Below, piece after piece: positions 1-64,000 of a DNA stretch of 64,000 nucleotides. The stretch spans positions 20,446 through 84,445 of the forward strand of contig JAAZVY010000002.1 of NCBI GenBank assembly GCA_018623195.1, in the 5' to 3' direction. The position numbers and the translations under genes are program-made. This DNA comes from Flavobacteriaceae bacterium. GTDB lineage: Bacteria; Bacteroidota; Bacteroidia; Flavobacteriales; Flavobacteriaceae. Under the pieces are notes generated by a model. It did not search any database. It saw only the letters and a program-made list of their open reading frames with translations, and was not told the DNA's origin. Numbering within the stretch: the first letter of the stretch is position 1; every line of letters begins with the position of its first letter.

Positions 1-983
1 GCATCTTCAGGATTATTTTCATTTACCACCGTGCCTGCATTAGCTCGTATAGGTAGCATTAGCCAGGTAGAGAGACCTAAAAAGAAAAAGAATACGCTGT
101 GTGTAAGTAAAGACCATAACGGGCTATTTGCTTTATTCGAGCGCTTAATGGCATACAGGAATCCCGCAGTCAAAACAATACCGAGAAAAATACTTCCTGA
201 GTTAAAGGGTAATCCTATACTGTTTACCATAAAGATTTCTACCGCTCCAAATAGCTTTAATATATAGGTAAGAGAAAATTTAAATACCAAAAATAGAAGG
301 GCTATCACGCTGACATGAGCGACGATAAAGTTTTTAACCGTAATCTGATGATACTTCTTGAAATAGTAGAGTAGACCAATCGATGGAATCGCTAGGAATC
401 CCATGAATTGAATTCCAAAGACCAATCCGACAACGAAACTTATAAGCAACACCCATCGATCCGCCTTTTGGTCTTTTAGTTCATCGGTCCATCGAATTCC
501 TAAATAAAGTAAGAGGGCCATCATTAGACTTGCCATGGCATAAACTTCAGTTTCAACGGCGTTAAACCAAAAGCTGTCTGAGAAACAAAGGGCGAGTGCT
601 CCGATCGTGCTCGCTGTTACCAGTTTTAATTCTTCAGCTGATGTTTCAGAATTTCCGATGATTCTTCGAATTAATCGATGAATGATTTGGTAGGTAAGTA
701 AAATGGTGAGCGCGCTAGAAAGTACCGATACCGAGTTGACCATGAGTGCTATTCTTTCTGGGTCACCAAAGGCGAAAAGCGCCGCAAAGGCTCCAATGAT
801 TTGAAAAAGGGGGGCTCCAGGAGGGTGACCTACCTGTAATTTTGCGGAGGTAGCGATGTATTCCCCGGCATCCCAAAAGCTAACAGTGGGTTCAACCGTA
901 AGCCCATAAGTTAAAAGAGCAACCGTAAATACTAGCCATGCACCTATATTTTGATAGCTCATTTTCTTGATAATTTCCCTCAT
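1..983 (-). CDS. DUF2723 family multi-pass membrane protein (TMEM260/protein O-mannosyltransferase-like), partial, continues past left edge
   Basis: Open minus-strand frame from ATG at 981-983 (MREIIKKMSYQNIGAWLVFTVALLTYGLTVEPTVSFWDAGEYIATSAKLQVGHPPGAPLFQIIGAF...). The 'SFWDAGEYIATSAKLQVGHPPGAPLFQ' motif is typical of DUF2723. Missing from the ORF track because it runs off the window. Confidence 0.88.
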   Translation of the reverse strand, partial: MREIIKKMSYQNIGAWLVFTVALLTYGLTVEPTVSFWDAGEYIATSAKLQVGHPPGAPLFQIIGAFAALFAFGDPERIALMVNSVSVLSSALTILLTYQIIHRLIRRIIGNSETSAEELKLVTASTIGALALCFSDSFWFNAVETEVYAMASLMMALLLYLGIRWTDELKDQKADRWVLLISFVVGLVFGIQFMGFLAIPSIGLLYYFKKYHQITVKNFIVAHVSVIALLFLVFKFSLTYILKLFGAVEIFMVNSIGLPFNSGSIFLGIVLTAGFLYAIKRSNKANSPLWSLLTHSVFFFFLGLSTWLMLPIRANAGTVVNENNPED

Positions 984-1029
984 CGTAAAAATCTTTTTGG
1001 AACGAACACGAAATTACCATTTTTAATTT

Positions 1030-1058
1030 TTGCTAATTCTAAGAATATTCTAAATTTG
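1030..1058 (+). promoter_or_regulatory. Bacteroidetes-type promoter of tRNA-Gln (TTG-N18-TAAATTTG)
   Basis: TTG at 1030-1032, 18-nt spacer, TAAATTTG at 1051-1058, matching the Bacteroidetes TTG / TAnnTTTG consensus, 17 nt before the tRNA. Confidence 0.6.
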
Positions 1059-1075
1059 CACCCTCGATTGAGTCT

Positions 1076-1150
1076 TGGCCTATGGTGTAATTGGTAACAC
1101 AGCTGATTTTGGTTCAGTCGTTCAAGGTTCGAGTCCTTGTAGGCCAACCA
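1076..1150 (+). tRNA. tRNA-Gln(TTG), 3' CCA included
   Basis: Acceptor TGGCCTA/TAGGCCA, anticodon stem GCTGA/TCAGT with loop TTTTGGT (anticodon TTG), T-loop GGTTCGAGTCC, A discriminator and encoded CCA. Confidence 0.93.
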
Positions 1151-1191
1151 ACTTTCTTCAAGCCTAGCTTGAACGTTTAGTAAAAGACATG

Positions 1192-1217
1192 AAGAGGGGA
1201 CATTAGTCCCCTCTTTT
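1192..1217 (+). terminator. Strong hairpin with T-tail between tRNA-Gln and rimP
   Basis: AAGAGGGGAC-ATTA-GTCCCCTCTT followed by TT; perfect 10-bp stem. Confidence 0.75.
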
Positions 1218-1227
1218 ATTAGGTAGT

Positions 1228-1692
1228 ATGGAATTTAAAGAACAGGTATTAACGCTTCTAAATCAAGCCTTTGAGAAAAGGCAAGATCTCTTTTTGATCG
1301 ATTTTTCAATGGATGCCAAGAGCCACATTGAAATTATTATCGATGGGGACAAAGGGGTAAGTATTAGTGACTGTGTAGAGATTTCTAGAGCTGTCGAGCA
1401 TCAATTAGATCGTGAAGTTCATGATTTCTCGTTGAGCGTTCAGTCTTCTGGGGCTACTGCGCCACTTAAGATGGCACGTCAATATCCGCAGCATAAGGGT
1501 AGAACACTGAAGGTGAAATCTGAGGGTTCTGAATTTAAGGGTAAACTTATCGAGGTAACAGATAATGAAATTACCCTGGAATGGAGCGAAAGAGTCCCTA
1601 AAGAGATTGGTAAAGGAAAACAAACGGTGGTTCGAAAAGAAACCATTGCATATAATACTATTGATCAAGCACAAATTGTGTTAACGTTTTAA
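1228..1692 (+). CDS. rimP: Ribosome maturation factor RimP
   Basis: 154 aa; RimP-like sequence; position directly before nusA-infB. Confidence 0.93.
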   Translation: MEFKEQVLTLLNQAFEKRQDLFLIDFSMDAKSHIEIIIDGDKGVSISDCVEISRAVEHQLDREVHDFSLSVQSSGATAPLKMARQYPQHKGRTLKVKSEGSEFKGKLIEVTDNEITLEWSERVPKEIGKGKQTVVRKETIAYNTIDQAQIVLTF

Positions 1693-1701
1693 TCGCTAAT
1701 T

Positions 1702-2934
1702 ATGGAGAATTTAGCACTTATTGAGTCGTTTTCTGAATTCAAAGACGACAAGTTCATCGACAGAGTAACCCTTATGGCTATTCTTGAAGAAGTGTTCAGA
1801 AATGCTTTAAAAAGAAAGTTTGGTTCGGATGATAACTTTGATATCATCATCAACCCTGATAAAGGAGATTTAGAGATTTGGAGAAATCGAATCGTAGTTG
1901 AGGATGATATGGTCGAGGATGAGAATGAACAAATTTCGTTGTCTGAAGCGCGTAAAATAGAGCCTGACTTTGAGGTAGGTGAGGACGTGTCTGAAGAGGT
2001 GAAGCTTATTGATCTTGGAAGACGTTCGATCTTAGCACTTCGCCAAAATCTAGTTGCTAGGATTCAAGAGCACGATAATACTACTATCTACAAACAATTC
2101 AAGGATCTTGAAGGTGAGATTTACACTGCTGAGGTGCACCATATTCGCCATAAAGCGGTCATCTTATTGGATGATGAAGGAAATGAGATCATTCTTCCGA
2201 AGGATCGTCAAATCCCTTCTGACTTCTTCAGAAAAGGGGATAATGTTCGAGGAATTATCGAGAGTGTTGAGCTGAAAGGAGTAAAACCTGCAATTATTTT
2301 GTCTAGAACTTCACCGAAGTTCTTAGAGCAGCTCTTTCATCAAGAGATTCCCGAGGTTTTTGATGGTTTGATTACCATTAAAAAAGTAGTTCGTATCCCT
2401 GGAGAAAAGGCGAAAGTGGCAGTAGATTCTTATGACGATCGTATTGATCCAGTAGGTGCATGCGTTGGAATGAAAGGTTCTCGTATTCACGGTATTGTAA
2501 GAGAGCTAGGAAATGAAAATATCGATGTAATTAATTGGACTAATAATAAGCAACTGCTTGTCACACGTGCATTAAGCCCAGCCCGTGTAAGCTCGGTTAA
2601 GCTGAATGATGAAGATATGACTGCTCAGGTTTATCTGAAGCCTGAAGAGGTTTCTAAAGCGATTGGACGCAGTGGTCATAACATTAGGCTAGCTGGTCAA
2701 CTTACCGGCTACGAAATCGACGTGTTTAGAGAAGGCGTTGAAGAAGATGTTGAGTTAACTGAATTCTCTGATGAAATCGATGCATGGATCATTCAAGAAT
2801 TCAAGAAGATTGGTCTTGATACGGCTAGAAGTGTATTAGAATTAGATATTGAGGATCTTATTAAACGCACCGACCTTGAAGAGGAGACTGTTCAAGAAGT
2901 TGTTAAAATACTAAAAGCAGAGTTTGAGGACTAA
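1702..2934 (+). CDS. nusA: Transcription termination/antitermination protein NusA
   Basis: NusA N-domain, S1 and KH regions (VDSYDDRIDPVGACVGMKGSRIHGIVRELGNENIDVI). Confidence 0.97.
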   Translation: MENLALIESFSEFKDDKFIDRVTLMAILEEVFRNALKRKFGSDDNFDIIINPDKGDLEIWRNRIVVEDDMVEDENEQISLSEARKIEPDFEVGEDVSEEVKLIDLGRRSILALRQNLVARIQEHDNTTIYKQFKDLEGEIYTAEVHHIRHKAVILLDDEGNEIILPKDRQIPSDFFRKGDNVRGIIESVELKGVKPAIILSRTSPKFLEQLFHQEIPEVFDGLITIKKVVRIPGEKAKVAVDSYDDRIDPVGACVGMKGSRIHGIVRELGNENIDVINWTNNKQLLVTRALSPARVSSVKLNDEDMTAQVYLKPEEVSKAIGRSGHNIRLAGQLTGYEIDVFREGVEEDVELTEFSDEIDAWIIQEFKKIGLDTARSVLELDIEDLIKRTDLEEETVQEVVKILKAEFED

Positions 2935-2982
2935 CCTCTTATATTTGTAAATCCGACCCCTAAAAAGGTAATAGCATTATTT

Positions 2983-5655
2983 ATGTCTGAAGAAAAGACC
3001 ATTAGAATTAATAAAGTACTCCGAGAACTTAATATTTCTCTCGATCGTGCTGTGGAGCATTTGAAGGAGAAGGGACATGAGATCGAAGCTCGTCCTACTA
3101 CCAAAATTAGTACTGTGGAGTACCAAGTTTTGCTTGATGAGTTTCAGACGGATATGTCTAAAAAAGTTGCTTCTATCGAGGTAGGGGAGGAGAAGAGAAA
3201 AGAAAAAGAAGCGCTACTTCAGCAAATTGAGAAAGAGCAGGAGGAGAAGAAGGCAATCAAAGAAAAGGAGCCAACTGTTATTAGAGGAAAAGCTTCGCTA
3301 TCTGGCCCTAAAACGGTAGGTAAGATTGATTTAAATCCGAAGGCAGAAGAGGTTAAAGAACCTGAGAAGGTTGAAGAAAAGGAAAAAGCATCCCTTGCAG
3401 AAGAGGTTAAAGAACCTGCAAAAGAAGAGCAACCGGTTGAGGTAAAAAAAGTTGCAGCTGCTGAAGCTCTCAAGGAAGCCCCTAAGAAAGAGGAGGTTAA
3501 AGAAGAAAAGCCTACTACAGAAGCAGAGGGTGATCAAATTAAAACCCAATACCAGACTTTATCAGGTCCAAAGATCGTTGGTGCCAAGATTGATCTGACT
3601 CAGTTTGAAAAGAAAAAGAAGCCTGCTGAAGCTAATGCTGAAAATGATCGAAAGCGTAAGCGTAAGAGAATTGTTAGCGATAAGAATACGCACAAAGGGG
3701 GAAATAAAAAAGGAGGAAGAAATCAACCTCAAGTTCAACGTGCCGAACCTACTGAGGAAGAGGTTCAAAGACAGGTTCGCGAAACCTTAGAAAAGCTTCA
3801 AGGAAAGTCTTCTAAAGGGAAAGGGGCGCGTTATAGAAAAGAAAAGAGAGATCTTCACGAGCAACAAAGAGAGCGCGAACAAGAACAGCAAGAGCTTGAA
3901 AGCAAGGTGCTCAAAGTGACAGAGTTTGTTACGGTCAATGAAGTTGCTACTATGATGGATGTGTCTTCAACCCAAGTGATTTCTGCATGTATGTCGTTAG
4001 GAATCATGGTTACCATGAATCAGAGATTAGATGCTGAAACCTTAACGATCGTTGCTGATGAATTTGGCTATCAGGTGGAGTTTATGCAAGCTGAGCTTGA
4101 AGAGACAGTCATAGAGGAAATTACAGATAGTGAAGATGATCTTCAGCCTAGAGCACCAATTGTTACGGTAATGGGGCACGTAGATCATGGTAAAACCTCG
4201 TTACTTGACTATATCAGAAAAGAGAATGTAATCGCTGGTGAAAGTGGGGGAATTACCCAACACATAGGTGCCTACGGTGTAACTCTTGAAAGCGGTCAGA
4301 AAATATCGTTTTTAGACACTCCTGGTCACGAAGCCTTTACGGCGATGCGTGCTAGAGGTGCACAGGTTACAGATATCGCAATTATCGTTGTTGCGGCAGA
4401 TGATGATATTATGCCTCAGACGAAAGAAGCTATTGCTCACGCGCAAGCTGCTGGAGTGCCTATGGTATTTGCGATTAACAAAATAGATCGTCCAACCGCT
4501 AATCCGGATAAGATTAAAGAAGGCCTTGCTGCCATGAATCTCTTGGTAGAAGATTGGGGTGGTAAAATTCAATCTCATGATATCTCGGCTAAAACAGGTC
4601 AGGGGGTTAATGAACTTCTTGAAAAGGTTCTTTTAGAGGCTGAACTTTTAGAGTTGAAGGCTAATCCGAATCGCGAGGCTTCGGGTACAGTGGTCGAGGC
4701 TTTCCTTGACAAGGGTAGAGGTTATGTGTCCACTATTCTTGTACAAAATGGAACTCTTCGAATCGGAGATTATGTTTTAGCGGGAACTTCAAGTGGTAAA
4801 ATACGCGCCATGCAAGATGAGCGTGGCAAGAACATTAAAGAGGCAGGTCCTGCTACACCGATATCAATCCTAGGACTCGATGGAGCTCCCCAGGCTGGTG
4901 ATCGTTTTAATGTGCTAATTGATGAGCGTGAAGCTAAGCAAATTGCTCAGAAGCGATCTCAATTACAAAGAGAGCAGAGTGTTCGAGCTCAGCGTCAGCT
5001 TACTTTAGATGAGATTGGTAGACGTATTGCAGTTGGTGATTTCCAAGAACTTAATATTATCCTTAAAGGGGATGTAGATGGTTCAGTGGAGGCTTTAACT
5101 GATTCGTTCCAGAAACTTTCAACTGAGGAAATTCAAGTCAACATCATCCACAAAGGTGTTGGTGCGATTACCGAGTCTGATGTGTTACTTGCAAGTGCTT
5201 CATCAGCGGTAGTGATCGGATTTAACGTGCGACCTATGGCAAACGCCCGTACCGTTGCTGAGAAGGAAGAAGTTGACATCCGTACCTACTCAATTATCTA
5301 CGATGCTATTGATGATATCAAGAAGGCAATGGAGGGTATGTTGAGTCCTGAAATGAAAGAAGAAGTTACCGGTACTGCAGAAATTCGTGAAACCTTTAAG
5401 ATTTCTAAGATTGGAACCATTGCAGGCTGTATGGTTCTTTCAGGTAAAATCTTCAGAAATTCCAAGATTCGTATCATTCGTGATGGTGTTGTAACCTTCG
5501 ATGGTGAACTCGCTTCGCTTAAACGATTCAAAGACGATGTTAAAGAAGTTTCAAAGGGTTATGATTGTGGACTTCAGGTCAAGAATTACAACGATATTAG
5601 AGTCGACGACCAGATAGAAGCTTACCAAGAAGTGGCGGTACAGAAAAAACTTTAA
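2983..5655 (+). CDS. infB: Translation initiation factor IF-2
   Basis: GTPase motifs [36 protein letters not shown]; long charged N-terminus. Confidence 0.98.
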
Positions 5656-6059
5656 TTGTTTTTTCCGGGTTCTAGAATCATGATCCCTCTAAAAAAAGGA
5701 CGAAGCCTCTTAGAGGCTTTTTCTGTTTCTAGACGTGTTCTAAAGTGCTCTAAGCGAAGACGATAGGTAGGCGAATTAAAAGACAGTTTCAGAGGGTGTT
5801 TTTGATGAAAAATCGTATCCTCAGCAAATAGAGTGTTGTAGCGTTCTTTTAAATTCTCCATCTCGGTAAGTGAGCCGAAACCTAATTGAATTTGGTAGTC
5901 ACCCTTCTCAACCTTCATTAGTCTATAAATATCACTCAATTGTGAGATGCTGACTTCTGTGAATGGAACAGAGTCTAAACTTAATTCTTTCACTTGGGAA
6001 TAACTGATCGAAGTCATTAAAAGACTAGTAATAAGACAGTTAAATATTTTATTTTTCAT
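5652..6059 (-). CDS. SPOR-like secreted protein, convergent with infB
   Basis: 135 aa with signal peptide; '[25 protein letters not shown]...[31 protein letters not shown]' resembles a SPOR domain. Confidence 0.7.
5703..5724 (+). terminator. Probable infB terminator inside the convergent CDS
   Basis: AAGCCTCT-T-AGAGGCTT followed by a T run, about 50 nt after the infB stop. Confidence 0.6.
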
Positions 6060-6254
6060 TGCTTAATTGCTGTTTGCTCTGTTGCCTTCGCAAGGTAATC
6101 AATTCCTTTAGGACAAAAATATTATTTAGAACGATTACAAATTACAAGAACCTCAAACTTAACTTTTTTAATACCCCCTTCAGTATTATTTTTGTGGCAA
6201 TTTGAGATGATTATGCCGTTGTAGAATGCGGTTATTTTTGCATAATTAAGCTAT

Positions 6255-7568
6255 ATGAAAGGATTTCCTAACCTCCTAAAACAAGCTCTTTTCTCATTAG
6301 TGCTTGTTGTTAGTGCTACTTCTCTCTCTTTTGGGCAAGATGGTGGTGACCCGGCCAAGGGTAAACAATTGTTCAATCAAAATTGTGCTGCTTGTCACGC
6401 GCTAAACCGTAAAATGACAGGTCCTGCTTTAGCAAACGTTGAATCGCGATTGGCTGAAGATGAAGGTCTTGATCGTGATTGGTTGTATGCGTGGATTAAA
6501 AACAGTTCTGGGGTTATTAATTCTGGAGACGATTACGCCAATCGTATTTATAACGAGTACAATAAAGCGGCAATGACTGCTTTCCCCACCTTATCGAATG
6601 AGGATATAGATAATATTTTAGCATACACGGCAGCTCCTCCACCCGCTCCCGTTGTTCCTGCTGCTACCGCTACTGCAGCAGCTGCTTCTTCTGAAGGAAA
6701 TGGTGCAAATAGTGATTTAGTTCTTGCGGTTCTATCCTTTGTTTTACTTGTTCTAGTAGCAATGCTTGTTTTAGTTAATCGAACACTACGTCAAATTGCG
6801 GTTGCTAATGGTATTGATGTTGAAAAGGAAAAAGTGCAACGTTTACCGCTATGGAAGGCTTTTGCGCAAAATCAATTTTTAGTATTTGTTTCGGTTGTAA
6901 TTCTCCTTTTAAGTAGTGCCTATTTTGCTTATGCATATATGATGCAGGTAGGTATCGATCAAGGATATGCTCCAGTTCAACCCATCCATTATTCACATAA
7001 GATTCACGCTGGAGATAATAAAATTGAATGTACTTACTGCCACAGTTCTGCTAGAGTTTCTAAGCATTCGGGAATTCCTTCGTTAAACGTTTGTATGAAT
7101 TGTCACAAGTCGATCTATGAGTACACGGGTAATCCTGAAGGTCCTTCTGCTGAAGATCTAGCAAATGGTTACACGAATGAATTCTATACTGGTGAAATTA
7201 AGAAGCTGTACAAGGCCGTAGGTTGGGACGAAGAAAATCAACGTTACACCGGAGAGAGCTATCCTGTAGAATGGGTTCGTATTCACAATCTCCCAGACTT
7301 TGTTTACTTCAACCACTCTCAGCACTACAGTGTTGCTGGTGTTGAATGTCAAACTTGTCACGGTCCAGTTGAAGAAATGGAAGTAATGTATCAATATGCA
7401 CCGCTGACTATGGGATGGTGTATCAATTGTCACCGTGAAACTAACGTTCAACTTACTTCGAATCCTTATTACGAAAAGATTCACGAAGAATTGTCTAAAA
7501 AATATGGGGTCGATGAGCTAACTGCAGCTCAAATGGGTGGCCTTGAATGTGGTAAGTGCCACTATTAA
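6255..7568 (+). CDS. actA: Alternative Complex III subunit ActA, multiheme cytochrome c with N-terminal monoheme domain
   Basis: CAACH near the N-terminus, a central TM helix, then CTYCH, CMNCH, CQTCH, CINCH, CGKCH. Confidence 0.92.
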   Translation: MKGFPNLLKQALFSLVLVVSATSLSFGQDGGDPAKGKQLFNQNCAACHALNRKMTGPALANVESRLAEDEGLDRDWLYAWIKNSSGVINSGDDYANRIYNEYNKAAMTAFPTLSNEDIDNILAYTAAPPPAPVVPAATATAAAASSEGNGANSDLVLAVLSFVLLVLVAMLVLVNRTLRQIAVANGIDVEKEKVQRLPLWKAFAQNQFLVFVSVVILLLSSAYFAYAYMMQVGIDQGYAPVQPIHYSHKIHAGDNKIECTYCHSSARVSKHSGIPSLNVCMNCHKSIYEYTGNPEGPSAEDLANGYTNEFYTGEIKKLYKAVGWDEENQRYTGESYPVEWVRIHNLPDFVYFNHSQHYSVAGVECQTCHGPVEEMEVMYQYAPLTMGWCINCHRETNVQLTSNPYYEKIHEELSKKYGVDELTAAQMGGLECGKCHY

Positions 7569-7587
7569 TCTGGAATTCTACAATATT

Positions 7588-10500
7588 ATGGCATCACATA
7601 AACAATATTGGAAAAGTGAAGCGGAGCTTACAAACGACCCGGTGGTTGAACAATTAGCTCAAAACGAATTCACCGAAACCTTACCTGTAAATGATTTCTT
7701 TGAACAAGAATCATCATTAAAAGATTCTCAATCGTCACGTAGAGATTTTCTTAAGTTCTTAGGTTTTAGTACTGCAGCTGCAACACTTGCGGCGTGCGAA
7801 GGGCCTGTTAAGAAATCCATTCCTTACGTGATTCAACCAGACGAAATCGTTCCAGGAGTTGCGAATTATTACGCAACAACGATAGCAGATGGTTATGACT
7901 TTGCAAGTGTCTTGGTAAAGACTCGCGAAGGTCGTCCTATTAAGATTGAGAATAATGATCGTGCCACTCTTTTCGGAGGGGCTAATGCTCGTGTTCAAGC
8001 CTCTGTACTAAACCTTTACGATAAGAATAGATTACAAGGCCCTGAGGCTTCTGGATCTGTAATTTCTTGGAGTGATTTGGATGCAGCTGTCATTGCGAGA
8101 TTAGAAAGTGCTAAGAACTCTGGAAAAAAAGTTTTTGTTCTTTCTGGTACTAAGGCTAGTCCTTCATACTCAAAAGCTATTGAAGCTTTAAAAGCTAAGT
8201 ATCCGAATGTTGAGTACCATACCTATGATGCTATTTCATCCGCTTCTGCTCTAGATGCTTTTGAAGAGGCCTATGGCGAAAGAGCCCTGGCTGACTATAA
8301 CCTTTCTTCTGCGGATATCATCGTATCGTTCGATGCTGATTTCTTGGGTGATTGGCAAGGTGGTGGTTATTCTAAAGGATATGCAAAAAATCGCGTACCG
8401 CATCACGGACACATGTCGCATCATGTACAACTAGAGTCGAACATGACTTTAAGTGGGGCTAACGCTGATAAACGTATACCTCTCACAACGGTAGAGCAAA
8501 AGAGAGCACTTGCTGCATTATATAATGCGCTTAAAGGAGTTTCAGCGTCAGAATCAACTACATCGATTTCTGGTCATGTTAACGCAATGGCTCAAAAGCT
8601 TAAAACTGCAGGTTCTAAAGCGGTTGTTCTTTGCGGTATTGATGATAAGGACGCACAACTGATCACGCTAGCTATTAATGAATTGCTGAAAAGTGATGCT
8701 TTTGATGTTGCCGAGCCAAAATACGTTCGTTCAGCTTCGGCTTCGGTTCTTGAAGATATAATTGCTGCCGCTAATAAAAATGAAGTTGCAGCTATCTTAA
8801 TCGATGGGGTTAACCCACTATACAGTGCTCCTAATGCAGAAGCTTTTTCTTCTGCCTTGTCGCAAATCGGTTTTTCTGTAACCTCTTCTTTCTCATTAAC
8901 TGAAACTGCAGCGGCCTCTACTTTTGTTGCATCTGCTTCTCATTTCCTTGAATCATGGGGTGATGTTGAGATTAAGAAAGGTCATTATGGAATTACTCAG
9001 CCGGTGATTCGAAATCTTTTTGACACTCGTCAATTTGAACAATCATTGCTAGTTTGGGCAGGAGTTTCTGAAACCTACCATGATTTCATTCAAAAGAATT
9101 GGAGAAGTACTGTTTTAAAAGGTAGTTCATGGAGTCAAGCGGTTCAAGATGGAGTTTTCTACAGCTCTTCTAAAGGATCTCGTAACTTCGGAATTAGCGA
9201 AGGTGATTTACAATTGTCTTCGAATAAACTTTCTAATTCATCATCAAATGGTGTTGAATTAGTTCTTTATGCAAAAACCGGAATGGGTGACGGTCAAATG
9301 GCAAACAATCCTTGGTTGCAAGAATTCCCAGATCCTATTTCAAGAGCATCATGGGATAATTACCTGACGATCTCTAAGGCTGATGCATTAGCCTACGGTT
9401 TTGAAAATATAAATGTTGCTAACGGTGGTCTTGATGGTAGTTATGCTACGCTAAAGGTTGGTGATGTAACTTTAAATAGAGTTCCTGTTCTTATTCAACC
9501 AGGTCAAGCTAAAGGCACGGTTGGTTTAGCACTAGGTTACGGCCGTAAATCGGGTATTCAAGAAGAAATGCAAACCGGAGTGAATGCTTACTCACTGTAC
9601 CTTGGTCAATCTAAAGTACAATCGGTTACCATAGAAAAGGAACGCGGAATGCACGAATTTGCATGCGTACAGCTGCATAAAACTCTAATGGGCCGTGGTG
9701 ATATCATCAAAGAAACTACCCTAGAGGATTTTATTAGCAAGCCTTCAGAAGAATGGAATCCAACTCCAATGGTGTCTTTAGATCACCAAGAAGTTCCAGC
9801 TACCTCTGTAGACCTTTGGGAATCATTCGATCGTACCGTAGGTCATCATTTTAATCTGTCGATTGATCTAAATGCATGTACAGGATGTGGTGCTTGTGTT
9901 ATTGCATGTCACGCCGAAAATAATGTACCCGTTGTTGGTAAACATGAAATTAGAGTATCAAGAGATATGCACTGGTTGCGTATTGATAGATATTATTCTT
10001 CAGAGGAAACTTTTGCTCAGGATACTGAGAAGAAAGAGAATCTAGATGGTTTATTCGGTGATAACGGTAGTCTAAGTGGATTTGGGTCTATGGAAGATCC
10101 TTCAGAAAATCCTCAAGTAGCCTTCCAGCCAGTAATGTGTCAGCACTGTAATCATGCCCCTTGTGAGACCGTATGTCCTGTTGCTGCTACTTCGCACTCG
10201 CGTCAAGGTCAAAACCATATGGCATACAACCGTTGTATTGGTACAAGATATTGTGCGAATAACTGTCCTTATAAAGTTCGCCGCTTTAACTGGTTCTTAT
10301 ACAACCAAAATGATGAATTTGATTTCCACATGAACAATGACCTTGGTCGTATGGTTCTAAACCCAGATGTGAATGTTCGTTCTAGAGGGGTGATGGAAAA
10401 ATGCTCAATGTGTATCCAACGTACCCAGAAAACTATTCTGGATGCTAAAGCTGAAGGACGCTCAATTAAGGATGGTGAATTCCAGACGGCTTGTTCTGCG

Positions 10501-10662
10501 GCTTGTGATACAGGGGCTTTAGTGTTTGGTGATATTAACGACAAAGAAAGTCGTGTTGCTGAACTTAAAGAAAGTGAGCGCATGTACCATCTATTAGAGC
10601 ATGTAGGTACTCAGCCTAATGTGTTCTACCATGTCAAAGTAAGAAATACCGAAAAGGCCTAA
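7588..10662 (+). CDS. actB: Alternative Complex III subunit ActB (TAT-variant molybdopterin-oxidoreductase-like with C-terminal Fe-S domain)
   Basis: SSRRDFLKFLGFSTAAATLAAC TAT-like segment; ferredoxin Cys clusters (CTGCGACVIACHAENN, CQHCNHAPCETVCP, CIGTRYCANNCPYKVRRFNW). The ATG at 7588 avoids the actA overlap of the 7537 start. Confidence 0.93.
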   Translation: MASHKQYWKSEAELTNDPVVEQLAQNEFTETLPVNDFFEQESSLKDSQSSRRDFLKFLGFSTAAATLAACEGPVKKSIPYVIQPDEIVPGVANYYATTIADGYDFASVLVKTREGRPIKIENNDRATLFGGANARVQASVLNLYDKNRLQGPEASGSVISWSDLDAAVIARLESAKNSGKKVFVLSGTKASPSYSKAIEALKAKYPNVEYHTYDAISSASALDAFEEAYGERALADYNLSSADIIVSFDADFLGDWQGGGYSKGYAKNRVPHHGHMSHHVQLESNMTLSGANADKRIPLTTVEQKRALAALYNALKGVSASESTTSISGHVNAMAQKLKTAGSKAVVLCGIDDKDAQLITLAINELLKSDAFDVAEPKYVRSASASVLEDIIAAANKNEVAAILIDGVNPLYSAPNAEAFSSALSQIGFSVTSSFSLTETAAASTFVASASHFLESWGDVEIKKGHYGITQPVIRNLFDTRQFEQSLLVWAGVSETYHDFIQKNWRSTVLKGSSWSQAVQDGVFYSSSKGSRNFGISEGDLQLSSNKLSNSSSNGVELVLYAKTGMGDGQMANNPWLQEFPDPISRASWDNYLTISKADALAYGFENINVANGGLDGSYATLKVGDVTLNRVPVLIQPGQAKGTVGLALGYGRKSGIQEEMQTGVNAYSLYLGQSKVQSVTIEKERGMHEFACVQLHKTLMGRGDIIKETTLEDFISKPSEEWNPTPMVSLDHQEVPATSVDLWESFDRTVGHHFNLSIDLNACTGCGACVIACHAENNVPVVGKHEIRVSRDMHWLRIDRYYSSEETFAQDTEKKENLDGLFGDNGSLSGFGSMEDPSENPQVAFQPVMCQHCNHAPCETVCPVAATSHSRQGQNHMAYNRCIGTRYCANNCPYKVRRFNWFLYNQNDEFDFHMNNDLGRMVLNPDVNVRSRGVMEKCSMCIQRTQKTILDAKAEGRSIKDGEFQTACSAACDTGALVFGDINDKESRVAELKESERMYHLLEHVGTQPNVFYHVKVRNTEKA

Positions 10663-10683
10663 TCATTAATAATACAATCTATT

Positions 10684-12153
10684 ATGGCATCGCATTATGA
10701 AGCTCCGATACGTAAACCGCTAGTAACTGGCTCAAAGAGTTACAGCGATGTATCGAATGATATTGCTCGACCTGTTGAGGGAAAGGCAAATAAACAATGG
10801 TGGATCGTTTTCTCCATTGCACTTGTAGCCTTTTTATGGGGTTTAGGATCGATTATTTACACCGTCGCCACTGGTATCGGTGTTTGGGGTCTAAACAAGA
10901 CAGTAAACTGGGCTTGGGATATCACCAACTTCGTTTGGTGGGTAGGTATTGGTCACGCGGGTACGCTTATTTCTGCGGTACTTCTCCTATTTAGACAGAA
11001 GTGGCGTATGGCAATTAACCGTTCTGCCGAAGCGATGACTATTTTCTCGGTAGTTCAGGCTGGTTTATTCCCAATTATTCACATGGGTAGACCTTGGTTA
11101 GCTTTCTGGGTACTGCCAATTCCTAACCAATACGGATCATTATGGGTGAACTTTAATTCACCTCTATTATGGGACGTATTTGCGATTTCAACGTATTTAT
11201 CGGTTTCTCTTGTATTCTGGTGGACAGGATTACTTCCTGACTTCGCAATGATTCGAGACCGTGCCGTTCGTCCATTCCAAAAGAAAATCTACAGTCTTTT
11301 AAGTTTCGGATGGACAGGTAGAGCTAAAGATTGGCAGCGATTTGAAGAGGTTTCATTAGTACTTGCAGGTCTTGCAACTCCACTAGTATTATCGGTACAC
11401 ACGATTGTATCGTTTGACTTCGCTACCTCGGTAATTCCTGGATGGCATACCACCATTTTCCCACCTTACTTCGTTGCAGGTGCGATTTTCTCTGGTTTTG
11501 CAATGGTAAATACGCTACTGATCATCATGCGAAAAGTAGTAGGTTTTGAGGACTATATCACGCTTCAACATATCGAACTGATGAACATTGTAATCATGAT
11601 TACAGGTTCGATTGTTGGTTGTGCTTATATCACAGAGCTTTTCATTGCTTGGTATTCGGGAGTAGAGTATGAGCAATACGCCTTCTTAAATCGTGCCACA
11701 GGACCTTACGCTTGGGCTTATTGGTCAATGATGACTTGTAATGTGTTCTCTCCACAGTTCATGTGGTTCAAAAAATTAAGAACGAGTATTATGTTCTCCT
11801 TCTTTATTTCGATTGTGGTAAACATAGGTATGTGGTTTGAGCGTTTCGTGATTATCGTTACTTCTCTTCATCGCGATTACCTTCCATCTTCATGGACGAT
11901 GTTCTCACCAACCTTTGTAGATATTGGAATCTTCATTGGAACGATTGGTTTCTTCTTTGTCCTATTCCTTTTATACTCAAGAACTTTCCCAGTAATTGCA
12001 CAGGCAGAGGTTAAGTCTATCTTGAAGTCTTCTGCAGACAACTACAAGGCACTTCGAGCTGAAGGGAAGCCTTTATATGAAATGCCTCCTAGAGGTAAAG
12101 TAACCACTTACGAAGTGGAAGAATCTAACACTAACTCAACCACCGATCACTAA
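10684..12153 (+). CDS. actC: Alternative Complex III subunit ActC (NrfD-like integral membrane protein)
   Basis: 489-aa polytopic NrfD-type protein in act operon order. Confidence 0.93.
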   Translation: MASHYEAPIRKPLVTGSKSYSDVSNDIARPVEGKANKQWWIVFSIALVAFLWGLGSIIYTVATGIGVWGLNKTVNWAWDITNFVWWVGIGHAGTLISAVLLLFRQKWRMAINRSAEAMTIFSVVQAGLFPIIHMGRPWLAFWVLPIPNQYGSLWVNFNSPLLWDVFAISTYLSVSLVFWWTGLLPDFAMIRDRAVRPFQKKIYSLLSFGWTGRAKDWQRFEEVSLVLAGLATPLVLSVHTIVSFDFATSVIPGWHTTIFPPYFVAGAIFSGFAMVNTLLIIMRKVVGFEDYITLQHIELMNIVIMITGSIVGCAYITELFIAWYSGVEYEQYAFLNRATGPYAWAYWSMMTCNVFSPQFMWFKKLRTSIMFSFFISIVVNIGMWFERFVIIVTSLHRDYLPSSWTMFSPTFVDIGIFIGTIGFFFVLFLLYSRTFPVIAQAEVKSILKSSADNYKALRAEGKPLYEMPPRGKVTTYEVEESNTNSTTDH

Positions 12154-12154
12154 T

Positions 12155-12679
12155 ATGGCATCAAAAGTTTTTAGAGCGCTTTATACTGATGACGACATTC
12201 TTATGAATGCTGTCAAGCAGGTTCGTGGCCAAAAGTATCATATTGAAGAGGTATACACTCCTTTTCCAGTACACGGGCTAGATAAAGCCTTAGGTCTTGA
12301 AGATAGTCGTATTTCTATGGCTGCCTTCCTATACGGAGTACTAGGTTTAACTGTAGCGGTGACCATGATGAATTACATCATGATCGAAGACTGGCCACAG
12401 GATATCGGAGGTAAGCCGAGCTTTACTTTTTTACAGAATTTACCAGCATTCATTCCGGTGATGTTTGAGATGACCGTTTTCTTTGCTGCTCACCTTATGG
12501 TAATTACCTTTTACTTGAGAAGTCGCATGTGGCCTTTCAAGAAAGCTGAAAACCCTAATCCTAGAACCACTAGCGATATCTTCTTGATGGAGGTAGCTGT
12601 AAAGTCAGAACAGGAAGAGGCATTAACCGAACTTTTACTTGATACCGGGGCCATTGAGGTTCAGGTTCCTAAAGCTTAA
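12155..12679 (+). CDS. actD: Alternative Complex III subunit ActD (DUF3341)
   Basis: 174 aa with two TM helices; operon position. Confidence 0.9.
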   Translation: MASKVFRALYTDDDILMNAVKQVRGQKYHIEEVYTPFPVHGLDKALGLEDSRISMAAFLYGVLGLTVAVTMMNYIMIEDWPQDIGGKPSFTFLQNLPAFIPVMFEMTVFFAAHLMVITFYLRSRMWPFKKAENPNPRTTSDIFLMEVAVKSEQEEALTELLLDTGAIEVQVPKA

Positions 12680-12682
12680 TAC

Positions 12683-13246
12683 ATGAAGTCAGTTTTATCT
12701 AAAATTACGCTCATAGCGCTAGCTTTTACTGCGGTGTCTTGCTTCGATAAGAGCAAGCCTAATTTTCAATATTTTCCTAACATGTATGAGTCAGTGGGTT
12801 ATGAAACCTACAGCGAGGCATCCATTCTTCCTGAGAATACTGCGGCACTATTACCTGCTGAAGGAACGGTTCCTAGAGGTTGGTTGCCCTACGAATTTGA
12901 TAATACCCTTGAAGGTAAGGAACTTGCTAGAGCAGACAAAAGCCCACTTCTTTCTGAAAACAGAGAAAGTGATCTTGCAAAGGGCAAAGAACTTTACAAT
13001 GTGTATTGTGCTATTTGCCACGGAACCAAAGGTGATGGTCAAGGTACTTTAGTAAAACGCGAGAAAATTTTAGGGGTACCTACTTATGCAGATGCTGCTC
13101 GTAATATTACTATCGGAAGCACCTATCACACCATTTATTACGGTCTTAATTCAATGGGTTCTTACGCAGCTCAGTTAAGTAGTGAAGAAGAAATATGGCA
13201 GATTTCTGCTTATGTAATGGAATTAAAAAAGGACCTAACTAAATAA
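12683..13246 (+). CDS. actE: Alternative Complex III subunit ActE, monoheme cytochrome c lipoprotein
   Basis: Lipobox-like start (ALAFTAVSC); heme motif CAICHGTKGDGQG. Confidence 0.9.
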   Translation: MKSVLSKITLIALAFTAVSCFDKSKPNFQYFPNMYESVGYETYSEASILPENTAALLPAEGTVPRGWLPYEFDNTLEGKELARADKSPLLSENRESDLAKGKELYNVYCAICHGTKGDGQGTLVKREKILGVPTYADAARNITIGSTYHTIYYGLNSMGSYAAQLSSEEEIWQISAYVMELKKDLTK

Positions 13247-13256
13247 GTAAATTAGT

Positions 13257-14666
13257 ATGTATCAGTTTTCACAACGATTTAAGATAACTACCCTTATACT
13301 TATGGGGTTAGGGCTTCTAGGCCTAGGTTATGGTTTTATGAGTGCTCCTTCAACGATTGAGGAGGCTAAAGCTATAATGGCATCTCATGAAGGCGGCCAT
13401 GGTGAAGAGCACGGAAGTGCTGACCATCCGACTTTAGCTGAAGCTCATCATGGAAGTGCAGAAGAACATCACGGGTCTAACTCAGAAGCTTCACATTCTG
13501 AAGAACATGATGATTCAATGAACCACGATAGTCATGCAGCAGTAGCTGAAGACCACGGTTCGTCGCATGACCAGCATGTTTTAGATCAAATGAAAAACAG
13601 ACCTTGGTCTGCTTTTTATGTAAGTGCATTATTCTCGTTCCTTATCGCTCTAGGAGTTTTAGCTTTTTACGCTATTAATCGCGCTGCACAAGCGGGTTGG
13701 TCTCCACTATTGTTTAGAGTTATGGAGGGTATTACTTCGTATCTTATCCCTGGTGGTATCATTCTATTTGCTTTCTTTATTTTATCTGGCTTGCATATGA
13801 ATCACCTGTTCGTTTGGATGGATGCTGATGTGGTGGCTCACGATCAACTCATTCAAAACAAGAGCGGATATTTAAATACTCCTTTTTTCCTCGTTCGTGC
13901 AGCTATTTACATCGGAGGATGGATTGCTTACAGACAATACTCTAGAAAACTTTCTCTGGCAGAGGAGACTGCTTCAGACCATAAGCCGTTTGTTACTAAC
14001 TTCAAGTTAGCGGCTGGTTTCTTAGCTTTTTTCTTGGTATCTGAGTCAATGATGTCTTGGGACTGGATTATGAGTGTTGATCCGCACTGGTTTAGTACAC
14101 TTTTCGGATGGTATGTATTCGCTAGTTTCTTTGTTTCAGGGATTACTGTAATTGCCTTATTTACGCTTTACTTAAAGTCTAAAGGACTTCTTGAATCAGT
14201 GAACAATTCACACATTCATGACCTTGCAAAGTTCATGTTCGGTATTAGCATCTTTTGGACATACTTGTGGTTTAGCCAGTTCATGCTGATTTGGTATGCC
14301 GATATCCCTGAAGAGGTAACTTATTATGTGATGAGATTTGAGGCCTACAAGGTTCCTTTCTTAGGTATGTTAGTTCTTAACTTCCTCTTCCCACTTCTAG
14401 TGATAATGAGAAGTGATTACAAGCGTATTCCTTGGTTTGTTCAGACTGTGGGTATCTTTATTCTTACAGGTCACTACTTTGATTTTTATAATATGATTAT
14501 GCCAGGTACTGTTGGAGCACATTGGTCTTTCGGTATCCCTGAATTAGGTGGAATTTTATTCTTTACTGGGTTATTTCTTTACGTTGTTGCTACCGCCCTT
14601 ACTAAGGTAGCTGTTGAGCCTAAAGGGAATGCACTTTTAGAAGAGAGTAAACATTTTCACTATTAA
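13257..14666 (+). CDS. actF: Alternative Complex III subunit ActF (quinol:cytochrome c oxidoreductase)
   Basis: 469-aa polytopic protein in act operon order with a His-rich loop after TM1. Confidence 0.9.
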   Translation: MYQFSQRFKITTLILMGLGLLGLGYGFMSAPSTIEEAKAIMASHEGGHGEEHGSADHPTLAEAHHGSAEEHHGSNSEASHSEEHDDSMNHDSHAAVAEDHGSSHDQHVLDQMKNRPWSAFYVSALFSFLIALGVLAFYAINRAAQAGWSPLLFRVMEGITSYLIPGGIILFAFFILSGLHMNHLFVWMDADVVAHDQLIQNKSGYLNTPFFLVRAAIYIGGWIAYRQYSRKLSLAEETASDHKPFVTNFKLAAGFLAFFLVSESMMSWDWIMSVDPHWFSTLFGWYVFASFFVSGITVIALFTLYLKSKGLLESVNNSHIHDLAKFMFGISIFWTYLWFSQFMLIWYADIPEEVTYYVMRFEAYKVPFLGMLVLNFLFPLLVIMRSDYKRIPWFVQTVGIFILTGHYFDFYNMIMPGTVGAHWSFGIPELGGILFFTGLFLYVVATALTKVAVEPKGNALLEESKHFHY

Positions 14667-14687
14667 TAACGACGTTAGTTAATAAAT

Positions 14688-15755
14688 ATGACAACACCAT
14701 TAATTCTAGCAGTTTTAGTTCTTGTTGCAATTGCAGTTTGGCAATTAGCTAAGATTTTCGAACTATCGCAATTAACAACAGGTAAGAAGTCGGATGCTAC
14801 TATCGCCGATGATGAGGATAATAAGTACAATGGTTATTTACTATTTGCTTTCCTGGTTTTCATTTATGGAATCACCATTTTTAGTTTCTCGAAGTATGGA
14901 AAAATGGTTCTACCGATGCCTGCTTCAGAACACGGGGTCGATTATGATCGTTTGATGTGGATTTCTTTTGCGATTATTTTCGTGGTGCAAACGATCACTC
15001 AATTCTTACTTCACTATTTCGGATATAAATACCGTGGTGCTAAAGGTAAAAAGGCTCTTTTTTATGCCGACAACGATAAGCTAGAGCTTATCTGGACAAT
15101 TATCCCTGTAATTACCCTTGCAAGTCTTATTTTATATGGTCTTTATTCATGGACCAATATTATGGATATCAACGAGGAGGGAGATCCTTTAGTTGTAGAG
15201 CTTTATGCTCAACAATTCAACTGGACCGCTCGTTACGGGGGTGAGGACAATGTTCTTGGAGATGCTAGTGCTCGACTTATTGATATTGATAAGGCGAATA
15301 TCTTGGGTATCGATGAATCTGATCCAAATGCAGTAGACGATATCATCGTTAAAGAATTACACTTACCTGTAGGACGTAAGGTTAATTTCTACATGCGTTC
15401 TCAGGATGTGCTTCATTCCGCTTACATGCCACACTTTAGAGCACAAATGAACTGTGTTCCTGGTATGGTTACCCAGTTTTCTTTCACTCCTACAGTTACT
15501 ACTGAAGAGATGCGTTTGCAACCTGAAATCATCGATAAGGTGAAGAGAACGAATAAAATTCGTGCTGAACGTGCAGCAGCCGGTGAAGAGAATAGTGATC
15601 CTTGGGAATTCGACTATGTTCTTTTATGTAATAAGATTTGTGGTAAGTCTCATTACAACATGCAAATGAAAATTATTGTAGAGTCTGAAGAAGATTTTCA
15701 GAAATGGTTGGACTCTCAAAAAACCTTTGGAGAAACTGTTATCGCAGTTCCCTAA
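14688..15755 (+). CDS. coxB: Cytochrome c oxidase subunit II
   Basis: Two TM helices; CuA ligands HSAYMPHFRAQMNCVPGM...CNKICGKSHYNM. Confidence 0.95.
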   Translation: MTTPLILAVLVLVAIAVWQLAKIFELSQLTTGKKSDATIADDEDNKYNGYLLFAFLVFIYGITIFSFSKYGKMVLPMPASEHGVDYDRLMWISFAIIFVVQTITQFLLHYFGYKYRGAKGKKALFYADNDKLELIWTIIPVITLASLILYGLYSWTNIMDINEEGDPLVVELYAQQFNWTARYGGEDNVLGDASARLIDIDKANILGIDESDPNAVDDIIVKELHLPVGRKVNFYMRSQDVLHSAYMPHFRAQMNCVPGMVTQFSFTPTVTTEEMRLQPEIIDKVKRTNKIRAERAAAGEENSDPWEFDYVLLCNKICGKSHYNMQMKIIVESEEDFQKWLDSQKTFGETVIAVP

Positions 15756-15801
15756 ATTTGTAACGAAAAAGAAAATTTAAAAGTTTAAATAAGGTAGTAT
15801 T

Positions 15802-17592
15802 ATGGCTCACGAGGCAGAACACCATCACAAAGAAACCTTTATCACCAAGTATATCTTTAGTCAAGATCACAAGATGATCGCTAAACAATACTTGATTACG
15901 GGATTAATTATGGGTTTCATAGGAATCGCAATGTCCCTTTTATTCCGAATGCAGTTAGCATGGCCAGGAGAAGCTTCTCCTGTTTTCAAAGCGCTTCTTG
16001 GTAAGTGGGCGCCTGACGGAGTGATGGACGCGGATATTTATCTAGCCTTAGTAACGATTCACGGTACCATCATGGTATTCTTTGTACTTACTGCAGGTTT
16101 AAGTGGAACGTTCTCGAATCTTCTGATTCCACTTCAGATTGGTGCACGAGATATGGCATCTGGGTTCCTTAATATGCTTTCTTATTGGTTATTCTTTTTG
16201 TCTTGTGCAATCATGCTAGGGTCCTTATTTGCTGAAGCAGGGCCGGCAGCTGCAGGATGGACGGTTTACCCGCCACTTTCAGCGCTTCCACAAGCTCAAC
16301 CCGGTTCAGGATTGGGTATGACGATGTGGTTAGTTTCAATGGCGATTTTCATTGCTTCCTCTCTTTTAGGTTCACTGAATTACATTGTGACGGTTCTCAA
16401 CCTAAGAACTAAAGGAATGACCATGACACGTCTTCCACTTACGATTTGGGCGTTCTTTGTTACTGCCATTATCGGAGTAGTTTCTTTCCCAGTACTACTT
16501 TCGGCTGCATTATTATTGCTTATGGACCGTAGTTTTGGTACTTCTTTCTTCCTATCGGATATCTTTATTCAAGGAGAGGTATTGCACTATCAAGGTGGGT
16601 CACCAGTACTTTATGAGCACCTTTTCTGGTTCTTAGGACACCCTGAGGTTTATATTGTACTATTACCCGCTTTAGGTATTACTTCAGAAGTAATGTCTAC
16701 GAACGCTCGTAAACCGATCTTCGGATACCGTGCGATGATAGCTTCTATTTTAGGTATCGCTTTCCTTTCGACGATCGTATGGGGTCACCACATGTTCGTT
16801 TCAGGGATGAATCCTTTCCTTGGTTCTGTATTCACCTTTACCACACTTCTAATTGCTATCCCATCAGCGGTTAAGGCGTTCAACTATATCACTACACTTT
16901 GGAAGGGTAATCTTCAATTGAATCCTGGTATGCTGTTTTCGATAGGTCTAGTATCTACTTTCATTACGGGTGGCCTTACAGGAATCATCTTAGGGGATAG
17001 TACTCTTGACATTAATGTTCACGATACTTATTTCGTGGTTGCCCACTTCCACCTAGTAATGGGTATTTCGGCTCTTTATGGTCTATTTGCTGGTGTATAC
17101 CATTGGTTCCCTAAAATGTTCCACGGTCGCATGATGAATAAGAACCTGGGTTATATCCACTTCTGGGTAACTGCCGTTGCTTCTTATGGAGTATTCTTCC
17201 CGATGCACTTTGTGGGTATGGCAGGGGTACCAAGAAGGTACTATGAGAACACCGCATTCCCAATGTTTGATGAGTTAACCGATGTACAGGTATTAATGAC
17301 GGTTTTCGCACTTATTGCTGCAGCCGCTCAATTAGTATTCGTATATAACTTCATCTACAGTATTTTCTATGGTAAGAAGGGCTCGCAAAACCCTTGGAAG
17401 TCAAATACACTAGAGTGGACTACTCCATTAGAGCACATTCACGGAAACTGGCCTGGTGCTATTCCTGAAGTTCATCGTTGGTCATACGACTACAGTAAGA
17501 CTTATGATGATGGATCATATATCATTGAGGGGCAAGATTTCGTTCCTCAACACATTCCTCTTCAACCTAATGAAGAAGAATTGAATCACTAA
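15802..17592 (+). CDS. coxA: Cytochrome c oxidase subunit I
   Basis: Heme-copper oxidase motifs ([40 protein letters not shown]). Confidence 0.98.
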
Positions 17593-17616
17593 GATCAACT
17601 CGTTTTATATAAAGGA

Positions 17617-17643
17617 AGCCTTGCAAATGCAGGGCTTTTTTTA
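17617..17643 (+). terminator. Rho-independent terminator after coxA
   Basis: AGCCTTGC-AAAT-GCAGGGCT followed by T7. Confidence 0.85.
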
Positions 17644-17677
17644 TGAGGATTCCCTACCTTTAAATAAAGCTTTGTAT

Positions 17678-18703
17678 ATGAATGAGAACTTAGATGCTAC
17701 CGGAGCGCATTTCGAAAAAGAAGAATTTGATATCGAGCGTGCTCTAAGGCCTAAGGGTTTCGATGATTTTGCGGGACAGGAAGCAGTTCTTGAGAATTTA
17801 AAAATATTTGTGGAGGCTGCTAACCTTCGAGATGAGGCACTTGACCACACTTTACTCCATGGTCCTCCTGGTCTAGGTAAGACTACCCTTGCTCATATTT
17901 TAGCGAATGAGTTAGATGTGAATATTAAAATCACCTCGGGTCCAGTTTTAGATAAACCCGGTGATTTGGCAGGTCTTCTCACCAATTTAGAGGAGAGAGA
18001 TGTGTTGTTTATCGATGAGATTCATCGCCTGAGCCCGGTAGTAGAGGAGTATCTATATTCTGCTATGGAAGATTACAAGATTGATATTATGATTGAGACA
18101 GGGCCAAACGCTCGCTCTGTTCAGATTCATCTAAAGCCATTCACCTTAATTGGAGCTACCACTCGGTCGGGTCTGTTAACCGCTCCGATGCGTGCGCGAT
18201 TTGGTATTCAGTCTCGTCTCTCGTATTACAGCACAGAGTTATTATCGACAATTGCTTTACGTAGTGCTGAAATTTTACGTGTTCCTATGGATGAAAGCGC
18301 AGCTATTGAGATCGCTGGAAGAAGTAGGGGTACTCCTAGAATTTGTAATGCCCTATTGCGTCGTGTTCGAGATTTTGCACAGATTAAAGGAAATGGAACG
18401 ATCGATTTAGAGATTGCTCGATTTGGTTTAAAGGCACTCAATGTTGATGCTCATGGTCTCGATGAGATGGATAATAAAATTCTATCCACACTTATTGATA
18501 AGTTTGGTGGAGGCCCGGTTGGTATCAATACTTTAGCTACTGCAGTTTCAGAAAATCCTGAAACGCTAGAAGAAGTGTATGAGCCCTTCTTGATTCAAGA
18601 AGGTTTTCTGGTTAGAACTCCGAGAGGGCGAGAGGCAACACCTTTAGCGTATGCACATTTAGGAAAGACCAAATCTTCAAGCCAGAAGGGACTTTTTGAA
18701 TAA
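17678..18703 (+). CDS. ruvB: Holliday junction branch migration helicase RuvB
   Basis: [21 protein letters not shown]...[22 protein letters not shown] at 17678 preferred because the track start at 17621 lies in the coxA terminator. Confidence 0.96.
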
Positions 18704-18705
18704 GG

Positions 18706-19647
18706 ATGCAAAAGGATGAGAAACTACATAGACGTTCTGTTTTTCTAAAGGAGGCGGCTCTGCGTCACGGGTTTCTATCTTCTGGTATTGCAAAGGCTGG
18801 GTTTCTTGAAGAGGATGCTCCTCGATTAGAGTCCTGGTTAAATAAAGGTTATCAAGGTCAGATGACCTATATGGAACGCAATTTTGATTTGCGATTGGAT
18901 CCCACCAAGCTTGTTCCGGGAGCAAAATCGGTTATTTCACTTTTATTTAATTACTATCCGTCTGAAACAGTCGCGTTTAAACAAGATCAGTTTAAGATTT
19001 CTAAGTATGCCTATGGTAAAGACTATCATGAGGTAATTAAGAAGAAATTGCGGGCTCTATTTTATGATTTACAGCAAGAATTCGGTGCGATTGAAGGGCG
19101 TGTTTTTGTTGACTCTGCTCCAATATTAGAAAAATCCTGGGCGCAAAAATCTGGTCTTGGATGGGTGGCTAAAAATGCCAATCTAATCAGTAAGCAAAAG
19201 GGCTCTTTTTTTTTCTTGGCCGAAATCATTCTCGATTTAGAGTTTGAGTATGATCATCCGGTAACCACAGATCACTGCGGAAGTTGTACGGCCTGCATTG
19301 ATGCGTGCCCTACTCAGGCTATTGTCGCTCCAAATGTAGTTGATGGGTCTAGCTGTATCTCATACTTCACCATAGAGTTGAAAGAAGCGATTCCGACTAG
19401 TTTTAAAGGCCTTTTCGATGATTGGGCGTTTGGTTGTGATACCTGTCAAGATGTTTGTCCATGGAATCGTTTTTCGAAAAGCCATAGTGAGCCGTTATTT
19501 GACCCTCAATCTGAACTATTAAACTTAAGTGCTAAGGACTGGATCGAAATGACCGAAGAAACCTTTTCAAGGGTGTTTAAAAAATCTGCAGTGAAACGTA
19601 CCAAGTATGCGGGTTTAAAAAGAAACATCGACTTTTTGAAAAAGTAG
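18706..19647 (+). CDS. queG: Epoxyqueuosine reductase
   Basis: 4Fe-4S clusters ([29 protein letters not shown]) and QueG-type N-terminus. Confidence 0.95.
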
Positions 19648-19674
19648 CTATATTCATGGACTAAACGTACAACC

Positions 19675-21393
19675 ATGAATCAATTAAGCACGCTCGATAT
19701 TGGAGTTATTATCGTCTATCTTATAGGTATTGTTATCTATGGAATTTCTAAATCGAAAAGAGAAAGTTCAGAGGACTATTTCTTAGGAGGAAGAACAATG
19801 ACCTGGCCAATTGTCGGAATTGCTCTTTTCTCTGCGAACATTTCGAGCTCCACATTAGTGGGTTTAGCCTCTGATGGTTTTCAGACCAATATTAACGTCT
19901 ACAATTATGAGTGGTATGCTGTAATCGTCTTGATCATATTTTCGGTTTTCTTCTTGCCTTTTTATCTAAAATCAGGAGTGTATACCATGCCTGAATTTTT
20001 AGAGCGTCGTTTTGATAAGCGTTCTAGATATTACTTTTCATTAATTACGGTCATTGGTAACGTAATGGTGGATACCGCTGCTGCACTGTATGTGGGTTCG
20101 ATTGTTTTGAAACTACTTTTTCCCGAGTACAGCTCAACAACGATAATTATTCTCTTAGCGATTGCAGCTGCAGCCTATACTATTCCTGGAGGACTTAACT
20201 CAGTAATTCAAACTGAAGTAATTCAGGCGATTCTTTTAATTATAGGATCTTGTTTAATAACCTACTTTGCCTTTGATCAATTAGGTGGAGGTTGGTCAGC
20301 CATGATGGATAGTCTAGACGGAATGTTAGCTGCTGGTCAAATAGACTTTGGGGATCGAGCTGCGAACGGTGCCTATATACCCGAGACTGCTCAGGAGGTG
20401 TTTAGCGTTGTTCGTCCTGCGAACGATGAGTTTATGCCTTGGTGGGGATTAATTTCGGGAGTTGCTCTATTAGGGTTTTATTTCTGGGCAAATAACCAGT
20501 TTATGGTTCAACGAGTTCTTGGAGCGAAAGATTTACATCACGGTCGTATGGGAGCGCTCTTTGCAGGGTTTCTTAAACTACCTGTGATTTTCATTATGAT
20601 TGTTCCTGGGGTTTTGGCCTTGTTACTTTTTAACGATTTAGATATTAGTGGACTTAATTATCCGCTGGCCAGTGGAGAGATGTGCGCCTCACTGACGGAT
20701 TGTCCGAACCTTACTTACCCAGTATTATTATTCCAGTTATTGCCAACAGGGGTTCTAGGTTTGGTGGTAGCAGGATTGTTGGCTGCAATGATGTCTTCAG
20801 TGTCAGCTACTTTTAATTCGGCCTCAACCCTAATCACCATGGACTTTGTAAAGCAATTCAAGCCAGGATTAGATGGTAAGCAACTAGTGAGAGTAGGCCA
20901 GATCACAACATTAGTTTTAGTGGTGTTAGCCTCGCTGTGGGTACCTTTCATTGAAAAGGTTAGTGACTCTCTATGGGGTTATCTTCAATTGGTGATTGCA
21001 TTTACCTCACCTCCAGTAGTGGCTACCTTTATTTTAGGTCTTTTCTGGAAAAAATCAAACGCAAATGGTGCCTTCTCAAGTCTAATGGTCGGAGGTGCCT
21101 TTGCTGTATTTATGATTCTTTCAGCATCCTTTGATTGGTCTCCCTATATTAACGATCTGCATTTTTTAGCGAAAGCCAATTTACTATTTGTGATTGCTGT
21201 TGTAGTTAACGTTGTAGTCAGTCTAACTTCTGGTAAGGTAGATGAACAAAAAATTGCTGAGTATACCTATAAGCGATCGTTCTATAACGAAGAAACTGAA
21301 CAACTGAAAGGGCTTCCTTGGTATAAAAATTACCGCACACTATCGGTGATCTTACTCATAATCACTGCGATTTTTGTCGGAATGTTCTGGTAG
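19675..21393 (+). CDS. Sodium:solute symporter family (SSS/SGLT) transporter
   Basis: 572-aa polytopic protein; SGLT signature-like segments (SEDYFLGGRTMTWPIVGIALFSANISSSTLVGLA). Confidence 0.92.
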   Translation: MNQLSTLDIGVIIVYLIGIVIYGISKSKRESSEDYFLGGRTMTWPIVGIALFSANISSSTLVGLASDGFQTNINVYNYEWYAVIVLIIFSVFFLPFYLKSGVYTMPEFLERRFDKRSRYYFSLITVIGNVMVDTAAALYVGSIVLKLLFPEYSSTTIIILLAIAAAAYTIPGGLNSVIQTEVIQAILLIIGSCLITYFAFDQLGGGWSAMMDSLDGMLAAGQIDFGDRAANGAYIPETAQEVFSVVRPANDEFMPWWGLISGVALLGFYFWANNQFMVQRVLGAKDLHHGRMGALFAGFLKLPVIFIMIVPGVLALLLFNDLDISGLNYPLASGEMCASLTDCPNLTYPVLLFQLLPTGVLGLVVAGLLAAMMSSVSATFNSASTLITMDFVKQFKPGLDGKQLVRVGQITTLVLVVLASLWVPFIEKVSDSLWGYLQLVIAFTSPPVVATFILGLFWKKSNANGAFSSLMVGGAFAVFMILSASFDWSPYINDLHFLAKANLLFVIAVVVNVVVSLTSGKVDEQKIAEYTYKRSFYNEETEQLKGLPWYKNYRTLSVILLIITAIFVGMFW

Positions 21394-21462
21394 AGAACAA
21401 TTCTGTTTTGGCGACATTCCCAGCGAGGGAATCACGTATCTTTGATATACAATTAGACTGAA

Positions 21463-23736
21463 ATGAGAAACTCAAGACAGCGAAGAGAATCGCTAGTATA
21501 TCACGCAAAACCACAGCCGGGAAAGATTAAGATTGTCCCGACCAAACCCTACCAAACACAGAGAGATTTAGCGATTGCCTACTCTCCTGGAGTCGCTGAG
21601 CCTTGTTTGGAAATCGCAGAAACTCCAACAGATGCGTACAAGTATACTGCTAAGGGAAATATTGTTGCGGTTATTTCAAATGGTACTGCTGTACTTGGTT
21701 TAGGTGATATAGGTCCATTGGCTTCAAAGCCTGTGATGGAGGGTAAATGCGTACTCTTTAAAATATTTGCAGATATCGATGGTATGGATATCGAGGTCGA
21801 TACTACCGATGTGGATGAGTTTGTAGAGACGGTGAAGCGTATCGCTCCAACTTTTGGAGGAATCAATCTTGAAGATATCAAGGCGCCAGAGGCCTTTGAG
21901 ATCGAGCGTAGGTTGAAAGAAGAATTAGATATCCCAGTCATGCACGATGACCAGCATGGCACTGCGATTATTTCAGCTGCTGCACTAATTAACGCTCTTG
22001 AATTGGCTGAAAAGAATATCGAAGATGTTCGAATTGTGGTAAGTGGGGCAGGAGCGGCTGCAGTTTCTTGCACTAAACTATACAAAGCCTTTGGTGCTTC
22101 TGCAGAGAACATTATTATGCTTGACAGTAAGGGCGTGATTCGCAAGGATCGTGAAAACCTAAGCGCTTCAAAAGAGGAGTTTGCAACTGCCATTGATGTT
22201 CATACCCTTGAAGAAGCGATGGTGAATGCAGACGTTTTTATCGGTTTGTCAATTGCTGATATTGTAACTCCAGAGATGCTTCAATCGATGGCTGCGAATC
22301 CTATTGTATTTGCTATGGCGAATCCAGATCCAGAGATTAACTATGATCTAGCCATTCGAACTCGTGAAGATATTATTATGGCTACCGGTCGTTCAGATCA
22401 CCCGAATCAAGTGAACAATGTCTTAGGATTCCCTTTCATTTTCAGGGGAGCATTAGATGTTCGCGCTACTAAGATTAATGAAGAAATGAAGATGGCTGCC
22501 GTTCGTGCTTTAGCTGATTTGGCAAAAGAACCGGTGCCCGAGCAGGTGAATATTACTTACGATATTACTCGATTAGCTTTCGGTAGAGAGTATATTATTC
22601 CAAAACCTTTTGATCCAAGGCTTATTTCTAAAATCCCGGTAGAGGTGGCTAAGGCTGCTATTGCTTCTGGGGTTGCTCAAATTGAAATTACCGACTGGGA
22701 GAAGTATGAAGAGGAGCTAATGGCGCGCTCGGGTAATGACAACAAATTTATTCGATCACTTCATGATAAAGCTAAGCTCAACCCTAAGCGTGTGGTTTTC
22801 GCTGAAGCAGATCAAATTGATGTGCTTAAAGCTGCTCAGTTTGTTTCTGATGAAGGAATGGCTTACCCAATTCTTTTGGGAGATAAGGAGGTAATTGAAA
22901 GCCTTAAAGAGGAATTAGAATTTGACGCTGAGGTTCCAATTATTGATCCATCTGATGATGATCAACAGGCTCGTCGAGATGAGTTTGCTAAGCTTTTATG
23001 GAGTCGAGGAGAACGCGATGGAGTACAGAGATACAGTGCAGGTGTTCGAATGATGCATAGAAACTATTTTGGTCCTATGATGGTTCTTTCGGGAGAAGCT
23101 GATGCAATGATCTCAGGGTATTCTCGCTCATTCCCTAAGGTGTTGCTTCCGGTATTAGAAACGGTGGGTAGAGGCCCTGGAATCAAGAGAGCTGCCACGA
23201 TGAATATCATGATGACTCCGCGCGGACCATTATTCTTAGCGGATACAGCCATCAATGTTAATCCTACCGCCGAAGAGTTAGCTGAGATTGCAGTGATGAC
23301 TGCAAGAGAAGTTCGTTCTTTCGGATATGAGCCTGTAATGGCAATGCTATCTTATTCTAACTACGGTTCTTCAAGTAAACCAGAAGCGAGAAAGGTAAAG
23401 AACGCGGTAAAAATCTTGCATAGAGATCATCCAGATTTGATTGTTGATGGAGAGATTCAAGCAGATTTCGCACTAAATCCTGAGATGGGTGCCCAAACCT
23501 TCCCATTCTCAAAACTGGCCAATCGAAAAGTCAACACCTTAATATTTCCTAACCTTGATTCTGCCAATATCACATACAAACTGATGAAGGAGCTACACGG
23601 TGTAAAATCAATAGGGCCTGTCATGTTAGGTTTAGATAAACCGATCCATATTCTGCAGTTAGGAGCTAGTGTTGAGGAAATAATCAACATGACTTCTATT
23701 GCGGTAACTGACGCTCAACGTGCCACCAAAAAATAA
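21463..23736 (+). CDS. maeB: NADP-dependent malic enzyme with C-terminal phosphotransacetylase-like domain
   Basis: AIAYSPGVAEPCLEIAE...GNIVAVISNGTAVLGLGDIGPLASKPVMEGK; 757 aa with PTA-like C-terminus. Confidence 0.95.
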   Translation: MRNSRQRRESLVYHAKPQPGKIKIVPTKPYQTQRDLAIAYSPGVAEPCLEIAETPTDAYKYTAKGNIVAVISNGTAVLGLGDIGPLASKPVMEGKCVLFKIFADIDGMDIEVDTTDVDEFVETVKRIAPTFGGINLEDIKAPEAFEIERRLKEELDIPVMHDDQHGTAIISAAALINALELAEKNIEDVRIVVSGAGAAAVSCTKLYKAFGASAENIIMLDSKGVIRKDRENLSASKEEFATAIDVHTLEEAMVNADVFIGLSIADIVTPEMLQSMAANPIVFAMANPDPEINYDLAIRTREDIIMATGRSDHPNQVNNVLGFPFIFRGALDVRATKINEEMKMAAVRALADLAKEPVPEQVNITYDITRLAFGREYIIPKPFDPRLISKIPVEVAKAAIASGVAQIEITDWEKYEEELMARSGNDNKFIRSLHDKAKLNPKRVVFAEADQIDVLKAAQFVSDEGMAYPILLGDKEVIESLKEELEFDAEVPIIDPSDDDQQARRDEFAKLLWSRGERDGVQRYSAGVRMMHRNYFGPMMVLSGEADAMISGYSRSFPKVLLPVLETVGRGPGIKRAATMNIMMTPRGPLFLADTAINVNPTAEELAEIAVMTAREVRSFGYEPVMAMLSYSNYGSSSKPEARKVKNAVKILHRDHPDLIVDGEIQADFALNPEMGAQTFPFSKLANRKVNTLIFPNLDSANITYKLMKELHGVKSIGPVMLGLDKPIHILQLGASVEEIINMTSIAVTDAQRATKK

Positions 23737-23742
23737 CCTGTT

Positions 23743-24330
23743 ATGATTAGCCACCTCAGAGGTCGAATGATAGAAAAAACTCCTACTCATGTAATTCTTG
23801 AGTGTAATGGGGTAGGATATCATCTCGAGGTATCGCTTCATACCTTTTCGGGATTGAGTTCTGAAGAGGAGCAGCTCTTGTACACCCATCTCCAAATCAA
23901 GGAGGATAGCCATACGCTATTCGGATTTTTGTCTGAATTTGAACGAGCAGTATTTCGATTGCTTATTTCGGTAAGTGGAGTTGGGGCGGCAACTGCTAGA
24001 ACGATGCTTTCATCTTTAAGTCCTTCTGATGTAGTTGGAGCAATTGCATCTGAACAAGTAGCCGTTGTGCAGTCGGTTAAAGGAATCGGTGCCAAGACGG
24101 CTCAACGAATGATCTTAGAATTAAAAGATAAAGTCTTAGCATTAGAGGGTGCCGAAGATGTGGTAGCAAATACAACGGTTAAAGGACAAAATGGAGAAGA
24201 AGCAATAGCTGCCTTAGAGGTACTTGGCTTCACTCGAAAATCGGTTCAGAAAATTGTAGATAAGCTCTTAGCTGCAGACTCGCAGATGAGTGTTGAAGAT
24301 CTTATCAAGAATACGCTAAACGCAATTTAA
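23743..24330 (+). CDS. ruvA: Holliday junction DNA helicase subunit RuvA
   Basis: ISHLRGRMIEKTPTHVILECNGVGYHLEVS; HhH motifs (VSGVGAATARTML, VKGIGAKTAQRMILELKDK). Confidence 0.96.
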   Translation: MISHLRGRMIEKTPTHVILECNGVGYHLEVSLHTFSGLSSEEEQLLYTHLQIKEDSHTLFGFLSEFERAVFRLLISVSGVGAATARTMLSSLSPSDVVGAIASEQVAVVQSVKGIGAKTAQRMILELKDKVLALEGAEDVVANTTVKGQNGEEAIAALEVLGFTRKSVQKIVDKLLAADSQMSVEDLIKNTLNAI

Positions 24331-24331
24331 A

Positions 24332-27300
24332 TTGAAGATTAGACTGGATTCAATACGGTCTCTTTGTGTCTTGCTCGCGTTTTTCGCCGTTACACTGACT
24401 CAGGCACAAAAACTACCAGCATTATCTCCCTTTAGTATCGACCAGATCTATCAGTACGATCCGGTAAATAATAGATACGAGTTACTCCCTTCTGTGTCGG
24501 GAAAGGTCGTAGGGTATCCTAGGTATTTAAGTTTTACCCAGTACTACGAGGCACTTCGAGCGCAGATGATTAAGTCTAACTACCAGACCAAAACCGATGC
24601 CCTTTCGAAAGTGAATGACACGGTAGCTGACGCACGTGAGGATTTACTTCCCACTTATTATGTTAATTCTGCCTTTTTTGAATCTATATTCGGCGGTAAC
24701 ACTATCACTGTTGACGCTTCAGGAGGTTTTTCCCTTGATCTAGGTGCTCTTAGTCAAAAATCAGAAAATCCATCTGTATCTATTCGTAATCAAAGAAGCA
24801 CCGTTCTTGATATCGATCAGCAATTTGATTTAAATGTGGATGCACAGGTCGGAGAGCGTTTAAGAGTTCAAGCAAATATGGACTCCCGTTCAAGCTTTGA
24901 TTTTCAAAATCTTTTCAAAATTGAATATACTCCGAATGAGGATGACCTGATTCGCAATATCGAGTTTGGTAATGTAAGTATGCCACTCAAAAGCAGTCTG
25001 ATGACTGGCGCTCAGAATTTATTTGGACTCAAAACTGATTTACAGTTCGGGCGTACTTCTGTGACCGCCGTTTATGCAGAACAACGATCTCAACGAAATA
25101 CGGTCAGTACTCAAAATGGATCAGTCATTAATGAGTTTGAGCTTACCGCTCTCGATTATGAGGAAAACACCCACTTTTTCTTAAGTCAACATTTTAGAGA
25201 TGCTTATGACCTAGCGCTTAAGAACTACCCCTTCATTGCTTCAAATGTTCAGATTACCCGTATTGAGGTTTGGGTAACCAATCGATCTCAACAGACTGAG
25301 AACGTTCGACAAATTGTAGGTTTTCAAGATCTTGGAGAATACAATCCTGAAAAAGTTCGGTTTGGGGGTCCTCAGAATTTTTTTCGAGCTACCGAGTCTT
25401 TACCCGATAATGAGGCCAACCTTCTTAATCCCGCATGGATAGGTGGTGAAGGTCTTCCTAGTTCAATAAGAACTGCGGCTGGTGCCGCCTCTGGAATAAG
25501 TTTATTAGGTGAGCCTTTAGTAAACGGCCTAGACTATGCTTCTCTAGAAAATGCGCGAAAATTAGAAGCCGGTTTAGATTACTCGTACCATCGTCAGCTC
25601 GGATACTTGTCACTGAATCAACCATTGGCTACTGATGAGGTGCTCGCGGTTGCTTATGAATACACTTACAATGGATCTGTTTATACGGTCGGAGAGTTCT
25701 CTAACGACAATCAAAGAGATGCCTCCAGTGCACTTGTTGTAAAACTTCTAAAGAGCAATATTACCCGAGTTGAGGATCCTATTTGGGATTTGATGATGAA
25801 GAATATCTATTCGACCGGAGCCTTCGGAATTAGTGCGAATGATTTTGAGTTTCAATTACTTTACACCGATCCTAGTCCCCGAAACTTTTTAACGCCGGCA
25901 GACCCTTCGGTTCCCTGGCCAGAAGAATTTTCGAATAGTACGCTATTGAAAATTTTCAACTTAGATCGACTCGATGCTTATCAAAATCGTTCGGAACAAG
26001 GGGATGGTTTCTTTGACTTTGTAGATGGTATTACCGTTGATGCTTCGAATGGTAGAATCATTTTTACCCAGGTAGAGCCGTTTGGTATATACTTGTTTGA
26101 ACAATTCTCTAGTGATGTTACCGAAGACTACGAGATTGAGGAATCCTATAATGGTAATCAAAGACAATATGTTTATCGTTCTCTCTATGAATTAACGAAA
26201 ACAGCTGCCTTACAGCAGGCAGATGCGAATCGCTTTTTACTCAGAGGTTCCTATGGCGGCAGCACCGCCTCTTCGGGTCAAAAGTTGTCGCTTGGAGTTG
26301 CGTTCGCGTTACCCGGCTCCGTTCAGGTGAGTATTGGCGGTAGAGTGCTTACTGAAGGAGTTGATTACATCGTTGACTACGCAGCGGGTCAGGTGGAGAT
26401 TCTTGATCCGAGTCTTCAGAATTCTGGTCTTCCGATTGATATTTCGGTTGAAGATGCTGGTCAAATCGGGCAGTTAACTCGACGATTCACAGGAGTCGCT
26501 ATTCAGCATCGCGCCTCTAGTGAACTATCCTTTGGGGGTGCCTTTTTAAATCTTAGAGAACGACCACTCACTCAGAAGTCTGCTTATGGAATCGAGCCTA
26601 TTAATAACTCGATGATTGGTGCGAATGTTTCGTTTCGCAAAGAGGTTCCCTGGCTCACGCGACTCATTAATCAGTGGCCCACTATTGAGACTGAAGCGCC
26701 GTCTTCGATTGACTTTTCTGCAGAAATCGCTGCACTCATCCCATCGGCTCCAAATAATGCCCAATTCGGTGGCGAAGTAACTACTTATATCGATGATTTT
26801 GAGGAGGCCCAACAATTCTTAGATCTTAGAAACCCTTCTGATTGGGTACTGTCGAGTAATCCTTTTGGTCAGACCGGTATTGAGGCTTCTAGGTCGAGGG
26901 CTCGACTGGCATGGTACACCATTGACCCAGTGCTTTATAGCAGGTTAAGACCCTCAGACATTACTGATGCGATGTTGCAAGAAGATGAAGCGCGTCGAAT
27001 TTTTATAAGAGAGGTTTATCCCGAAACCGATGTAGTCCAGGGACAATCTGCAGTTCAGTCTACCTTAGATATCGCCTACTATCCCGATGAGGCAGGACCG
27101 TATAATACGGCGTCCGATTTTGGTGCAGTTGCTAACAAATGGGCAGGGACTATGCGAGCCCTTACCGTTACTGACTTTGAACAGGCAAATATTGAATACT
27201 TGCAGTTTTGGATGTTGCATCCGCTCGAACCTTCAGAAGTTGGGGAGGGAGGTAAATTGGTGATTGATCTTGGGAACCTCTCTGAGGATATTCTTCCTGA

Positions 27301-30300
27301 TGGAAGAAAGCAATATGAAAATGGACTTGGAGTTCAAGTGGATCCAACCATCTATGGATCGGTACCTTCTAGAAGTGCCCTGATTTACACTTTTGATAGT
27401 GATGCGGGTGCTCGAGAACTACAAGATGTCGGATTAGATGGTCTTTCAGATGCTCAGGAAGGTTTGATTTATACAGGACCAAGTGATGACCCGGCTAGAG
27501 ATAATTATGTGAATTATTTAGAAGCGCAGGGAAGTATCCCAAATCGTTACAAGTATTTCAATAATCCTGAAGGTAATACACCGATTAATCCGACCGATGA
27601 GTTAAGAGGTTCTACACTATTACCCGACGTTGAGGATGTCGATCGAGACTTTGCCATGAATGTGGTCGAAAGTTATTATCAATATGAACTTCCCATTAAT
27701 TCGGTAGTAAGCGAATCGATGCCTTACATTACAACGGTTCGAGAAGTTACTTTGGACACAGGACGCAAAGTTCGTTGGGTGCAGTATAAGATTCCTCTTC
27801 GGGAATACACCCGTGCGGTAGGCGGGATTACCGATTTTAGGTCGATACCTTTTATTCGTATGTCCTTACAGGGATTTCAAAGTTCCACCGTTTTACGATT
27901 TGCTGCACTTGACCTCATTCAAGGTAGTTGGAGAATCTATGACAAAGAATTAGATCCAGAAGCTAACTTACCCGTAAGCCCCTCAACTACCTTTGAATTG
28001 GGTGCGGTGAATATTGAAGAAAACAGTAATAGAAATCCTATTCCATACGTTCTTCCACCAGGGGTTCGACGCGAAGCCTTGAATAATACGAATACGATAG
28101 TACGACAAAATGAACAGTCGTTAAGTATGCAGTTTACCGATTTACCATTAGGGGACGGAAGAGGAGCTTTTAGACGTGTAAAATTTGATATGCGCCGTTT
28201 TGAGAAGCTTAAGCTTTTTGTTCATGCCGAGCGAATAGGAGCTTCAACAGTTCAGGATAATGATCTAGTGGCTTTTCTCAGAATAGGAACCGATTACAGT
28301 TCTAACTACTATCAAATCGAGTGGCCTTTAACCTTTACCAATAATGCCACTCAAGACGCAGGACTTATTTGGCCGGATGCGAATGCTCTTGATTTGGATT
28401 TAGCACTATTGAGTAGTGTAAAGGCAGAGCAAATTGCCTCCGCAGAGCCCGAGTTTTCAAAAGTTCTTGAGAATGGAATGACTATTCGTGTAAAAGGGAA
28501 TCCGTCGATCGGGAATATTACCTCTGCCATGCTTGGGGCCATCAATCGATCATCAAGCCTACCGGTTTCGGCAGAGCTTTGGTTTAATGAATTGCGTCTA
28601 GCAGGAATCAACCATAAAGGAGGCTGGGCGGCAACAGCCAATGCCTCTGTTCAGCTATCTGATGTAGTTACTTTGGGGGCCGGTTTCTCTAAGACAACGG
28701 TAGGTTTCGGAGCTATCGACGGGGCGGTTAATACACGTTCTTTAGATGATACCGAAAACTTTGATTTCTCGGTACGTACAGATCTCGGACAATTTTTATC
28801 TAAGGCCAGTCGATTGAAACTACCATTGAATTATTCGATGGCTTCTACGCGAATTACTCCTGAGTATGATCCGGTATATGAGGATATTCGTCTCGAGGAC
28901 CGTCTTAGTGCCGCGACCAATAACGAGGATAAACGAGCAATTCGAGAGCAGGCCGAGTCGTATACAGAAGTTTCTAGCCTCGCGCTAAATGGTGTTCGAA
29001 TAGAACGCAAAGAGGGTAGTAATGTCGATTTCTTCGATCCTGAGAATGTCACGGTTAATTATAGCCACTCAACTAAATCGCATCGCGATTTTGAAATCTC
29101 AGAATCGCTTCAGTCGCAAGCAAGAGCTTCACTCGATTATACGTATACGCCTTCTATTTTCTCGTTAACCATGGGAGCCTCTATTGATCGATCACTTAGT
29201 GAACAGCGCTTCAGACAAATCTTTATACCCGGTGTAACCCTTCTTGATTTACCCCTTTTAAGTCAACAAAACTTTAGGTCCGGATGGAACGGTTCGATTA
29301 AAGCGAATCCATTCAAATTCTTTAGCACCTCATTTACTGCCACCCAGAATAATATCGTTAATCTCGATCTTAATCAAAACCTAGGTTTTAATTCTGTTTG
29401 GGAGTCCTTTTTCTCTTGGGGTAAGCCAAATACCTACGCGCAACAACTGCAGCTTGGACTAGAAATTCCATTCAGTTCATTTAAGCCCCTCGATTTTTTA
29501 ACTACCCGCTTAGATTACGGAGGCACGCTTAATTGGCAACGAGGTTCTGACGCACTCGCTGAGGTTGCGGGTCGACCTTTACATACTGTTCAGACGGCAA
29601 GTACTTTGTCGCTCAGTAGCGGCCTTGATTTAAAGTCAGGATTGAAAAAACTGATAAAAATTCCCGATGCGATTGGAGCTCAAGTGGCTTTGAATTATTC
29701 TGAAACCTCTGGGGTAGTCTTACCAGGTTATTTACCGACGATCAATGATCGGAGTCTACTTCAATTAGATCCGAAATTACTGCTAGGTTTGGCTTCTTCT
29801 GATTTTAGGTTTGAAGCTGCCCGACAAGGATATTTGACAGATTTTGATGGGTTCAACACTCCTTTTGTTATCGACGAAAACGAGAATCTTTCTGCAACTG
29901 CTAATCTTAGCATCGGTAGCGCTGTTTCTATTGGTCTTAGTTATGATCGAAGAAAGAGCGATCGTTTTCAAGAGCAGTTCAGAGTGACCCCCTCTGACTT
30001 TGGACCAACTTTTCAGTCGTTACTCGCAAACCAGACTGGTAGTTACAGTACTACAGCCTTTCTACTTTCAACCGCTTTTGATGGCTCAATGGGAGATACG
30101 GGGTCAGAGGCTTTTGAACGTTTCAAAGCTTCTAGAATTGAAATGGCTAATCGATTAGCTAATGCTTCGGGTATGGATTTGTCGGCTGTTGACTCTGAGG
30201 GTTATCCTGTTGCCTACGGAGCCTATCATCCCGAGGTGTTGTTGGGTTCTTTTATTGCTGCCTACTCAGGTAAGTCGATAAGCGAAGTCAGTTTAGGGCC

Positions 30301-30982
30301 TTTTGAATCTTTCGGTATTCCAAATTGGGACGTTTCAATCAGTGGTTTATTCCCCGAAGTGTTTAGTCGTTTTGCAATCAATCATGGATATAGAGCTGCC
30401 TATAGTATTAATAATTTTCAAAATAACCTCAGTCGAAACGAGGGCTTATTTAACCTTGAAAATGGAGATTTAAAACCAGAATTACTAATTGGAGCGGTGG
30501 TGATGAACGACCAGTTTAACCCACTTATTGGATTCGATTTTGAAACAGAGTCGTTCTGGCAAATTCGAACAGAATGGCGAAAAGATAGAGCGTTGAATCT
30601 AAGTTTTGCCAATAGTTTGCTTACTGAGATTAAAGGTCAAGAATTTGTTCTTGGATTAGGAAAGCGTATTACCGATTTACGTTGGAACCCTAAAATTGGA
30701 GGCAAGAGAAGACAGTATCGGGGCGATTTAGTGCTTAGGGGAGACGTGTCCTATCGATCCAATACGACCTTCATAAGAAATCTAGACGAGATCGTCGGGG
30801 ATCAGATTACTTCTGGTCAACAAAGTTTCTCGGCTCAATTCTCAGCGGATTACGCTCTGAGTAACACCTTAAATCTTGCTGCCTATTACGATCATAGCTT
30901 TTCAAAATTTAGAGTTTCTACCTCGTTTCCACAAACTACTATGCGTACGGGACTCAGCTTAAAATATCGATTTGGCGAGTAG
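24332..30982 (+). CDS. sprA: Gliding motility / type IX secretion translocon protein SprA (Sov)
   Basis: 2216-aa outer-membrane-type protein with signal peptide, TTG start one nt after ruvA; size and ruvA-sprA-gcvH context match SprA. Confidence 0.93.
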   Translation: MKIRLDSIRSLCVLLAFFAVTLTQAQKLPALSPFSIDQIYQYDPVNNRYELLPSVSGKVVGYPRYLSFTQYYEALRAQMIKSNYQTKTDALSKVNDTVADAREDLLPTYYVNSAFFESIFGGNTITVDASGGFSLDLGALSQKSENPSVSIRNQRSTVLDIDQQFDLNVDAQVGERLRVQANMDSRSSFDFQNLFKIEYTPNEDDLIRNIEFGNVSMPLKSSLMTGAQNLFGLKTDLQFGRTSVTAVYAEQRSQRNTVSTQNGSVINEFELTALDYEENTHFFLSQHFRDAYDLALKNYPFIASNVQITRIEVWVTNRSQQTENVRQIVGFQDLGEYNPEKVRFGGPQNFFRATESLPDNEANLLNPAWIGGEGLPSSIRTAAGAASGISLLGEPLVNGLDYASLENARKLEAGLDYSYHRQLGYLSLNQPLATDEVLAVAYEYTYNGSVYTVGEFSNDNQRDASSALVVKLLKSNITRVEDPIWDLMMKNIYSTGAFGISANDFEFQLLYTDPSPRNFLTPADPSVPWPEEFSNSTLLKIFNLDRLDAYQNRSEQGDGFFDFVDGITVDASNGRIIFTQVEPFGIYLFEQFSSDVTEDYEIEESYNGNQRQYVYRSLYELTKTAALQQADANRFLLRGSYGGSTASSGQKLSLGVAFALPGSVQVSIGGRVLTEGVDYIVDYAAGQVEILDPSLQNSGLPIDISVEDAGQIGQLTRRFTGVAIQHRASSELSFGGAFLNLRERPLTQKSAYGIEPINNSMIGANVSFRKEVPWLTRLINQWPTIETEAPSSIDFSAEIAALIPSAPNNAQFGGEVTTYIDDFEEAQQFLDLRNPSDWVLSSNPFGQTGIEASRSRARLAWYTIDPVLYSRLRPSDITDAMLQEDEARRIFIREVYPETDVVQGQSAVQSTLDIAYYPDEAGPYNTASDFGAVANKWAGTMRALTVTDFEQANIEYLQFWMLHPLEPSEVGEGGKLVIDLGNLSEDILPDGRKQYENGLGVQVDPTIYGSVPSRSALIYTFDSDAGARELQDVGLDGLSDAQEGLIYTGPSDDPARDNYVNYLEAQGSIPNRYKYFNNPEGNTPINPTDELRGSTLLPDVEDVDRDFAMNVVESYYQYELPINSVVSESMPYITTVREVTLDTGRKVRWVQYKIPLREYTRAVGGITDFRSIPFIRMSLQGFQSSTVLRFAALDLIQGSWRIYDKELDPEANLPVSPSTTFELGAVNIEENSNRNPIPYVLPPGVRREALNNTNTIVRQNEQSLSMQFTDLPLGDGRGAFRRVKFDMRRFEKLKLFVHAERIGASTVQDNDLVAFLRIGTDYSSNYYQIEWPLTFTNNATQDAGLIWPDANALDLDLALLSSVKAEQIASAEPEFSKVLENGMTIRVKGNPSIGNITSAMLGAINRSSSLPVSAELWFNELRLAGINHKGGWAATANASVQLSDVVTLGAGFSKTTVGFGAIDGAVNTRSLDDTENFDFSVRTDLGQFLSKASRLKLPLNYSMASTRITPEYDPVYEDIRLEDRLSAATNNEDKRAIREQAESYTEVSSLALNGVRIERKEGSNVDFFDPENVTVNYSHSTKSHRDFEISESLQSQARASLDYTYTPSIFSLTMGASIDRSLSEQRFRQIFIPGVTLLDLPLLSQQNFRSGWNGSIKANPFKFFSTSFTATQNNIVNLDLNQNLGFNSVWESFFSWGKPNTYAQQLQLGLEIPFSSFKPLDFLTTRLDYGGTLNWQRGSDALAEVAGRPLHTVQTASTLSLSSGLDLKSGLKKLIKIPDAIGAQVALNYSETSGVVLPGYLPTINDRSLLQLDPKLLLGLASSDFRFEAARQGYLTDFDGFNTPFVIDENENLSATANLSIGSAVSIGLSYDRRKSDRFQEQFRVTPSDFGPTFQSLLANQTGSYSTTAFLLSTAFDGSMGDTGSEAFERFKASRIEMANRLANASGMDLSAVDSEGYPVAYGAYHPEVLLGSFIAAYSGKSISEVSLGPFESFGIPNWDVSISGLFPEVFSRFAINHGYRAAYSINNFQNNLSRNEGLFNLENGDLKPELLIGAVVMNDQFNPLIGFDFETESFWQIRTEWRKDRALNLSFANSLLTEIKGQEFVLGLGKRITDLRWNPKIGGKRRQYRGDLVLRGDVSYRSNTTFIRNLDEIVGDQITSGQQSFSAQFSADYALSNTLNLAAYYDHSFSKFRVSTSFPQTTMRTGLSLKYRFGE

Positions 30983-31035
30983 TTTAAAAGACTCTTTTAA
31001 TTACCTTTGAATCTTATTAATAATCAGAAATTGTT

Positions 31036-31416
31036 ATGAATTTTCCAGAAAACTTAAAGTATACAAAAGACCATGAGTGGGTGCTTATCGAAGGGAATAC
31101 AGCAACCGTTGGTATTACTGATTTTGCACAATCTGAACTTGGGGATATTGTTTATGTAGAGGTTGAAACGGTAGATGAGACTCTCGATAAAGAAGAGGTT
31201 TTCGGCACTGTAGAAGCTGTTAAGACGGTTTCTGACTTATTTCTTCCGTTATCTGGAACGATTGAATCTTTCAATGAAGAATTAGATCAAAATCCAGAAT
31301 TAGTAAATAGCGATCCTTATGGAGCGGGATGGATGATCAAAATGAGTATTGATAATCTAGACGAGATTGAAGAATTGTTGGATGTCGATGCCTATAAAGC
31401 CCTAGTGGGTGCTTAG
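31036..31416 (+). CDS. gcvH: Glycine cleavage system H protein
   Basis: 126 aa; lipoyl site [20 protein letters not shown]. Confidence 0.97.
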
Positions 31417-31822
31417 AATTAAACACCGTTTATTTAATCCGTTTACCGCCGCCTTTTTGCTTTACGCCATTGGTATTACCGTGCTTAGTTTAGTGCGCAT
31501 CGACTCGAGTGGTCGATCACTTCTTAGTTTTGAAGGTGCGGACAAATTGGTACACTGCCTTTTCTACTTCGGCTTTACTTTTCTTCTGGCTTTAGCCTAC
31601 AAAGGTTCTTTTGTTATAGCTTTAAATCAGAAGGCACAAGTAATAGTTGCATTGATTGCAATGACCTACAGTGGCATCATTGAATTGTTGCAAGGTTTTT
31701 TCACTGTCTATCGTTCGGCAGAACTTGGTGATTTTGTTGCCAATTCGGTAGGAGTCATTTTTGGATTAGTGGCCTTAAAGGTTTTAAATCCTTTTTTTAA
31801 CAGAATGAAAAACCCGAAATAA
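31409..31822 (+). CDS. VanZ-like family membrane protein
   Basis: 137 aa, GTG start overlapping gcvH; '[20 protein letters not shown]...[13 protein letters not shown]' typical of VanZ-like proteins. Confidence 0.82.
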
Positions 31823-31875
31823 TTCGGTGCTTTTTCGAATTAATATTTAAATTAGCCATCATCAAAATTTAGAGT

Positions 31876-32580
31876 ATGGAACCGAAGAAAAGTCCAAAAG
31901 CAGATATAGGTCGTAATAGTGGATTGTATTTCGCACTAGGTCTAGCCCTCACAATGTTCATCGTGTGGAGAGCCTTAGAGTGGAAGAAATACGATGAGGT
32001 AACGAATTATGATATATCTCTAAATGTAGAAGATCAGCTTGATGAAGAGGTGCCAATGACCGAACAAATCAAGACTCCACCACCTCCACCACCTCCAGCA
32101 GCTCCTGAAGTTATTGAAGTGGTAGAAGATGAGGAAGAGGTTGAAGAAACGATCATTGAATCAACCGAAACATCTCAAGAAGAAGAGGTGATTGAAATCG
32201 AAGAGGTTGAGGTTGAAGAGGTAGAAGAAGATATTTCAATTCCATTCGCGGTTATTGAAGACGTACCTGTATTCCCAGGTTGTGAGGGTGCAAGTGATAA
32301 AAAAGCTTGTTTCCAACAGCAAATGCAAAAGCATATTCGCAAGCACTTCAGATATCCTGAAATTGCTCAAGAAATGGGTGTTCAGGGTCGTGTGAACGTA
32401 ATGTTCGTCATTCAAAAAGACGGTTCAATTGGAGGAATTCGAATGAGAGGTCCAGACAAAAATCTAGAGGCCGAAGCATTACGTATTATCAACCTGCTTC
32501 CAAACATGACACCAGGTAGACAGCGTGGGCGTCCTGTTAAAGTACCATTCAGTATTCCAATTACTTTCCGTTTACAGTAG
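31876..32580 (+). CDS. TonB family energy transducer
   Basis: N-terminal TM, PPPPPPP and Glu-rich linker, TonB C-terminal domain (VFPGCEGASDKKACFQQQMQKHIRKHFRYPEIAQEMGVQGRVNVMFVI). Confidence 0.94.
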   Translation: MEPKKSPKADIGRNSGLYFALGLALTMFIVWRALEWKKYDEVTNYDISLNVEDQLDEEVPMTEQIKTPPPPPPPAAPEVIEVVEDEEEVEETIIESTETSQEEEVIEIEEVEVEEVEEDISIPFAVIEDVPVFPGCEGASDKKACFQQQMQKHIRKHFRYPEIAQEMGVQGRVNVMFVIQKDGSIGGIRMRGPDKNLEAEALRIINLLPNMTPGRQRGRPVKVPFSIPITFRLQ

Positions 32581-32601
32581 TAAGGAGAAGAAATTATACA
32601 A

Positions 32602-32627
32602 AACCGGGCTTATTGCCCGGTTTTTTT
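32602..32627 (+). terminator. Rho-independent terminator after tonB
   Basis: AACCGGGC-TTATT-GCCCGGTT followed by T run. Confidence 0.93.
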
Positions 32628-32650
32628 ATTTGAAAGCTATTTGTGCATCT

Positions 32651-32658
32651 TATCTTTG
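32651..32658 (+). promoter_or_regulatory. Bacteroidetes -7 element TATCTTTG upstream of cyoE
   Basis: TATCTTTG 7 nt before ATG 32665, with a TTG about 18 nt upstream of the element. Confidence 0.55.
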
Positions 32659-32664
32659 CACTCT

Positions 32665-33558
32665 ATGATTGAAGGGGCGACAACACATCCTACTTCCTTG
32701 TTCTGGACAGATCTAAAGGCTTTAACGAAGGTTCGTTTAGCACTTAGCGTGGTGTTCTCTGCATTGGCGGGCTATCTGTTGGGCGCTGAATCATATAAGG
32801 CGCTAGAACTTGTGCTTCTTCTAGTCGGAGGTTTTTCGTTGGTTGCAGCTTCGAATGCCTATAACCAAATCATAGAAAAGGATCTAGATGCAAAGATGAA
32901 TCGTACCAAAGAGCGACCATTACCTACTGGTCGTTTCTCGAATGCCTTGGCCTTGATTATTGCCTTTTCACTCACGATTCTAGGAGGGGGATTACTTTAT
33001 TTTCTGAATTTGAAAACGGCCCTTTTTGGTTTACTCTCGGTAATTCTTTACGCTTTAGTCTATACTCCGTTAAAAACTAAAACATCATTATCTGTTTTTG
33101 TTGGTGCTTTTCCCGGAGCCATACCATTCATGTTGGGTTGGGTTGGTGCTACAGGCTCTTTCGGAATTGAAGCTGGAACTTTATTTATGATTCAATTTTT
33201 TTGGCAGTTTCCTCATTTCTGGGCACTGGCCTGGATGTTAGATGAGGATTATAAAAAAGGAGGGTTCAAAATGCTTCCAACGGGTGAGAGAGATCAGAGT
33301 ACCGCGTTTCAAATTATTGTTTACACCTTTTGGACGATTCTAGCATCGATCACTCCAGCATTTGGATTTACCGGAAAGCTGGTGATTTCAATTCCTGCTG
33401 CAATAGCTGTGGGTATTTCGGGCCTTTACATGATGATGCCTGCACTTCAATTGTTTAATTCTCTAGAGGTGTCTTTTGCTAAAAAATTAATGCTTAGGAG
33501 TGTAATATATATTTCATTAATTCAGGTGATCTATGTGATCGATCATCTTATTAGATAG
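32665..33558 (+). CDS. cyoE: Protoheme IX farnesyltransferase (heme O synthase)
   Basis: UbiA-family motifs NAYNQIIEKDLDAKMNRTKERPLPTGR. ATG 32665 preferred over the upstream TTG because the promoter element lies between them. Confidence 0.95.
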   Translation: MIEGATTHPTSLFWTDLKALTKVRLALSVVFSALAGYLLGAESYKALELVLLLVGGFSLVAASNAYNQIIEKDLDAKMNRTKERPLPTGRFSNALALIIAFSLTILGGGLLYFLNLKTALFGLLSVILYALVYTPLKTKTSLSVFVGAFPGAIPFMLGWVGATGSFGIEAGTLFMIQFFWQFPHFWALAWMLDEDYKKGGFKMLPTGERDQSTAFQIIVYTFWTILASITPAFGFTGKLVISIPAAIAVGISGLYMMMPALQLFNSLEVSFAKKLMLRSVIYISLIQVIYVIDHLIR

Positions 33559-33569
33559 ACCAAAAAATT

Positions 33570-34145
33570 ATGTTAGAACGCACAGAATTTGAAAAGCAAC
33601 AACGCGCAAAAAAAATGATGCTTTGGTTCGGAATCATCTCCCTAATCATGGGGTTTGCAGGATGGACAAGCGCCTATATCGTAAGTAGTAAGCGAAAAGA
33701 TTGGGTGGCCAATATTGAATTGCCTCAGGCCTTTTGGTGGTCAACCGCGGTCATCGTTTTGAGTAGTCTAACCTATATTCTCTCCCGTCTTGCTCTTAAG
33801 GCAGATAAGTTGAAATTATCTTCGAGATGGGCTCTAATTACCCTAGGATTAGGTGTTTCGTTTGTTTTTATTCAGTTTAATGGATTTAGTCAAATGGTTG
33901 CTGCTGGATACTATTTTACGGGACCCACTAGCAGTATTAAGATGTCTTACATTTTCTTAATCGCTTTTGTCCACCTACTGCATCTATTTGCCGGGCTAAT
34001 CAGTTTAGGGCTTGTTAATTACAAATTGATACGTTCAAAATATTCATCTGAAAACAGATTGGGCTTTGAATTAGGAGAGACGTTCTGGCATTTCCTTGGG
34101 GTGCTTTGGGTTTATCTTGTTTTATTTATGTTTTTCGTCAAGTAA
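33570..34145 (+). CDS. Cytochrome c oxidase subunit III family protein (short form)
   Basis: 191 aa, five TM; C-terminal GETFWHFLGVLWVYLVLFMFFVK. Confidence 0.9.
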   Translation: MLERTEFEKQQRAKKMMLWFGIISLIMGFAGWTSAYIVSSKRKDWVANIELPQAFWWSTAVIVLSSLTYILSRLALKADKLKLSSRWALITLGLGVSFVFIQFNGFSQMVAAGYYFTGPTSSIKMSYIFLIAFVHLLHLFAGLISLGLVNYKLIRSKYSSENRLGFELGETFWHFLGVLWVYLVLFMFFVK

Positions 34146-34209
34146 ATCGATTCAATTATTTTTATAAAATACTCAAAGGTGTACCTTTGCGACAATTAAT
34201 GCCAAACTA

Positions 34210-35187
34210 ATGGATACTTCAATTTCAACAGCTAAAGACGAAAACGTTTGGGGTGGTGGTGATCAACAACCACTAAGAGCGAGTTATGGTAAATTGATGA
34301 TGTGGTTTTTCATCGTCTCTGATGCCTTAACCTTCTCTGGTTTTCTTGCCGCTTACGGTTTTTCTAGATTTAAATTTATCGAGACCTGGCCTATTGCAGA
34401 TGAGGTTTTTACCCACGTACCATTCTTTCATGGGAACTACCCAATGTATTATGTGGCCTTCATGACTTTCATTCTGATCATGTCTTCGGTAACTATGGTA
34501 CTTGCTGTTGATGCTGGTCATCACATGGACCGAAAGAAAGTAACTCTTTATATGCTTCTTACCATTATTGGAGGAGCTATATTCGTTGGCTCTCAAGCTT
34601 GGGAGTGGGCTACTTTTATCAAGGGAGATTTTGGTGCCTTAGAAACTAAGGGAGGTCGTATTTTACAATTTGTAGATATTGAATCAGGAGAGCGCGTTGC
34701 GCTTAGAGATTTCGCCATTGAAAATCCAAACGAAACCGCTGTATACCACGAATCTTCAAAGGGTATTTGGTTTTTAGAAGGTGATAAGCCTTCAACTTAC
34801 AGTCTAGAAGAAGTTAAAGCAGGATTCCTTGCTGATGAATCAGTGACGATAAGAACTGAGCAAATCATCGAAGGAGAAAAGAATGTACTTTCTCGTGAAG
34901 ATGCAGTTGCTAAGTTAACTGACGCTGCCATCGTTGTCGAAGGAGCGAATCTTATTCGCAATGAATATGGAAGTCGATTATTTGCAGACTTCTTTTTCTT
35001 CATCACTGGGTTCCACGGTTTTCACGTTTTATCAGGTGTTGCGATTAACGTGATTATTTTCTTCAACGTTCTAATGGGAACTTATGACAGAAGAGGTCAC
35101 TACGAAATGGTTGAGAAAGTTGGGTTGTATTGGCACTTTGTAGACCTTGTTTGGGTATTTGTATTCACATTCTTTTATCTGGTATAA
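34210..35187 (+). CDS. Cytochrome c oxidase subunit III (long form with soluble insertion)
   Basis: COX III core (GSQAWEWATFI..., FHGFHVLSG, YWHFVDLVWVFVFTFFYLV) with about 110 aa insertion. Confidence 0.92.
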   Translation: MDTSISTAKDENVWGGGDQQPLRASYGKLMMWFFIVSDALTFSGFLAAYGFSRFKFIETWPIADEVFTHVPFFHGNYPMYYVAFMTFILIMSSVTMVLAVDAGHHMDRKKVTLYMLLTIIGGAIFVGSQAWEWATFIKGDFGALETKGGRILQFVDIESGERVALRDFAIENPNETAVYHESSKGIWFLEGDKPSTYSLEEVKAGFLADESVTIRTEQIIEGEKNVLSREDAVAKLTDAAIVVEGANLIRNEYGSRLFADFFFFITGFHGFHVLSGVAINVIIFFNVLMGTYDRRGHYEMVEKVGLYWHFVDLVWVFVFTFFYLV

Positions 35188-35189
35188 TT

Positions 35190-35573
35190 ATGGCACACGA
35201 GCACAAACTATCAATTTTTAGAGGGTTAGTAACCTTCAAGAATAACCAGCAAAAGATTTGGGGAGTTCTTTTATTTCTCTCTATCGTAACCGCTATAGAG
35301 GTTGGATTGGGTATTGTAAAGCCTGAGTTTTTAATGAATACTTCATTCCCTGGAATGAAGCCACTTAACTGGATTTTCATTATTCTTACCTTAGTTAAAG
35401 CCTACTATATTGCCTGGGACTTTATGCACCTTCGCGATGAAAAGGCGTCGTTAAGAAGAGTAGTGGTATGGACACCGGTTTTCCTTATTTCTTACTTAGT
35501 TACTTTACTTCTTTTTGAAGCAACCTATGTCTATGAAATTTTCAATACAACTTTCATGACTTGGAACTTCTAA
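35190..35573 (+). CDS. Caa3-type cytochrome c oxidase subunit IV-like protein
   Basis: Three TM (...AYYIAWDFMHLRDEKASLRRVV). ATG 35190 follows the COX III stop directly. Confidence 0.88.
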   Translation: MAHEHKLSIFRGLVTFKNNQQKIWGVLLFLSIVTAIEVGLGIVKPEFLMNTSFPGMKPLNWIFIILTLVKAYYIAWDFMHLRDEKASLRRVVVWTPVFLISYLVTLLLFEATYVYEIFNTTFMTWNF

Positions 35574-35596
35574 GAGTTCGATAAATAATATACTTG

Positions 35597-35630
35597 AGGC
35601 GATTACCGATTAGGTGATCGCCTTTTTTTT
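35597..35630 (+). terminator. Rho-independent terminator after COX IV
   Basis: AGGCGATTACC-GATTA-GGTGATCGCCT followed by T8. Confidence 0.92.
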
Positions 35631-35655
35631 ATTTTTGTACTTCAGTTTATCTGCT

Positions 35656-36297
35656 ATGAAAAAACCACTGGTACTAGGTATCTTATTTATTCTACCCTTG
35701 GTGATCTATCTTTTCTTCGCCTCAGGGGTGAACCGATTCGGACGTTTACCTGTGTTGACAGATAGCTTTGCATCAGAAACGGTTTTGTTGTCCTCTGAAA
35801 AGGAGGCAATGGATCTTTTTCAGAATAAGATCACTGTACTTTCTTTTCTAGGGGAAGAGGTGGAGCTAATGAAAGGCTATCTATTTAATTTCAATCAGAA
35901 AATTTACAAACGATTTTACGAGTTTAATGACTTTCAAACACTCCTAGTCGCTTATCCCAGTCAGAAAGTTGCTGTCGAACAATTGTTGTTAGAGTTGGGC
36001 CAAATTACAGACACTAGTCGCTATAAGATTCTTTATCTTGATGAATCCGATTCGATACGACTGTTTGATGCCTTAAAGAGCCAAGGAGAATTAAGCTCAG
36101 GTAGTTCTCCTCTGGTTTATATTATTGACAAGAATGGTTCGCTCAGAGGAAGAACAGATGATGAGGATGAAGGAGTTCTATACGGTTATGATATCAGATC
36201 GGTAGCGGTCTTGAATAACAAGATGGAGGATGATGTAAAGGTCTTGCTCGCTGAATACCGCCTAGCTTTAAAAAAGAATTATGCCGACCGCAAGTAA
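35656..36297 (+). CDS. Conserved single-TM protein of unknown function upstream of SCO
   Basis: MKKPLVLGILFILPLVIYLFFASGVNRFGRLPVLTDS...; overlaps the SCO start. ATG 35656 preferred; 35614 lies in the terminator. Confidence 0.75.
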   Translation: MKKPLVLGILFILPLVIYLFFASGVNRFGRLPVLTDSFASETVLLSSEKEAMDLFQNKITVLSFLGEEVELMKGYLFNFNQKIYKRFYEFNDFQTLLVAYPSQKVAVEQLLLELGQITDTSRYKILYLDESDSIRLFDALKSQGELSSGSSPLVYIIDKNGSLRGRTDDEDEGVLYGYDIRSVAVLNNKMEDDVKVLLAEYRLALKKNYADRK

Positions 36298-37045
36298 ATC
36301 GAACAAAAAGACCACCTATTTATGGGTGTCAATCATCGTTTTCATCTTTGGGATAGTTACTATCCCTAGCTTAGTATCTCGCATAAAAAATGGAACGATC
36401 ACTGATAACAATCGATTGACTTTAACCCCTGAGGTATTGTATGGTTCTTCGGAAGAATCTCTTGCTTATTTAATGGGGCCTGATGGTGCCCGTCAAATTC
36501 CGGATTTTAGTTTTACAGATCAAAACGGGAATATCTTGTCTCCTGATGATCTAAAGGGAAAAGTCGTTGTTCTTGACTTTTTCTTCACGACCTGTCCAAC
36601 TATTTGCCCAATCATGTCTCAGAACATAGCAGAGTTAGCAGATGAGTTTAAAGATGACGAGGTTGCTTTTGTATCTATTAGTATTAATCCATTCTATGAT
36701 ACTCCTGAGCGCTTATTGAGTTATCAGAAGAAGTATTTGGCTGATTCCCATTCATGGTTCTTGTTAACAGGAGAGCGCGAAGAAATCTATGCGCTCGCTG
36801 AACAAGGATTTTTCATGATTGCCCAAGAAGATGAGGCTGCTCCAGGTGGTTTTGAGCACTCAGGATTATTTGCTCTAATTGATTCAGAGGGATACTTTAG
36901 ATCTTCTAAGGATGGTTTCGGGAATCCACTGATTTACTATCGCGGAACGATCACTCGTGAGATGGGGGTTGATTCAGATGGCGAAACTGAACAAATATCT
37001 CAGCTAGTGGCTGACATCCATAGTTTATTAAACGAAAAGAAGTAA
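36281..37045 (+). CDS. SCO1/SenC family copper chaperone/thioredoxin-like protein
   Basis: FFFTTCPTICPIMSQNIAELADEF with CxxxC; SCO fold context. Confidence 0.94.
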   Translation: MPTASKSNKKTTYLWVSIIVFIFGIVTIPSLVSRIKNGTITDNNRLTLTPEVLYGSSEESLAYLMGPDGARQIPDFSFTDQNGNILSPDDLKGKVVVLDFFFTTCPTICPIMSQNIAELADEFKDDEVAFVSISINPFYDTPERLLSYQKKYLADSHSWFLLTGEREEIYALAEQGFFMIAQEDEAAPGGFEHSGLFALIDSEGYFRSSKDGFGNPLIYYRGTITREMGVDSDGETEQISQLVADIHSLLNEKK

Positions 37046-37046
37046 T

Positions 37047-37565
37047 ATGAAAGAGTCTGTAGCAAAGAAGTTAATTACGATTGTCTCTATCGCTGTTCCT
37101 GCGGTTGTTGCGATCTTGTTTGGGGTTCGACTACCCGATGTAGAACCTTTAAGTTTTTTACCACCCATTTATGCTTCAATTAACGGCTTAACTGCGCTTC
37201 TCCTCTTAGTAGCACTTTGGTCGATAAAAGCAAAAAAGATTACGCTTCACCAGAATATCATGAAGACTTGTATAGCCCTTTCGCTTTCATTTCTTTTGAT
37301 GTATGTGGCGTATCATATGACTTCAGATTCTACTCCGTTTGGGGGTGAAGGAGTAATTAGAACAGTTTATTTTATCCTATTAGTGTCTCATATCCTGTTA
37401 TCAATAATTATCATTCCCCTTGTATTGCACACTTACTTAAGAGCTTATTTGAAAGATTTTCAAGGGCATAAAAAGCTCGCTAGGATTACCTTCCCAATCT
37501 GGCTCTATGTGGCAGTTACTGGTGTTGTAGTATACTTAATGATTTCACCCTATTATGCCTACTAG
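37047..37565 (+). CDS. DUF420 family membrane protein
   Basis: Polytopic 172 aa; 'LHQNIMKTCIALSLSFLLMYVAYH...' after SCO. Confidence 0.85.
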   Translation: MKESVAKKLITIVSIAVPAVVAILFGVRLPDVEPLSFLPPIYASINGLTALLLLVALWSIKAKKITLHQNIMKTCIALSLSFLLMYVAYHMTSDSTPFGGEGVIRTVYFILLVSHILLSIIIIPLVLHTYLRAYLKDFQGHKKLARITFPIWLYVAVTGVVVYLMISPYYAY

Positions 37566-37785
37566 AGTAAAATCGCTATTCATTTTTGGATTTTTTCTAT
37601 TCTTCTTTTCAGAGGTGAGTGCTCAATGTGCTATGTGTCGGGCAGTGCTCGAATCAGGTACTGACACTTCTGCTGCCGAAGGAATTAATAATGGTATTGT
37701 CTACCTTATGGCCATCCCTTACATCCTTGTTGGAGTAGTCTTTTATGCGGTTTATAAAAAATTGAGACCCACAAAATACTCTTAA
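37555..37785 (+). CDS. Small secreted/membrane protein with CAMCR motif
   Basis: 76 aa; signal peptide, 'AQCAMCRAVLESGTDTSAAEGINNGIVYLMAIPYILVGVVFYAVYKKL'; overlaps the DUF420 stop. Confidence 0.75.
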   Translation: MPTRVKSLFIFGFFLFFFSEVSAQCAMCRAVLESGTDTSAAEGINNGIVYLMAIPYILVGVVFYAVYKKLRPTKYS

Positions 37786-37806
37786 ACACTGCCCTTTTTT
37801 AATGAG

Positions 37807-37830
37807 CGCTGTGATTTATAAATCGCAGCG
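37807..37830. promoter_or_regulatory. 24-bp palindrome upstream of the HTH gene, candidate operator
   Basis: CGCTGTGATTTATAAATCGCAGCG; all pairs complementary except one T/G; no T-tract follows. Confidence 0.5.
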
Positions 37831-37892
37831 AATATAATTTCGTAAACAACTGTATACGAGATAGTTTGCTATTCGTTTTAAAATCATTTACG

Positions 37893-38162
37893 ATGAATAG
37901 TATTAAAAATCTACACCGATTAAAGAGATTACACCAACTCATTCGATCTGAATGCACGGGTACTCCCTATGAACTTTCTAGACGTCTTCATATCAGCGAG
38001 CGTTTGGTTTATCTTTTGGTAGAACAGCTTAGAGACTTTGACGCACTCATTGAATACGATCGATCAAGACAGACCTATTATTACCGCGAATTGTTTGATT
38101 TAGAAGTGGATATTTCAGTTCGGGTTTACAATAAAGATCAGATGATTGAATTATATCGTTGA
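37893..38162 (+). CDS. Small helix-turn-helix-like protein, candidate cassette regulator
   Basis: MNSIKNLHRLKRLHQLIRSECTGTPYELSRRLHISERLVYLLVEQLRDFDALIEYDRSRQTYYYRE; helix-turn-helix pattern by eye. Confidence 0.6.
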   Translation: MNSIKNLHRLKRLHQLIRSECTGTPYELSRRLHISERLVYLLVEQLRDFDALIEYDRSRQTYYYRELFDLEVDISVRVYNKDQMIELYR

Positions 38163-38198
38163 TCGATTTGACTGAAAGGTTATTGCATTGTCGGCTTC

Positions 38199-38206
38199 TA
38201 GTTTTG
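38199..38206 (+). promoter_or_regulatory. Bacteroidetes -7-like element TAGTTTTG upstream of the 49-aa ORF
   Basis: Matches TAnnTTTG; 11 nt before ATG 38218. Confidence 0.4.
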
Positions 38207-38217
38207 AAACAAATTCA

Positions 38218-38367
38218 ATGATTATGTACAACACTAAGTTTAAAAAAAGTAAGCACATTAAACCGTTAGAACCTCGATTTGAAATGGGTTGGTTCAAAAG
38301 CGGTGAAATTAGTACGAGTATTCAATCAGATGGGGATTTCACCGTCACCGGTAAGATTCGTTTTTAA
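38218..38367 (+). CDS. Unlisted 49-aa small ORF, candidate short peptide
   Basis: MIMYNTKFKKSKHIKPLEPRFEMGWFKSGEISTSIQSDGDFTVTGKIRF; fills the gap between the HTH gene and the next CDS, stop one nt before ATG 38369. Confidence 0.5.
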   Translation: MIMYNTKFKKSKHIKPLEPRFEMGWFKSGEISTSIQSDGDFTVTGKIRF

Positions 38368-38368
38368 T

Positions 38369-39190
38369 ATGTTCGGCGCCTACCAAGCCCTCTTTCGAAG
38401 GGGGCTTATTTATATTTTATACTTAGCTAGTTTCTTTATGCTGTATGGTCAATATTCAAATTCTATTGAGTTAGAAGAGGTCGAATTGTCGCCTGATAAT
38501 CTTGTGTTCATGTTGAAATCAATACAAGAATTGCCTCAATCTGAAAGCGTTTCAAAATTTAGTCACGTGGACTATCGCGAAATATTATCTGCTGGTAGTC
38601 ATTCGGTTATCACCACTGATAGAAAACTTATTTATCAATTAAATGTAGAACATCCCCTGAACTATTCGGATGCTTTTGAATCGAACTGGTGGTTAACCGA
38701 TGAAAAGTGTTCTTACTCTGGAAGATACAAAGGACCGTTTCCTGATTTATCTTTTGCCGCACGCACTTTTCAATTGAGCTATTTCATAAAATTATTGGAG
38801 GATTACTTTGATCGTTTAATTGTATCTAGGGAACCTGATAAACTGGGCTTGAGTTATCACTTTAGAGCTGATTCTAATATCTCTCAAATGAATATTTCAG
38901 GCTCTTTATTGTTTAATCATGAGAATCAATTATTAGAAATTCAGTTGTTTTTGCGATTGAAGCCTGGAAATTCAAATCTGTCCATTGAGAGTTTGCATAT
39001 AGTGAATACGTATCCTTTTAATGAGAAGTTAAGTCGTCAACAAGCGATGACTACCTATATTGATGCAAGTAATAAGAGAATTACTCAGTTCCAAGATTTT
39101 AGATTTTCTGAGGTCTTGGTCGAAGCTGACCAACTTCAATTGCCAGTGGATCATAAAAAGGCTCTAAAGCCCTCTTGTTATGAGCCCTGA
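38369..39190 (+). CDS. Secreted or membrane-anchored protein of unknown family
   Basis: 273 aa; N-terminal hydrophobic segment GLIYILYLASFFMLYG. ATG 38369 preferred over TTG 38279. Confidence 0.65.
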   Translation: MFGAYQALFRRGLIYILYLASFFMLYGQYSNSIELEEVELSPDNLVFMLKSIQELPQSESVSKFSHVDYREILSAGSHSVITTDRKLIYQLNVEHPLNYSDAFESNWWLTDEKCSYSGRYKGPFPDLSFAARTFQLSYFIKLLEDYFDRLIVSREPDKLGLSYHFRADSNISQMNISGSLLFNHENQLLEIQLFLRLKPGNSNLSIESLHIVNTYPFNEKLSRQQAMTTYIDASNKRITQFQDFRFSEVLVEADQLQLPVDHKKALKPSCYEP

Positions 39191-39923
39191 ATTGGTATAT
39201 GTACTTTCTCATGATAGTTCTAGTCCTTTCTATAAATCTTATGCTAGTTTGTTCAAAGGCTTTCTGTTGGATAGTATTGATAATCAAGTAATTGAAGATC
39301 TTGACATTATCGGTCATTTATTGTTTCAAATGATGATGCATATTGATCGCATCGAAGATGATCAAGCGAAAGGTATGGATATGGTTATTGCACTTCAAAC
39401 AGAAGCTGCCAAGAGACTTTCGTATTATTTTCCCATTAACCATTCCTTTTGGATGCAATACGATCGAATTGCCAAAGAGTTTGCTCAACGCAAAAGACTT
39501 GATAGATTATGTCATCAGAGAAGTAGTTGGGTTAATTATGAGACTCTCGCATTATCTCGATCAATTTATGCCGAACTAGGTTTAATAGCTCTCTTAGAAT
39601 TAGGTCTACTTCAAAATCAACGATTTAATACGCTTATTAAGAGTCATAGACAATTTGTTATTGCCTTTCAGCTTTATGATGATTGTGCTGATTTCTATGA
39701 AGATCAGAGTAAGGAACAATTCAATTGGGCAATTCACAAGGCTTCTGCAAAGGGTATTCCTCTTGATCAATTCTATCGATCTACGCTTTTTAGTGCACTA
39801 ATTGATACTGTCGTTGGTCACTTGAATAATGCTGCTGAGTTGATTGAGGAATTGCCAAGAAGTGAGTATGGCTTGCTTATAAAGAAGATAAGAGACTCGG
39901 TGGATTCCCTTTACCAAGTATAA
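39180..39923 (+). CDS. Class I isoprenoid-synthase-like all-helical protein
   Basis: Two Asp-rich motifs: MMMHIDRIEDDQAKG and FVIAFQLYDDCADFYEDQSKEQFNWAI; overlaps the preceding CDS by 11 nt. Confidence 0.55.
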   Translation: MSPELVYVLSHDSSSPFYKSYASLFKGFLLDSIDNQVIEDLDIIGHLLFQMMMHIDRIEDDQAKGMDMVIALQTEAAKRLSYYFPINHSFWMQYDRIAKEFAQRKRLDRLCHQRSSWVNYETLALSRSIYAELGLIALLELGLLQNQRFNTLIKSHRQFVIAFQLYDDCADFYEDQSKEQFNWAIHKASAKGIPLDQFYRSTLFSALIDTVVGHLNNAAELIEELPRSEYGLLIKKIRDSVDSLYQV

Positions 39924-41018
39924 ATGAATTCAAAATTATTTCATTGCCCTTTGCACTTTGAGCTTATTTCAGGTCAAACCTATTTACTTAATGATAAGAT
40001 TCAATTAGTGAGTTACGAGTTAAGTAAAGAGTTATTTGATCTGTTAACTTACTGTCGTCTCCCCAGAACCAAAGCAGAACTGATCGACGAATTATCAAAG
40101 AAATTGATCTCATCCGAGGAATGCCAAGAATTAATCTTAGAGTTAGATCTACTTACAGGTAAAGAACAAAGGATTCGTTCTAAGGTACTTCGTCGAATAA
40201 ACCATGCTGGTTTACGCGGGATAGATTTAAGGATTAATCGGTGTCAATTTTCTTGGCTCAATACCTTGAAATTATTTTCAATCGAGGTTATGGTAGGTCT
40301 CTGTCTACTTGCTATGCTATCTCTGATGGCTGTTGGAATAGTGTTGGGAAAAAGTGTCCTTGATACTCCACTGCCATTTTGGGGATTGTTATTAGTTCTG
40401 CTTAGTACTCCTATTCATGAATTAGGGCACGCTATGGCCTATAAAAGTCTGGGAGGAAGCGCTTTTAGTATAGGAGCGGGTTTCTATTTTTTTATTCCGG
40501 TTTTATTCGTTGATGTTTCATTAAGCAATTCACTTTCTAGAGCTAGCCGTTTGAAAATTAGTCTAGCAGGTGTCTATTTCGAATTGATTTGGATTTTGTT
40601 TTTACTTGGTTTTGGGTTGGCTTTTCAAATTGATTGGATGTATACAGCGATCCTTTTGATCGGTATTCAAGCCTTGTGGAATTTGAACCCATTTTTTCGA
40701 TCAGATGGTTATTGGATTCTCTCTGACTTAACAAATACTCGATGGCTTTCACGAAGCAGTGCTGAAGAATTAAGGATGTTTATTAAGGCTAATAGACCTT
40801 TAAACGGGTTAGTTTTTTATGCGATTACAAGAAGTTTTTTTGTCGCTTATTGTTTTATTCATCTCATTTATCAATTCTTTTTTGCCGAAAAACGATTGGT
40901 TGAGGTCTTGATTGATTTTATTCGATCTCCTTCGATTGATCATTTTTCAGTGACACTTATACTGCCTTTTCTGTTTGTAATATCCCTTTTTCGTTATGCT
41001 GCAAAGAGATTGCAATGA
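39924..41018 (+). CDS. Membrane M50-type zinc metallopeptidase with PqqD-like N-terminal region (peptide maturation/export type)
   Basis: HELGH at 40416-40430; NLNPFFRSDGYWILSDLTNTRWL as in RiPP-associated M50 proteins; N-terminal 70 aa resembles a PqqD-like winged helix. Confidence 0.75.
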   Translation: MNSKLFHCPLHFELISGQTYLLNDKIQLVSYELSKELFDLLTYCRLPRTKAELIDELSKKLISSEECQELILELDLLTGKEQRIRSKVLRRINHAGLRGIDLRINRCQFSWLNTLKLFSIEVMVGLCLLAMLSLMAVGIVLGKSVLDTPLPFWGLLLVLLSTPIHELGHAMAYKSLGGSAFSIGAGFYFFIPVLFVDVSLSNSLSRASRLKISLAGVYFELIWILFLLGFGLAFQIDWMYTAILLIGIQALWNLNPFFRSDGYWILSDLTNTRWLSRSSAEELRMFIKANRPLNGLVFYAITRSFFVAYCFIHLIYQFFFAEKRLVEVLIDFIRSPSIDHFSVTLILPFLFVISLFRYAAKRLQ

Positions 41019-41055
41019 GCTCGGATATCTTACCCTTCAATTCAAAAACATAACA

Positions 41056-41199
41056 ATGAAAAGAGCTTTATCAATACCTGAAATGAAAAAAGTGAGAGGT
41101 GGTTTCTTACCCTTTGTAGTCATCCTAGTTATCGATGCTACACTACTCGGTTTTATGAGTGGATATATTTATGAATCTTTTACCAGTGATCACCAATGA
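41056..41199 (+). CDS. Double-glycine-leader precursor peptide (bacteriocin/signalling-type)
   Basis: MKRALSIPEMKKVRGG|FLPFVVILVIDATLLGFMSGYIYESFTSDHQ; GG leader pattern LSxxEMKKVRGG; ATG 41056 preferred over 40996, which overlaps the M50 gene. Confidence 0.75.
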   Translation: MKRALSIPEMKKVRGGFLPFVVILVIDATLLGFMSGYIYESFTSDHQ

Positions 41200-41218
41200 T
41201 TTTCTCTGCATTAACCAA

Positions 41219-41251
41219 AAAATCTCTTGAGGTGGGTCTTTTCGAGATTTT
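41219..41251 (+). terminator. Hairpin between precursor peptide and C39 peptidase, possible partial terminator
   Basis: AAAATCTC-N17-GAGATTTT. Confidence 0.4.
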
Positions 41252-41301
41252 CGTTCAAAGCTTTAAAAGAGGACAAGATTTTTATCATAGAAACTGTAAT
41301 C

Positions 41302-41388
41302 ATGAATAAAGAATGGCAATATGGGTTAGGTTTTGTAGCAATACTTGCCCTGTTTATAATCATTGGAAGATGGGTAGCTACCCATTAA
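41302..41388 (+). CDS. Unlisted 28-aa single-TM small ORF
   Basis: MNKEWQYGLGFVAILALFIIIGRWVATH; overlaps the C39 start. Confidence 0.4.
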   Translation: MNKEWQYGLGFVAILALFIIIGRWVATH

Positions 41389-41774
41389 TCTCGGTTAAAC
41401 AACGATCTTTTTTCGATTGTGGAATAGCTTGCTTAAAAAGCCTATTTCTATACCATGGTTGTTTTTTCAGCCTTCCGAGACGACAAAAACGCTTTCGGGG
41501 GTATAGTCTTTATGAGCTTTTTAAGTTAGCTGACCAGCAAGGGATGCAAGCGTTTGTTTATCGATCCTCATCATTTGACGTAGACTGTATTCCTTGTCTG
41601 GTTCAATTAAGCTACATGGGGGTCGGACACTACGTTGTTGTATATGGTTACACTGCGAATAAAATACAGATCATGGACCCATCGGTGGGTCGTATTTATT
41701 GGTTGCCTGAAACGAAATTTCAGCGATTGTGGTCGGGATTTTTCTTAGTTCTATCAGAGAAAAAACCTCTGTAA
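41370..41774 (+). CDS. Stand-alone C39 family leader peptidase
   Basis: VKQRSFFDCGIACLKSLFLYHG (Cys nucleophile 41418-41420) and GVGHYVVVYGYTANKIQIMDPSVG (His/Asp); 134 aa, no fused ABC domain. Confidence 0.82.
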   Translation: MGSYPLISVKQRSFFDCGIACLKSLFLYHGCFFSLPRRQKRFRGYSLYELFKLADQQGMQAFVYRSSSFDVDCIPCLVQLSYMGVGHYVVVYGYTANKIQIMDPSVGRIYWLPETKFQRLWSGFFLVLSEKKPL

Positions 41775-41874
41775 AATCTGTTTTATTGAAATTTTAACGT
41801 TTGTGGACAACATAAGCTGTAACAAAGCAGTTTCTTTGTCGTCTAAAGGGGTATAAACGTAGCTACTCGTATCG

Positions 41875-42576
41875 ATGATAGAAATTAAAGACTTGCATAA
41901 GTCATATCAAATGGGCAGTAATTCACTGCATGTCTTAAAAGGAATCAACTTTTCTGTAGAACAAGGTGAATTAGTGGCAATTATGGGTTCTTCGGGTTCT
42001 GGTAAATCGACTTTACTGAACATCTTAGGAATGTTAGATGAAGCTGATTCAGGTTCTTATACCTTAGATTCTGTACCTATTGTAGACCTTAATGAGACCA
42101 AGGCAGCTGAATATCGAAATAAGTTTCTTGGATTTATTTTTCAGTCTTTTAACTTGATCAACTACAAATCAGCCGTTGAAAATGTTGCTCTTCCATTGTA
42201 TTATCAAGGTAAATCTAGAAAGGAGCGAAATGCTACAGCACTAGAATATCTTGATCGAGTCGGTCTAAAACCCTGGGCAGACCATTTGCCCAGTGAGCTA
42301 TCAGGAGGTCAAAAGCAGCGTGTAGCTATTGCCCGTGCAATGGCTGCAGACCCTAAAGTTCTCTTAGCTGATGAGCCCACCGGAGCTTTAGATAGCAAAA
42401 CTTCTTATGAGGTGATGGACCTCATTCAGAAAATTAATGATGAGGGTAATACCATACTCGTGGTAACTCATGAGGAGGATATCGCTCATATGTGCAAACG
42501 AATCGTCTACTTGAAAGACGGCGTGATTGTTGAAGATAAAAAAGTAGACCAAGTACGCGCCTCTCAATATGTTTAG
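41875..42576 (+). CDS. MacB/LolD-type ABC transporter ATP-binding protein
   Basis: Walker [10 protein letters not shown], signature [16 protein letters not shown], Walker [13 protein letters not shown]. Confidence 0.96.
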
Positions 42577-43798
42577 TAGAGATACCTGGAAAGAGATTTT
42601 CGATACCATTCGAAAGAATAAGCTTAGAACCTTTTTGACAGGGTTCACAATGGCCTTAGGGATTTTTATTGTAGTCATCCTGGTAGGGTTTACCAATGGT
42701 TTGCAGAATACCTTTGAAAAATTCTTTGGGGATGATGCCACCAACACCCTGTTTGTATTTCCAGGAAGAACATCGATGCCCTACAAGGGATACACTTCAA
42801 ATCGAAGAATTCAATTCGATAATTCAGACTTAAAAGATATCGAGGAAAATTTTGCAATGTTTCTCGATTATATTACTCCACGTATTACTCGTTCTAGTCT
42901 TGTAAGATATAAGGGAGAATCTAATAACTATACGAATAGAGCAGTGGCTCCAGCCCATCAATTCAGTGAGAAAACGATTATTATGAAAGGTCGTTTTTTA
43001 AATGAAAATGACATAAATATCAGAGCGAAGTATGCAGTGATTGGGCGTTTAGTTGCCAAGGATTTATTTAAAGAGGAAGATCCTATTGGGAAATACATCA
43101 CTTTGGGCGACAGTGCATTTAAAGTTATTGGTGTGTTTCAAGACGATGGAGGGGACAATGAAGAGCGCTTCATTTATATCCCTTATACTACGAGACAACT
43201 TATCGAAAAAGGGAATGATAAGATTGAACAGATCATCCTTGGGTTTAACCCTAGTATAGGCTATGCTGGTGCTATGGCTCTTGAGAAAAATGTAACTAAA
43301 CTTCTAAAGGAGAAGAAATTCATTGCAAGAGAAGATCGCAGCGGAATATTCATTCGAAATATTGCAGATGAACTCAAGCAGAATCAACAATTTGCTCAGG
43401 TATTAGGATTTATAGCATTGTTTTTTGCCATTGGTACTATTGTTGCAGGTATCATTGGTGTAAGTAATATCATGATTTTTGTGGTAAAGGAGCGCACTAA
43501 AGAAATCGGAATTCGAAAAGCTTTAGGAGCGACACCTAGAGTCGTGATTAGTACCATTTTATTAGAGGCTACCACGATAACGATTTTATCTGGCTTCTCT
43601 GGAATGCTTGCTGGAGTGGTTATTCTTCAGAATCTGGGAGGCAAGCTTGAAGATTATTTTATCACTAATCCTTACATCGATTTGGGTTTCGCAATTGGAG
43701 CAACCGTAATCTTAATCATTTTCGGAAGTATCGCTGGGTATATTCCCGCGAAGCGTGCTGCTCGAATTAAACCCATTGTAGCACTTAGAGACGAATAA
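42569..43798 (+). CDS. MacB-type ABC transporter permease (MacB_PCD + FtsX), paralog 1
   Basis: Four-TM FtsX architecture; [17 protein letters not shown] motif. Confidence 0.94.
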
Positions 43799-43799
43799 T

Positions 43800-45062
43800 A
43801 TGCGATTTTTATTTAAAAGCGATACATGGCAAGAAATATTCAGCTCGATTAGCAAGAATCGAGTAAGAACACTCTTAACCGTTATTGGGGTGCTTTGGGG
43901 AATCTTCGTCTATATTGCAATGTCTGGTGCTGCCAAAGGTTTAGATAATGGTTTTGAAAGACAATTTGAGACGGTTGCAATGAATTCGCTGTTTGCTTGG
44001 TCCCAGTCTACGAGCAAACCTTATAAAGGTTTTCGAACTGGTCGAAGAATTCAACTTCGATTAGGAGATATTGATGTTTTAAAGAAAAGAATTCCAGAAA
44101 TTCAGTACATCGCGCCACGAAATGCTACCGGTGTTTTTGGTGGAAGTCCTGCCTTGACGGTTAGAGGTCAGAAATCGGGTAGTTATAACGTGTACGGAGA
44201 CTTCCCGGTATACACTAAGATTGCAACAAAGAAAATTTACGATGGCGGAAGGTTCATCAATGAAATGGATATTGAAGAGTCTCGCAGAGTTTGTGTTATT
44301 GGAGAAAGAACTAAAACCGAACTTTTTGAAGATGAAGAGGAGGCAATAGGATCCTTTATTCGAATTAACGACATCTATTTTAGAGTGGTCGGTGTGCACA
44401 AGTTTGTTCCTGGTGGAGGTTTTGAATCAGATAGCGATATTTTTATCCCTTTTACCACCTTCAATAAACTCTACAATAAAGGGGATGACGTAGACTTTAT
44501 GAGCATCGCAGCCTTTGACGATGCAGATATCGTGAAAGTCGAAGAGGATGTTAAGACGGTATTAAAGTCGATTCACAACGTTGACCCAACCGATGATCGC
44601 GCTTTTGGTTCATTTAATCTTGGGGAGATTTTTGGTCAAATTCGCGGATTTGCGAACGGTTTAACCTTTTTATCTCTAATTATTGGAGCTGCAACTATTC
44701 TTGCCGGTGTTATCGGAATTGGTAATATCCTGCTGATCTCGGTTAAAGAGCGAACGAAAGAACTTGGAGTTAGAAGAGCACTTGGAGCCACTCCGGCTGA
44801 GGTGAGAAATTTGATTTTACTGGAGTCCGTTTTCTTGACCCTCGTATCCGGCTTACTAGGCATCATTTTAGGTGCTGCAACGCTGAACTTAGTTAATAAT
44901 TTAACCGAAGGGAGTGATTTCCCTTATACGAATCCGACAGTTCCAATACCCTATGTGGTTGGAGCACTTGCTTTAATGGTCATTCTTGGTACACTTATTG
45001 GACTAATTCCTGCGCAGAGAGCGGTAAGTATAAAACCAATTGATGCGCTAAGAGAAGAATAA
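43800..45062 (+). CDS. MacB-type ABC transporter permease (MacB_PCD + FtsX), paralog 2
   Basis: ERTKELGVRRALGATPAEV motif; parallel to paralog 1. Confidence 0.94.
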   Translation: MRFLFKSDTWQEIFSSISKNRVRTLLTVIGVLWGIFVYIAMSGAAKGLDNGFERQFETVAMNSLFAWSQSTSKPYKGFRTGRRIQLRLGDIDVLKKRIPEIQYIAPRNATGVFGGSPALTVRGQKSGSYNVYGDFPVYTKIATKKIYDGGRFINEMDIEESRRVCVIGERTKTELFEDEEEAIGSFIRINDIYFRVVGVHKFVPGGGFESDSDIFIPFTTFNKLYNKGDDVDFMSIAAFDDADIVKVEEDVKTVLKSIHNVDPTDDRAFGSFNLGEIFGQIRGFANGLTFLSLIIGAATILAGVIGIGNILLISVKERTKELGVRRALGATPAEVRNLILLESVFLTLVSGLLGIILGAATLNLVNNLTEGSDFPYTNPTVPIPYVVGALALMVILGTLIGLIPAQRAVSIKPIDALREE

Positions 45063-45100
45063 TTTAATCAATACTATTACTATATAATTAAATACCTATC

Positions 45101-46234
45101 ATGAAAAACGTAGTTAAATGGAGTGTAATTGCTGTGCTTACCTTAGGTGGTCTTTGGGCAGCCGCATTCTTTGTAAAATCGAATAGCAAGGGTGCAATTA
45201 CTTATGAGTCTTTCCAGCCTTTTTACGGTGATATCGAACAAAAGACCGTAGCGACTGGTACCGTAGTTCCTGAGGATGAAGTTGAGATCAAGCCTCAGAT
45301 TCAAGGAATTATCGATGAGCTCGTCAAAAAAGAAGGAGACTTTGTTCAGGTTGGTGATTTAATTGCTGTGATCAAGGTGGTTCCAAATGAGCAATCTCTT
45401 TTTGCTGCTCAAGGACGTGTAAAAAATGCAGAATTACGATTGAACAATGCTAAGCTTGAGTTTGAAAGAAACGAGGCTCTTTTTGAGCGCGGTGTTATTT
45501 CGAATCAAGATTACAATAATCTGAAACTAGCTTTTGATCAAGCAACCCAAGATTTAAAAAATGCAGAGGCCGATTACCAGATTATTAAAGAAGGTTCTGT
45601 AGGAGGCTCTTCTTCTGCAAATACCAATATTAGAGCGACTACTACTGGTACTATTCTTGAAATTCCAGTTGAAAAGGGGGATCAGGTTATTCAATCGAAC
45701 TCGTTTAACGCTGGTACTACGATTGCCACTGTAGCTGACTTAACCAAAATGGTTTTTGAAGGTAAAGTGGATGAAGGAGAGGTAGGTAAGCTTAAAGTTG
45801 GTATGCCTTTAAAGGTCAGTCTTGGTGCCATTGTTGATAAAGAATTCGATGCTAGACTTCGATTTATTGCTCCAAAAGGACAAGAGGAGTCTGGTGCGGT
45901 TAAATTTAAGATTGAAGGAGATGTAGTCATTGAAGATGATTTTACCGTTAGAGCGGGATACAGTGCAAACGCATCTTTAATCTTAGAAAGAAAGGAGAAT
46001 ATCCTAGTTTTACCTGAAGCACTTTTACAGTTTGATAAGGCAACGGATTTACCTTATGTTGAGGTAGAGGTTGGGGAGCAAAAATTCGAAAGAAGAGATA
46101 TTACCATCGGAATTTCGGATGGAATTAACGTAGAGATCCTTGACGGATTAACTGCAGATGATAAGGTAAAACAGTGGAACAAGACTGAGCCAATAAAGAT
46201 TGAGAAGGAAGATGCTCCAGAACGTGGAGTGTAA
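45101..46234 (+). CDS. Periplasmic adaptor (membrane fusion) protein, MacA/HlyD-like
   Basis: N-terminal TM, barrel-sandwich and coiled-coil hairpin (QGRVKNAELRLNNAKLEFERNEALFERGVISNQDYNNL). Confidence 0.94.
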   Translation: MKNVVKWSVIAVLTLGGLWAAAFFVKSNSKGAITYESFQPFYGDIEQKTVATGTVVPEDEVEIKPQIQGIIDELVKKEGDFVQVGDLIAVIKVVPNEQSLFAAQGRVKNAELRLNNAKLEFERNEALFERGVISNQDYNNLKLAFDQATQDLKNAEADYQIIKEGSVGGSSSANTNIRATTTGTILEIPVEKGDQVIQSNSFNAGTTIATVADLTKMVFEGKVDEGEVGKLKVGMPLKVSLGAIVDKEFDARLRFIAPKGQEESGAVKFKIEGDVVIEDDFTVRAGYSANASLILERKENILVLPEALLQFDKATDLPYVEVEVGEQKFERRDITIGISDGINVEILDGLTADDKVKQWNKTEPIKIEKEDAPERGV

Positions 46235-46264
46235 CAAGTACTTCTTAATTCTAAACTACAACCT

Positions 46265-47644
46265 ATGAGATCATATTTATTACTTTTTTTAACGGTTTTC
46301 AGTATTGGAGCATCTGCTCAGGTGAAGAAGATGTCTTTGGCTGAATGCGTAGAATATGCCCTAGAAAACAATATTACAGTTGCACAGTTTGAGTTAGACC
46401 TAGAATCGGCTGAACTAGGAAATTTGGATGCCCTAGGTCAATTTCTACCACGATTGAATGGTTCGCTTTCTGTGAACGAGAGTAAAGGTTTAATTCTTGA
46501 CCCACAAACTCAAACGAATGTAGCCGGTAATATTTTATCGGGGAGTATTAGCCTTTCAGCAGGATACACCATTTTTGATGGTCTTCGTAATATTAAAAGA
46601 GCGCAGAGAGCTCAAATCAATACGATTGCTAATCAGTATCGCCTAGCTAATCTTCAAGATGATATTCGTTTAAGAGTAGCTAATGCCTATTTAAGTGTAA
46701 TATCATCGAAGGAGTCGCTCCGCGTTGCTGAAGCTCAATATGCGGTTACTGAGCAGGATCTAAAAAGAACGAAAGAACTAGTAGGTTTAGGAGTAGTGCC
46801 ACAGGGTGATCTTTTAGAGATTGAGGCTACTGCTGCGAATCAAGAACAAGCTATTGTAAATGCTGAGGCTCGTGTTATTCTTTCGAGAATTACGCTAGCA
46901 CAGCTTCTACAAATTACCGACTATGAAAACTTTGATATTGCAGATGAATCGTTTGAGGTTCCGAGTTCAGATATTTTAGATAAGACTCCCCGTCAAATTT
47001 TCAATAAAGCTTTGAGTTTTAGAAATGATATTAAATTATCAGAGGCGAATGTTTCATTGTCTGAACAAGACTTAGCAATTGCCAAAGGCGCTGCACTACC
47101 TACGCTAAACGCCTTCTTAAACTACAACACCTTTGCCAGTGATCGTTTCACGATTCAGGCTAATCCGAATGAAGATCCTAACGACCCTACGGATGATTTC
47201 AATTTAGTAAGGCCCGATTTTGTCGCTCAGTTAGAGGCCAATGATGGAATCTCTTTTGGGATGTCGATGAATATTCCGATTTTCAACGGATTCTCAACAA
47301 ATAACAGCATTAAACGTGCTGAAATCGGAGTAAGAAGATCAAAGCTCCAATTCGAGCAGGCAAAACTAGATCTTGAAAACGCAGTGAATCAAGCCTATAA
47401 CGATGTGAAGACTTTTGCTAAGGCTTATGAGGCGGCACAAAAGACCCTAGAAGCTAGAAAATTGGCCTACCAATATGCAAAAGAGCGTTTTGATGTCGGT
47501 CTTATGAACTCTTTCAACTTTAGTCAAGCTCAGGCGCGTTTAGATAATGCTGAGGCAAGTGTGATTCGTACTAAGTATGACTATATCTTTCGATTAAAGA
47601 TTTTAGAATTCTACTTCGGCATTCCGATTACTGTACTTCAATAA
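46265..47644 (+). CDS. TolC family outer membrane efflux protein
   Basis: Signal peptide, MSLAECVEYALENNITV, repeated helical TolC pattern. Confidence 0.95.
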   Translation: MRSYLLLFLTVFSIGASAQVKKMSLAECVEYALENNITVAQFELDLESAELGNLDALGQFLPRLNGSLSVNESKGLILDPQTQTNVAGNILSGSISLSAGYTIFDGLRNIKRAQRAQINTIANQYRLANLQDDIRLRVANAYLSVISSKESLRVAEAQYAVTEQDLKRTKELVGLGVVPQGDLLEIEATAANQEQAIVNAEARVILSRITLAQLLQITDYENFDIADESFEVPSSDILDKTPRQIFNKALSFRNDIKLSEANVSLSEQDLAIAKGAALPTLNAFLNYNTFASDRFTIQANPNEDPNDPTDDFNLVRPDFVAQLEANDGISFGMSMNIPIFNGFSTNNSIKRAEIGVRRSKLQFEQAKLDLENAVNQAYNDVKTFAKAYEAAQKTLEARKLAYQYAKERFDVGLMNSFNFSQAQARLDNAEASVIRTKYDYIFRLKILEFYFGIPITVLQ

Positions 47645-47656
47645 GAGCAAGCCTAC

Positions 47657-47664
47657 TATCTTTG
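47657..47664 (+). promoter_or_regulatory. Bacteroidetes -7 element TATCTTTG upstream of tsaB
   Basis: TATCTTTG ends 4 nt before the ATG at 47669. Confidence 0.45.
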
Positions 47665-47668
47665 CCTT

Positions 47669-48373
47669 ATGGCTTGCATTATTGTATTTGATACATCAAC
47701 TAAAGCATGCTCGGTTTCTCTTTACAGAGACTCCGAGCTTTTAGCTTCATGGCATAAGGTGTCAGAGGGCTATACGCATGCTGAAGAACTTCATCTCAGA
47801 ATTTCGGAGATCATGCAAAAGGCTCAAGTGAAATTCAGTCAACTAGATGCCGTGGCGGTAGGTAAAGGACCTGGCTCATATACAGGATTAAGAATTGGAG
47901 TATCTTCTGCCAAAGGCCTAGCTTATGGTCTTGACATTCCTCTGATTTCAATCGAGAGTCTAGATTTAATCGTTGCGGATGTAGATACTCCAAATCAATC
48001 GATTGTTATCCCTATGATTGATGCTAGGCGTTTAGAAGCTTATGCGAAAGTTTTTATTCGAAAAGAAAATGAATTCGTCGAGTTAGAATCAACGACCAAT
48101 ATTATTCTTGACAGTGAAGCTTTTAAATCGCTTTTAGAAAGATATACTGATCTTTCAATACACTTTGTGGGTGATGCAGCGGTCAAAACAAGAGAATTTT
48201 TAATCTCTCATGAGCGTATCAATCAATTCACTTTTTCTCCAGAGGGTTATCCGGATACCCGATCGATTGGGCCTATACTTGAAGATTTATTCAAACAAAA
48301 AAGGTTCGAAAATGTAATCACCTTCGAACCCTTTTATTTGAAAGATTTTATGCTTACACCAAAGCGTGGGTAA
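47669..48373 (+). CDS. tsaB: tRNA threonylcarbamoyladenosine biosynthesis protein TsaB
   Basis: GKGPGSYTGLRIGVSSAKGLAYG motif. Confidence 0.95.
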   Translation: MACIIVFDTSTKACSVSLYRDSELLASWHKVSEGYTHAEELHLRISEIMQKAQVKFSQLDAVAVGKGPGSYTGLRIGVSSAKGLAYGLDIPLISIESLDLIVADVDTPNQSIVIPMIDARRLEAYAKVFIRKENEFVELESTTNIILDSEAFKSLLERYTDLSIHFVGDAAVKTREFLISHERINQFTFSPEGYPDTRSIGPILEDLFKQKRFENVITFEPFYLKDFMLTPKRG

Positions 48374-49207
48374 TTATTTCTGTGAGACCATCACACGATG
48401 TGGGAATGGTATTTCGATTCCTTCTCGATCGAAGGCCGCTTTGATATTTTCAATCATTTTGAATTTAGTTGGCCAAAAAGTCTCTGTAGTTGTCCAATAA
48501 CGTATCGAAAGATTCACTGAACTATCTGCAAGCTCTGTCACAACCACCATTGCTTCTTTACCCTCCTCTGTTAGGATATTTTCATCCGCTGCACACAATT
48601 CGAGAATAAGATCTTTTGCTTTCTGGATGCTGCTATCATAACTGATTCCAATCACTAGATTTTCTCTCCGAAAACCTTCAGAACTATAGTTGGTGATTTT
48701 ATCATTAGAAAGGTTTCCGTTTGGAATGATTACCTCTTGATTTCCAAAGGTGACGAGTTTGGTGTTAAAAACTGTGATCTGTTTAACGGTGCCCTCACTG
48801 CCTTGGGCTGAAATAAAATCTCCCACTTTAAATGGCTTGAAGATTAGAATAAGGATTCCACCAGCAAAATTGGATAGTGATCCTTGAAGAGCTAATCCCA
48901 ATGCAAGACCGGCTGCACCTAGCATCGCTATGAGTGACGAGGTTTCTACTCCAACTTGAGTAATAACCATCACAAAAAGGAGGACCTTTAAACCATTATT
49001 AATAAAGTCCTCTAAAAAGGTTTCAAGGGTGCGATCGTAATCTTTTCTTTCAAAGAATTTAGCTACACCGATGTTGATGAGTTTGATTACCCACCATCCT
49101 ACAAAACCTAGGATTAGGGCAGATACTAAATTTGGGAAAATCTCCCATAGCAAATTGATCAGCTCTTTAATGTGCTCTTCGTAATTTTTAATGGTTTGTT
49201 CGATCAT
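48374..49207 (-). CDS. Small-conductance mechanosensitive channel (MscS family)
   Basis: LGLALQGSLSNFAGGILILIFKPFKVGDFI and VIIPNGNLSNDKITNYS. Confidence 0.94.
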   Translation of the reverse strand: MIEQTIKNYEEHIKELINLLWEIFPNLVSALILGFVGWWVIKLINIGVAKFFERKDYDRTLETFLEDFINNGLKVLLFVMVITQVGVETSSLIAMLGAAGLALGLALQGSLSNFAGGILILIFKPFKVGDFISAQGSEGTVKQITVFNTKLVTFGNQEVIIPNGNLSNDKITNYSSEGFRRENLVIGISYDSSIQKAKDLILELCAADENILTEEGKEAMVVVTELADSSVNLSIRYWTTTETFWPTKFKMIENIKAAFDREGIEIPFPHRVMVSQK

Positions 49208-51246
49208 AATGATGCATTTATCGGTTTGTAGTTCTTAGGATCTGTGATCGGTAATGAACAACTTCCTTCTACACATGTAAAGATAGAGGTTTGTTCTTCT
49301 GAATAACGATTTCTGAACAGATCAAGATTCGAATTGTTTTCGCTCGCGGCGATGATTCGATTAGAAACCCATGTTGAATCTAACTGGTCTGACCACTTAA
49401 AAGCCTTTTTGCCACTTATTATAGTTACCTCAAAGGGGTTTTCTAGTAATAGGGATAGGCGAAGCCAATTCGAATGGTTCTTGGGGAATTGATTCACGCG
49501 ATCTCTCATTTGAGAAAGCATCGCTTGTGCCCTGGTCTTCAGATCTTCACCAAATCCTAATTGATAGAGTTTATAGAAATTAATGGCCATCACTGAATTA
49601 GATGCGCTTACAACATTGTCCTCTGTTTCTATACTTCGTCGTATGAGTTCTCGGCTATTCGCTGAGGTATAGTAAAACAGGGCGTCTTCAGAACTAAATT
49701 TTTCAATCACATACGACTTCAACTTTACGGCTGCCGTTAAGTAATTTTCATTGAAGCATAATTCATACCCTTCAATGAGTGCCGCTACGGCAAACGCGTA
49801 ATCTTCTAGTACTCCGTCAAGTGTAGCTCGCTTGCCCGTATGGTTTCTTAAAAGACTGCCGTCCGCACCAATGCGGTTATATACAAAATCAACAGCCTTG
49901 ATTGCGGTTTCTTTTATCGACGGATGCTCTCTGAGTGCAAATCGGTAGGCTCTACTGAGGCCTATAGCCATCATAGCCGTATTACTCAGCAATATTTTGT
50001 GATCTCGAAGGGGAAGGGATCTACTTTTTCTAACCTCTTTCAATCGCTGAATGGCTTGTTCTAGTTGCATTGAAACCTCTAATTCATCGATTCCTAGCTT
50101 AGCGGCAAGGTCTGAATTGCTTGAAGTTCGGATGAGAACATAGTTGCCTTTTTCCCAGTAACCATAGTCGTTGATGTTGTAGGCTAAAGAAAACAATTCG
50201 TAATTACTTCCAAGTTGTTGTTGTAGTTCATCCTTGGTGAAAACGTAATAGGCTCCTTCTTCAAGGATTCCTTCGGCATTTAGGGAGTCTGCATCGTATG
50301 CGGTGAAACATCCGCCAGTATCTGGATCAATAAAATGGGATCGGATGAATGCGGCTGTTTTTGCTGCGATTTCTTTAAAGAAAGGCTCCTTAAAATATTG
50401 GTATGATTCAGCGTAAAGTCCTAATAATTGTGCGTTGTCATAGGCCATTTTTTCAAAGTGAGGAATGTGCCATCGATCATCAACACTGTATCTTGAGAAT
50501 CCACCGTCGATAGGGTCAAAAATACCTCCGTACCCCATCCTAAGAAGACTCGTTTTAATGAGTTCGTGTGTCTCTGCATTAGGCTTTAGACTCACGCAAT
50601 GCAACAGATACTCGAGCGTATTGGGCATCATGAATTTTGGAGCGCCTTTGAATCCGCCATAAATCGGATCTAGGGCTTCTAGATAGGTCTTTATGGCAAT
50701 GGAATGGTCAATAGCCTCAGGACTACTAGACTCAGAAACAATTTCAGTCATTCCTTTTAATCCTCGAGACAGTGAGGCTGCGTATTCTAGAACTCGTTCG
50801 ACATCTTCGATGTAAATAGAAACGAGTTGATTCAGAGAGGCGAGAAATCGTTCTTTGGGAAGATAGGTGGCTCCCCAAAAGGGCCTCCCGTCGGGTAGAC
50901 AGATAACGTTGAGTGGCCATCCTCCTGACCCAGTCATGAGTTGAAGTGCATCCATGTATATTTGATCGACGTCAGGCCTCTCTTCGCGATCCACTTTGAT
51001 GGAGATAAAATGTTGTTTTAGAAAATCGGCTACTTCTTGGTCTTCAAAGCATTCTGATTCCATCACATGGCACCAGTGGCAGGCAGAATAACCAATGCTT
51101 ATGAACAACAGCTTTCGTTCTTTTCTGGCTCTGTCAAGAATTTCTTGGTTGAAGGGCTTCCAGTCTACTGGGTTGTAAGCGTGTTGCAAGAGGTATGGTG
51201 AACTCTCATGCTGTAAATCATTGGCTTTATTTGAATCACTAGCCAT
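49204..51246 (-). CDS. DUF255 thioredoxin-domain protein (YyaL/SSP411-like)
   Basis: QHAYNPVDWKPFNQEILDRARKERKLLFISIGYSACHWCHVMESECFED; helical barrel C-terminus. Confidence 0.94.
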   Translation of the reverse strand: MASDSNKANDLQHESSPYLLQHAYNPVDWKPFNQEILDRARKERKLLFISIGYSACHWCHVMESECFEDQEVADFLKQHFISIKVDREERPDVDQIYMDALQLMTGSGGWPLNVICLPDGRPFWGATYLPKERFLASLNQLVSIYIEDVERVLEYAASLSRGLKGMTEIVSESSSPEAIDHSIAIKTYLEALDPIYGGFKGAPKFMMPNTLEYLLHCVSLKPNAETHELIKTSLLRMGYGGIFDPIDGGFSRYSVDDRWHIPHFEKMAYDNAQLLGLYAESYQYFKEPFFKEIAAKTAAFIRSHFIDPDTGGCFTAYDADSLNAEGILEEGAYYVFTKDELQQQLGSNYELFSLAYNINDYGYWEKGNYVLIRTSSNSDLAAKLGIDELEVSMQLEQAIQRLKEVRKSRSLPLRDHKILLSNTAMMAIGLSRAYRFALREHPSIKETAIKAVDFVYNRIGADGSLLRNHTGKRATLDGVLEDYAFAVAALIEGYELCFNENYLTAAVKLKSYVIEKFSSEDALFYYTSANSRELIRRSIETEDNVVSASNSVMAINFYKLYQLGFGEDLKTRAQAMLSQMRDRVNQFPKNHSNWLRLSLLLENPFEVTIISGKKAFKWSDQLDSTWVSNRIIAASENNSNLDLFRNRYSEEQTSIFTCVEGSCSLPITDPKNYKPINASL

Positions 51247-52159
51247 TTACTGCGATTACTTGTCCGACCTGATCGCCAAGCATGTTTTGTAGCATGGTTT
51301 CAATACCATTTTTTAAGGTAAAAGTAGAAGAAGGACATCCGCTACAAGCTCCCTGCAGAACAACGTGTACCGCTTTGGTATCTGCATCAAATTTCTCGAA
51401 GGCGATATTTCCCCCATCTGCTGCTACAGCAGGTTTTACATACTCCTCGAGGATAGATACGATTTTAGCTTCGATACTCCCTTCTTCGAAGTTTGCCAAA
51501 GGGGCAGGAGCAGGCGCTTCTTTCGTTGGGGTACCTTCGGTTGGTTTTTTACTTGCAACCTTTTGAGTAATGACCGCTTCTTGGTCACTTGCCATGAAGT
51601 CTCTGATCAGTTCTCTTAGTTCTACGGTGATTTCATCCCAGTTTCCAATATCGTATTTGGTTACTGAAACATAATTCTCATCCATAAACACTTGTTTCAC
51701 ATAAGGCTTTTGAAAAAGTGCAGTGGCAAGGGGAGCATCTTTAGCTTCGTCGATATTTTTAAATTCATACAGCGCTGGTACAATAGGTTTATTCGCGACA
51801 AACTTCATCACTCCAGGGTTAGGAGTAGCTTCGGCATAAACCGTAATGGCCTGGGGACCGCCGGTGGTGGTTTCGTGCACTACAGGCTCACCTTCATTGA
51901 GGTAATCTACCAGCCGCTGAGCGACGGCGTCCTTAACATCATCCCACTCTACAATATCATAGCGCTGAATCGCCACAAAGTTACTTGCGATGTAAACCGT
52001 CTTCACAAAGGGTAATTGGAATAATTCATAGGCCAGTGGTGCATTTTTAGTGTCGTCAATGGAGGCGAATTCATAAGTGCCTTTAACTAAAAAGTGGTTG
52101 GCTTGAAACTTGAGAATTGAAGGGTGTTTCGTTGCTATTGTGGTGATGTTGTATTCCAT
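51239..52159 (-). CDS. NifU-like Fe-S scaffold protein (two Nfu_N domains + NifU C-terminal domain)
   Basis: Tandem Nfu_N-like repeats, then GACSGCPSSTFTLKNGIE. ATG 52159 preferred over TTG 52165. Confidence 0.92.
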   Translation of the reverse strand: MEYNITTIATKHPSILKFQANHFLVKGTYEFASIDDTKNAPLAYELFQLPFVKTVYIASNFVAIQRYDIVEWDDVKDAVAQRLVDYLNEGEPVVHETTTGGPQAITVYAEATPNPGVMKFVANKPIVPALYEFKNIDEAKDAPLATALFQKPYVKQVFMDENYVSVTKYDIGNWDEITVELRELIRDFMASDQEAVITQKVASKKPTEGTPTKEAPAPAPLANFEEGSIEAKIVSILEEYVKPAVAADGGNIAFEKFDADTKAVHVVLQGACSGCPSSTFTLKNGIETMLQNMLGDQVGQVIAVNG

Positions 52160-52231
52160 TTTCAAAACTTTTTACAAAAGTACGAAGTGCTGAATTGTTA
52201 ACCTTGCCGTATTTTCGCTAAAATTTTTGAT

Positions 52232-53113
52232 ATGAAAGCAGCAGTTTTTCCGGGTCAAGGGGCTCAATTTGTAGGAATGGGTAAAGAGTTATACGAGCAA
52301 TCGGCTCTGGCTAAATCTTATTTTGAAAAGGCCAATGATATTCTTGGTTTCCGAATTACTGATGTAATGTTTGAAGGTGATGCTGAAGCATTAAAGCGAA
52401 CTGAGGTAACTCAACCTGCCATTTTTATTCATTCGGTGGTTGAAGCGTTGCTTGAAGGGGATTCTTTTAACCCTAGCATGGTTGCGGGCCACTCTTTAGG
52501 AGAGTTTTCGGCTCTTGTAGCTGCCGGCGTTTTAACCTTTGAGGACGGATTGAAATTGGTTGCTCAAAGAGCTCAGGCCATGCAAGAAGCTTGTAGTTTA
52601 CAAAAAGGGACCATGGCCGCTGTTTTGGGTCTTGAAGATGCTGTGGTTGAAGAAGTTTGTGACTCGATTGAAGGTGTGGTGGTTGCTGCCAATTACAACT
52701 GTCCTGGTCAATTGGTAATTTCGGGTGCTTACGAGGCTGTAGAGCATGCTTGTGAAAAGATGAAAGAAGCGGGAGCGAAGCGAGCGCTTATTTTGCCAGT
52801 AGGAGGTGCTTTTCATTCACCACTCATGGCTCCGGCGAAGGAAGCATTAGCATCAGCTATTGAAGCTACTACTTTTTCAAGTCCGAAGTGTCCAATCTAT
52901 CAAAATGTAAGTGCTACAGCAGTTACCGACAGCGAACTTTTAAAAGCCCAGTTGATCGCCCAATTAACGGCTCCGGTAAAATGGACGCAGAGTGTTCAGC
53001 AAATGATTGAAGATGGTGCTACTTCATTTACAGAATACGGACCAGGGAAGGTACTTCAAGGACTCATCAAAAAAATTGATCGTTCTGCTGAAGTTGCTAG
53101 TGCATCAGAATAA
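52232..53113 (+). CDS. fabD: Malonyl-CoA-acyl carrier protein transacylase
   Basis: FPGQGAQFVGMGKELY and VAGHSLGEFSALVAAG. Confidence 0.97.
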   Translation: MKAAVFPGQGAQFVGMGKELYEQSALAKSYFEKANDILGFRITDVMFEGDAEALKRTEVTQPAIFIHSVVEALLEGDSFNPSMVAGHSLGEFSALVAAGVLTFEDGLKLVAQRAQAMQEACSLQKGTMAAVLGLEDAVVEEVCDSIEGVVVAANYNCPGQLVISGAYEAVEHACEKMKEAGAKRALILPVGGAFHSPLMAPAKEALASAIEATTFSSPKCPIYQNVSATAVTDSELLKAQLIAQLTAPVKWTQSVQQMIEDGATSFTEYGPGKVLQGLIKKIDRSAEVASASE

Positions 53114-54334
53114 GCTGATCAGATAGTAAATCGAGAATCCTCCAAGAAAAATAATACCGCAATAACTGAGTACTCTCATCACTTTGGGAGGCTTAGCTTC
53201 GAAGTCATCTGCAAAAACTAGACGGTGATTCATGTAGCCGAGTATAGGGGCAAAGACAAAAGATGCAAAGGTGGCTATACTCACCAATTTTCCCATAGAG
53301 CTAGTAAACCCAATGATCACTGAAAGATTGGATAGTGATAACCCAATTACCGCTAGGTTGAAGTAACTTTTCTTTGTCCAATTTAATCGTTGGCTCATAT
53401 CCACTAAAACCCTAGCTAAGGCATCGTGTGCACTTAGACAGGTGCTGAACATCGCGGCTAATGCGGATATCGAAATTAGAACGCGGGCCCAGCTCCCTAA
53501 TTGTGCCGTAAATATCTCGGTAAGTTCTTTTGCAAAGACGACTCCACTTGCGCTTAGTGCGGTTCCTGTTCCGTAGAGCGTCATAAAACCTAGGAAGAAG
53601 AAAAATACGGCGAGCAATGCCGTGATGAAATAACCTAGATTAAACTCACGAAGGGTTTCCTTTAAGCTGGGCGGCTGCGTATGCTTCTTCAACTTTTCAA
53701 GATTCCAAAGACTCACCCAGCCAGAAGCTTCGACTGCTGTAGGCATCCATCCGATCAAACTAATTAGAAATAACAGTCCTGTTTGGTCAAAGATATCGGG
53801 AGCAATGAAATTTTCTGCGGTGGCTACTTTTCCTTTTCCTAGAGCTAAGAAAACGGTAGCTAACAGGGCGATAAAGAGAATGATAACTAGATACTTCAAC
53901 GATTTTTCGAGATAGGCGTATTTCCCTATGATAATCAGAAGACTGATTAGAATAAATAGAATCAAGGACATCGATTGCGTGCTTAGCCCGCTTCCTTGTC
54001 CGATGATATTTAATGTCATCCCTGCTGTTACCGAATAAAGGGCTGCCAAAATGGTAAAAGCACTAACTAGATTAACCCCAGCATAGATCCATAGATAAAA
54101 TTTGGAGGTTTTTGCATATCCTTCAGTTAGGGAATGCTCTTTAACCCTTGTATATCGTACACCAAATTCGAAAAAAGGGTATTTCAAAAGGTTGGCGAGT
54201 AAGATAGGAACGACCATTAACATTCCGTAAACGGCCCCAGCCTTTGTGGATAGCACTAGGTGCGAAGTACCAATTGCCATACTAGCAAAAAGCAGCCCGG
54301 GTCCAAGGCGGTTGAAAAATCGTTTAATATCCAT
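53105..54334 (-). CDS. Nramp-family divalent metal ion transporter-like protein
   Basis: 409-aa polytopic protein; GPGLLFASMAIGTSHLVLSTKAGAVYG N-terminus. Confidence 0.85.
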   Translation of the reverse strand: MDIKRFFNRLGPGLLFASMAIGTSHLVLSTKAGAVYGMLMVVPILLANLLKYPFFEFGVRYTRVKEHSLTEGYAKTSKFYLWIYAGVNLVSAFTILAALYSVTAGMTLNIIGQGSGLSTQSMSLILFILISLLIIIGKYAYLEKSLKYLVIILFIALLATVFLALGKGKVATAENFIAPDIFDQTGLLFLISLIGWMPTAVEASGWVSLWNLEKLKKHTQPPSLKETLREFNLGYFITALLAVFFFFLGFMTLYGTGTALSASGVVFAKELTEIFTAQLGSWARVLISISALAAMFSTCLSAHDALARVLVDMSQRLNWTKKSYFNLAVIGLSLSNLSVIIGFTSSMGKLVSIATFASFVFAPILGYMNHRLVFADDFEAKPPKVMRVLSYCGIIFLGGFSIYYLISLF

Positions 54335-54407
54335 ATCGAAAAGTGGTTAAATCTATTGAAAAATAGGGTTACTTCGTAGAGAAGTTTCATCGCATAGATC
54401 AACAGGT

Positions 54408-55415
54408 ATGAAAAAACTCTGGTTAGTACTGTTTTTGGTGGCAGTTTTAGACTTGCTCTTTTTAGGGTATGTCTTAGGTCCCAAGGTAGAAAGACCTTCT
54501 TTCGACAAGATCTTACCAGTAATCGATATACCCCTTGAAGAAATTGATGCCTACATCGCAGAGAAAGAAGCTAGTTTGCCGGTGAAAGAAGGAAACGAAT
54601 CTAGAATTATTTGGGCTGATTCTTCAAAAACAAAGACGCCAATTAGTGTTGTTTATTTGCATGGTTGGTCAGCTTCTGCCGTTGAGGGTGACCCGGTTCA
54701 TCGTCAAATTGCTCAGGATTTAGGAGCTAATTTATATTTGCCAAGGCTCGCCGAACACGGGCTTTCTAAAGAAGAGGCGCTTTTAGACATCACTGCTGAT
54801 GATTTGGTTGATTCGGCGAAGGAGGCCCTCAGTATCGCTCAGCTTATTGGGGATCGTGTAGTTATTGTGGCCACCTCTAATGGGGGCGCTCTAGCACTTT
54901 ATTTAGCAGAATCAGTACTTGACCTAGCAGCGCTTGTACTCTACTCTCCAAACATTGAGATTTATGATCCGACGGCGAAGCTTTTAGATGACCCATGGGG
55001 CCTTGAAATTGCTAAGAAGGTGAAAGGGAGTAACTATCACATAGCGAATATGCCTGATAGTAGAAAGCCTTATTGGTATCACAAATATCGATTAGAAAGT
55101 CTACCTCAATTGCAAGCCTTTGTTTCACGAGCTATGACCCCTATGAACTTTAAGACCGTGGATGAGCCTGTGTTTTTAGGTTACTACTATAAAAATGAAC
55201 AGGAGCAAGACAAGGTAGTTTCTGTACCTGCAATGCTTCGAATGTATGAGCAATTAGGTACCCTATCGAGTCAAAAGCGAAAGCAAGCTTTTCCAAAAGC
55301 AGGAGATCATATTTTGGCCAGTCCATTGGCATCAAATGATGTTGAGGGCGTGTATAGAGCGACCTATAACTTTTTAAAAGAAGTTGCTAATCTCGAGGTT
55401 GAGGCTCCTCATTAA
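54408..55415 (+). CDS. Alpha/beta hydrolase
   Basis: VVYLHGWSASAVEGDPVHRQIAQDLGANLYLPRLAEHG; nucleophile elbow TSNGG; C-terminal GDHI. Confidence 0.85.
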   Translation: MKKLWLVLFLVAVLDLLFLGYVLGPKVERPSFDKILPVIDIPLEEIDAYIAEKEASLPVKEGNESRIIWADSSKTKTPISVVYLHGWSASAVEGDPVHRQIAQDLGANLYLPRLAEHGLSKEEALLDITADDLVDSAKEALSIAQLIGDRVVIVATSNGGALALYLAESVLDLAALVLYSPNIEIYDPTAKLLDDPWGLEIAKKVKGSNYHIANMPDSRKPYWYHKYRLESLPQLQAFVSRAMTPMNFKTVDEPVFLGYYYKNEQEQDKVVSVPAMLRMYEQLGTLSSQKRKQAFPKAGDHILASPLASNDVEGVYRATYNFLKEVANLEVEAPH

Positions 55416-55540
55416 ATCCTCAACTTGCTTTGTAATTGAAATAAGAAGCTTCATTTTATTTCAATTTTGTTAGCCATATCTGGGTTTTTTGTCAAAGTTG
55501 ACTATATTTTAGTACCCTTGCATCAATCAAAAATCACGAA

Positions 55541-58117
55541 ATGGCCAGAAGACCTCAAATTGAGCGCTTTAATGAAGTAGTTAAGTCTAAGTTTCAGATC
55601 TATAATAGTCTGTTCTTAACGCTTCCTTTCCCGAGTATTAAAAACACTGCTCTATTACTTCCACTTTTTGCAGAAACTTGTAAAGAAGGCTTTGCAGCTG
55701 GACTTAGTCCCAATCAAATTGTAACGAACTTTTTTGACACCTATTTGAAAGATATTGGAGAAAAGGATCGCAATGATTTACTCTTCTCCTTTATTAAATA
55801 CATCGAAAGACAGGTAGTACTTTTTGACGCTATTGAGGATGCGGGCTTCTCCTACGTGAACAATATGCATGGTAGAGGTACCCTTCGCTATATTAAAGAA
55901 GAGGCTCAGAACAATAACAAATATGAAGATCTTCTGGAGTATTTAGAGCGGTTTGCTGTTCGTGTAGTACTCACTGCTCACCCTACTCAGTTCTATCCGA
56001 ATAGTGTGTTAGGTATTATTCGATCACTTTCTGCCGCTGTTAAGCGCAATGATATTGATGATATTAAGCAATTACTCGATCAACTAGGTCTTACTCCATT
56101 TTATAATAAGGCAAAGCCCTCACCACTTGATGAAGCGAATGGGCTCATTTGGTATCTAGAGAATGTATTTTATCACTCTGCGGGATCGATCGTTAATTAC
56201 CTTAGAAAGAACTTCTTTGACAATAAAGTAATCAAACATCGTTTATTTGATTTCGGATTCTGGCCAGGGGGAGACCGCGATGGTAACCCGTTTGTGACCT
56301 CAGAGATTACCATGAAGACGGCTCAAACGCTTAGACATCATATCCAGCGTAATTATTACAGGGAGATTCGAGATTTAAAAACCCGATTGACCTTCAAGGG
56401 TATTCTAGAACGAGTTGAAGAGCTTGAGACAAGGATGTATCACACCTTGTTTTTTCCAGAGCTCCCATCCTTATCCCTAGAAGAATTAGAGACTGAATTA
56501 CAATCGATACATCTAGAAATCAAGGAGAAACACAGTGGGTTATACGAAGATCTTGTATTAGATCTTATTCAAAAAGTGAAACTGTTCGGATATCATTTCG
56601 CTAGCCTTGACCTACGTCAGGATTCTAGAATTCATGAGGCGGTGTTTGCGGAGATTATCAATCATCCAATGGCAACTGCTCACATTGAAAATCTGCCCTC
56701 TAAACCTTATGCTGAACTGAGTTTAGAAGAGAAATATCAAGTACTCATCAGTTTAAAAGGATCGGTATCGTCAAGTTGGTTTGATGCAGATTCAATCACT
56801 GCTCAGACGATTGATTCGATCTATGTAATGAAGCAAATTCAGGCTGAAAACGGAGAGCTTGGAGCGAATCGATACATCATCAGTAATTGCCAATCGCTAG
56901 AACATTTATTGCAACTTTATGCGCTTGTTCGTATGTGTGATTGGGAGCATCCGACGGTAGATTTTATTCCTCTTTTTGAAACTATTGATGATTTAAATGC
57001 GGCTCCTCAAATTATGAGTGAATTCTATTCAATTACGGAGTATGCCGCCCATTTAGAAACTAGAAGAAATAAGCAGACAATCATGTTAGGTTTCTCTGAC
57101 GGAACCAAAGATGGCGGATACCTTATGGCTAACTGGGGAATCTATAAGGCTAAGGAGGCACTTAGTAAGGTTTCTACAGAGAATGGTATATCAGTTGCCT
57201 TCTTTGATGGTAGAGGAGGTCCTCCTGCTCGCGGAGGGGGTCGCACTCACGAATTTTATGCTTCGATGAGTGAGGATATTCAGGCTGATGATATTCAACT
57301 AACCGTTCAAGGACAAACGATTAGCTCTAATTTCGGAACTTTAGAGTCTTCCCAATATAACCTCGAGCAATTACTTAGTTCAGGTATTAAAAATCAATTG
57401 ACTAATAAAGGCCAGAACAATTTAAGTGACTCTGATCGCGCCACTATTGAAGAATTGGCTGAATTAAGCTACCAGGCCTACCAAGCCTTCAAAGCGCACG
57501 ATAAATTCTTACCCTATCTACAAGAAATGACCACGCTACCTTATTATGCGAAGACAAATATTGGTAGTCGTCCCGCCAAGCGTGGAGGTAAAAAGGAGTT
57601 AGCTTTTGAGGATCTTCGCGCCATTCCATTTGTAGGTAGTTGGAGTCAGTTGAAACAAAATGTTCCCGGGTTCTTTGGAGTAGGAACGGCACTTCAAGCG
57701 TTCAAGGATAGCGGTAGATTCGATCATGTTCAATCACTATACAAGAGCAATGCTTACTTCAGAACACTGATTGCAAATTCTATGATGAGTCTTACAAAGT
57801 CCTTCTTTGATCTCACTTCCTATATGTCTGAAGATCCTGTCTATGGAGATTTCTGGAAGCTGATTCATCAGGAGTACCTCAAGTCTAAGGAATTACTTCT
57901 TGAGCTGACCGGTTTTGAACAGCTCATGCAAAATGAAAAGGCAGGTAAGGCTTCGATTGAAATCAGAGAAGGTATTGTTCAGCCCCTACTTACCATACAG
58001 CAGTATGCACTCAATAGAGTTAGTAAAACCACGAATAGCGATGAAAAGCAGCTTTTTGAGAAGATGGTTACTCGCTCGATGTTTGGTAATATTAACGCTA
58101 GTCGTAACTCGGCGTAA
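55541..58117 (+). CDS. ppc: Phosphoenolpyruvate carboxylase
   Basis: VLTAHPTQFYPNSV, FGFWPGGDRDGNPFVT, FFDGRGGPPARGGGRTHEF. Confidence 0.95.
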   Translation: MARRPQIERFNEVVKSKFQIYNSLFLTLPFPSIKNTALLLPLFAETCKEGFAAGLSPNQIVTNFFDTYLKDIGEKDRNDLLFSFIKYIERQVVLFDAIEDAGFSYVNNMHGRGTLRYIKEEAQNNNKYEDLLEYLERFAVRVVLTAHPTQFYPNSVLGIIRSLSAAVKRNDIDDIKQLLDQLGLTPFYNKAKPSPLDEANGLIWYLENVFYHSAGSIVNYLRKNFFDNKVIKHRLFDFGFWPGGDRDGNPFVTSEITMKTAQTLRHHIQRNYYREIRDLKTRLTFKGILERVEELETRMYHTLFFPELPSLSLEELETELQSIHLEIKEKHSGLYEDLVLDLIQKVKLFGYHFASLDLRQDSRIHEAVFAEIINHPMATAHIENLPSKPYAELSLEEKYQVLISLKGSVSSSWFDADSITAQTIDSIYVMKQIQAENGELGANRYIISNCQSLEHLLQLYALVRMCDWEHPTVDFIPLFETIDDLNAAPQIMSEFYSITEYAAHLETRRNKQTIMLGFSDGTKDGGYLMANWGIYKAKEALSKVSTENGISVAFFDGRGGPPARGGGRTHEFYASMSEDIQADDIQLTVQGQTISSNFGTLESSQYNLEQLLSSGIKNQLTNKGQNNLSDSDRATIEELAELSYQAYQAFKAHDKFLPYLQEMTTLPYYAKTNIGSRPAKRGGKKELAFEDLRAIPFVGSWSQLKQNVPGFFGVGTALQAFKDSGRFDHVQSLYKSNAYFRTLIANSMMSLTKSFFDLTSYMSEDPVYGDFWKLIHQEYLKSKELLLELTGFEQLMQNEKAGKASIEIREGIVQPLLTIQQYALNRVSKTTNSDEKQLFEKMVTRSMFGNINASRNSA

Positions 58118-58228
58118 GGGTCTTACACTCACCTGGTATTTTGTGATATTTTCAATTTCTTTTTAGAAAGAGTTGTTTATTCCAGATGCCCATCTCATAT
58201 TTGCAGCGTTCATTCACATGATGTAATT

Positions 58229-58325
58229 GTTATCAAGAAAGGTGAAGGGAATAGACCCTATGAAGCCTTAGCAACCCTCGTTCTTCGAGAAGGTGCTAAA
58301 TTCTACCCCAATTGGGAGAGATAAC
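58229..58325 (+). ncRNA. SAM-I (S-box) riboswitch upstream of metY-metX
   Basis: P1 GTTATC/GATAAC; conserved AAGAAAGGTGAAGGGAATAGACCCTATGAAGCCTTAGCAACCCTC and AAGGTGCTAAATTCTACC. Confidence 0.92.
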
Positions 58326-58407
58326 GATGCTAAGCCACTTTGGCTACCCATCTTTTCTTTTTAGCAGTTGCCTCATTATTATTTAACCTAAAAAAAATTA
58401 CATCGTA

Positions 58408-59682
58408 ATGAGTGCACAACACCAATTCGCCACTAGCGCATTAACCGCAGGGCACAATCTCAATCAGCATGGTAAAACAGTAGCCGTGCCCATTTACCAA
58501 ACCACGGCTTATCGATTTGATTCTTCAGATCATGCTGCCGCATTATTCAATCTTAGTGAAGCAGGTAATATCTATACCCGCCTTACCAATCCTACCAATG
58601 CTATTCTAGAGGAACGTCTCGCGGCTCTTGAAGGAGGAATTGGAGCCGTAGTAACTGCTTCGGGAACCTCTGCCGTTGCAACAACCCTTCAGGTGTTATT
58701 GAAGCAGGGAGATCACATCGTAGCGTCAAACAGTGTCTATGGGGGTACGTATAATTTACTAGCGGTAACCTTGCCAAGATTAGGGATTACTACCACTTTT
58801 GTTGACCCATCAAAGATTCAAAACTTTGAAGATGCCGTAACAGAGAGTACGCGTGCGGTTTTTCTTGAATCGATTGGAAATCCAAAGTTGGATATCCTTG
58901 ACATCGAGGCCATCTCTTCGGTAGCCAAAAGACACCAAATTCCTCTAATAGTCGATAACACGGTTCCTACCCCTGCATTATTAAACCCAATAAAATACGG
59001 AGCGAATATTGTAATTCATTCTCTCACTAAGTATATCAATGGGAATGGTACTGCATTGGGTGGAGTGATCATTGACGCTGGAACCTTTGACTGGTCTAGT
59101 GGAAAATTTGATGAGTTTACTACTCCTTCACCCGGATACCACGGTCTAGTTTATCACGATGCTTTAGGAGCCGCAGCATTTATTACTAAGGTACGAATCG
59201 AAGGGCTAAGAGATTTCGGAGCAGCGCTGAGTCCGCTAAACGCATTTCAAATTATTCAAGGATTAGAAACCTTAGATATAAGAATCAAAAAACACAGCGA
59301 GAACGCCTTAGCACTTGCTGAATGGCTGGCTGCAAGACCCGAGGTGGAATGGGTAAATTATCCAGGTCACAAAAACTCTAGAGAGCAAATCTTAGCTGAG
59401 AAATACCTTCAAAAAGGAGCTAGTGGTTTACTTACCTTTGGATTAAAGGGAGGTTTCGAGGCAGCAAAAAAGGTAGCAGATGCGACGTTAATATTTAAAA
59501 TTGCAGCAAATTTTGGAGATTCGAAATCGATCATTGTGCATCCGGCTTCTACCACACACCAGCAGTTAACTGACAAGCAGCAAGAAACCACTGGGGTCAC
59601 ACCAGAGCTTATTCGCTTATCCGTTGGCCTAGAAGATCTTCAAGACCTAAAAACAGATTTAGAACAAGCCTTTCTAGCTTAA
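58408..59682 (+). CDS. metY: O-acetylhomoserine sulfhydrylase-type PLP enzyme
   Basis: Cys/Met metabolism PLP family (VAVPIYQTTAYRF, YTRLTNPTNAILEERLAALEGG, HSLTKYINGNGTALGG); riboswitch context. Confidence 0.92.
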   Translation: MSAQHQFATSALTAGHNLNQHGKTVAVPIYQTTAYRFDSSDHAAALFNLSEAGNIYTRLTNPTNAILEERLAALEGGIGAVVTASGTSAVATTLQVLLKQGDHIVASNSVYGGTYNLLAVTLPRLGITTTFVDPSKIQNFEDAVTESTRAVFLESIGNPKLDILDIEAISSVAKRHQIPLIVDNTVPTPALLNPIKYGANIVIHSLTKYINGNGTALGGVIIDAGTFDWSSGKFDEFTTPSPGYHGLVYHDALGAAAFITKVRIEGLRDFGAALSPLNAFQIIQGLETLDIRIKKHSENALALAEWLAARPEVEWVNYPGHKNSREQILAEKYLQKGASGLLTFGLKGGFEAAKKVADATLIFKIAANFGDSKSIIVHPASTTHQQLTDKQQETTGVTPELIRLSVGLEDLQDLKTDLEQAFLA

Positions 59683-59698
59683 GAAAGTATATTAGTGT

Positions 59699-60676
59699 AT
59701 GTTACGTTCGATTGAGATTAGTGATTTCGAAACTGTGAATAAAAGGGTTCTTGATCCTTTTCCACTGAGCTACGAAGTTTTCGGTAGGCCCTTAGGGTCA
59801 GCACCGCTAATTTTGGTCGGCCACGCGCTTACTGCCAACTCTAGTCTGACCGGAGACAAGGGTTGGTGGGAGCCCATCGTGGGTTCAGCTAAGGCTATTG
59901 ATACAGATCGTGCTACCGTACTTTGTTTTAATATACCCGGTAATGGGTATGACGGATTTTTCTTTGACGCAGATATTCAATTAACCGCAACCGACATCGC
60001 ACGTATTTTCATCACCGGTCTAGAAAGTTTATCGATTTCAGAAGTAGCCCTTTTTGTTGCTGGATCTGTCGGCGGTGGAATTGCCTGGAGTATGGTAGCG
60101 CAAAATCGCATTCATTTTAAGCGTTTTGTTCCTATCGCAACGGATTGGAAATCTACCGATTGGGTTATTGCCCATTGTCACATTCAAGAGCGTCTGTTAG
60201 AAGAAGAAACCGAATGGGGTCTAAAACTTGCTCGTCAACATGCCATGCTTACTTACCGAACGCCGCAATCCTTCGATTCGCGCTTTCAGCGCGAAAGAAA
60301 AAGCTCTAATTATGCGGTAGAATCTTGGCTTGACTATCACGGAGATGCCCTTACCTCTCGCTTTCATGCTAGAGCCTACCGACATCTGAATCAAATTCTA
60401 AGACAGATTGACGCCGTACCCGAAGATCACACCTTTGAATCTGTTTTTGCTCCAGTGAAAACAGAATTTTATGTGGTCAGCATTACCTCTGACTTACTTT
60501 TCATTCCTACAGAAGACGATAAAACCGTCAATTCACTTCGATCTCTAGGAAAACCTACCGATCACTTTAAAATTTACTCCCTTCATGGCCATGATGCCTT
60601 CCTTATCGAACACGATCAAGTGGCAGCAGTAATCAAGGGTATTTGGAGCCAAGCTAAGGAGTTGAGAGAGGCTTAA
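59699..60676 (+). CDS. metX: Homoserine O-acetyltransferase-like alpha/beta hydrolase
   Basis: LVGHALTANSSLTGDKGWWEPIVGSAKAIDTDRATVLCFNIPGNGYDG; nucleophile GSVGGG; SLHGHDAFLIE. Confidence 0.88.
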   Translation: MLRSIEISDFETVNKRVLDPFPLSYEVFGRPLGSAPLILVGHALTANSSLTGDKGWWEPIVGSAKAIDTDRATVLCFNIPGNGYDGFFFDADIQLTATDIARIFITGLESLSISEVALFVAGSVGGGIAWSMVAQNRIHFKRFVPIATDWKSTDWVIAHCHIQERLLEEETEWGLKLARQHAMLTYRTPQSFDSRFQRERKSSNYAVESWLDYHGDALTSRFHARAYRHLNQILRQIDAVPEDHTFESVFAPVKTEFYVVSITSDLLFIPTEDDKTVNSLRSLGKPTDHFKIYSLHGHDAFLIEHDQVAAVIKGIWSQAKELREA

Positions 60677-60713
60677 CTATCGGCAAAAGGTTGGCAGAAA
60701 AGCTTTTGAAAAC

Positions 60714-60749
60714 AAAAAACCCCTTGATAATCAGATGATTAAAAAGAGG
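60714..60749 (-). terminator. Terminator after tRNA-Leu (minus strand)
   Basis: Minus strand CCTCTTTTTAATCATCTGATTATCAAGGGG then TTTTTT; nested AATCA/TGATT stem. Confidence 0.65.
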
Positions 60750-60754
60750 CTTTG

Positions 60755-60839
60755 TACTCGAGGCGGGACTTGAACCCGCACGACCGCAATGGTCATTGGA
60801 TTTTAAGTCCAACGTGTCTACCAATTCCACCACTCGAGC
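60755..60839 (-). tRNA. tRNA-Leu(TAA)
   Basis: GCTCGAG T GGTGGAATTGGTAGACAC..., anticodon loop CTTAAAA, long variable arm, GGGTTCAAGTCCC T-arm. Confidence 0.93.
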
Positions 60840-60865
60840 CTTCGTTAGACAAGTCTAACTGTTTC

Positions 60866-60891
60866 AAAAAAAAAGCTGCGATGTTCGCAGC
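60866..60891 (-). terminator. Hairpin with T-tail after tRNA-Gly (minus strand)
   Basis: Minus strand GCTGCG-AACAT-CGCAGC followed by T9. Confidence 0.75.
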
Positions 60892-60897
60892 ATTTTG

Positions 60898-60970
60898 AGC
60901 GAAAAACGGGGTTCGAACCCGCGACCTCAACCTTGGCAAGGTTGCGCTCTACCAGCTGAGCTATTTTCGC
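60898..60970 (-). tRNA. tRNA-Gly(GCC)
   Basis: GCGAAAATAGCTCAGCTGGTAGAGCGCAACCTTGCCAAGGTTGAGGTCGCGGGTTCGAACCCCGTTTTTCGC T; anticodon GCC. Confidence 0.95.
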
Positions 60971-61064
60971 ATGATGTTAAGAACATATCCTAGAATATCT
61001 AGGGGATGCAAATTTAGAATATTTCTTCAAATTCAAAACATTCTCTTGTCAAAAAAAAGAGGTC

Positions 61065-63647
61065 TTATAGCTTTCCTAATCGTTTTTTGATCGATTCTAG
61101 GGTAACCAAGGCTTCTACAGGGGTTAAGGAGTTTACGTCAATATCCATCAATTCTTCCTTGATTTCTAGCAAAACGGGGTCGTCTAATTGGATAAAACTA
61201 AGTTGCATTTCTCCAGAGTTACTAGATAGGGTTGCCTGTTTTTCTTGACGATCTCCGCTTTTTTCTAAGTTTTTAAGAACTTTTTGAGCTTGTTGTAAAA
61301 GAGTTGCAGGCATTCCAGCCATTTTAGCGACATGAATTCCGAAGCTATGTTCTGATCCGCCTGGTAATAGCTTTCTTAAGAATAGCACATGGTCTTTACT
61401 TTCCTTCACTGCCACGTGATAATTTTTGACTCTTTCGTAAGAGTCTGTCATTTGATTCAATTCATGGTAGTGTGTGGCGAAAAGAGTTTTGGGTCGATCC
61501 TTGCTCTCGTGTAAGTAAGTGGCAATAGCCCAAGCAATGGATATTCCGTCATAGGTGCTGGTACCACGTCCTATTTCGTCCATTAGAACGAGACTCCTTG
61601 GGCTTAAATTATTGATGATCGCGGCAGTCTCATTCATTTCGACCATGAAAGTCGATTCGCCCTTACTGAGGTTGTCACTAGCACCGACACGTGTGAAAAG
61701 TTTGTCGGTGATCCCCATTTCTGCATCGCTTGCGGGAATAAATGACCCTGACTGGGCCAAAATTACACACAGAGCGGTTTGACGTAGGATCGCTGACTTA
61801 CCGCTCATATTAGGCCCGGTAATCATCATGATCTGTTGCTTTTGATCATCTAATAATACATCATTCGCGATATAGCTTTGATCATGGGGTAGACGTTGTT
61901 CAATGACAGGGTGTCTGGCTTCCTTTATCGATAGAGTAAAGGAATCGTTTAGCTTTGGTCGATGGTAGTTATAAGCTTTTGCGATGTAGGCAAAGTTCGA
62001 TAGACAGTCAATACTTGCAATTTCATTAGATAATTGCTGCATTGAACTAATATTAGGCTGTAGGTCTTCAACAAGCTGGGAATAGAGCTCTTGTTCTAAG
62101 ATCTGAATTCGCGCCTCTGCCGAAGAGATCTTACTTTCATATTCTTTGAGCTCTTCTGTGATATAGCGTTCTGCATTGACAAGGGTTTGTTTTCGAATCC
62201 ACTCTTCAGGAACCTTATCCTTATGGGTGTTTCGCACCTCGATATAATATCCGAAAACGTTATTTGATGCAATTTTTAAAGAGGTGATTCCTGTTCTTTC
62301 GATTTCTCTTTCGAGTAATGCATTAAGGTGATCATGTCCTTTTTCTGACAGTGATCGTAGCTCATCGAGTTCTTCGCTTACTCCGGTTCTAATCACACCT
62401 CCCTTTGAGACTAGTACTGGAGGGTTTTCTTCTAAACGTGAATCGAGTAATTCGGTGATAGCGGTTACTGTCTGATCATCAATAGAGGAGTGATAAGAAT
62501 TAGACTCTAAGAGTGTTGATAGTTCTAAGACGTTGTGCAAAGATGAGGACAGTGCTTTAAGCTCTTTAGGATGTACACGTGCTGCTGCAATTCGTGCTAC
62601 CACTCGTTCAATATCAATGCATTTAGATAAAGTAGAGCGAACCGATTCAAAAAGATTTTCTTTCTGCAGCTCTGAAACTTTTTGGTGGCGCTTTTCGATA
62701 TGCTCTCGATCAGTAAGGGGTAGGCCAATCCATCTTTTTAGAAGTCGACCGCCCATGGCTGTCTGTGTATGATCGATGATGTCAATTAATGCGGTTCCTC
62801 CCGGTTGTAGCGGATGAAAGAGTTCTAAATTGCGAATACTGAAATGATCTAGCCAAAGTGTACCGTCAGGGCTAATTCGTCGAATGGTCTGGATGTGTCC
62901 TAGTTTGTCATTTCGAGTTTCACCTAAGTAGTGAAGAATGGCTCCTGCACTAATGATACTATCAACCTTATTGTCTAAGCCAAAACCAGTGAGATTATGG
63001 GTTTTAAAGTGAGACAACAGTTTTTCATTAGCGAAGCTCTCACTAAAAATCCAAGATTCTAAAGTAAATAAGGGTTTGCCTTGAAGGGATTCTTGAAGTT
63101 GGTTTCGCTGAGGCTTTGAAATAAGAATTTCAGAAGGATTAAATTGAGTTAATAATTTTAGAATGTAAGATTCAGAACCTTCAGCGACTGAGAATTCACC
63201 GGTTGATACATCGGCTAACGCCAATGCATAATTCTTCTCGCCTTTATAAATAGCGGCTAAAAAATTGTTTGTCTTCGAATCGAGTAGCTCACTTTCATAA
63301 GTGACTCCTGGAGTGATGATTTCTGTGATTCCTCTTTTTACGATTCCTTTGGTTTGACTCGCGTCTTCTAACTGATCACAGATAGCCACTCGTTCTCCGG
63401 CCTTCACTAGCTTATACAAATAGGTGTTTAAGGCGTGATGCGGAAATCCAGCGAGTGGAGTTTGGTCACCTCCATTGTTTCGAGCAGTGAGAACAATCCC
63501 CAGTATTTTGGCTGTTTTTTCAGCATCAGAACCAAAGGTTTCATAGAAGTCTCCAACTCTGAATAGAAGTAGTGCGGTAGGATGCTTTGCTTTTATTGCA
63601 TCGTACTGTTGCATCAGTGGGGTAGTGCTCTTTTTGTTTTTTGCCAT
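61065..63647 (-). CDS. mutS: DNA mismatch repair protein MutS
   Basis: MQQYDAIKAKHPTALLLFRVGDFYE; Walker A ITGPNMSGKSAILRQ; LVLMDEIGRGTSTYDGISIAWA. Confidence 0.98.
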   Translation of the reverse strand: MAKNKKSTTPLMQQYDAIKAKHPTALLLFRVGDFYETFGSDAEKTAKILGIVLTARNNGGDQTPLAGFPHHALNTYLYKLVKAGERVAICDQLEDASQTKGIVKRGITEIITPGVTYESELLDSKTNNFLAAIYKGEKNYALALADVSTGEFSVAEGSESYILKLLTQFNPSEILISKPQRNQLQESLQGKPLFTLESWIFSESFANEKLLSHFKTHNLTGFGLDNKVDSIISAGAILHYLGETRNDKLGHIQTIRRISPDGTLWLDHFSIRNLELFHPLQPGGTALIDIIDHTQTAMGGRLLKRWIGLPLTDREHIEKRHQKVSELQKENLFESVRSTLSKCIDIERVVARIAAARVHPKELKALSSSLHNVLELSTLLESNSYHSSIDDQTVTAITELLDSRLEENPPVLVSKGGVIRTGVSEELDELRSLSEKGHDHLNALLEREIERTGITSLKIASNNVFGYYIEVRNTHKDKVPEEWIRKQTLVNAERYITEELKEYESKISSAEARIQILEQELYSQLVEDLQPNISSMQQLSNEIASIDCLSNFAYIAKAYNYHRPKLNDSFTLSIKEARHPVIEQRLPHDQSYIANDVLLDDQKQQIMMITGPNMSGKSAILRQTALCVILAQSGSFIPASDAEMGITDKLFTRVGASDNLSKGESTFMVEMNETAAIINNLSPRSLVLMDEIGRGTSTYDGISIAWAIATYLHESKDRPKTLFATHYHELNQMTDSYERVKNYHVAVKESKDHVLFLRKLLPGGSEHSFGIHVAKMAGMPATLLQQAQKVLKNLEKSGDRQEKQATLSSNSGEMQLSFIQLDDPVLLEIKEELMDIDVNSLTPVEALVTLESIKKRLGKL

Positions 63648-63662
63648 AGCTTTGTCGAAAAT

Positions 63663-64000
63663 ATGAAAACTCCCTTTATTAAAACCGAAAATCAGGCATT
63701 AGGTCGACCCGATATCGATACTTTTAAGTCGATCGATAAACGTTTTGTAGTTGTACTTGATGAGGTTAGAAGTGCCCATAACGTAGGATCTATCTTTAGA
63801 AGTTCTGATGCCTTTCTAGTTGAAGAGTTAATGTTATGTGGAATTACGCCAACTCCACCGAGTAAGGAAATACGTAAAACAGCTCTGGGAGCTGAGCAAA
63901 GTGTAGCATGGAGTAAATGGCCTTCAACTCTAGAAGCTATCGACGAGTTAAAGAAGCAAGATTATCAGATATGGGCGATTGAACAGGCTTCCTCAGCCAC
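63663..64000 (+). CDS. SpoU/TrmH-family RNA methyltransferase, partial at right edge
   Basis: MKTPFIKTENQALGRPDIDTFKSIDKRFVVVLDEVRSAHNVGSIFRSSDAFLVEELMLCGITPTPPSKEIRKTALGAEQSVAW...; open to window end. Confidence 0.88.
   Translation, partial: MKTPFIKTENQALGRPDIDTFKSIDKRFVVVLDEVRSAHNVGSIFRSSDAFLVEELMLCGITPTPPSKEIRKTALGAEQSVAWSKWPSTLEAIDELKKQDYQIWAIEQASSA

Follow-up and report, generated by a model that had tools for sequence, protein, structure and literature searches.

A putative reduced two-peptide, double-glycine system beside a candidate peptide prenylation module in a genus of Flavobacteriaceae

The window, the whole stretch of 64,000 nucleotides that was analysed, carries an island that runs from an HTH regulator gene to a C39 peptidase gene (about 37.85–41.78 kb; Table 1). 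The island encodes a small peptide, alpha, whose translation reads MKRALSIPEMKKVRGG (leader) and FLPFVVILVIDATLLGFMSGYIYESFTSDHQ (core). The leader, LSIPEMKKVRGG, has the LSxxExxxVxGG pattern of double-glycine (GG) precursors, as the first-pass annotation had proposed, and the core is Cys-free and hydrophobic and contains GFMSG. The same annotation had preferred the ATG at 41056 to an upstream extension into the M50 gene, and the congeners agree with this choice. In both G009 and G010 the same ATG is directly preceded by an in-frame TAA. The longer frame back to 40996 is thus open by accident, and in this genome only, and a start at 40996 is ruled out. Among open reading frames of 30–100 aa, the strict GG-leader pattern occurred once in the window and not at all in 40 first-order Markov windows, and a looser form of the pattern occurred once against an expected 0.3.

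Table 1. Features of the island and its resident neighbours, with positions in the window
Feature	Position	Strand	Evidence or remark
HTH regulator of the island, 89 aa	37893..38162	+	In other Bacteroidota, homologs adjoin GG peptides, HlyD and C39-ABC
P1, a further precursor peptide bearing LEPRFEMGW; candidate substrate for Trp prenylation	38218..38367	+	Conserved in the genus and Aureicoccus
Fast-evolving protein, probably exported	38369..39190	+	No family match; aligned in the genus
Candidate ChrPC/ComQ-like peptide prenyltransferase, stand-alone P domain	39180..39923	+	Fold, Asp motifs and Gln of FQLYDD
M50 intramembrane protease, RRE-like N-terminus	39924..41018	+	Matches daptide and YydH/LiaK proteases below their cutoffs
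Alpha, precursor peptide of 47 aa with GG leader (residues 1-16) and core (17-47)	41056..41199	+	Homologs with the boundary at a constant place; purifying selection
Beta, partner peptide of 37 aa without leader, MIFSALTKKSLEVGLFEIFVQSFKRGQDFYHRNCNHE; overlaps alpha at ATGA	41196..41309	+	Homologous to GG-leader partners in L071, L074, L075 and L076
ORF3, peptide of 28 aa with one TM segment; may serve immunity or as a helper	41302..41388	+	Place and one-TM type kept in relatives, sequence divergent
Solo C39 peptidase of about 134 aa, left over from a C39-ABC exporter	41370..41774	+	PF03412, 68 bits
MacB-type ATPase, two permeases, HlyD and TolC; resident neighbours	41875..47644	+	Retained by G005 and G007, which have lost the island

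Homologs of alpha were found in six of ten congeners (E values from 6e-11 to 3e-27) and, beyond the genus, in Aureicoccus marinus SG-18 and another flavobacterium; several further matches at the level of the class were set aside because they lay inside long frames or without the locus architecture. The dN/dS ratio of close pairs was 0.00–0.27, a range based on few substitutions in a gene of 47 codons. Because homologs occur in congeners, in A. marinus SG-18 and in other flavobacteria, alpha is, as judged from these comparisons, a real gene family under purifying selection. Matches of alpha to TIGR02619 (CRISPR-associated) and PF05829 (adenovirus) were at chance level. A search for PADLOC defence families found none, and a promoter scan gave no clear excess over shuffles.

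The homologs also bear on the division of the peptide into leader and core. A conserved C-terminal domain lacking such a division would have spoken against a precursor, and the boundary is present in the homologs at a constant position. The double glycine itself is kept in some of them, but G001, G004 and G008 have AG in its place. Asp27 and Gly36 are invariant over eight diverse homologs, and the GxxxG motif that had been pointed out in the membrane-type core is kept in seven of the eight. Comparison of the genus's two branches gives 73–77% identity for the core, against 31–38% for the leader. A conserved core behind a varying leader is unusual for a toxin or bacteriocin, and it counts against a bacteriocin-like, two-peptide interpretation.

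Class IIb bacteriocins consist of two adjacent peptide genes with export leaders on both peptides. The adjacent genes are present here, as alpha and beta; the second leader is missing, since, wherever beta occurs in the genus, it starts straight at its core. Homologs of beta carry a GG leader in relatives, including Aureicoccus (Table 1). Beta of the genus shows a dN/dS of 0.00–0.12 and has no GxxxG, whereas alpha has a conserved one. ORF3 is the only possible immunity candidate, and no convincing immunity gene was found in the locus. The conserved core, the lack of an evident immunity gene and the HTH gene of the island could also be accommodated if mature alpha and beta were a secreted cell-density signal and not a toxin. 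This explanation appears quite improbable, as no receptor or histidine kinase was noted in the island and the family to which the peptides are related is named for bacteriocins.

The Cys, His and Asp of the C39 peptidase align with those of PCAT1, so that the catalytic triad is intact, but a C39-ABC exporter was found neither in the locus nor in the genome. When the complete exporter of G340 served as query, no match united a C39 domain with ABC parts in the eight genomes covered, seven from the genus and that of Aureicoccus (G000, G001, G002, G004, G008, G009, G010 and G184); two of them are 97–99% complete. Alpha would therefore be exported by another transporter or not at all. Aureicoccus has a C39 domain together with a 279-aa membrane-domain remnant, an apparent intermediate in the reduction of the exporter. 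By these comparisons, a solo C39 protease with an intact triad is all that this genus keeps of the exporter.

The kinship of the peptides was examined by profile comparison. The alignment of alpha from the genus matched GG peptides of other Bacteroidota in hhalign with 97.9% probability, spanning both leader and core. Among the Flavobacteriaceae GG peptides joined to alpha in this way, those of L075 and L076 exceed the curated 21.5-bit cutoff of TIGR03949, the NCBIfam class IIb lactobin/cerein family (22.6 and 22.0 bits), whereas alpha of the window lies below it at 14.6 bits. The loci L074, L075 and L076 contain HlyD, HTH, alpha, beta, single-TM ORF3 and a C39-ABC exporter. The window keeps HTH, alpha, beta and ORF3 in identical order; L074, L075 and L076 retain C39-ABC, HlyD and the beta leader, whereas the window has C39 only and an inserted prenyl module. 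Like the class IIb peptides lactobin A and cerein 7B, alpha has a GG leader, a short hydrophobic core with GxxxG and an adjoining partner gene. Unlike them, it scores below the family cutoff, its partner is leaderless, a C39-ABC exporter and a clear immunity gene are lacking, and the putative system belongs to a Gram-negative organism. The two-peptide proposal of the first-pass annotation is thus right in ancestry, because the next gene encodes a second GG peptide in four relatives, but it does not extend to the present state of the locus, in which the partner has no leader and neither a dedicated exporter nor an evident immunity gene accompanies the pair. Among the papers searched, none dealt directly with flavobacterial class IIb peptides. 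L074 also contains a second, damaged copy of alpha (6619-6828), which continues in frame into a beta-like leader and adjoins a gene for a CPBP (Rce1-like) membrane protease that may serve immunity. Two more GG-leader-like peptides lie at 7915-8272 of the same locus.

The HTH regulator is 69–98% identical within the genus, and in L110, L111 and L112 its family again accompanies GG peptides, HlyD and C39-ABC. The HTH proteins of L071, L074, L075 and L076 finish in a GG-leader-like stretch, e.g. LSNNEVIEVFGG. That of the window (38130-38162) stops just short of the GG, and contact with the C39 domain is possible. The limits of the island are marked by its losses. In G007 the HTH gene ends after MNSIKNLKRLERLH, with the MacB genes following on, and G005 keeps nothing of the island but the C-terminal half of C39. 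The HTH-to-C39 island has, on this evidence, been lost as a unit at least twice in congeners, with different breakpoints. The MacB, HlyD and TolC genes were considered as a part of the island and ruled out; they are resident neighbours, since they stay in G005 and G007 after the island is gone. They could export the peptides, and nothing ties these genes to the island. The deletion in G007, the half gene in G005 and the cutting down of the exporter to C39 would also fit a decaying remnant whose peptides are on their way out. This is very improbable, given that across the genus the genes for alpha, beta, HTH and P1 are all intact and show dN/dS ratios well below 1, and that the C39 triad is preserved.

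It has also to be considered that the pair is domesticated. Alpha and beta would then stay unsecreted and act on the membrane of the cell that makes them, for example as small membrane subunits or to bring about programmed lysis, and C39 would be an internal trigger. Self-acting GG peptides have a precedent in the gonococcal autolysis island (PMC11798529), and the lack of a C39-bearing exporter, the leaderless beta and a core that is conserved and not diversified all agree with such a role. It nevertheless appears rather unlikely, since the GG/AG leader and C39 are retained and the adjoining resident MacB/HlyD/TolC genes could export the peptides.

The genes between HTH and alpha form a separate module. 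P1 of the window, MIMYNTKFKKSKHIKPLEPRFEMGWFKSGEISTSIQSDGDFTVTGKIRF, contains the motif stretch LEPRFEMGWFKSGE with a conserved Trp and is, in general form, an LExRFEMGW tryptophan peptide. A strong hairpin with a T-rich tail lies just after P1, inside the start of the next gene (38385-38407), and could raise the expression of P1 over that of the enzymes. Proteins similar in size to the one encoded by that gene precede the prenyltransferase in other loci. The AlphaFold model of the prenyltransferase candidate has a pLDDT of 91, and Foldseek matches it to the prenyl diphosphate synthase fold. Both Asp-rich motifs are present, with a Gln right before the second (FQLYDD), so that the fold, Asp motifs and Gln of trans-IDS-like Trp prenyltransferases are all found in this protein. 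According to PMC13290415, this Gln is common to Trp prenyltransferases including PalQ and the P domain of ChrPC, and the characterised enzymes of the ChrPC/PalQ type modify Trp. The neighbour module thus resembles ChrPC, ComQ and PalQ (PMC13290415, PMC10853753) in its isoprenoid-synthase fold, in the Gln before the second Asp motif and in a Trp peptide as candidate substrate. Unlike ChrPC, the enzyme of the window has no cyclase domain; the likeness concerns the module and not alpha, and the chemistry is that of a candidate. In Aureicoccus and many other Bacteroidota the homolog is fused to a squalene-hopene-cyclase-like domain, an arrangement that resembles the two-domain architecture of ChrPC.

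Outside the genus, a short LExRxE peptide adjoins the prenyltransferase in 16 of 17 loci. In most of these loci a Trp follows soon after the motif, but not in a more distant clade (L135-L138), where the peptides read LEERKEFTFY or LEERKEFTCY, are often Cys- or Pro-rich and have no Trp directly after; this suggests an acceptor residue other than Trp. A Cys-rich LExRLE peptide, SCYCAINLCGGYCCELCGGQCSFCSYCGG, adjoins prenyltransferase and M50 genes in L085 (627-830). In L080 and L081 the prenyltransferase and M50 pair adjoins a radical SAM/SPASM maturase, which suggests that the peptides there are doubly modified.

The N-terminus of the M50 protease has an RRE-like topology in its model and weak structural matches to RRE domains; beyond the N-terminus the model is too poor to be relied on. 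Daptide and YydH/LiaK systems likewise have an M50 protease, related in sequence, in a peptide locus, but the protease of the window falls under their equivalog cutoffs, and the daptide and epipeptide modification enzymes were not seen here. The gene order and the kinship of M50 with proteases that process hydrophobic peptides would allow alpha itself to be the substrate of the prenyltransferase and M50. This is extremely doubtful. In G340, G274, G411 and G422 alpha and beta are present but these enzymes are not; elsewhere the enzymes accompany LExRxE peptides in the absence of alpha; and the characterised enzymes of this type modify Trp, which alpha does not contain. The two modules are kept apart here because genomes with alpha exist that lack a prenyltransferase-type enzyme. 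P1, not alpha, is most likely the substrate of both enzymes, and M50 probably belongs with P1 and not with the processing of alpha. A hybrid, in which a domesticated GG pair and a Trp-prenylated peptide module share one regulator and bring three peptides together at one membrane, is judged clearly unlikely.

Overall, the explanation that is modestly favoured is that alpha belongs, as one of two peptide subunits, to a class IIb-like double-glycine system of Bacteroidota, in which C39 trims the leader and alpha and beta act in the membrane. It is based on the homologs and the fixed boundary, the profile match, the GG-leader partner in four relatives, the C39 triad and the dN/dS ratios, together with the occurrence of HTH next to GG peptides and exporters elsewhere and the loss of the island as a unit. 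Against it stand the C39-ABC exporter that was not found in the genomes searched, the leaderless beta without GxxxG, the sub-cutoff TIGR03949 score and the lack of a convincing immunity gene. In the proposed sequence of events, the solo C39 would cleave the 16-residue leader of alpha after the GG, releasing a 31-residue core predicted to be a hydrophobic GxxxG helix with an invariant Asp. Beta would be made directly without a leader in this genus, and the alpha core would pair with it within the membrane. Export would proceed through a general transporter, and the pair may disturb an inner membrane, either a competing relative's or its own cell's.

The system is, as far as sequence comparison can tell, a reduced and recombined form of a known two-peptide GG type. 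It extends such systems to a flavobacterial genus with small genomes and illustrates a route of reduction in which the exporter and the leader of the partner are lost while the protease and the cores are kept. The LExRFEMGW peptide and the cyclase-less ChrPC-like enzyme make a compact candidate for Trp prenylation in Bacteroidota, and the reduced pair permits a direct test of peptide function without a dedicated exporter.
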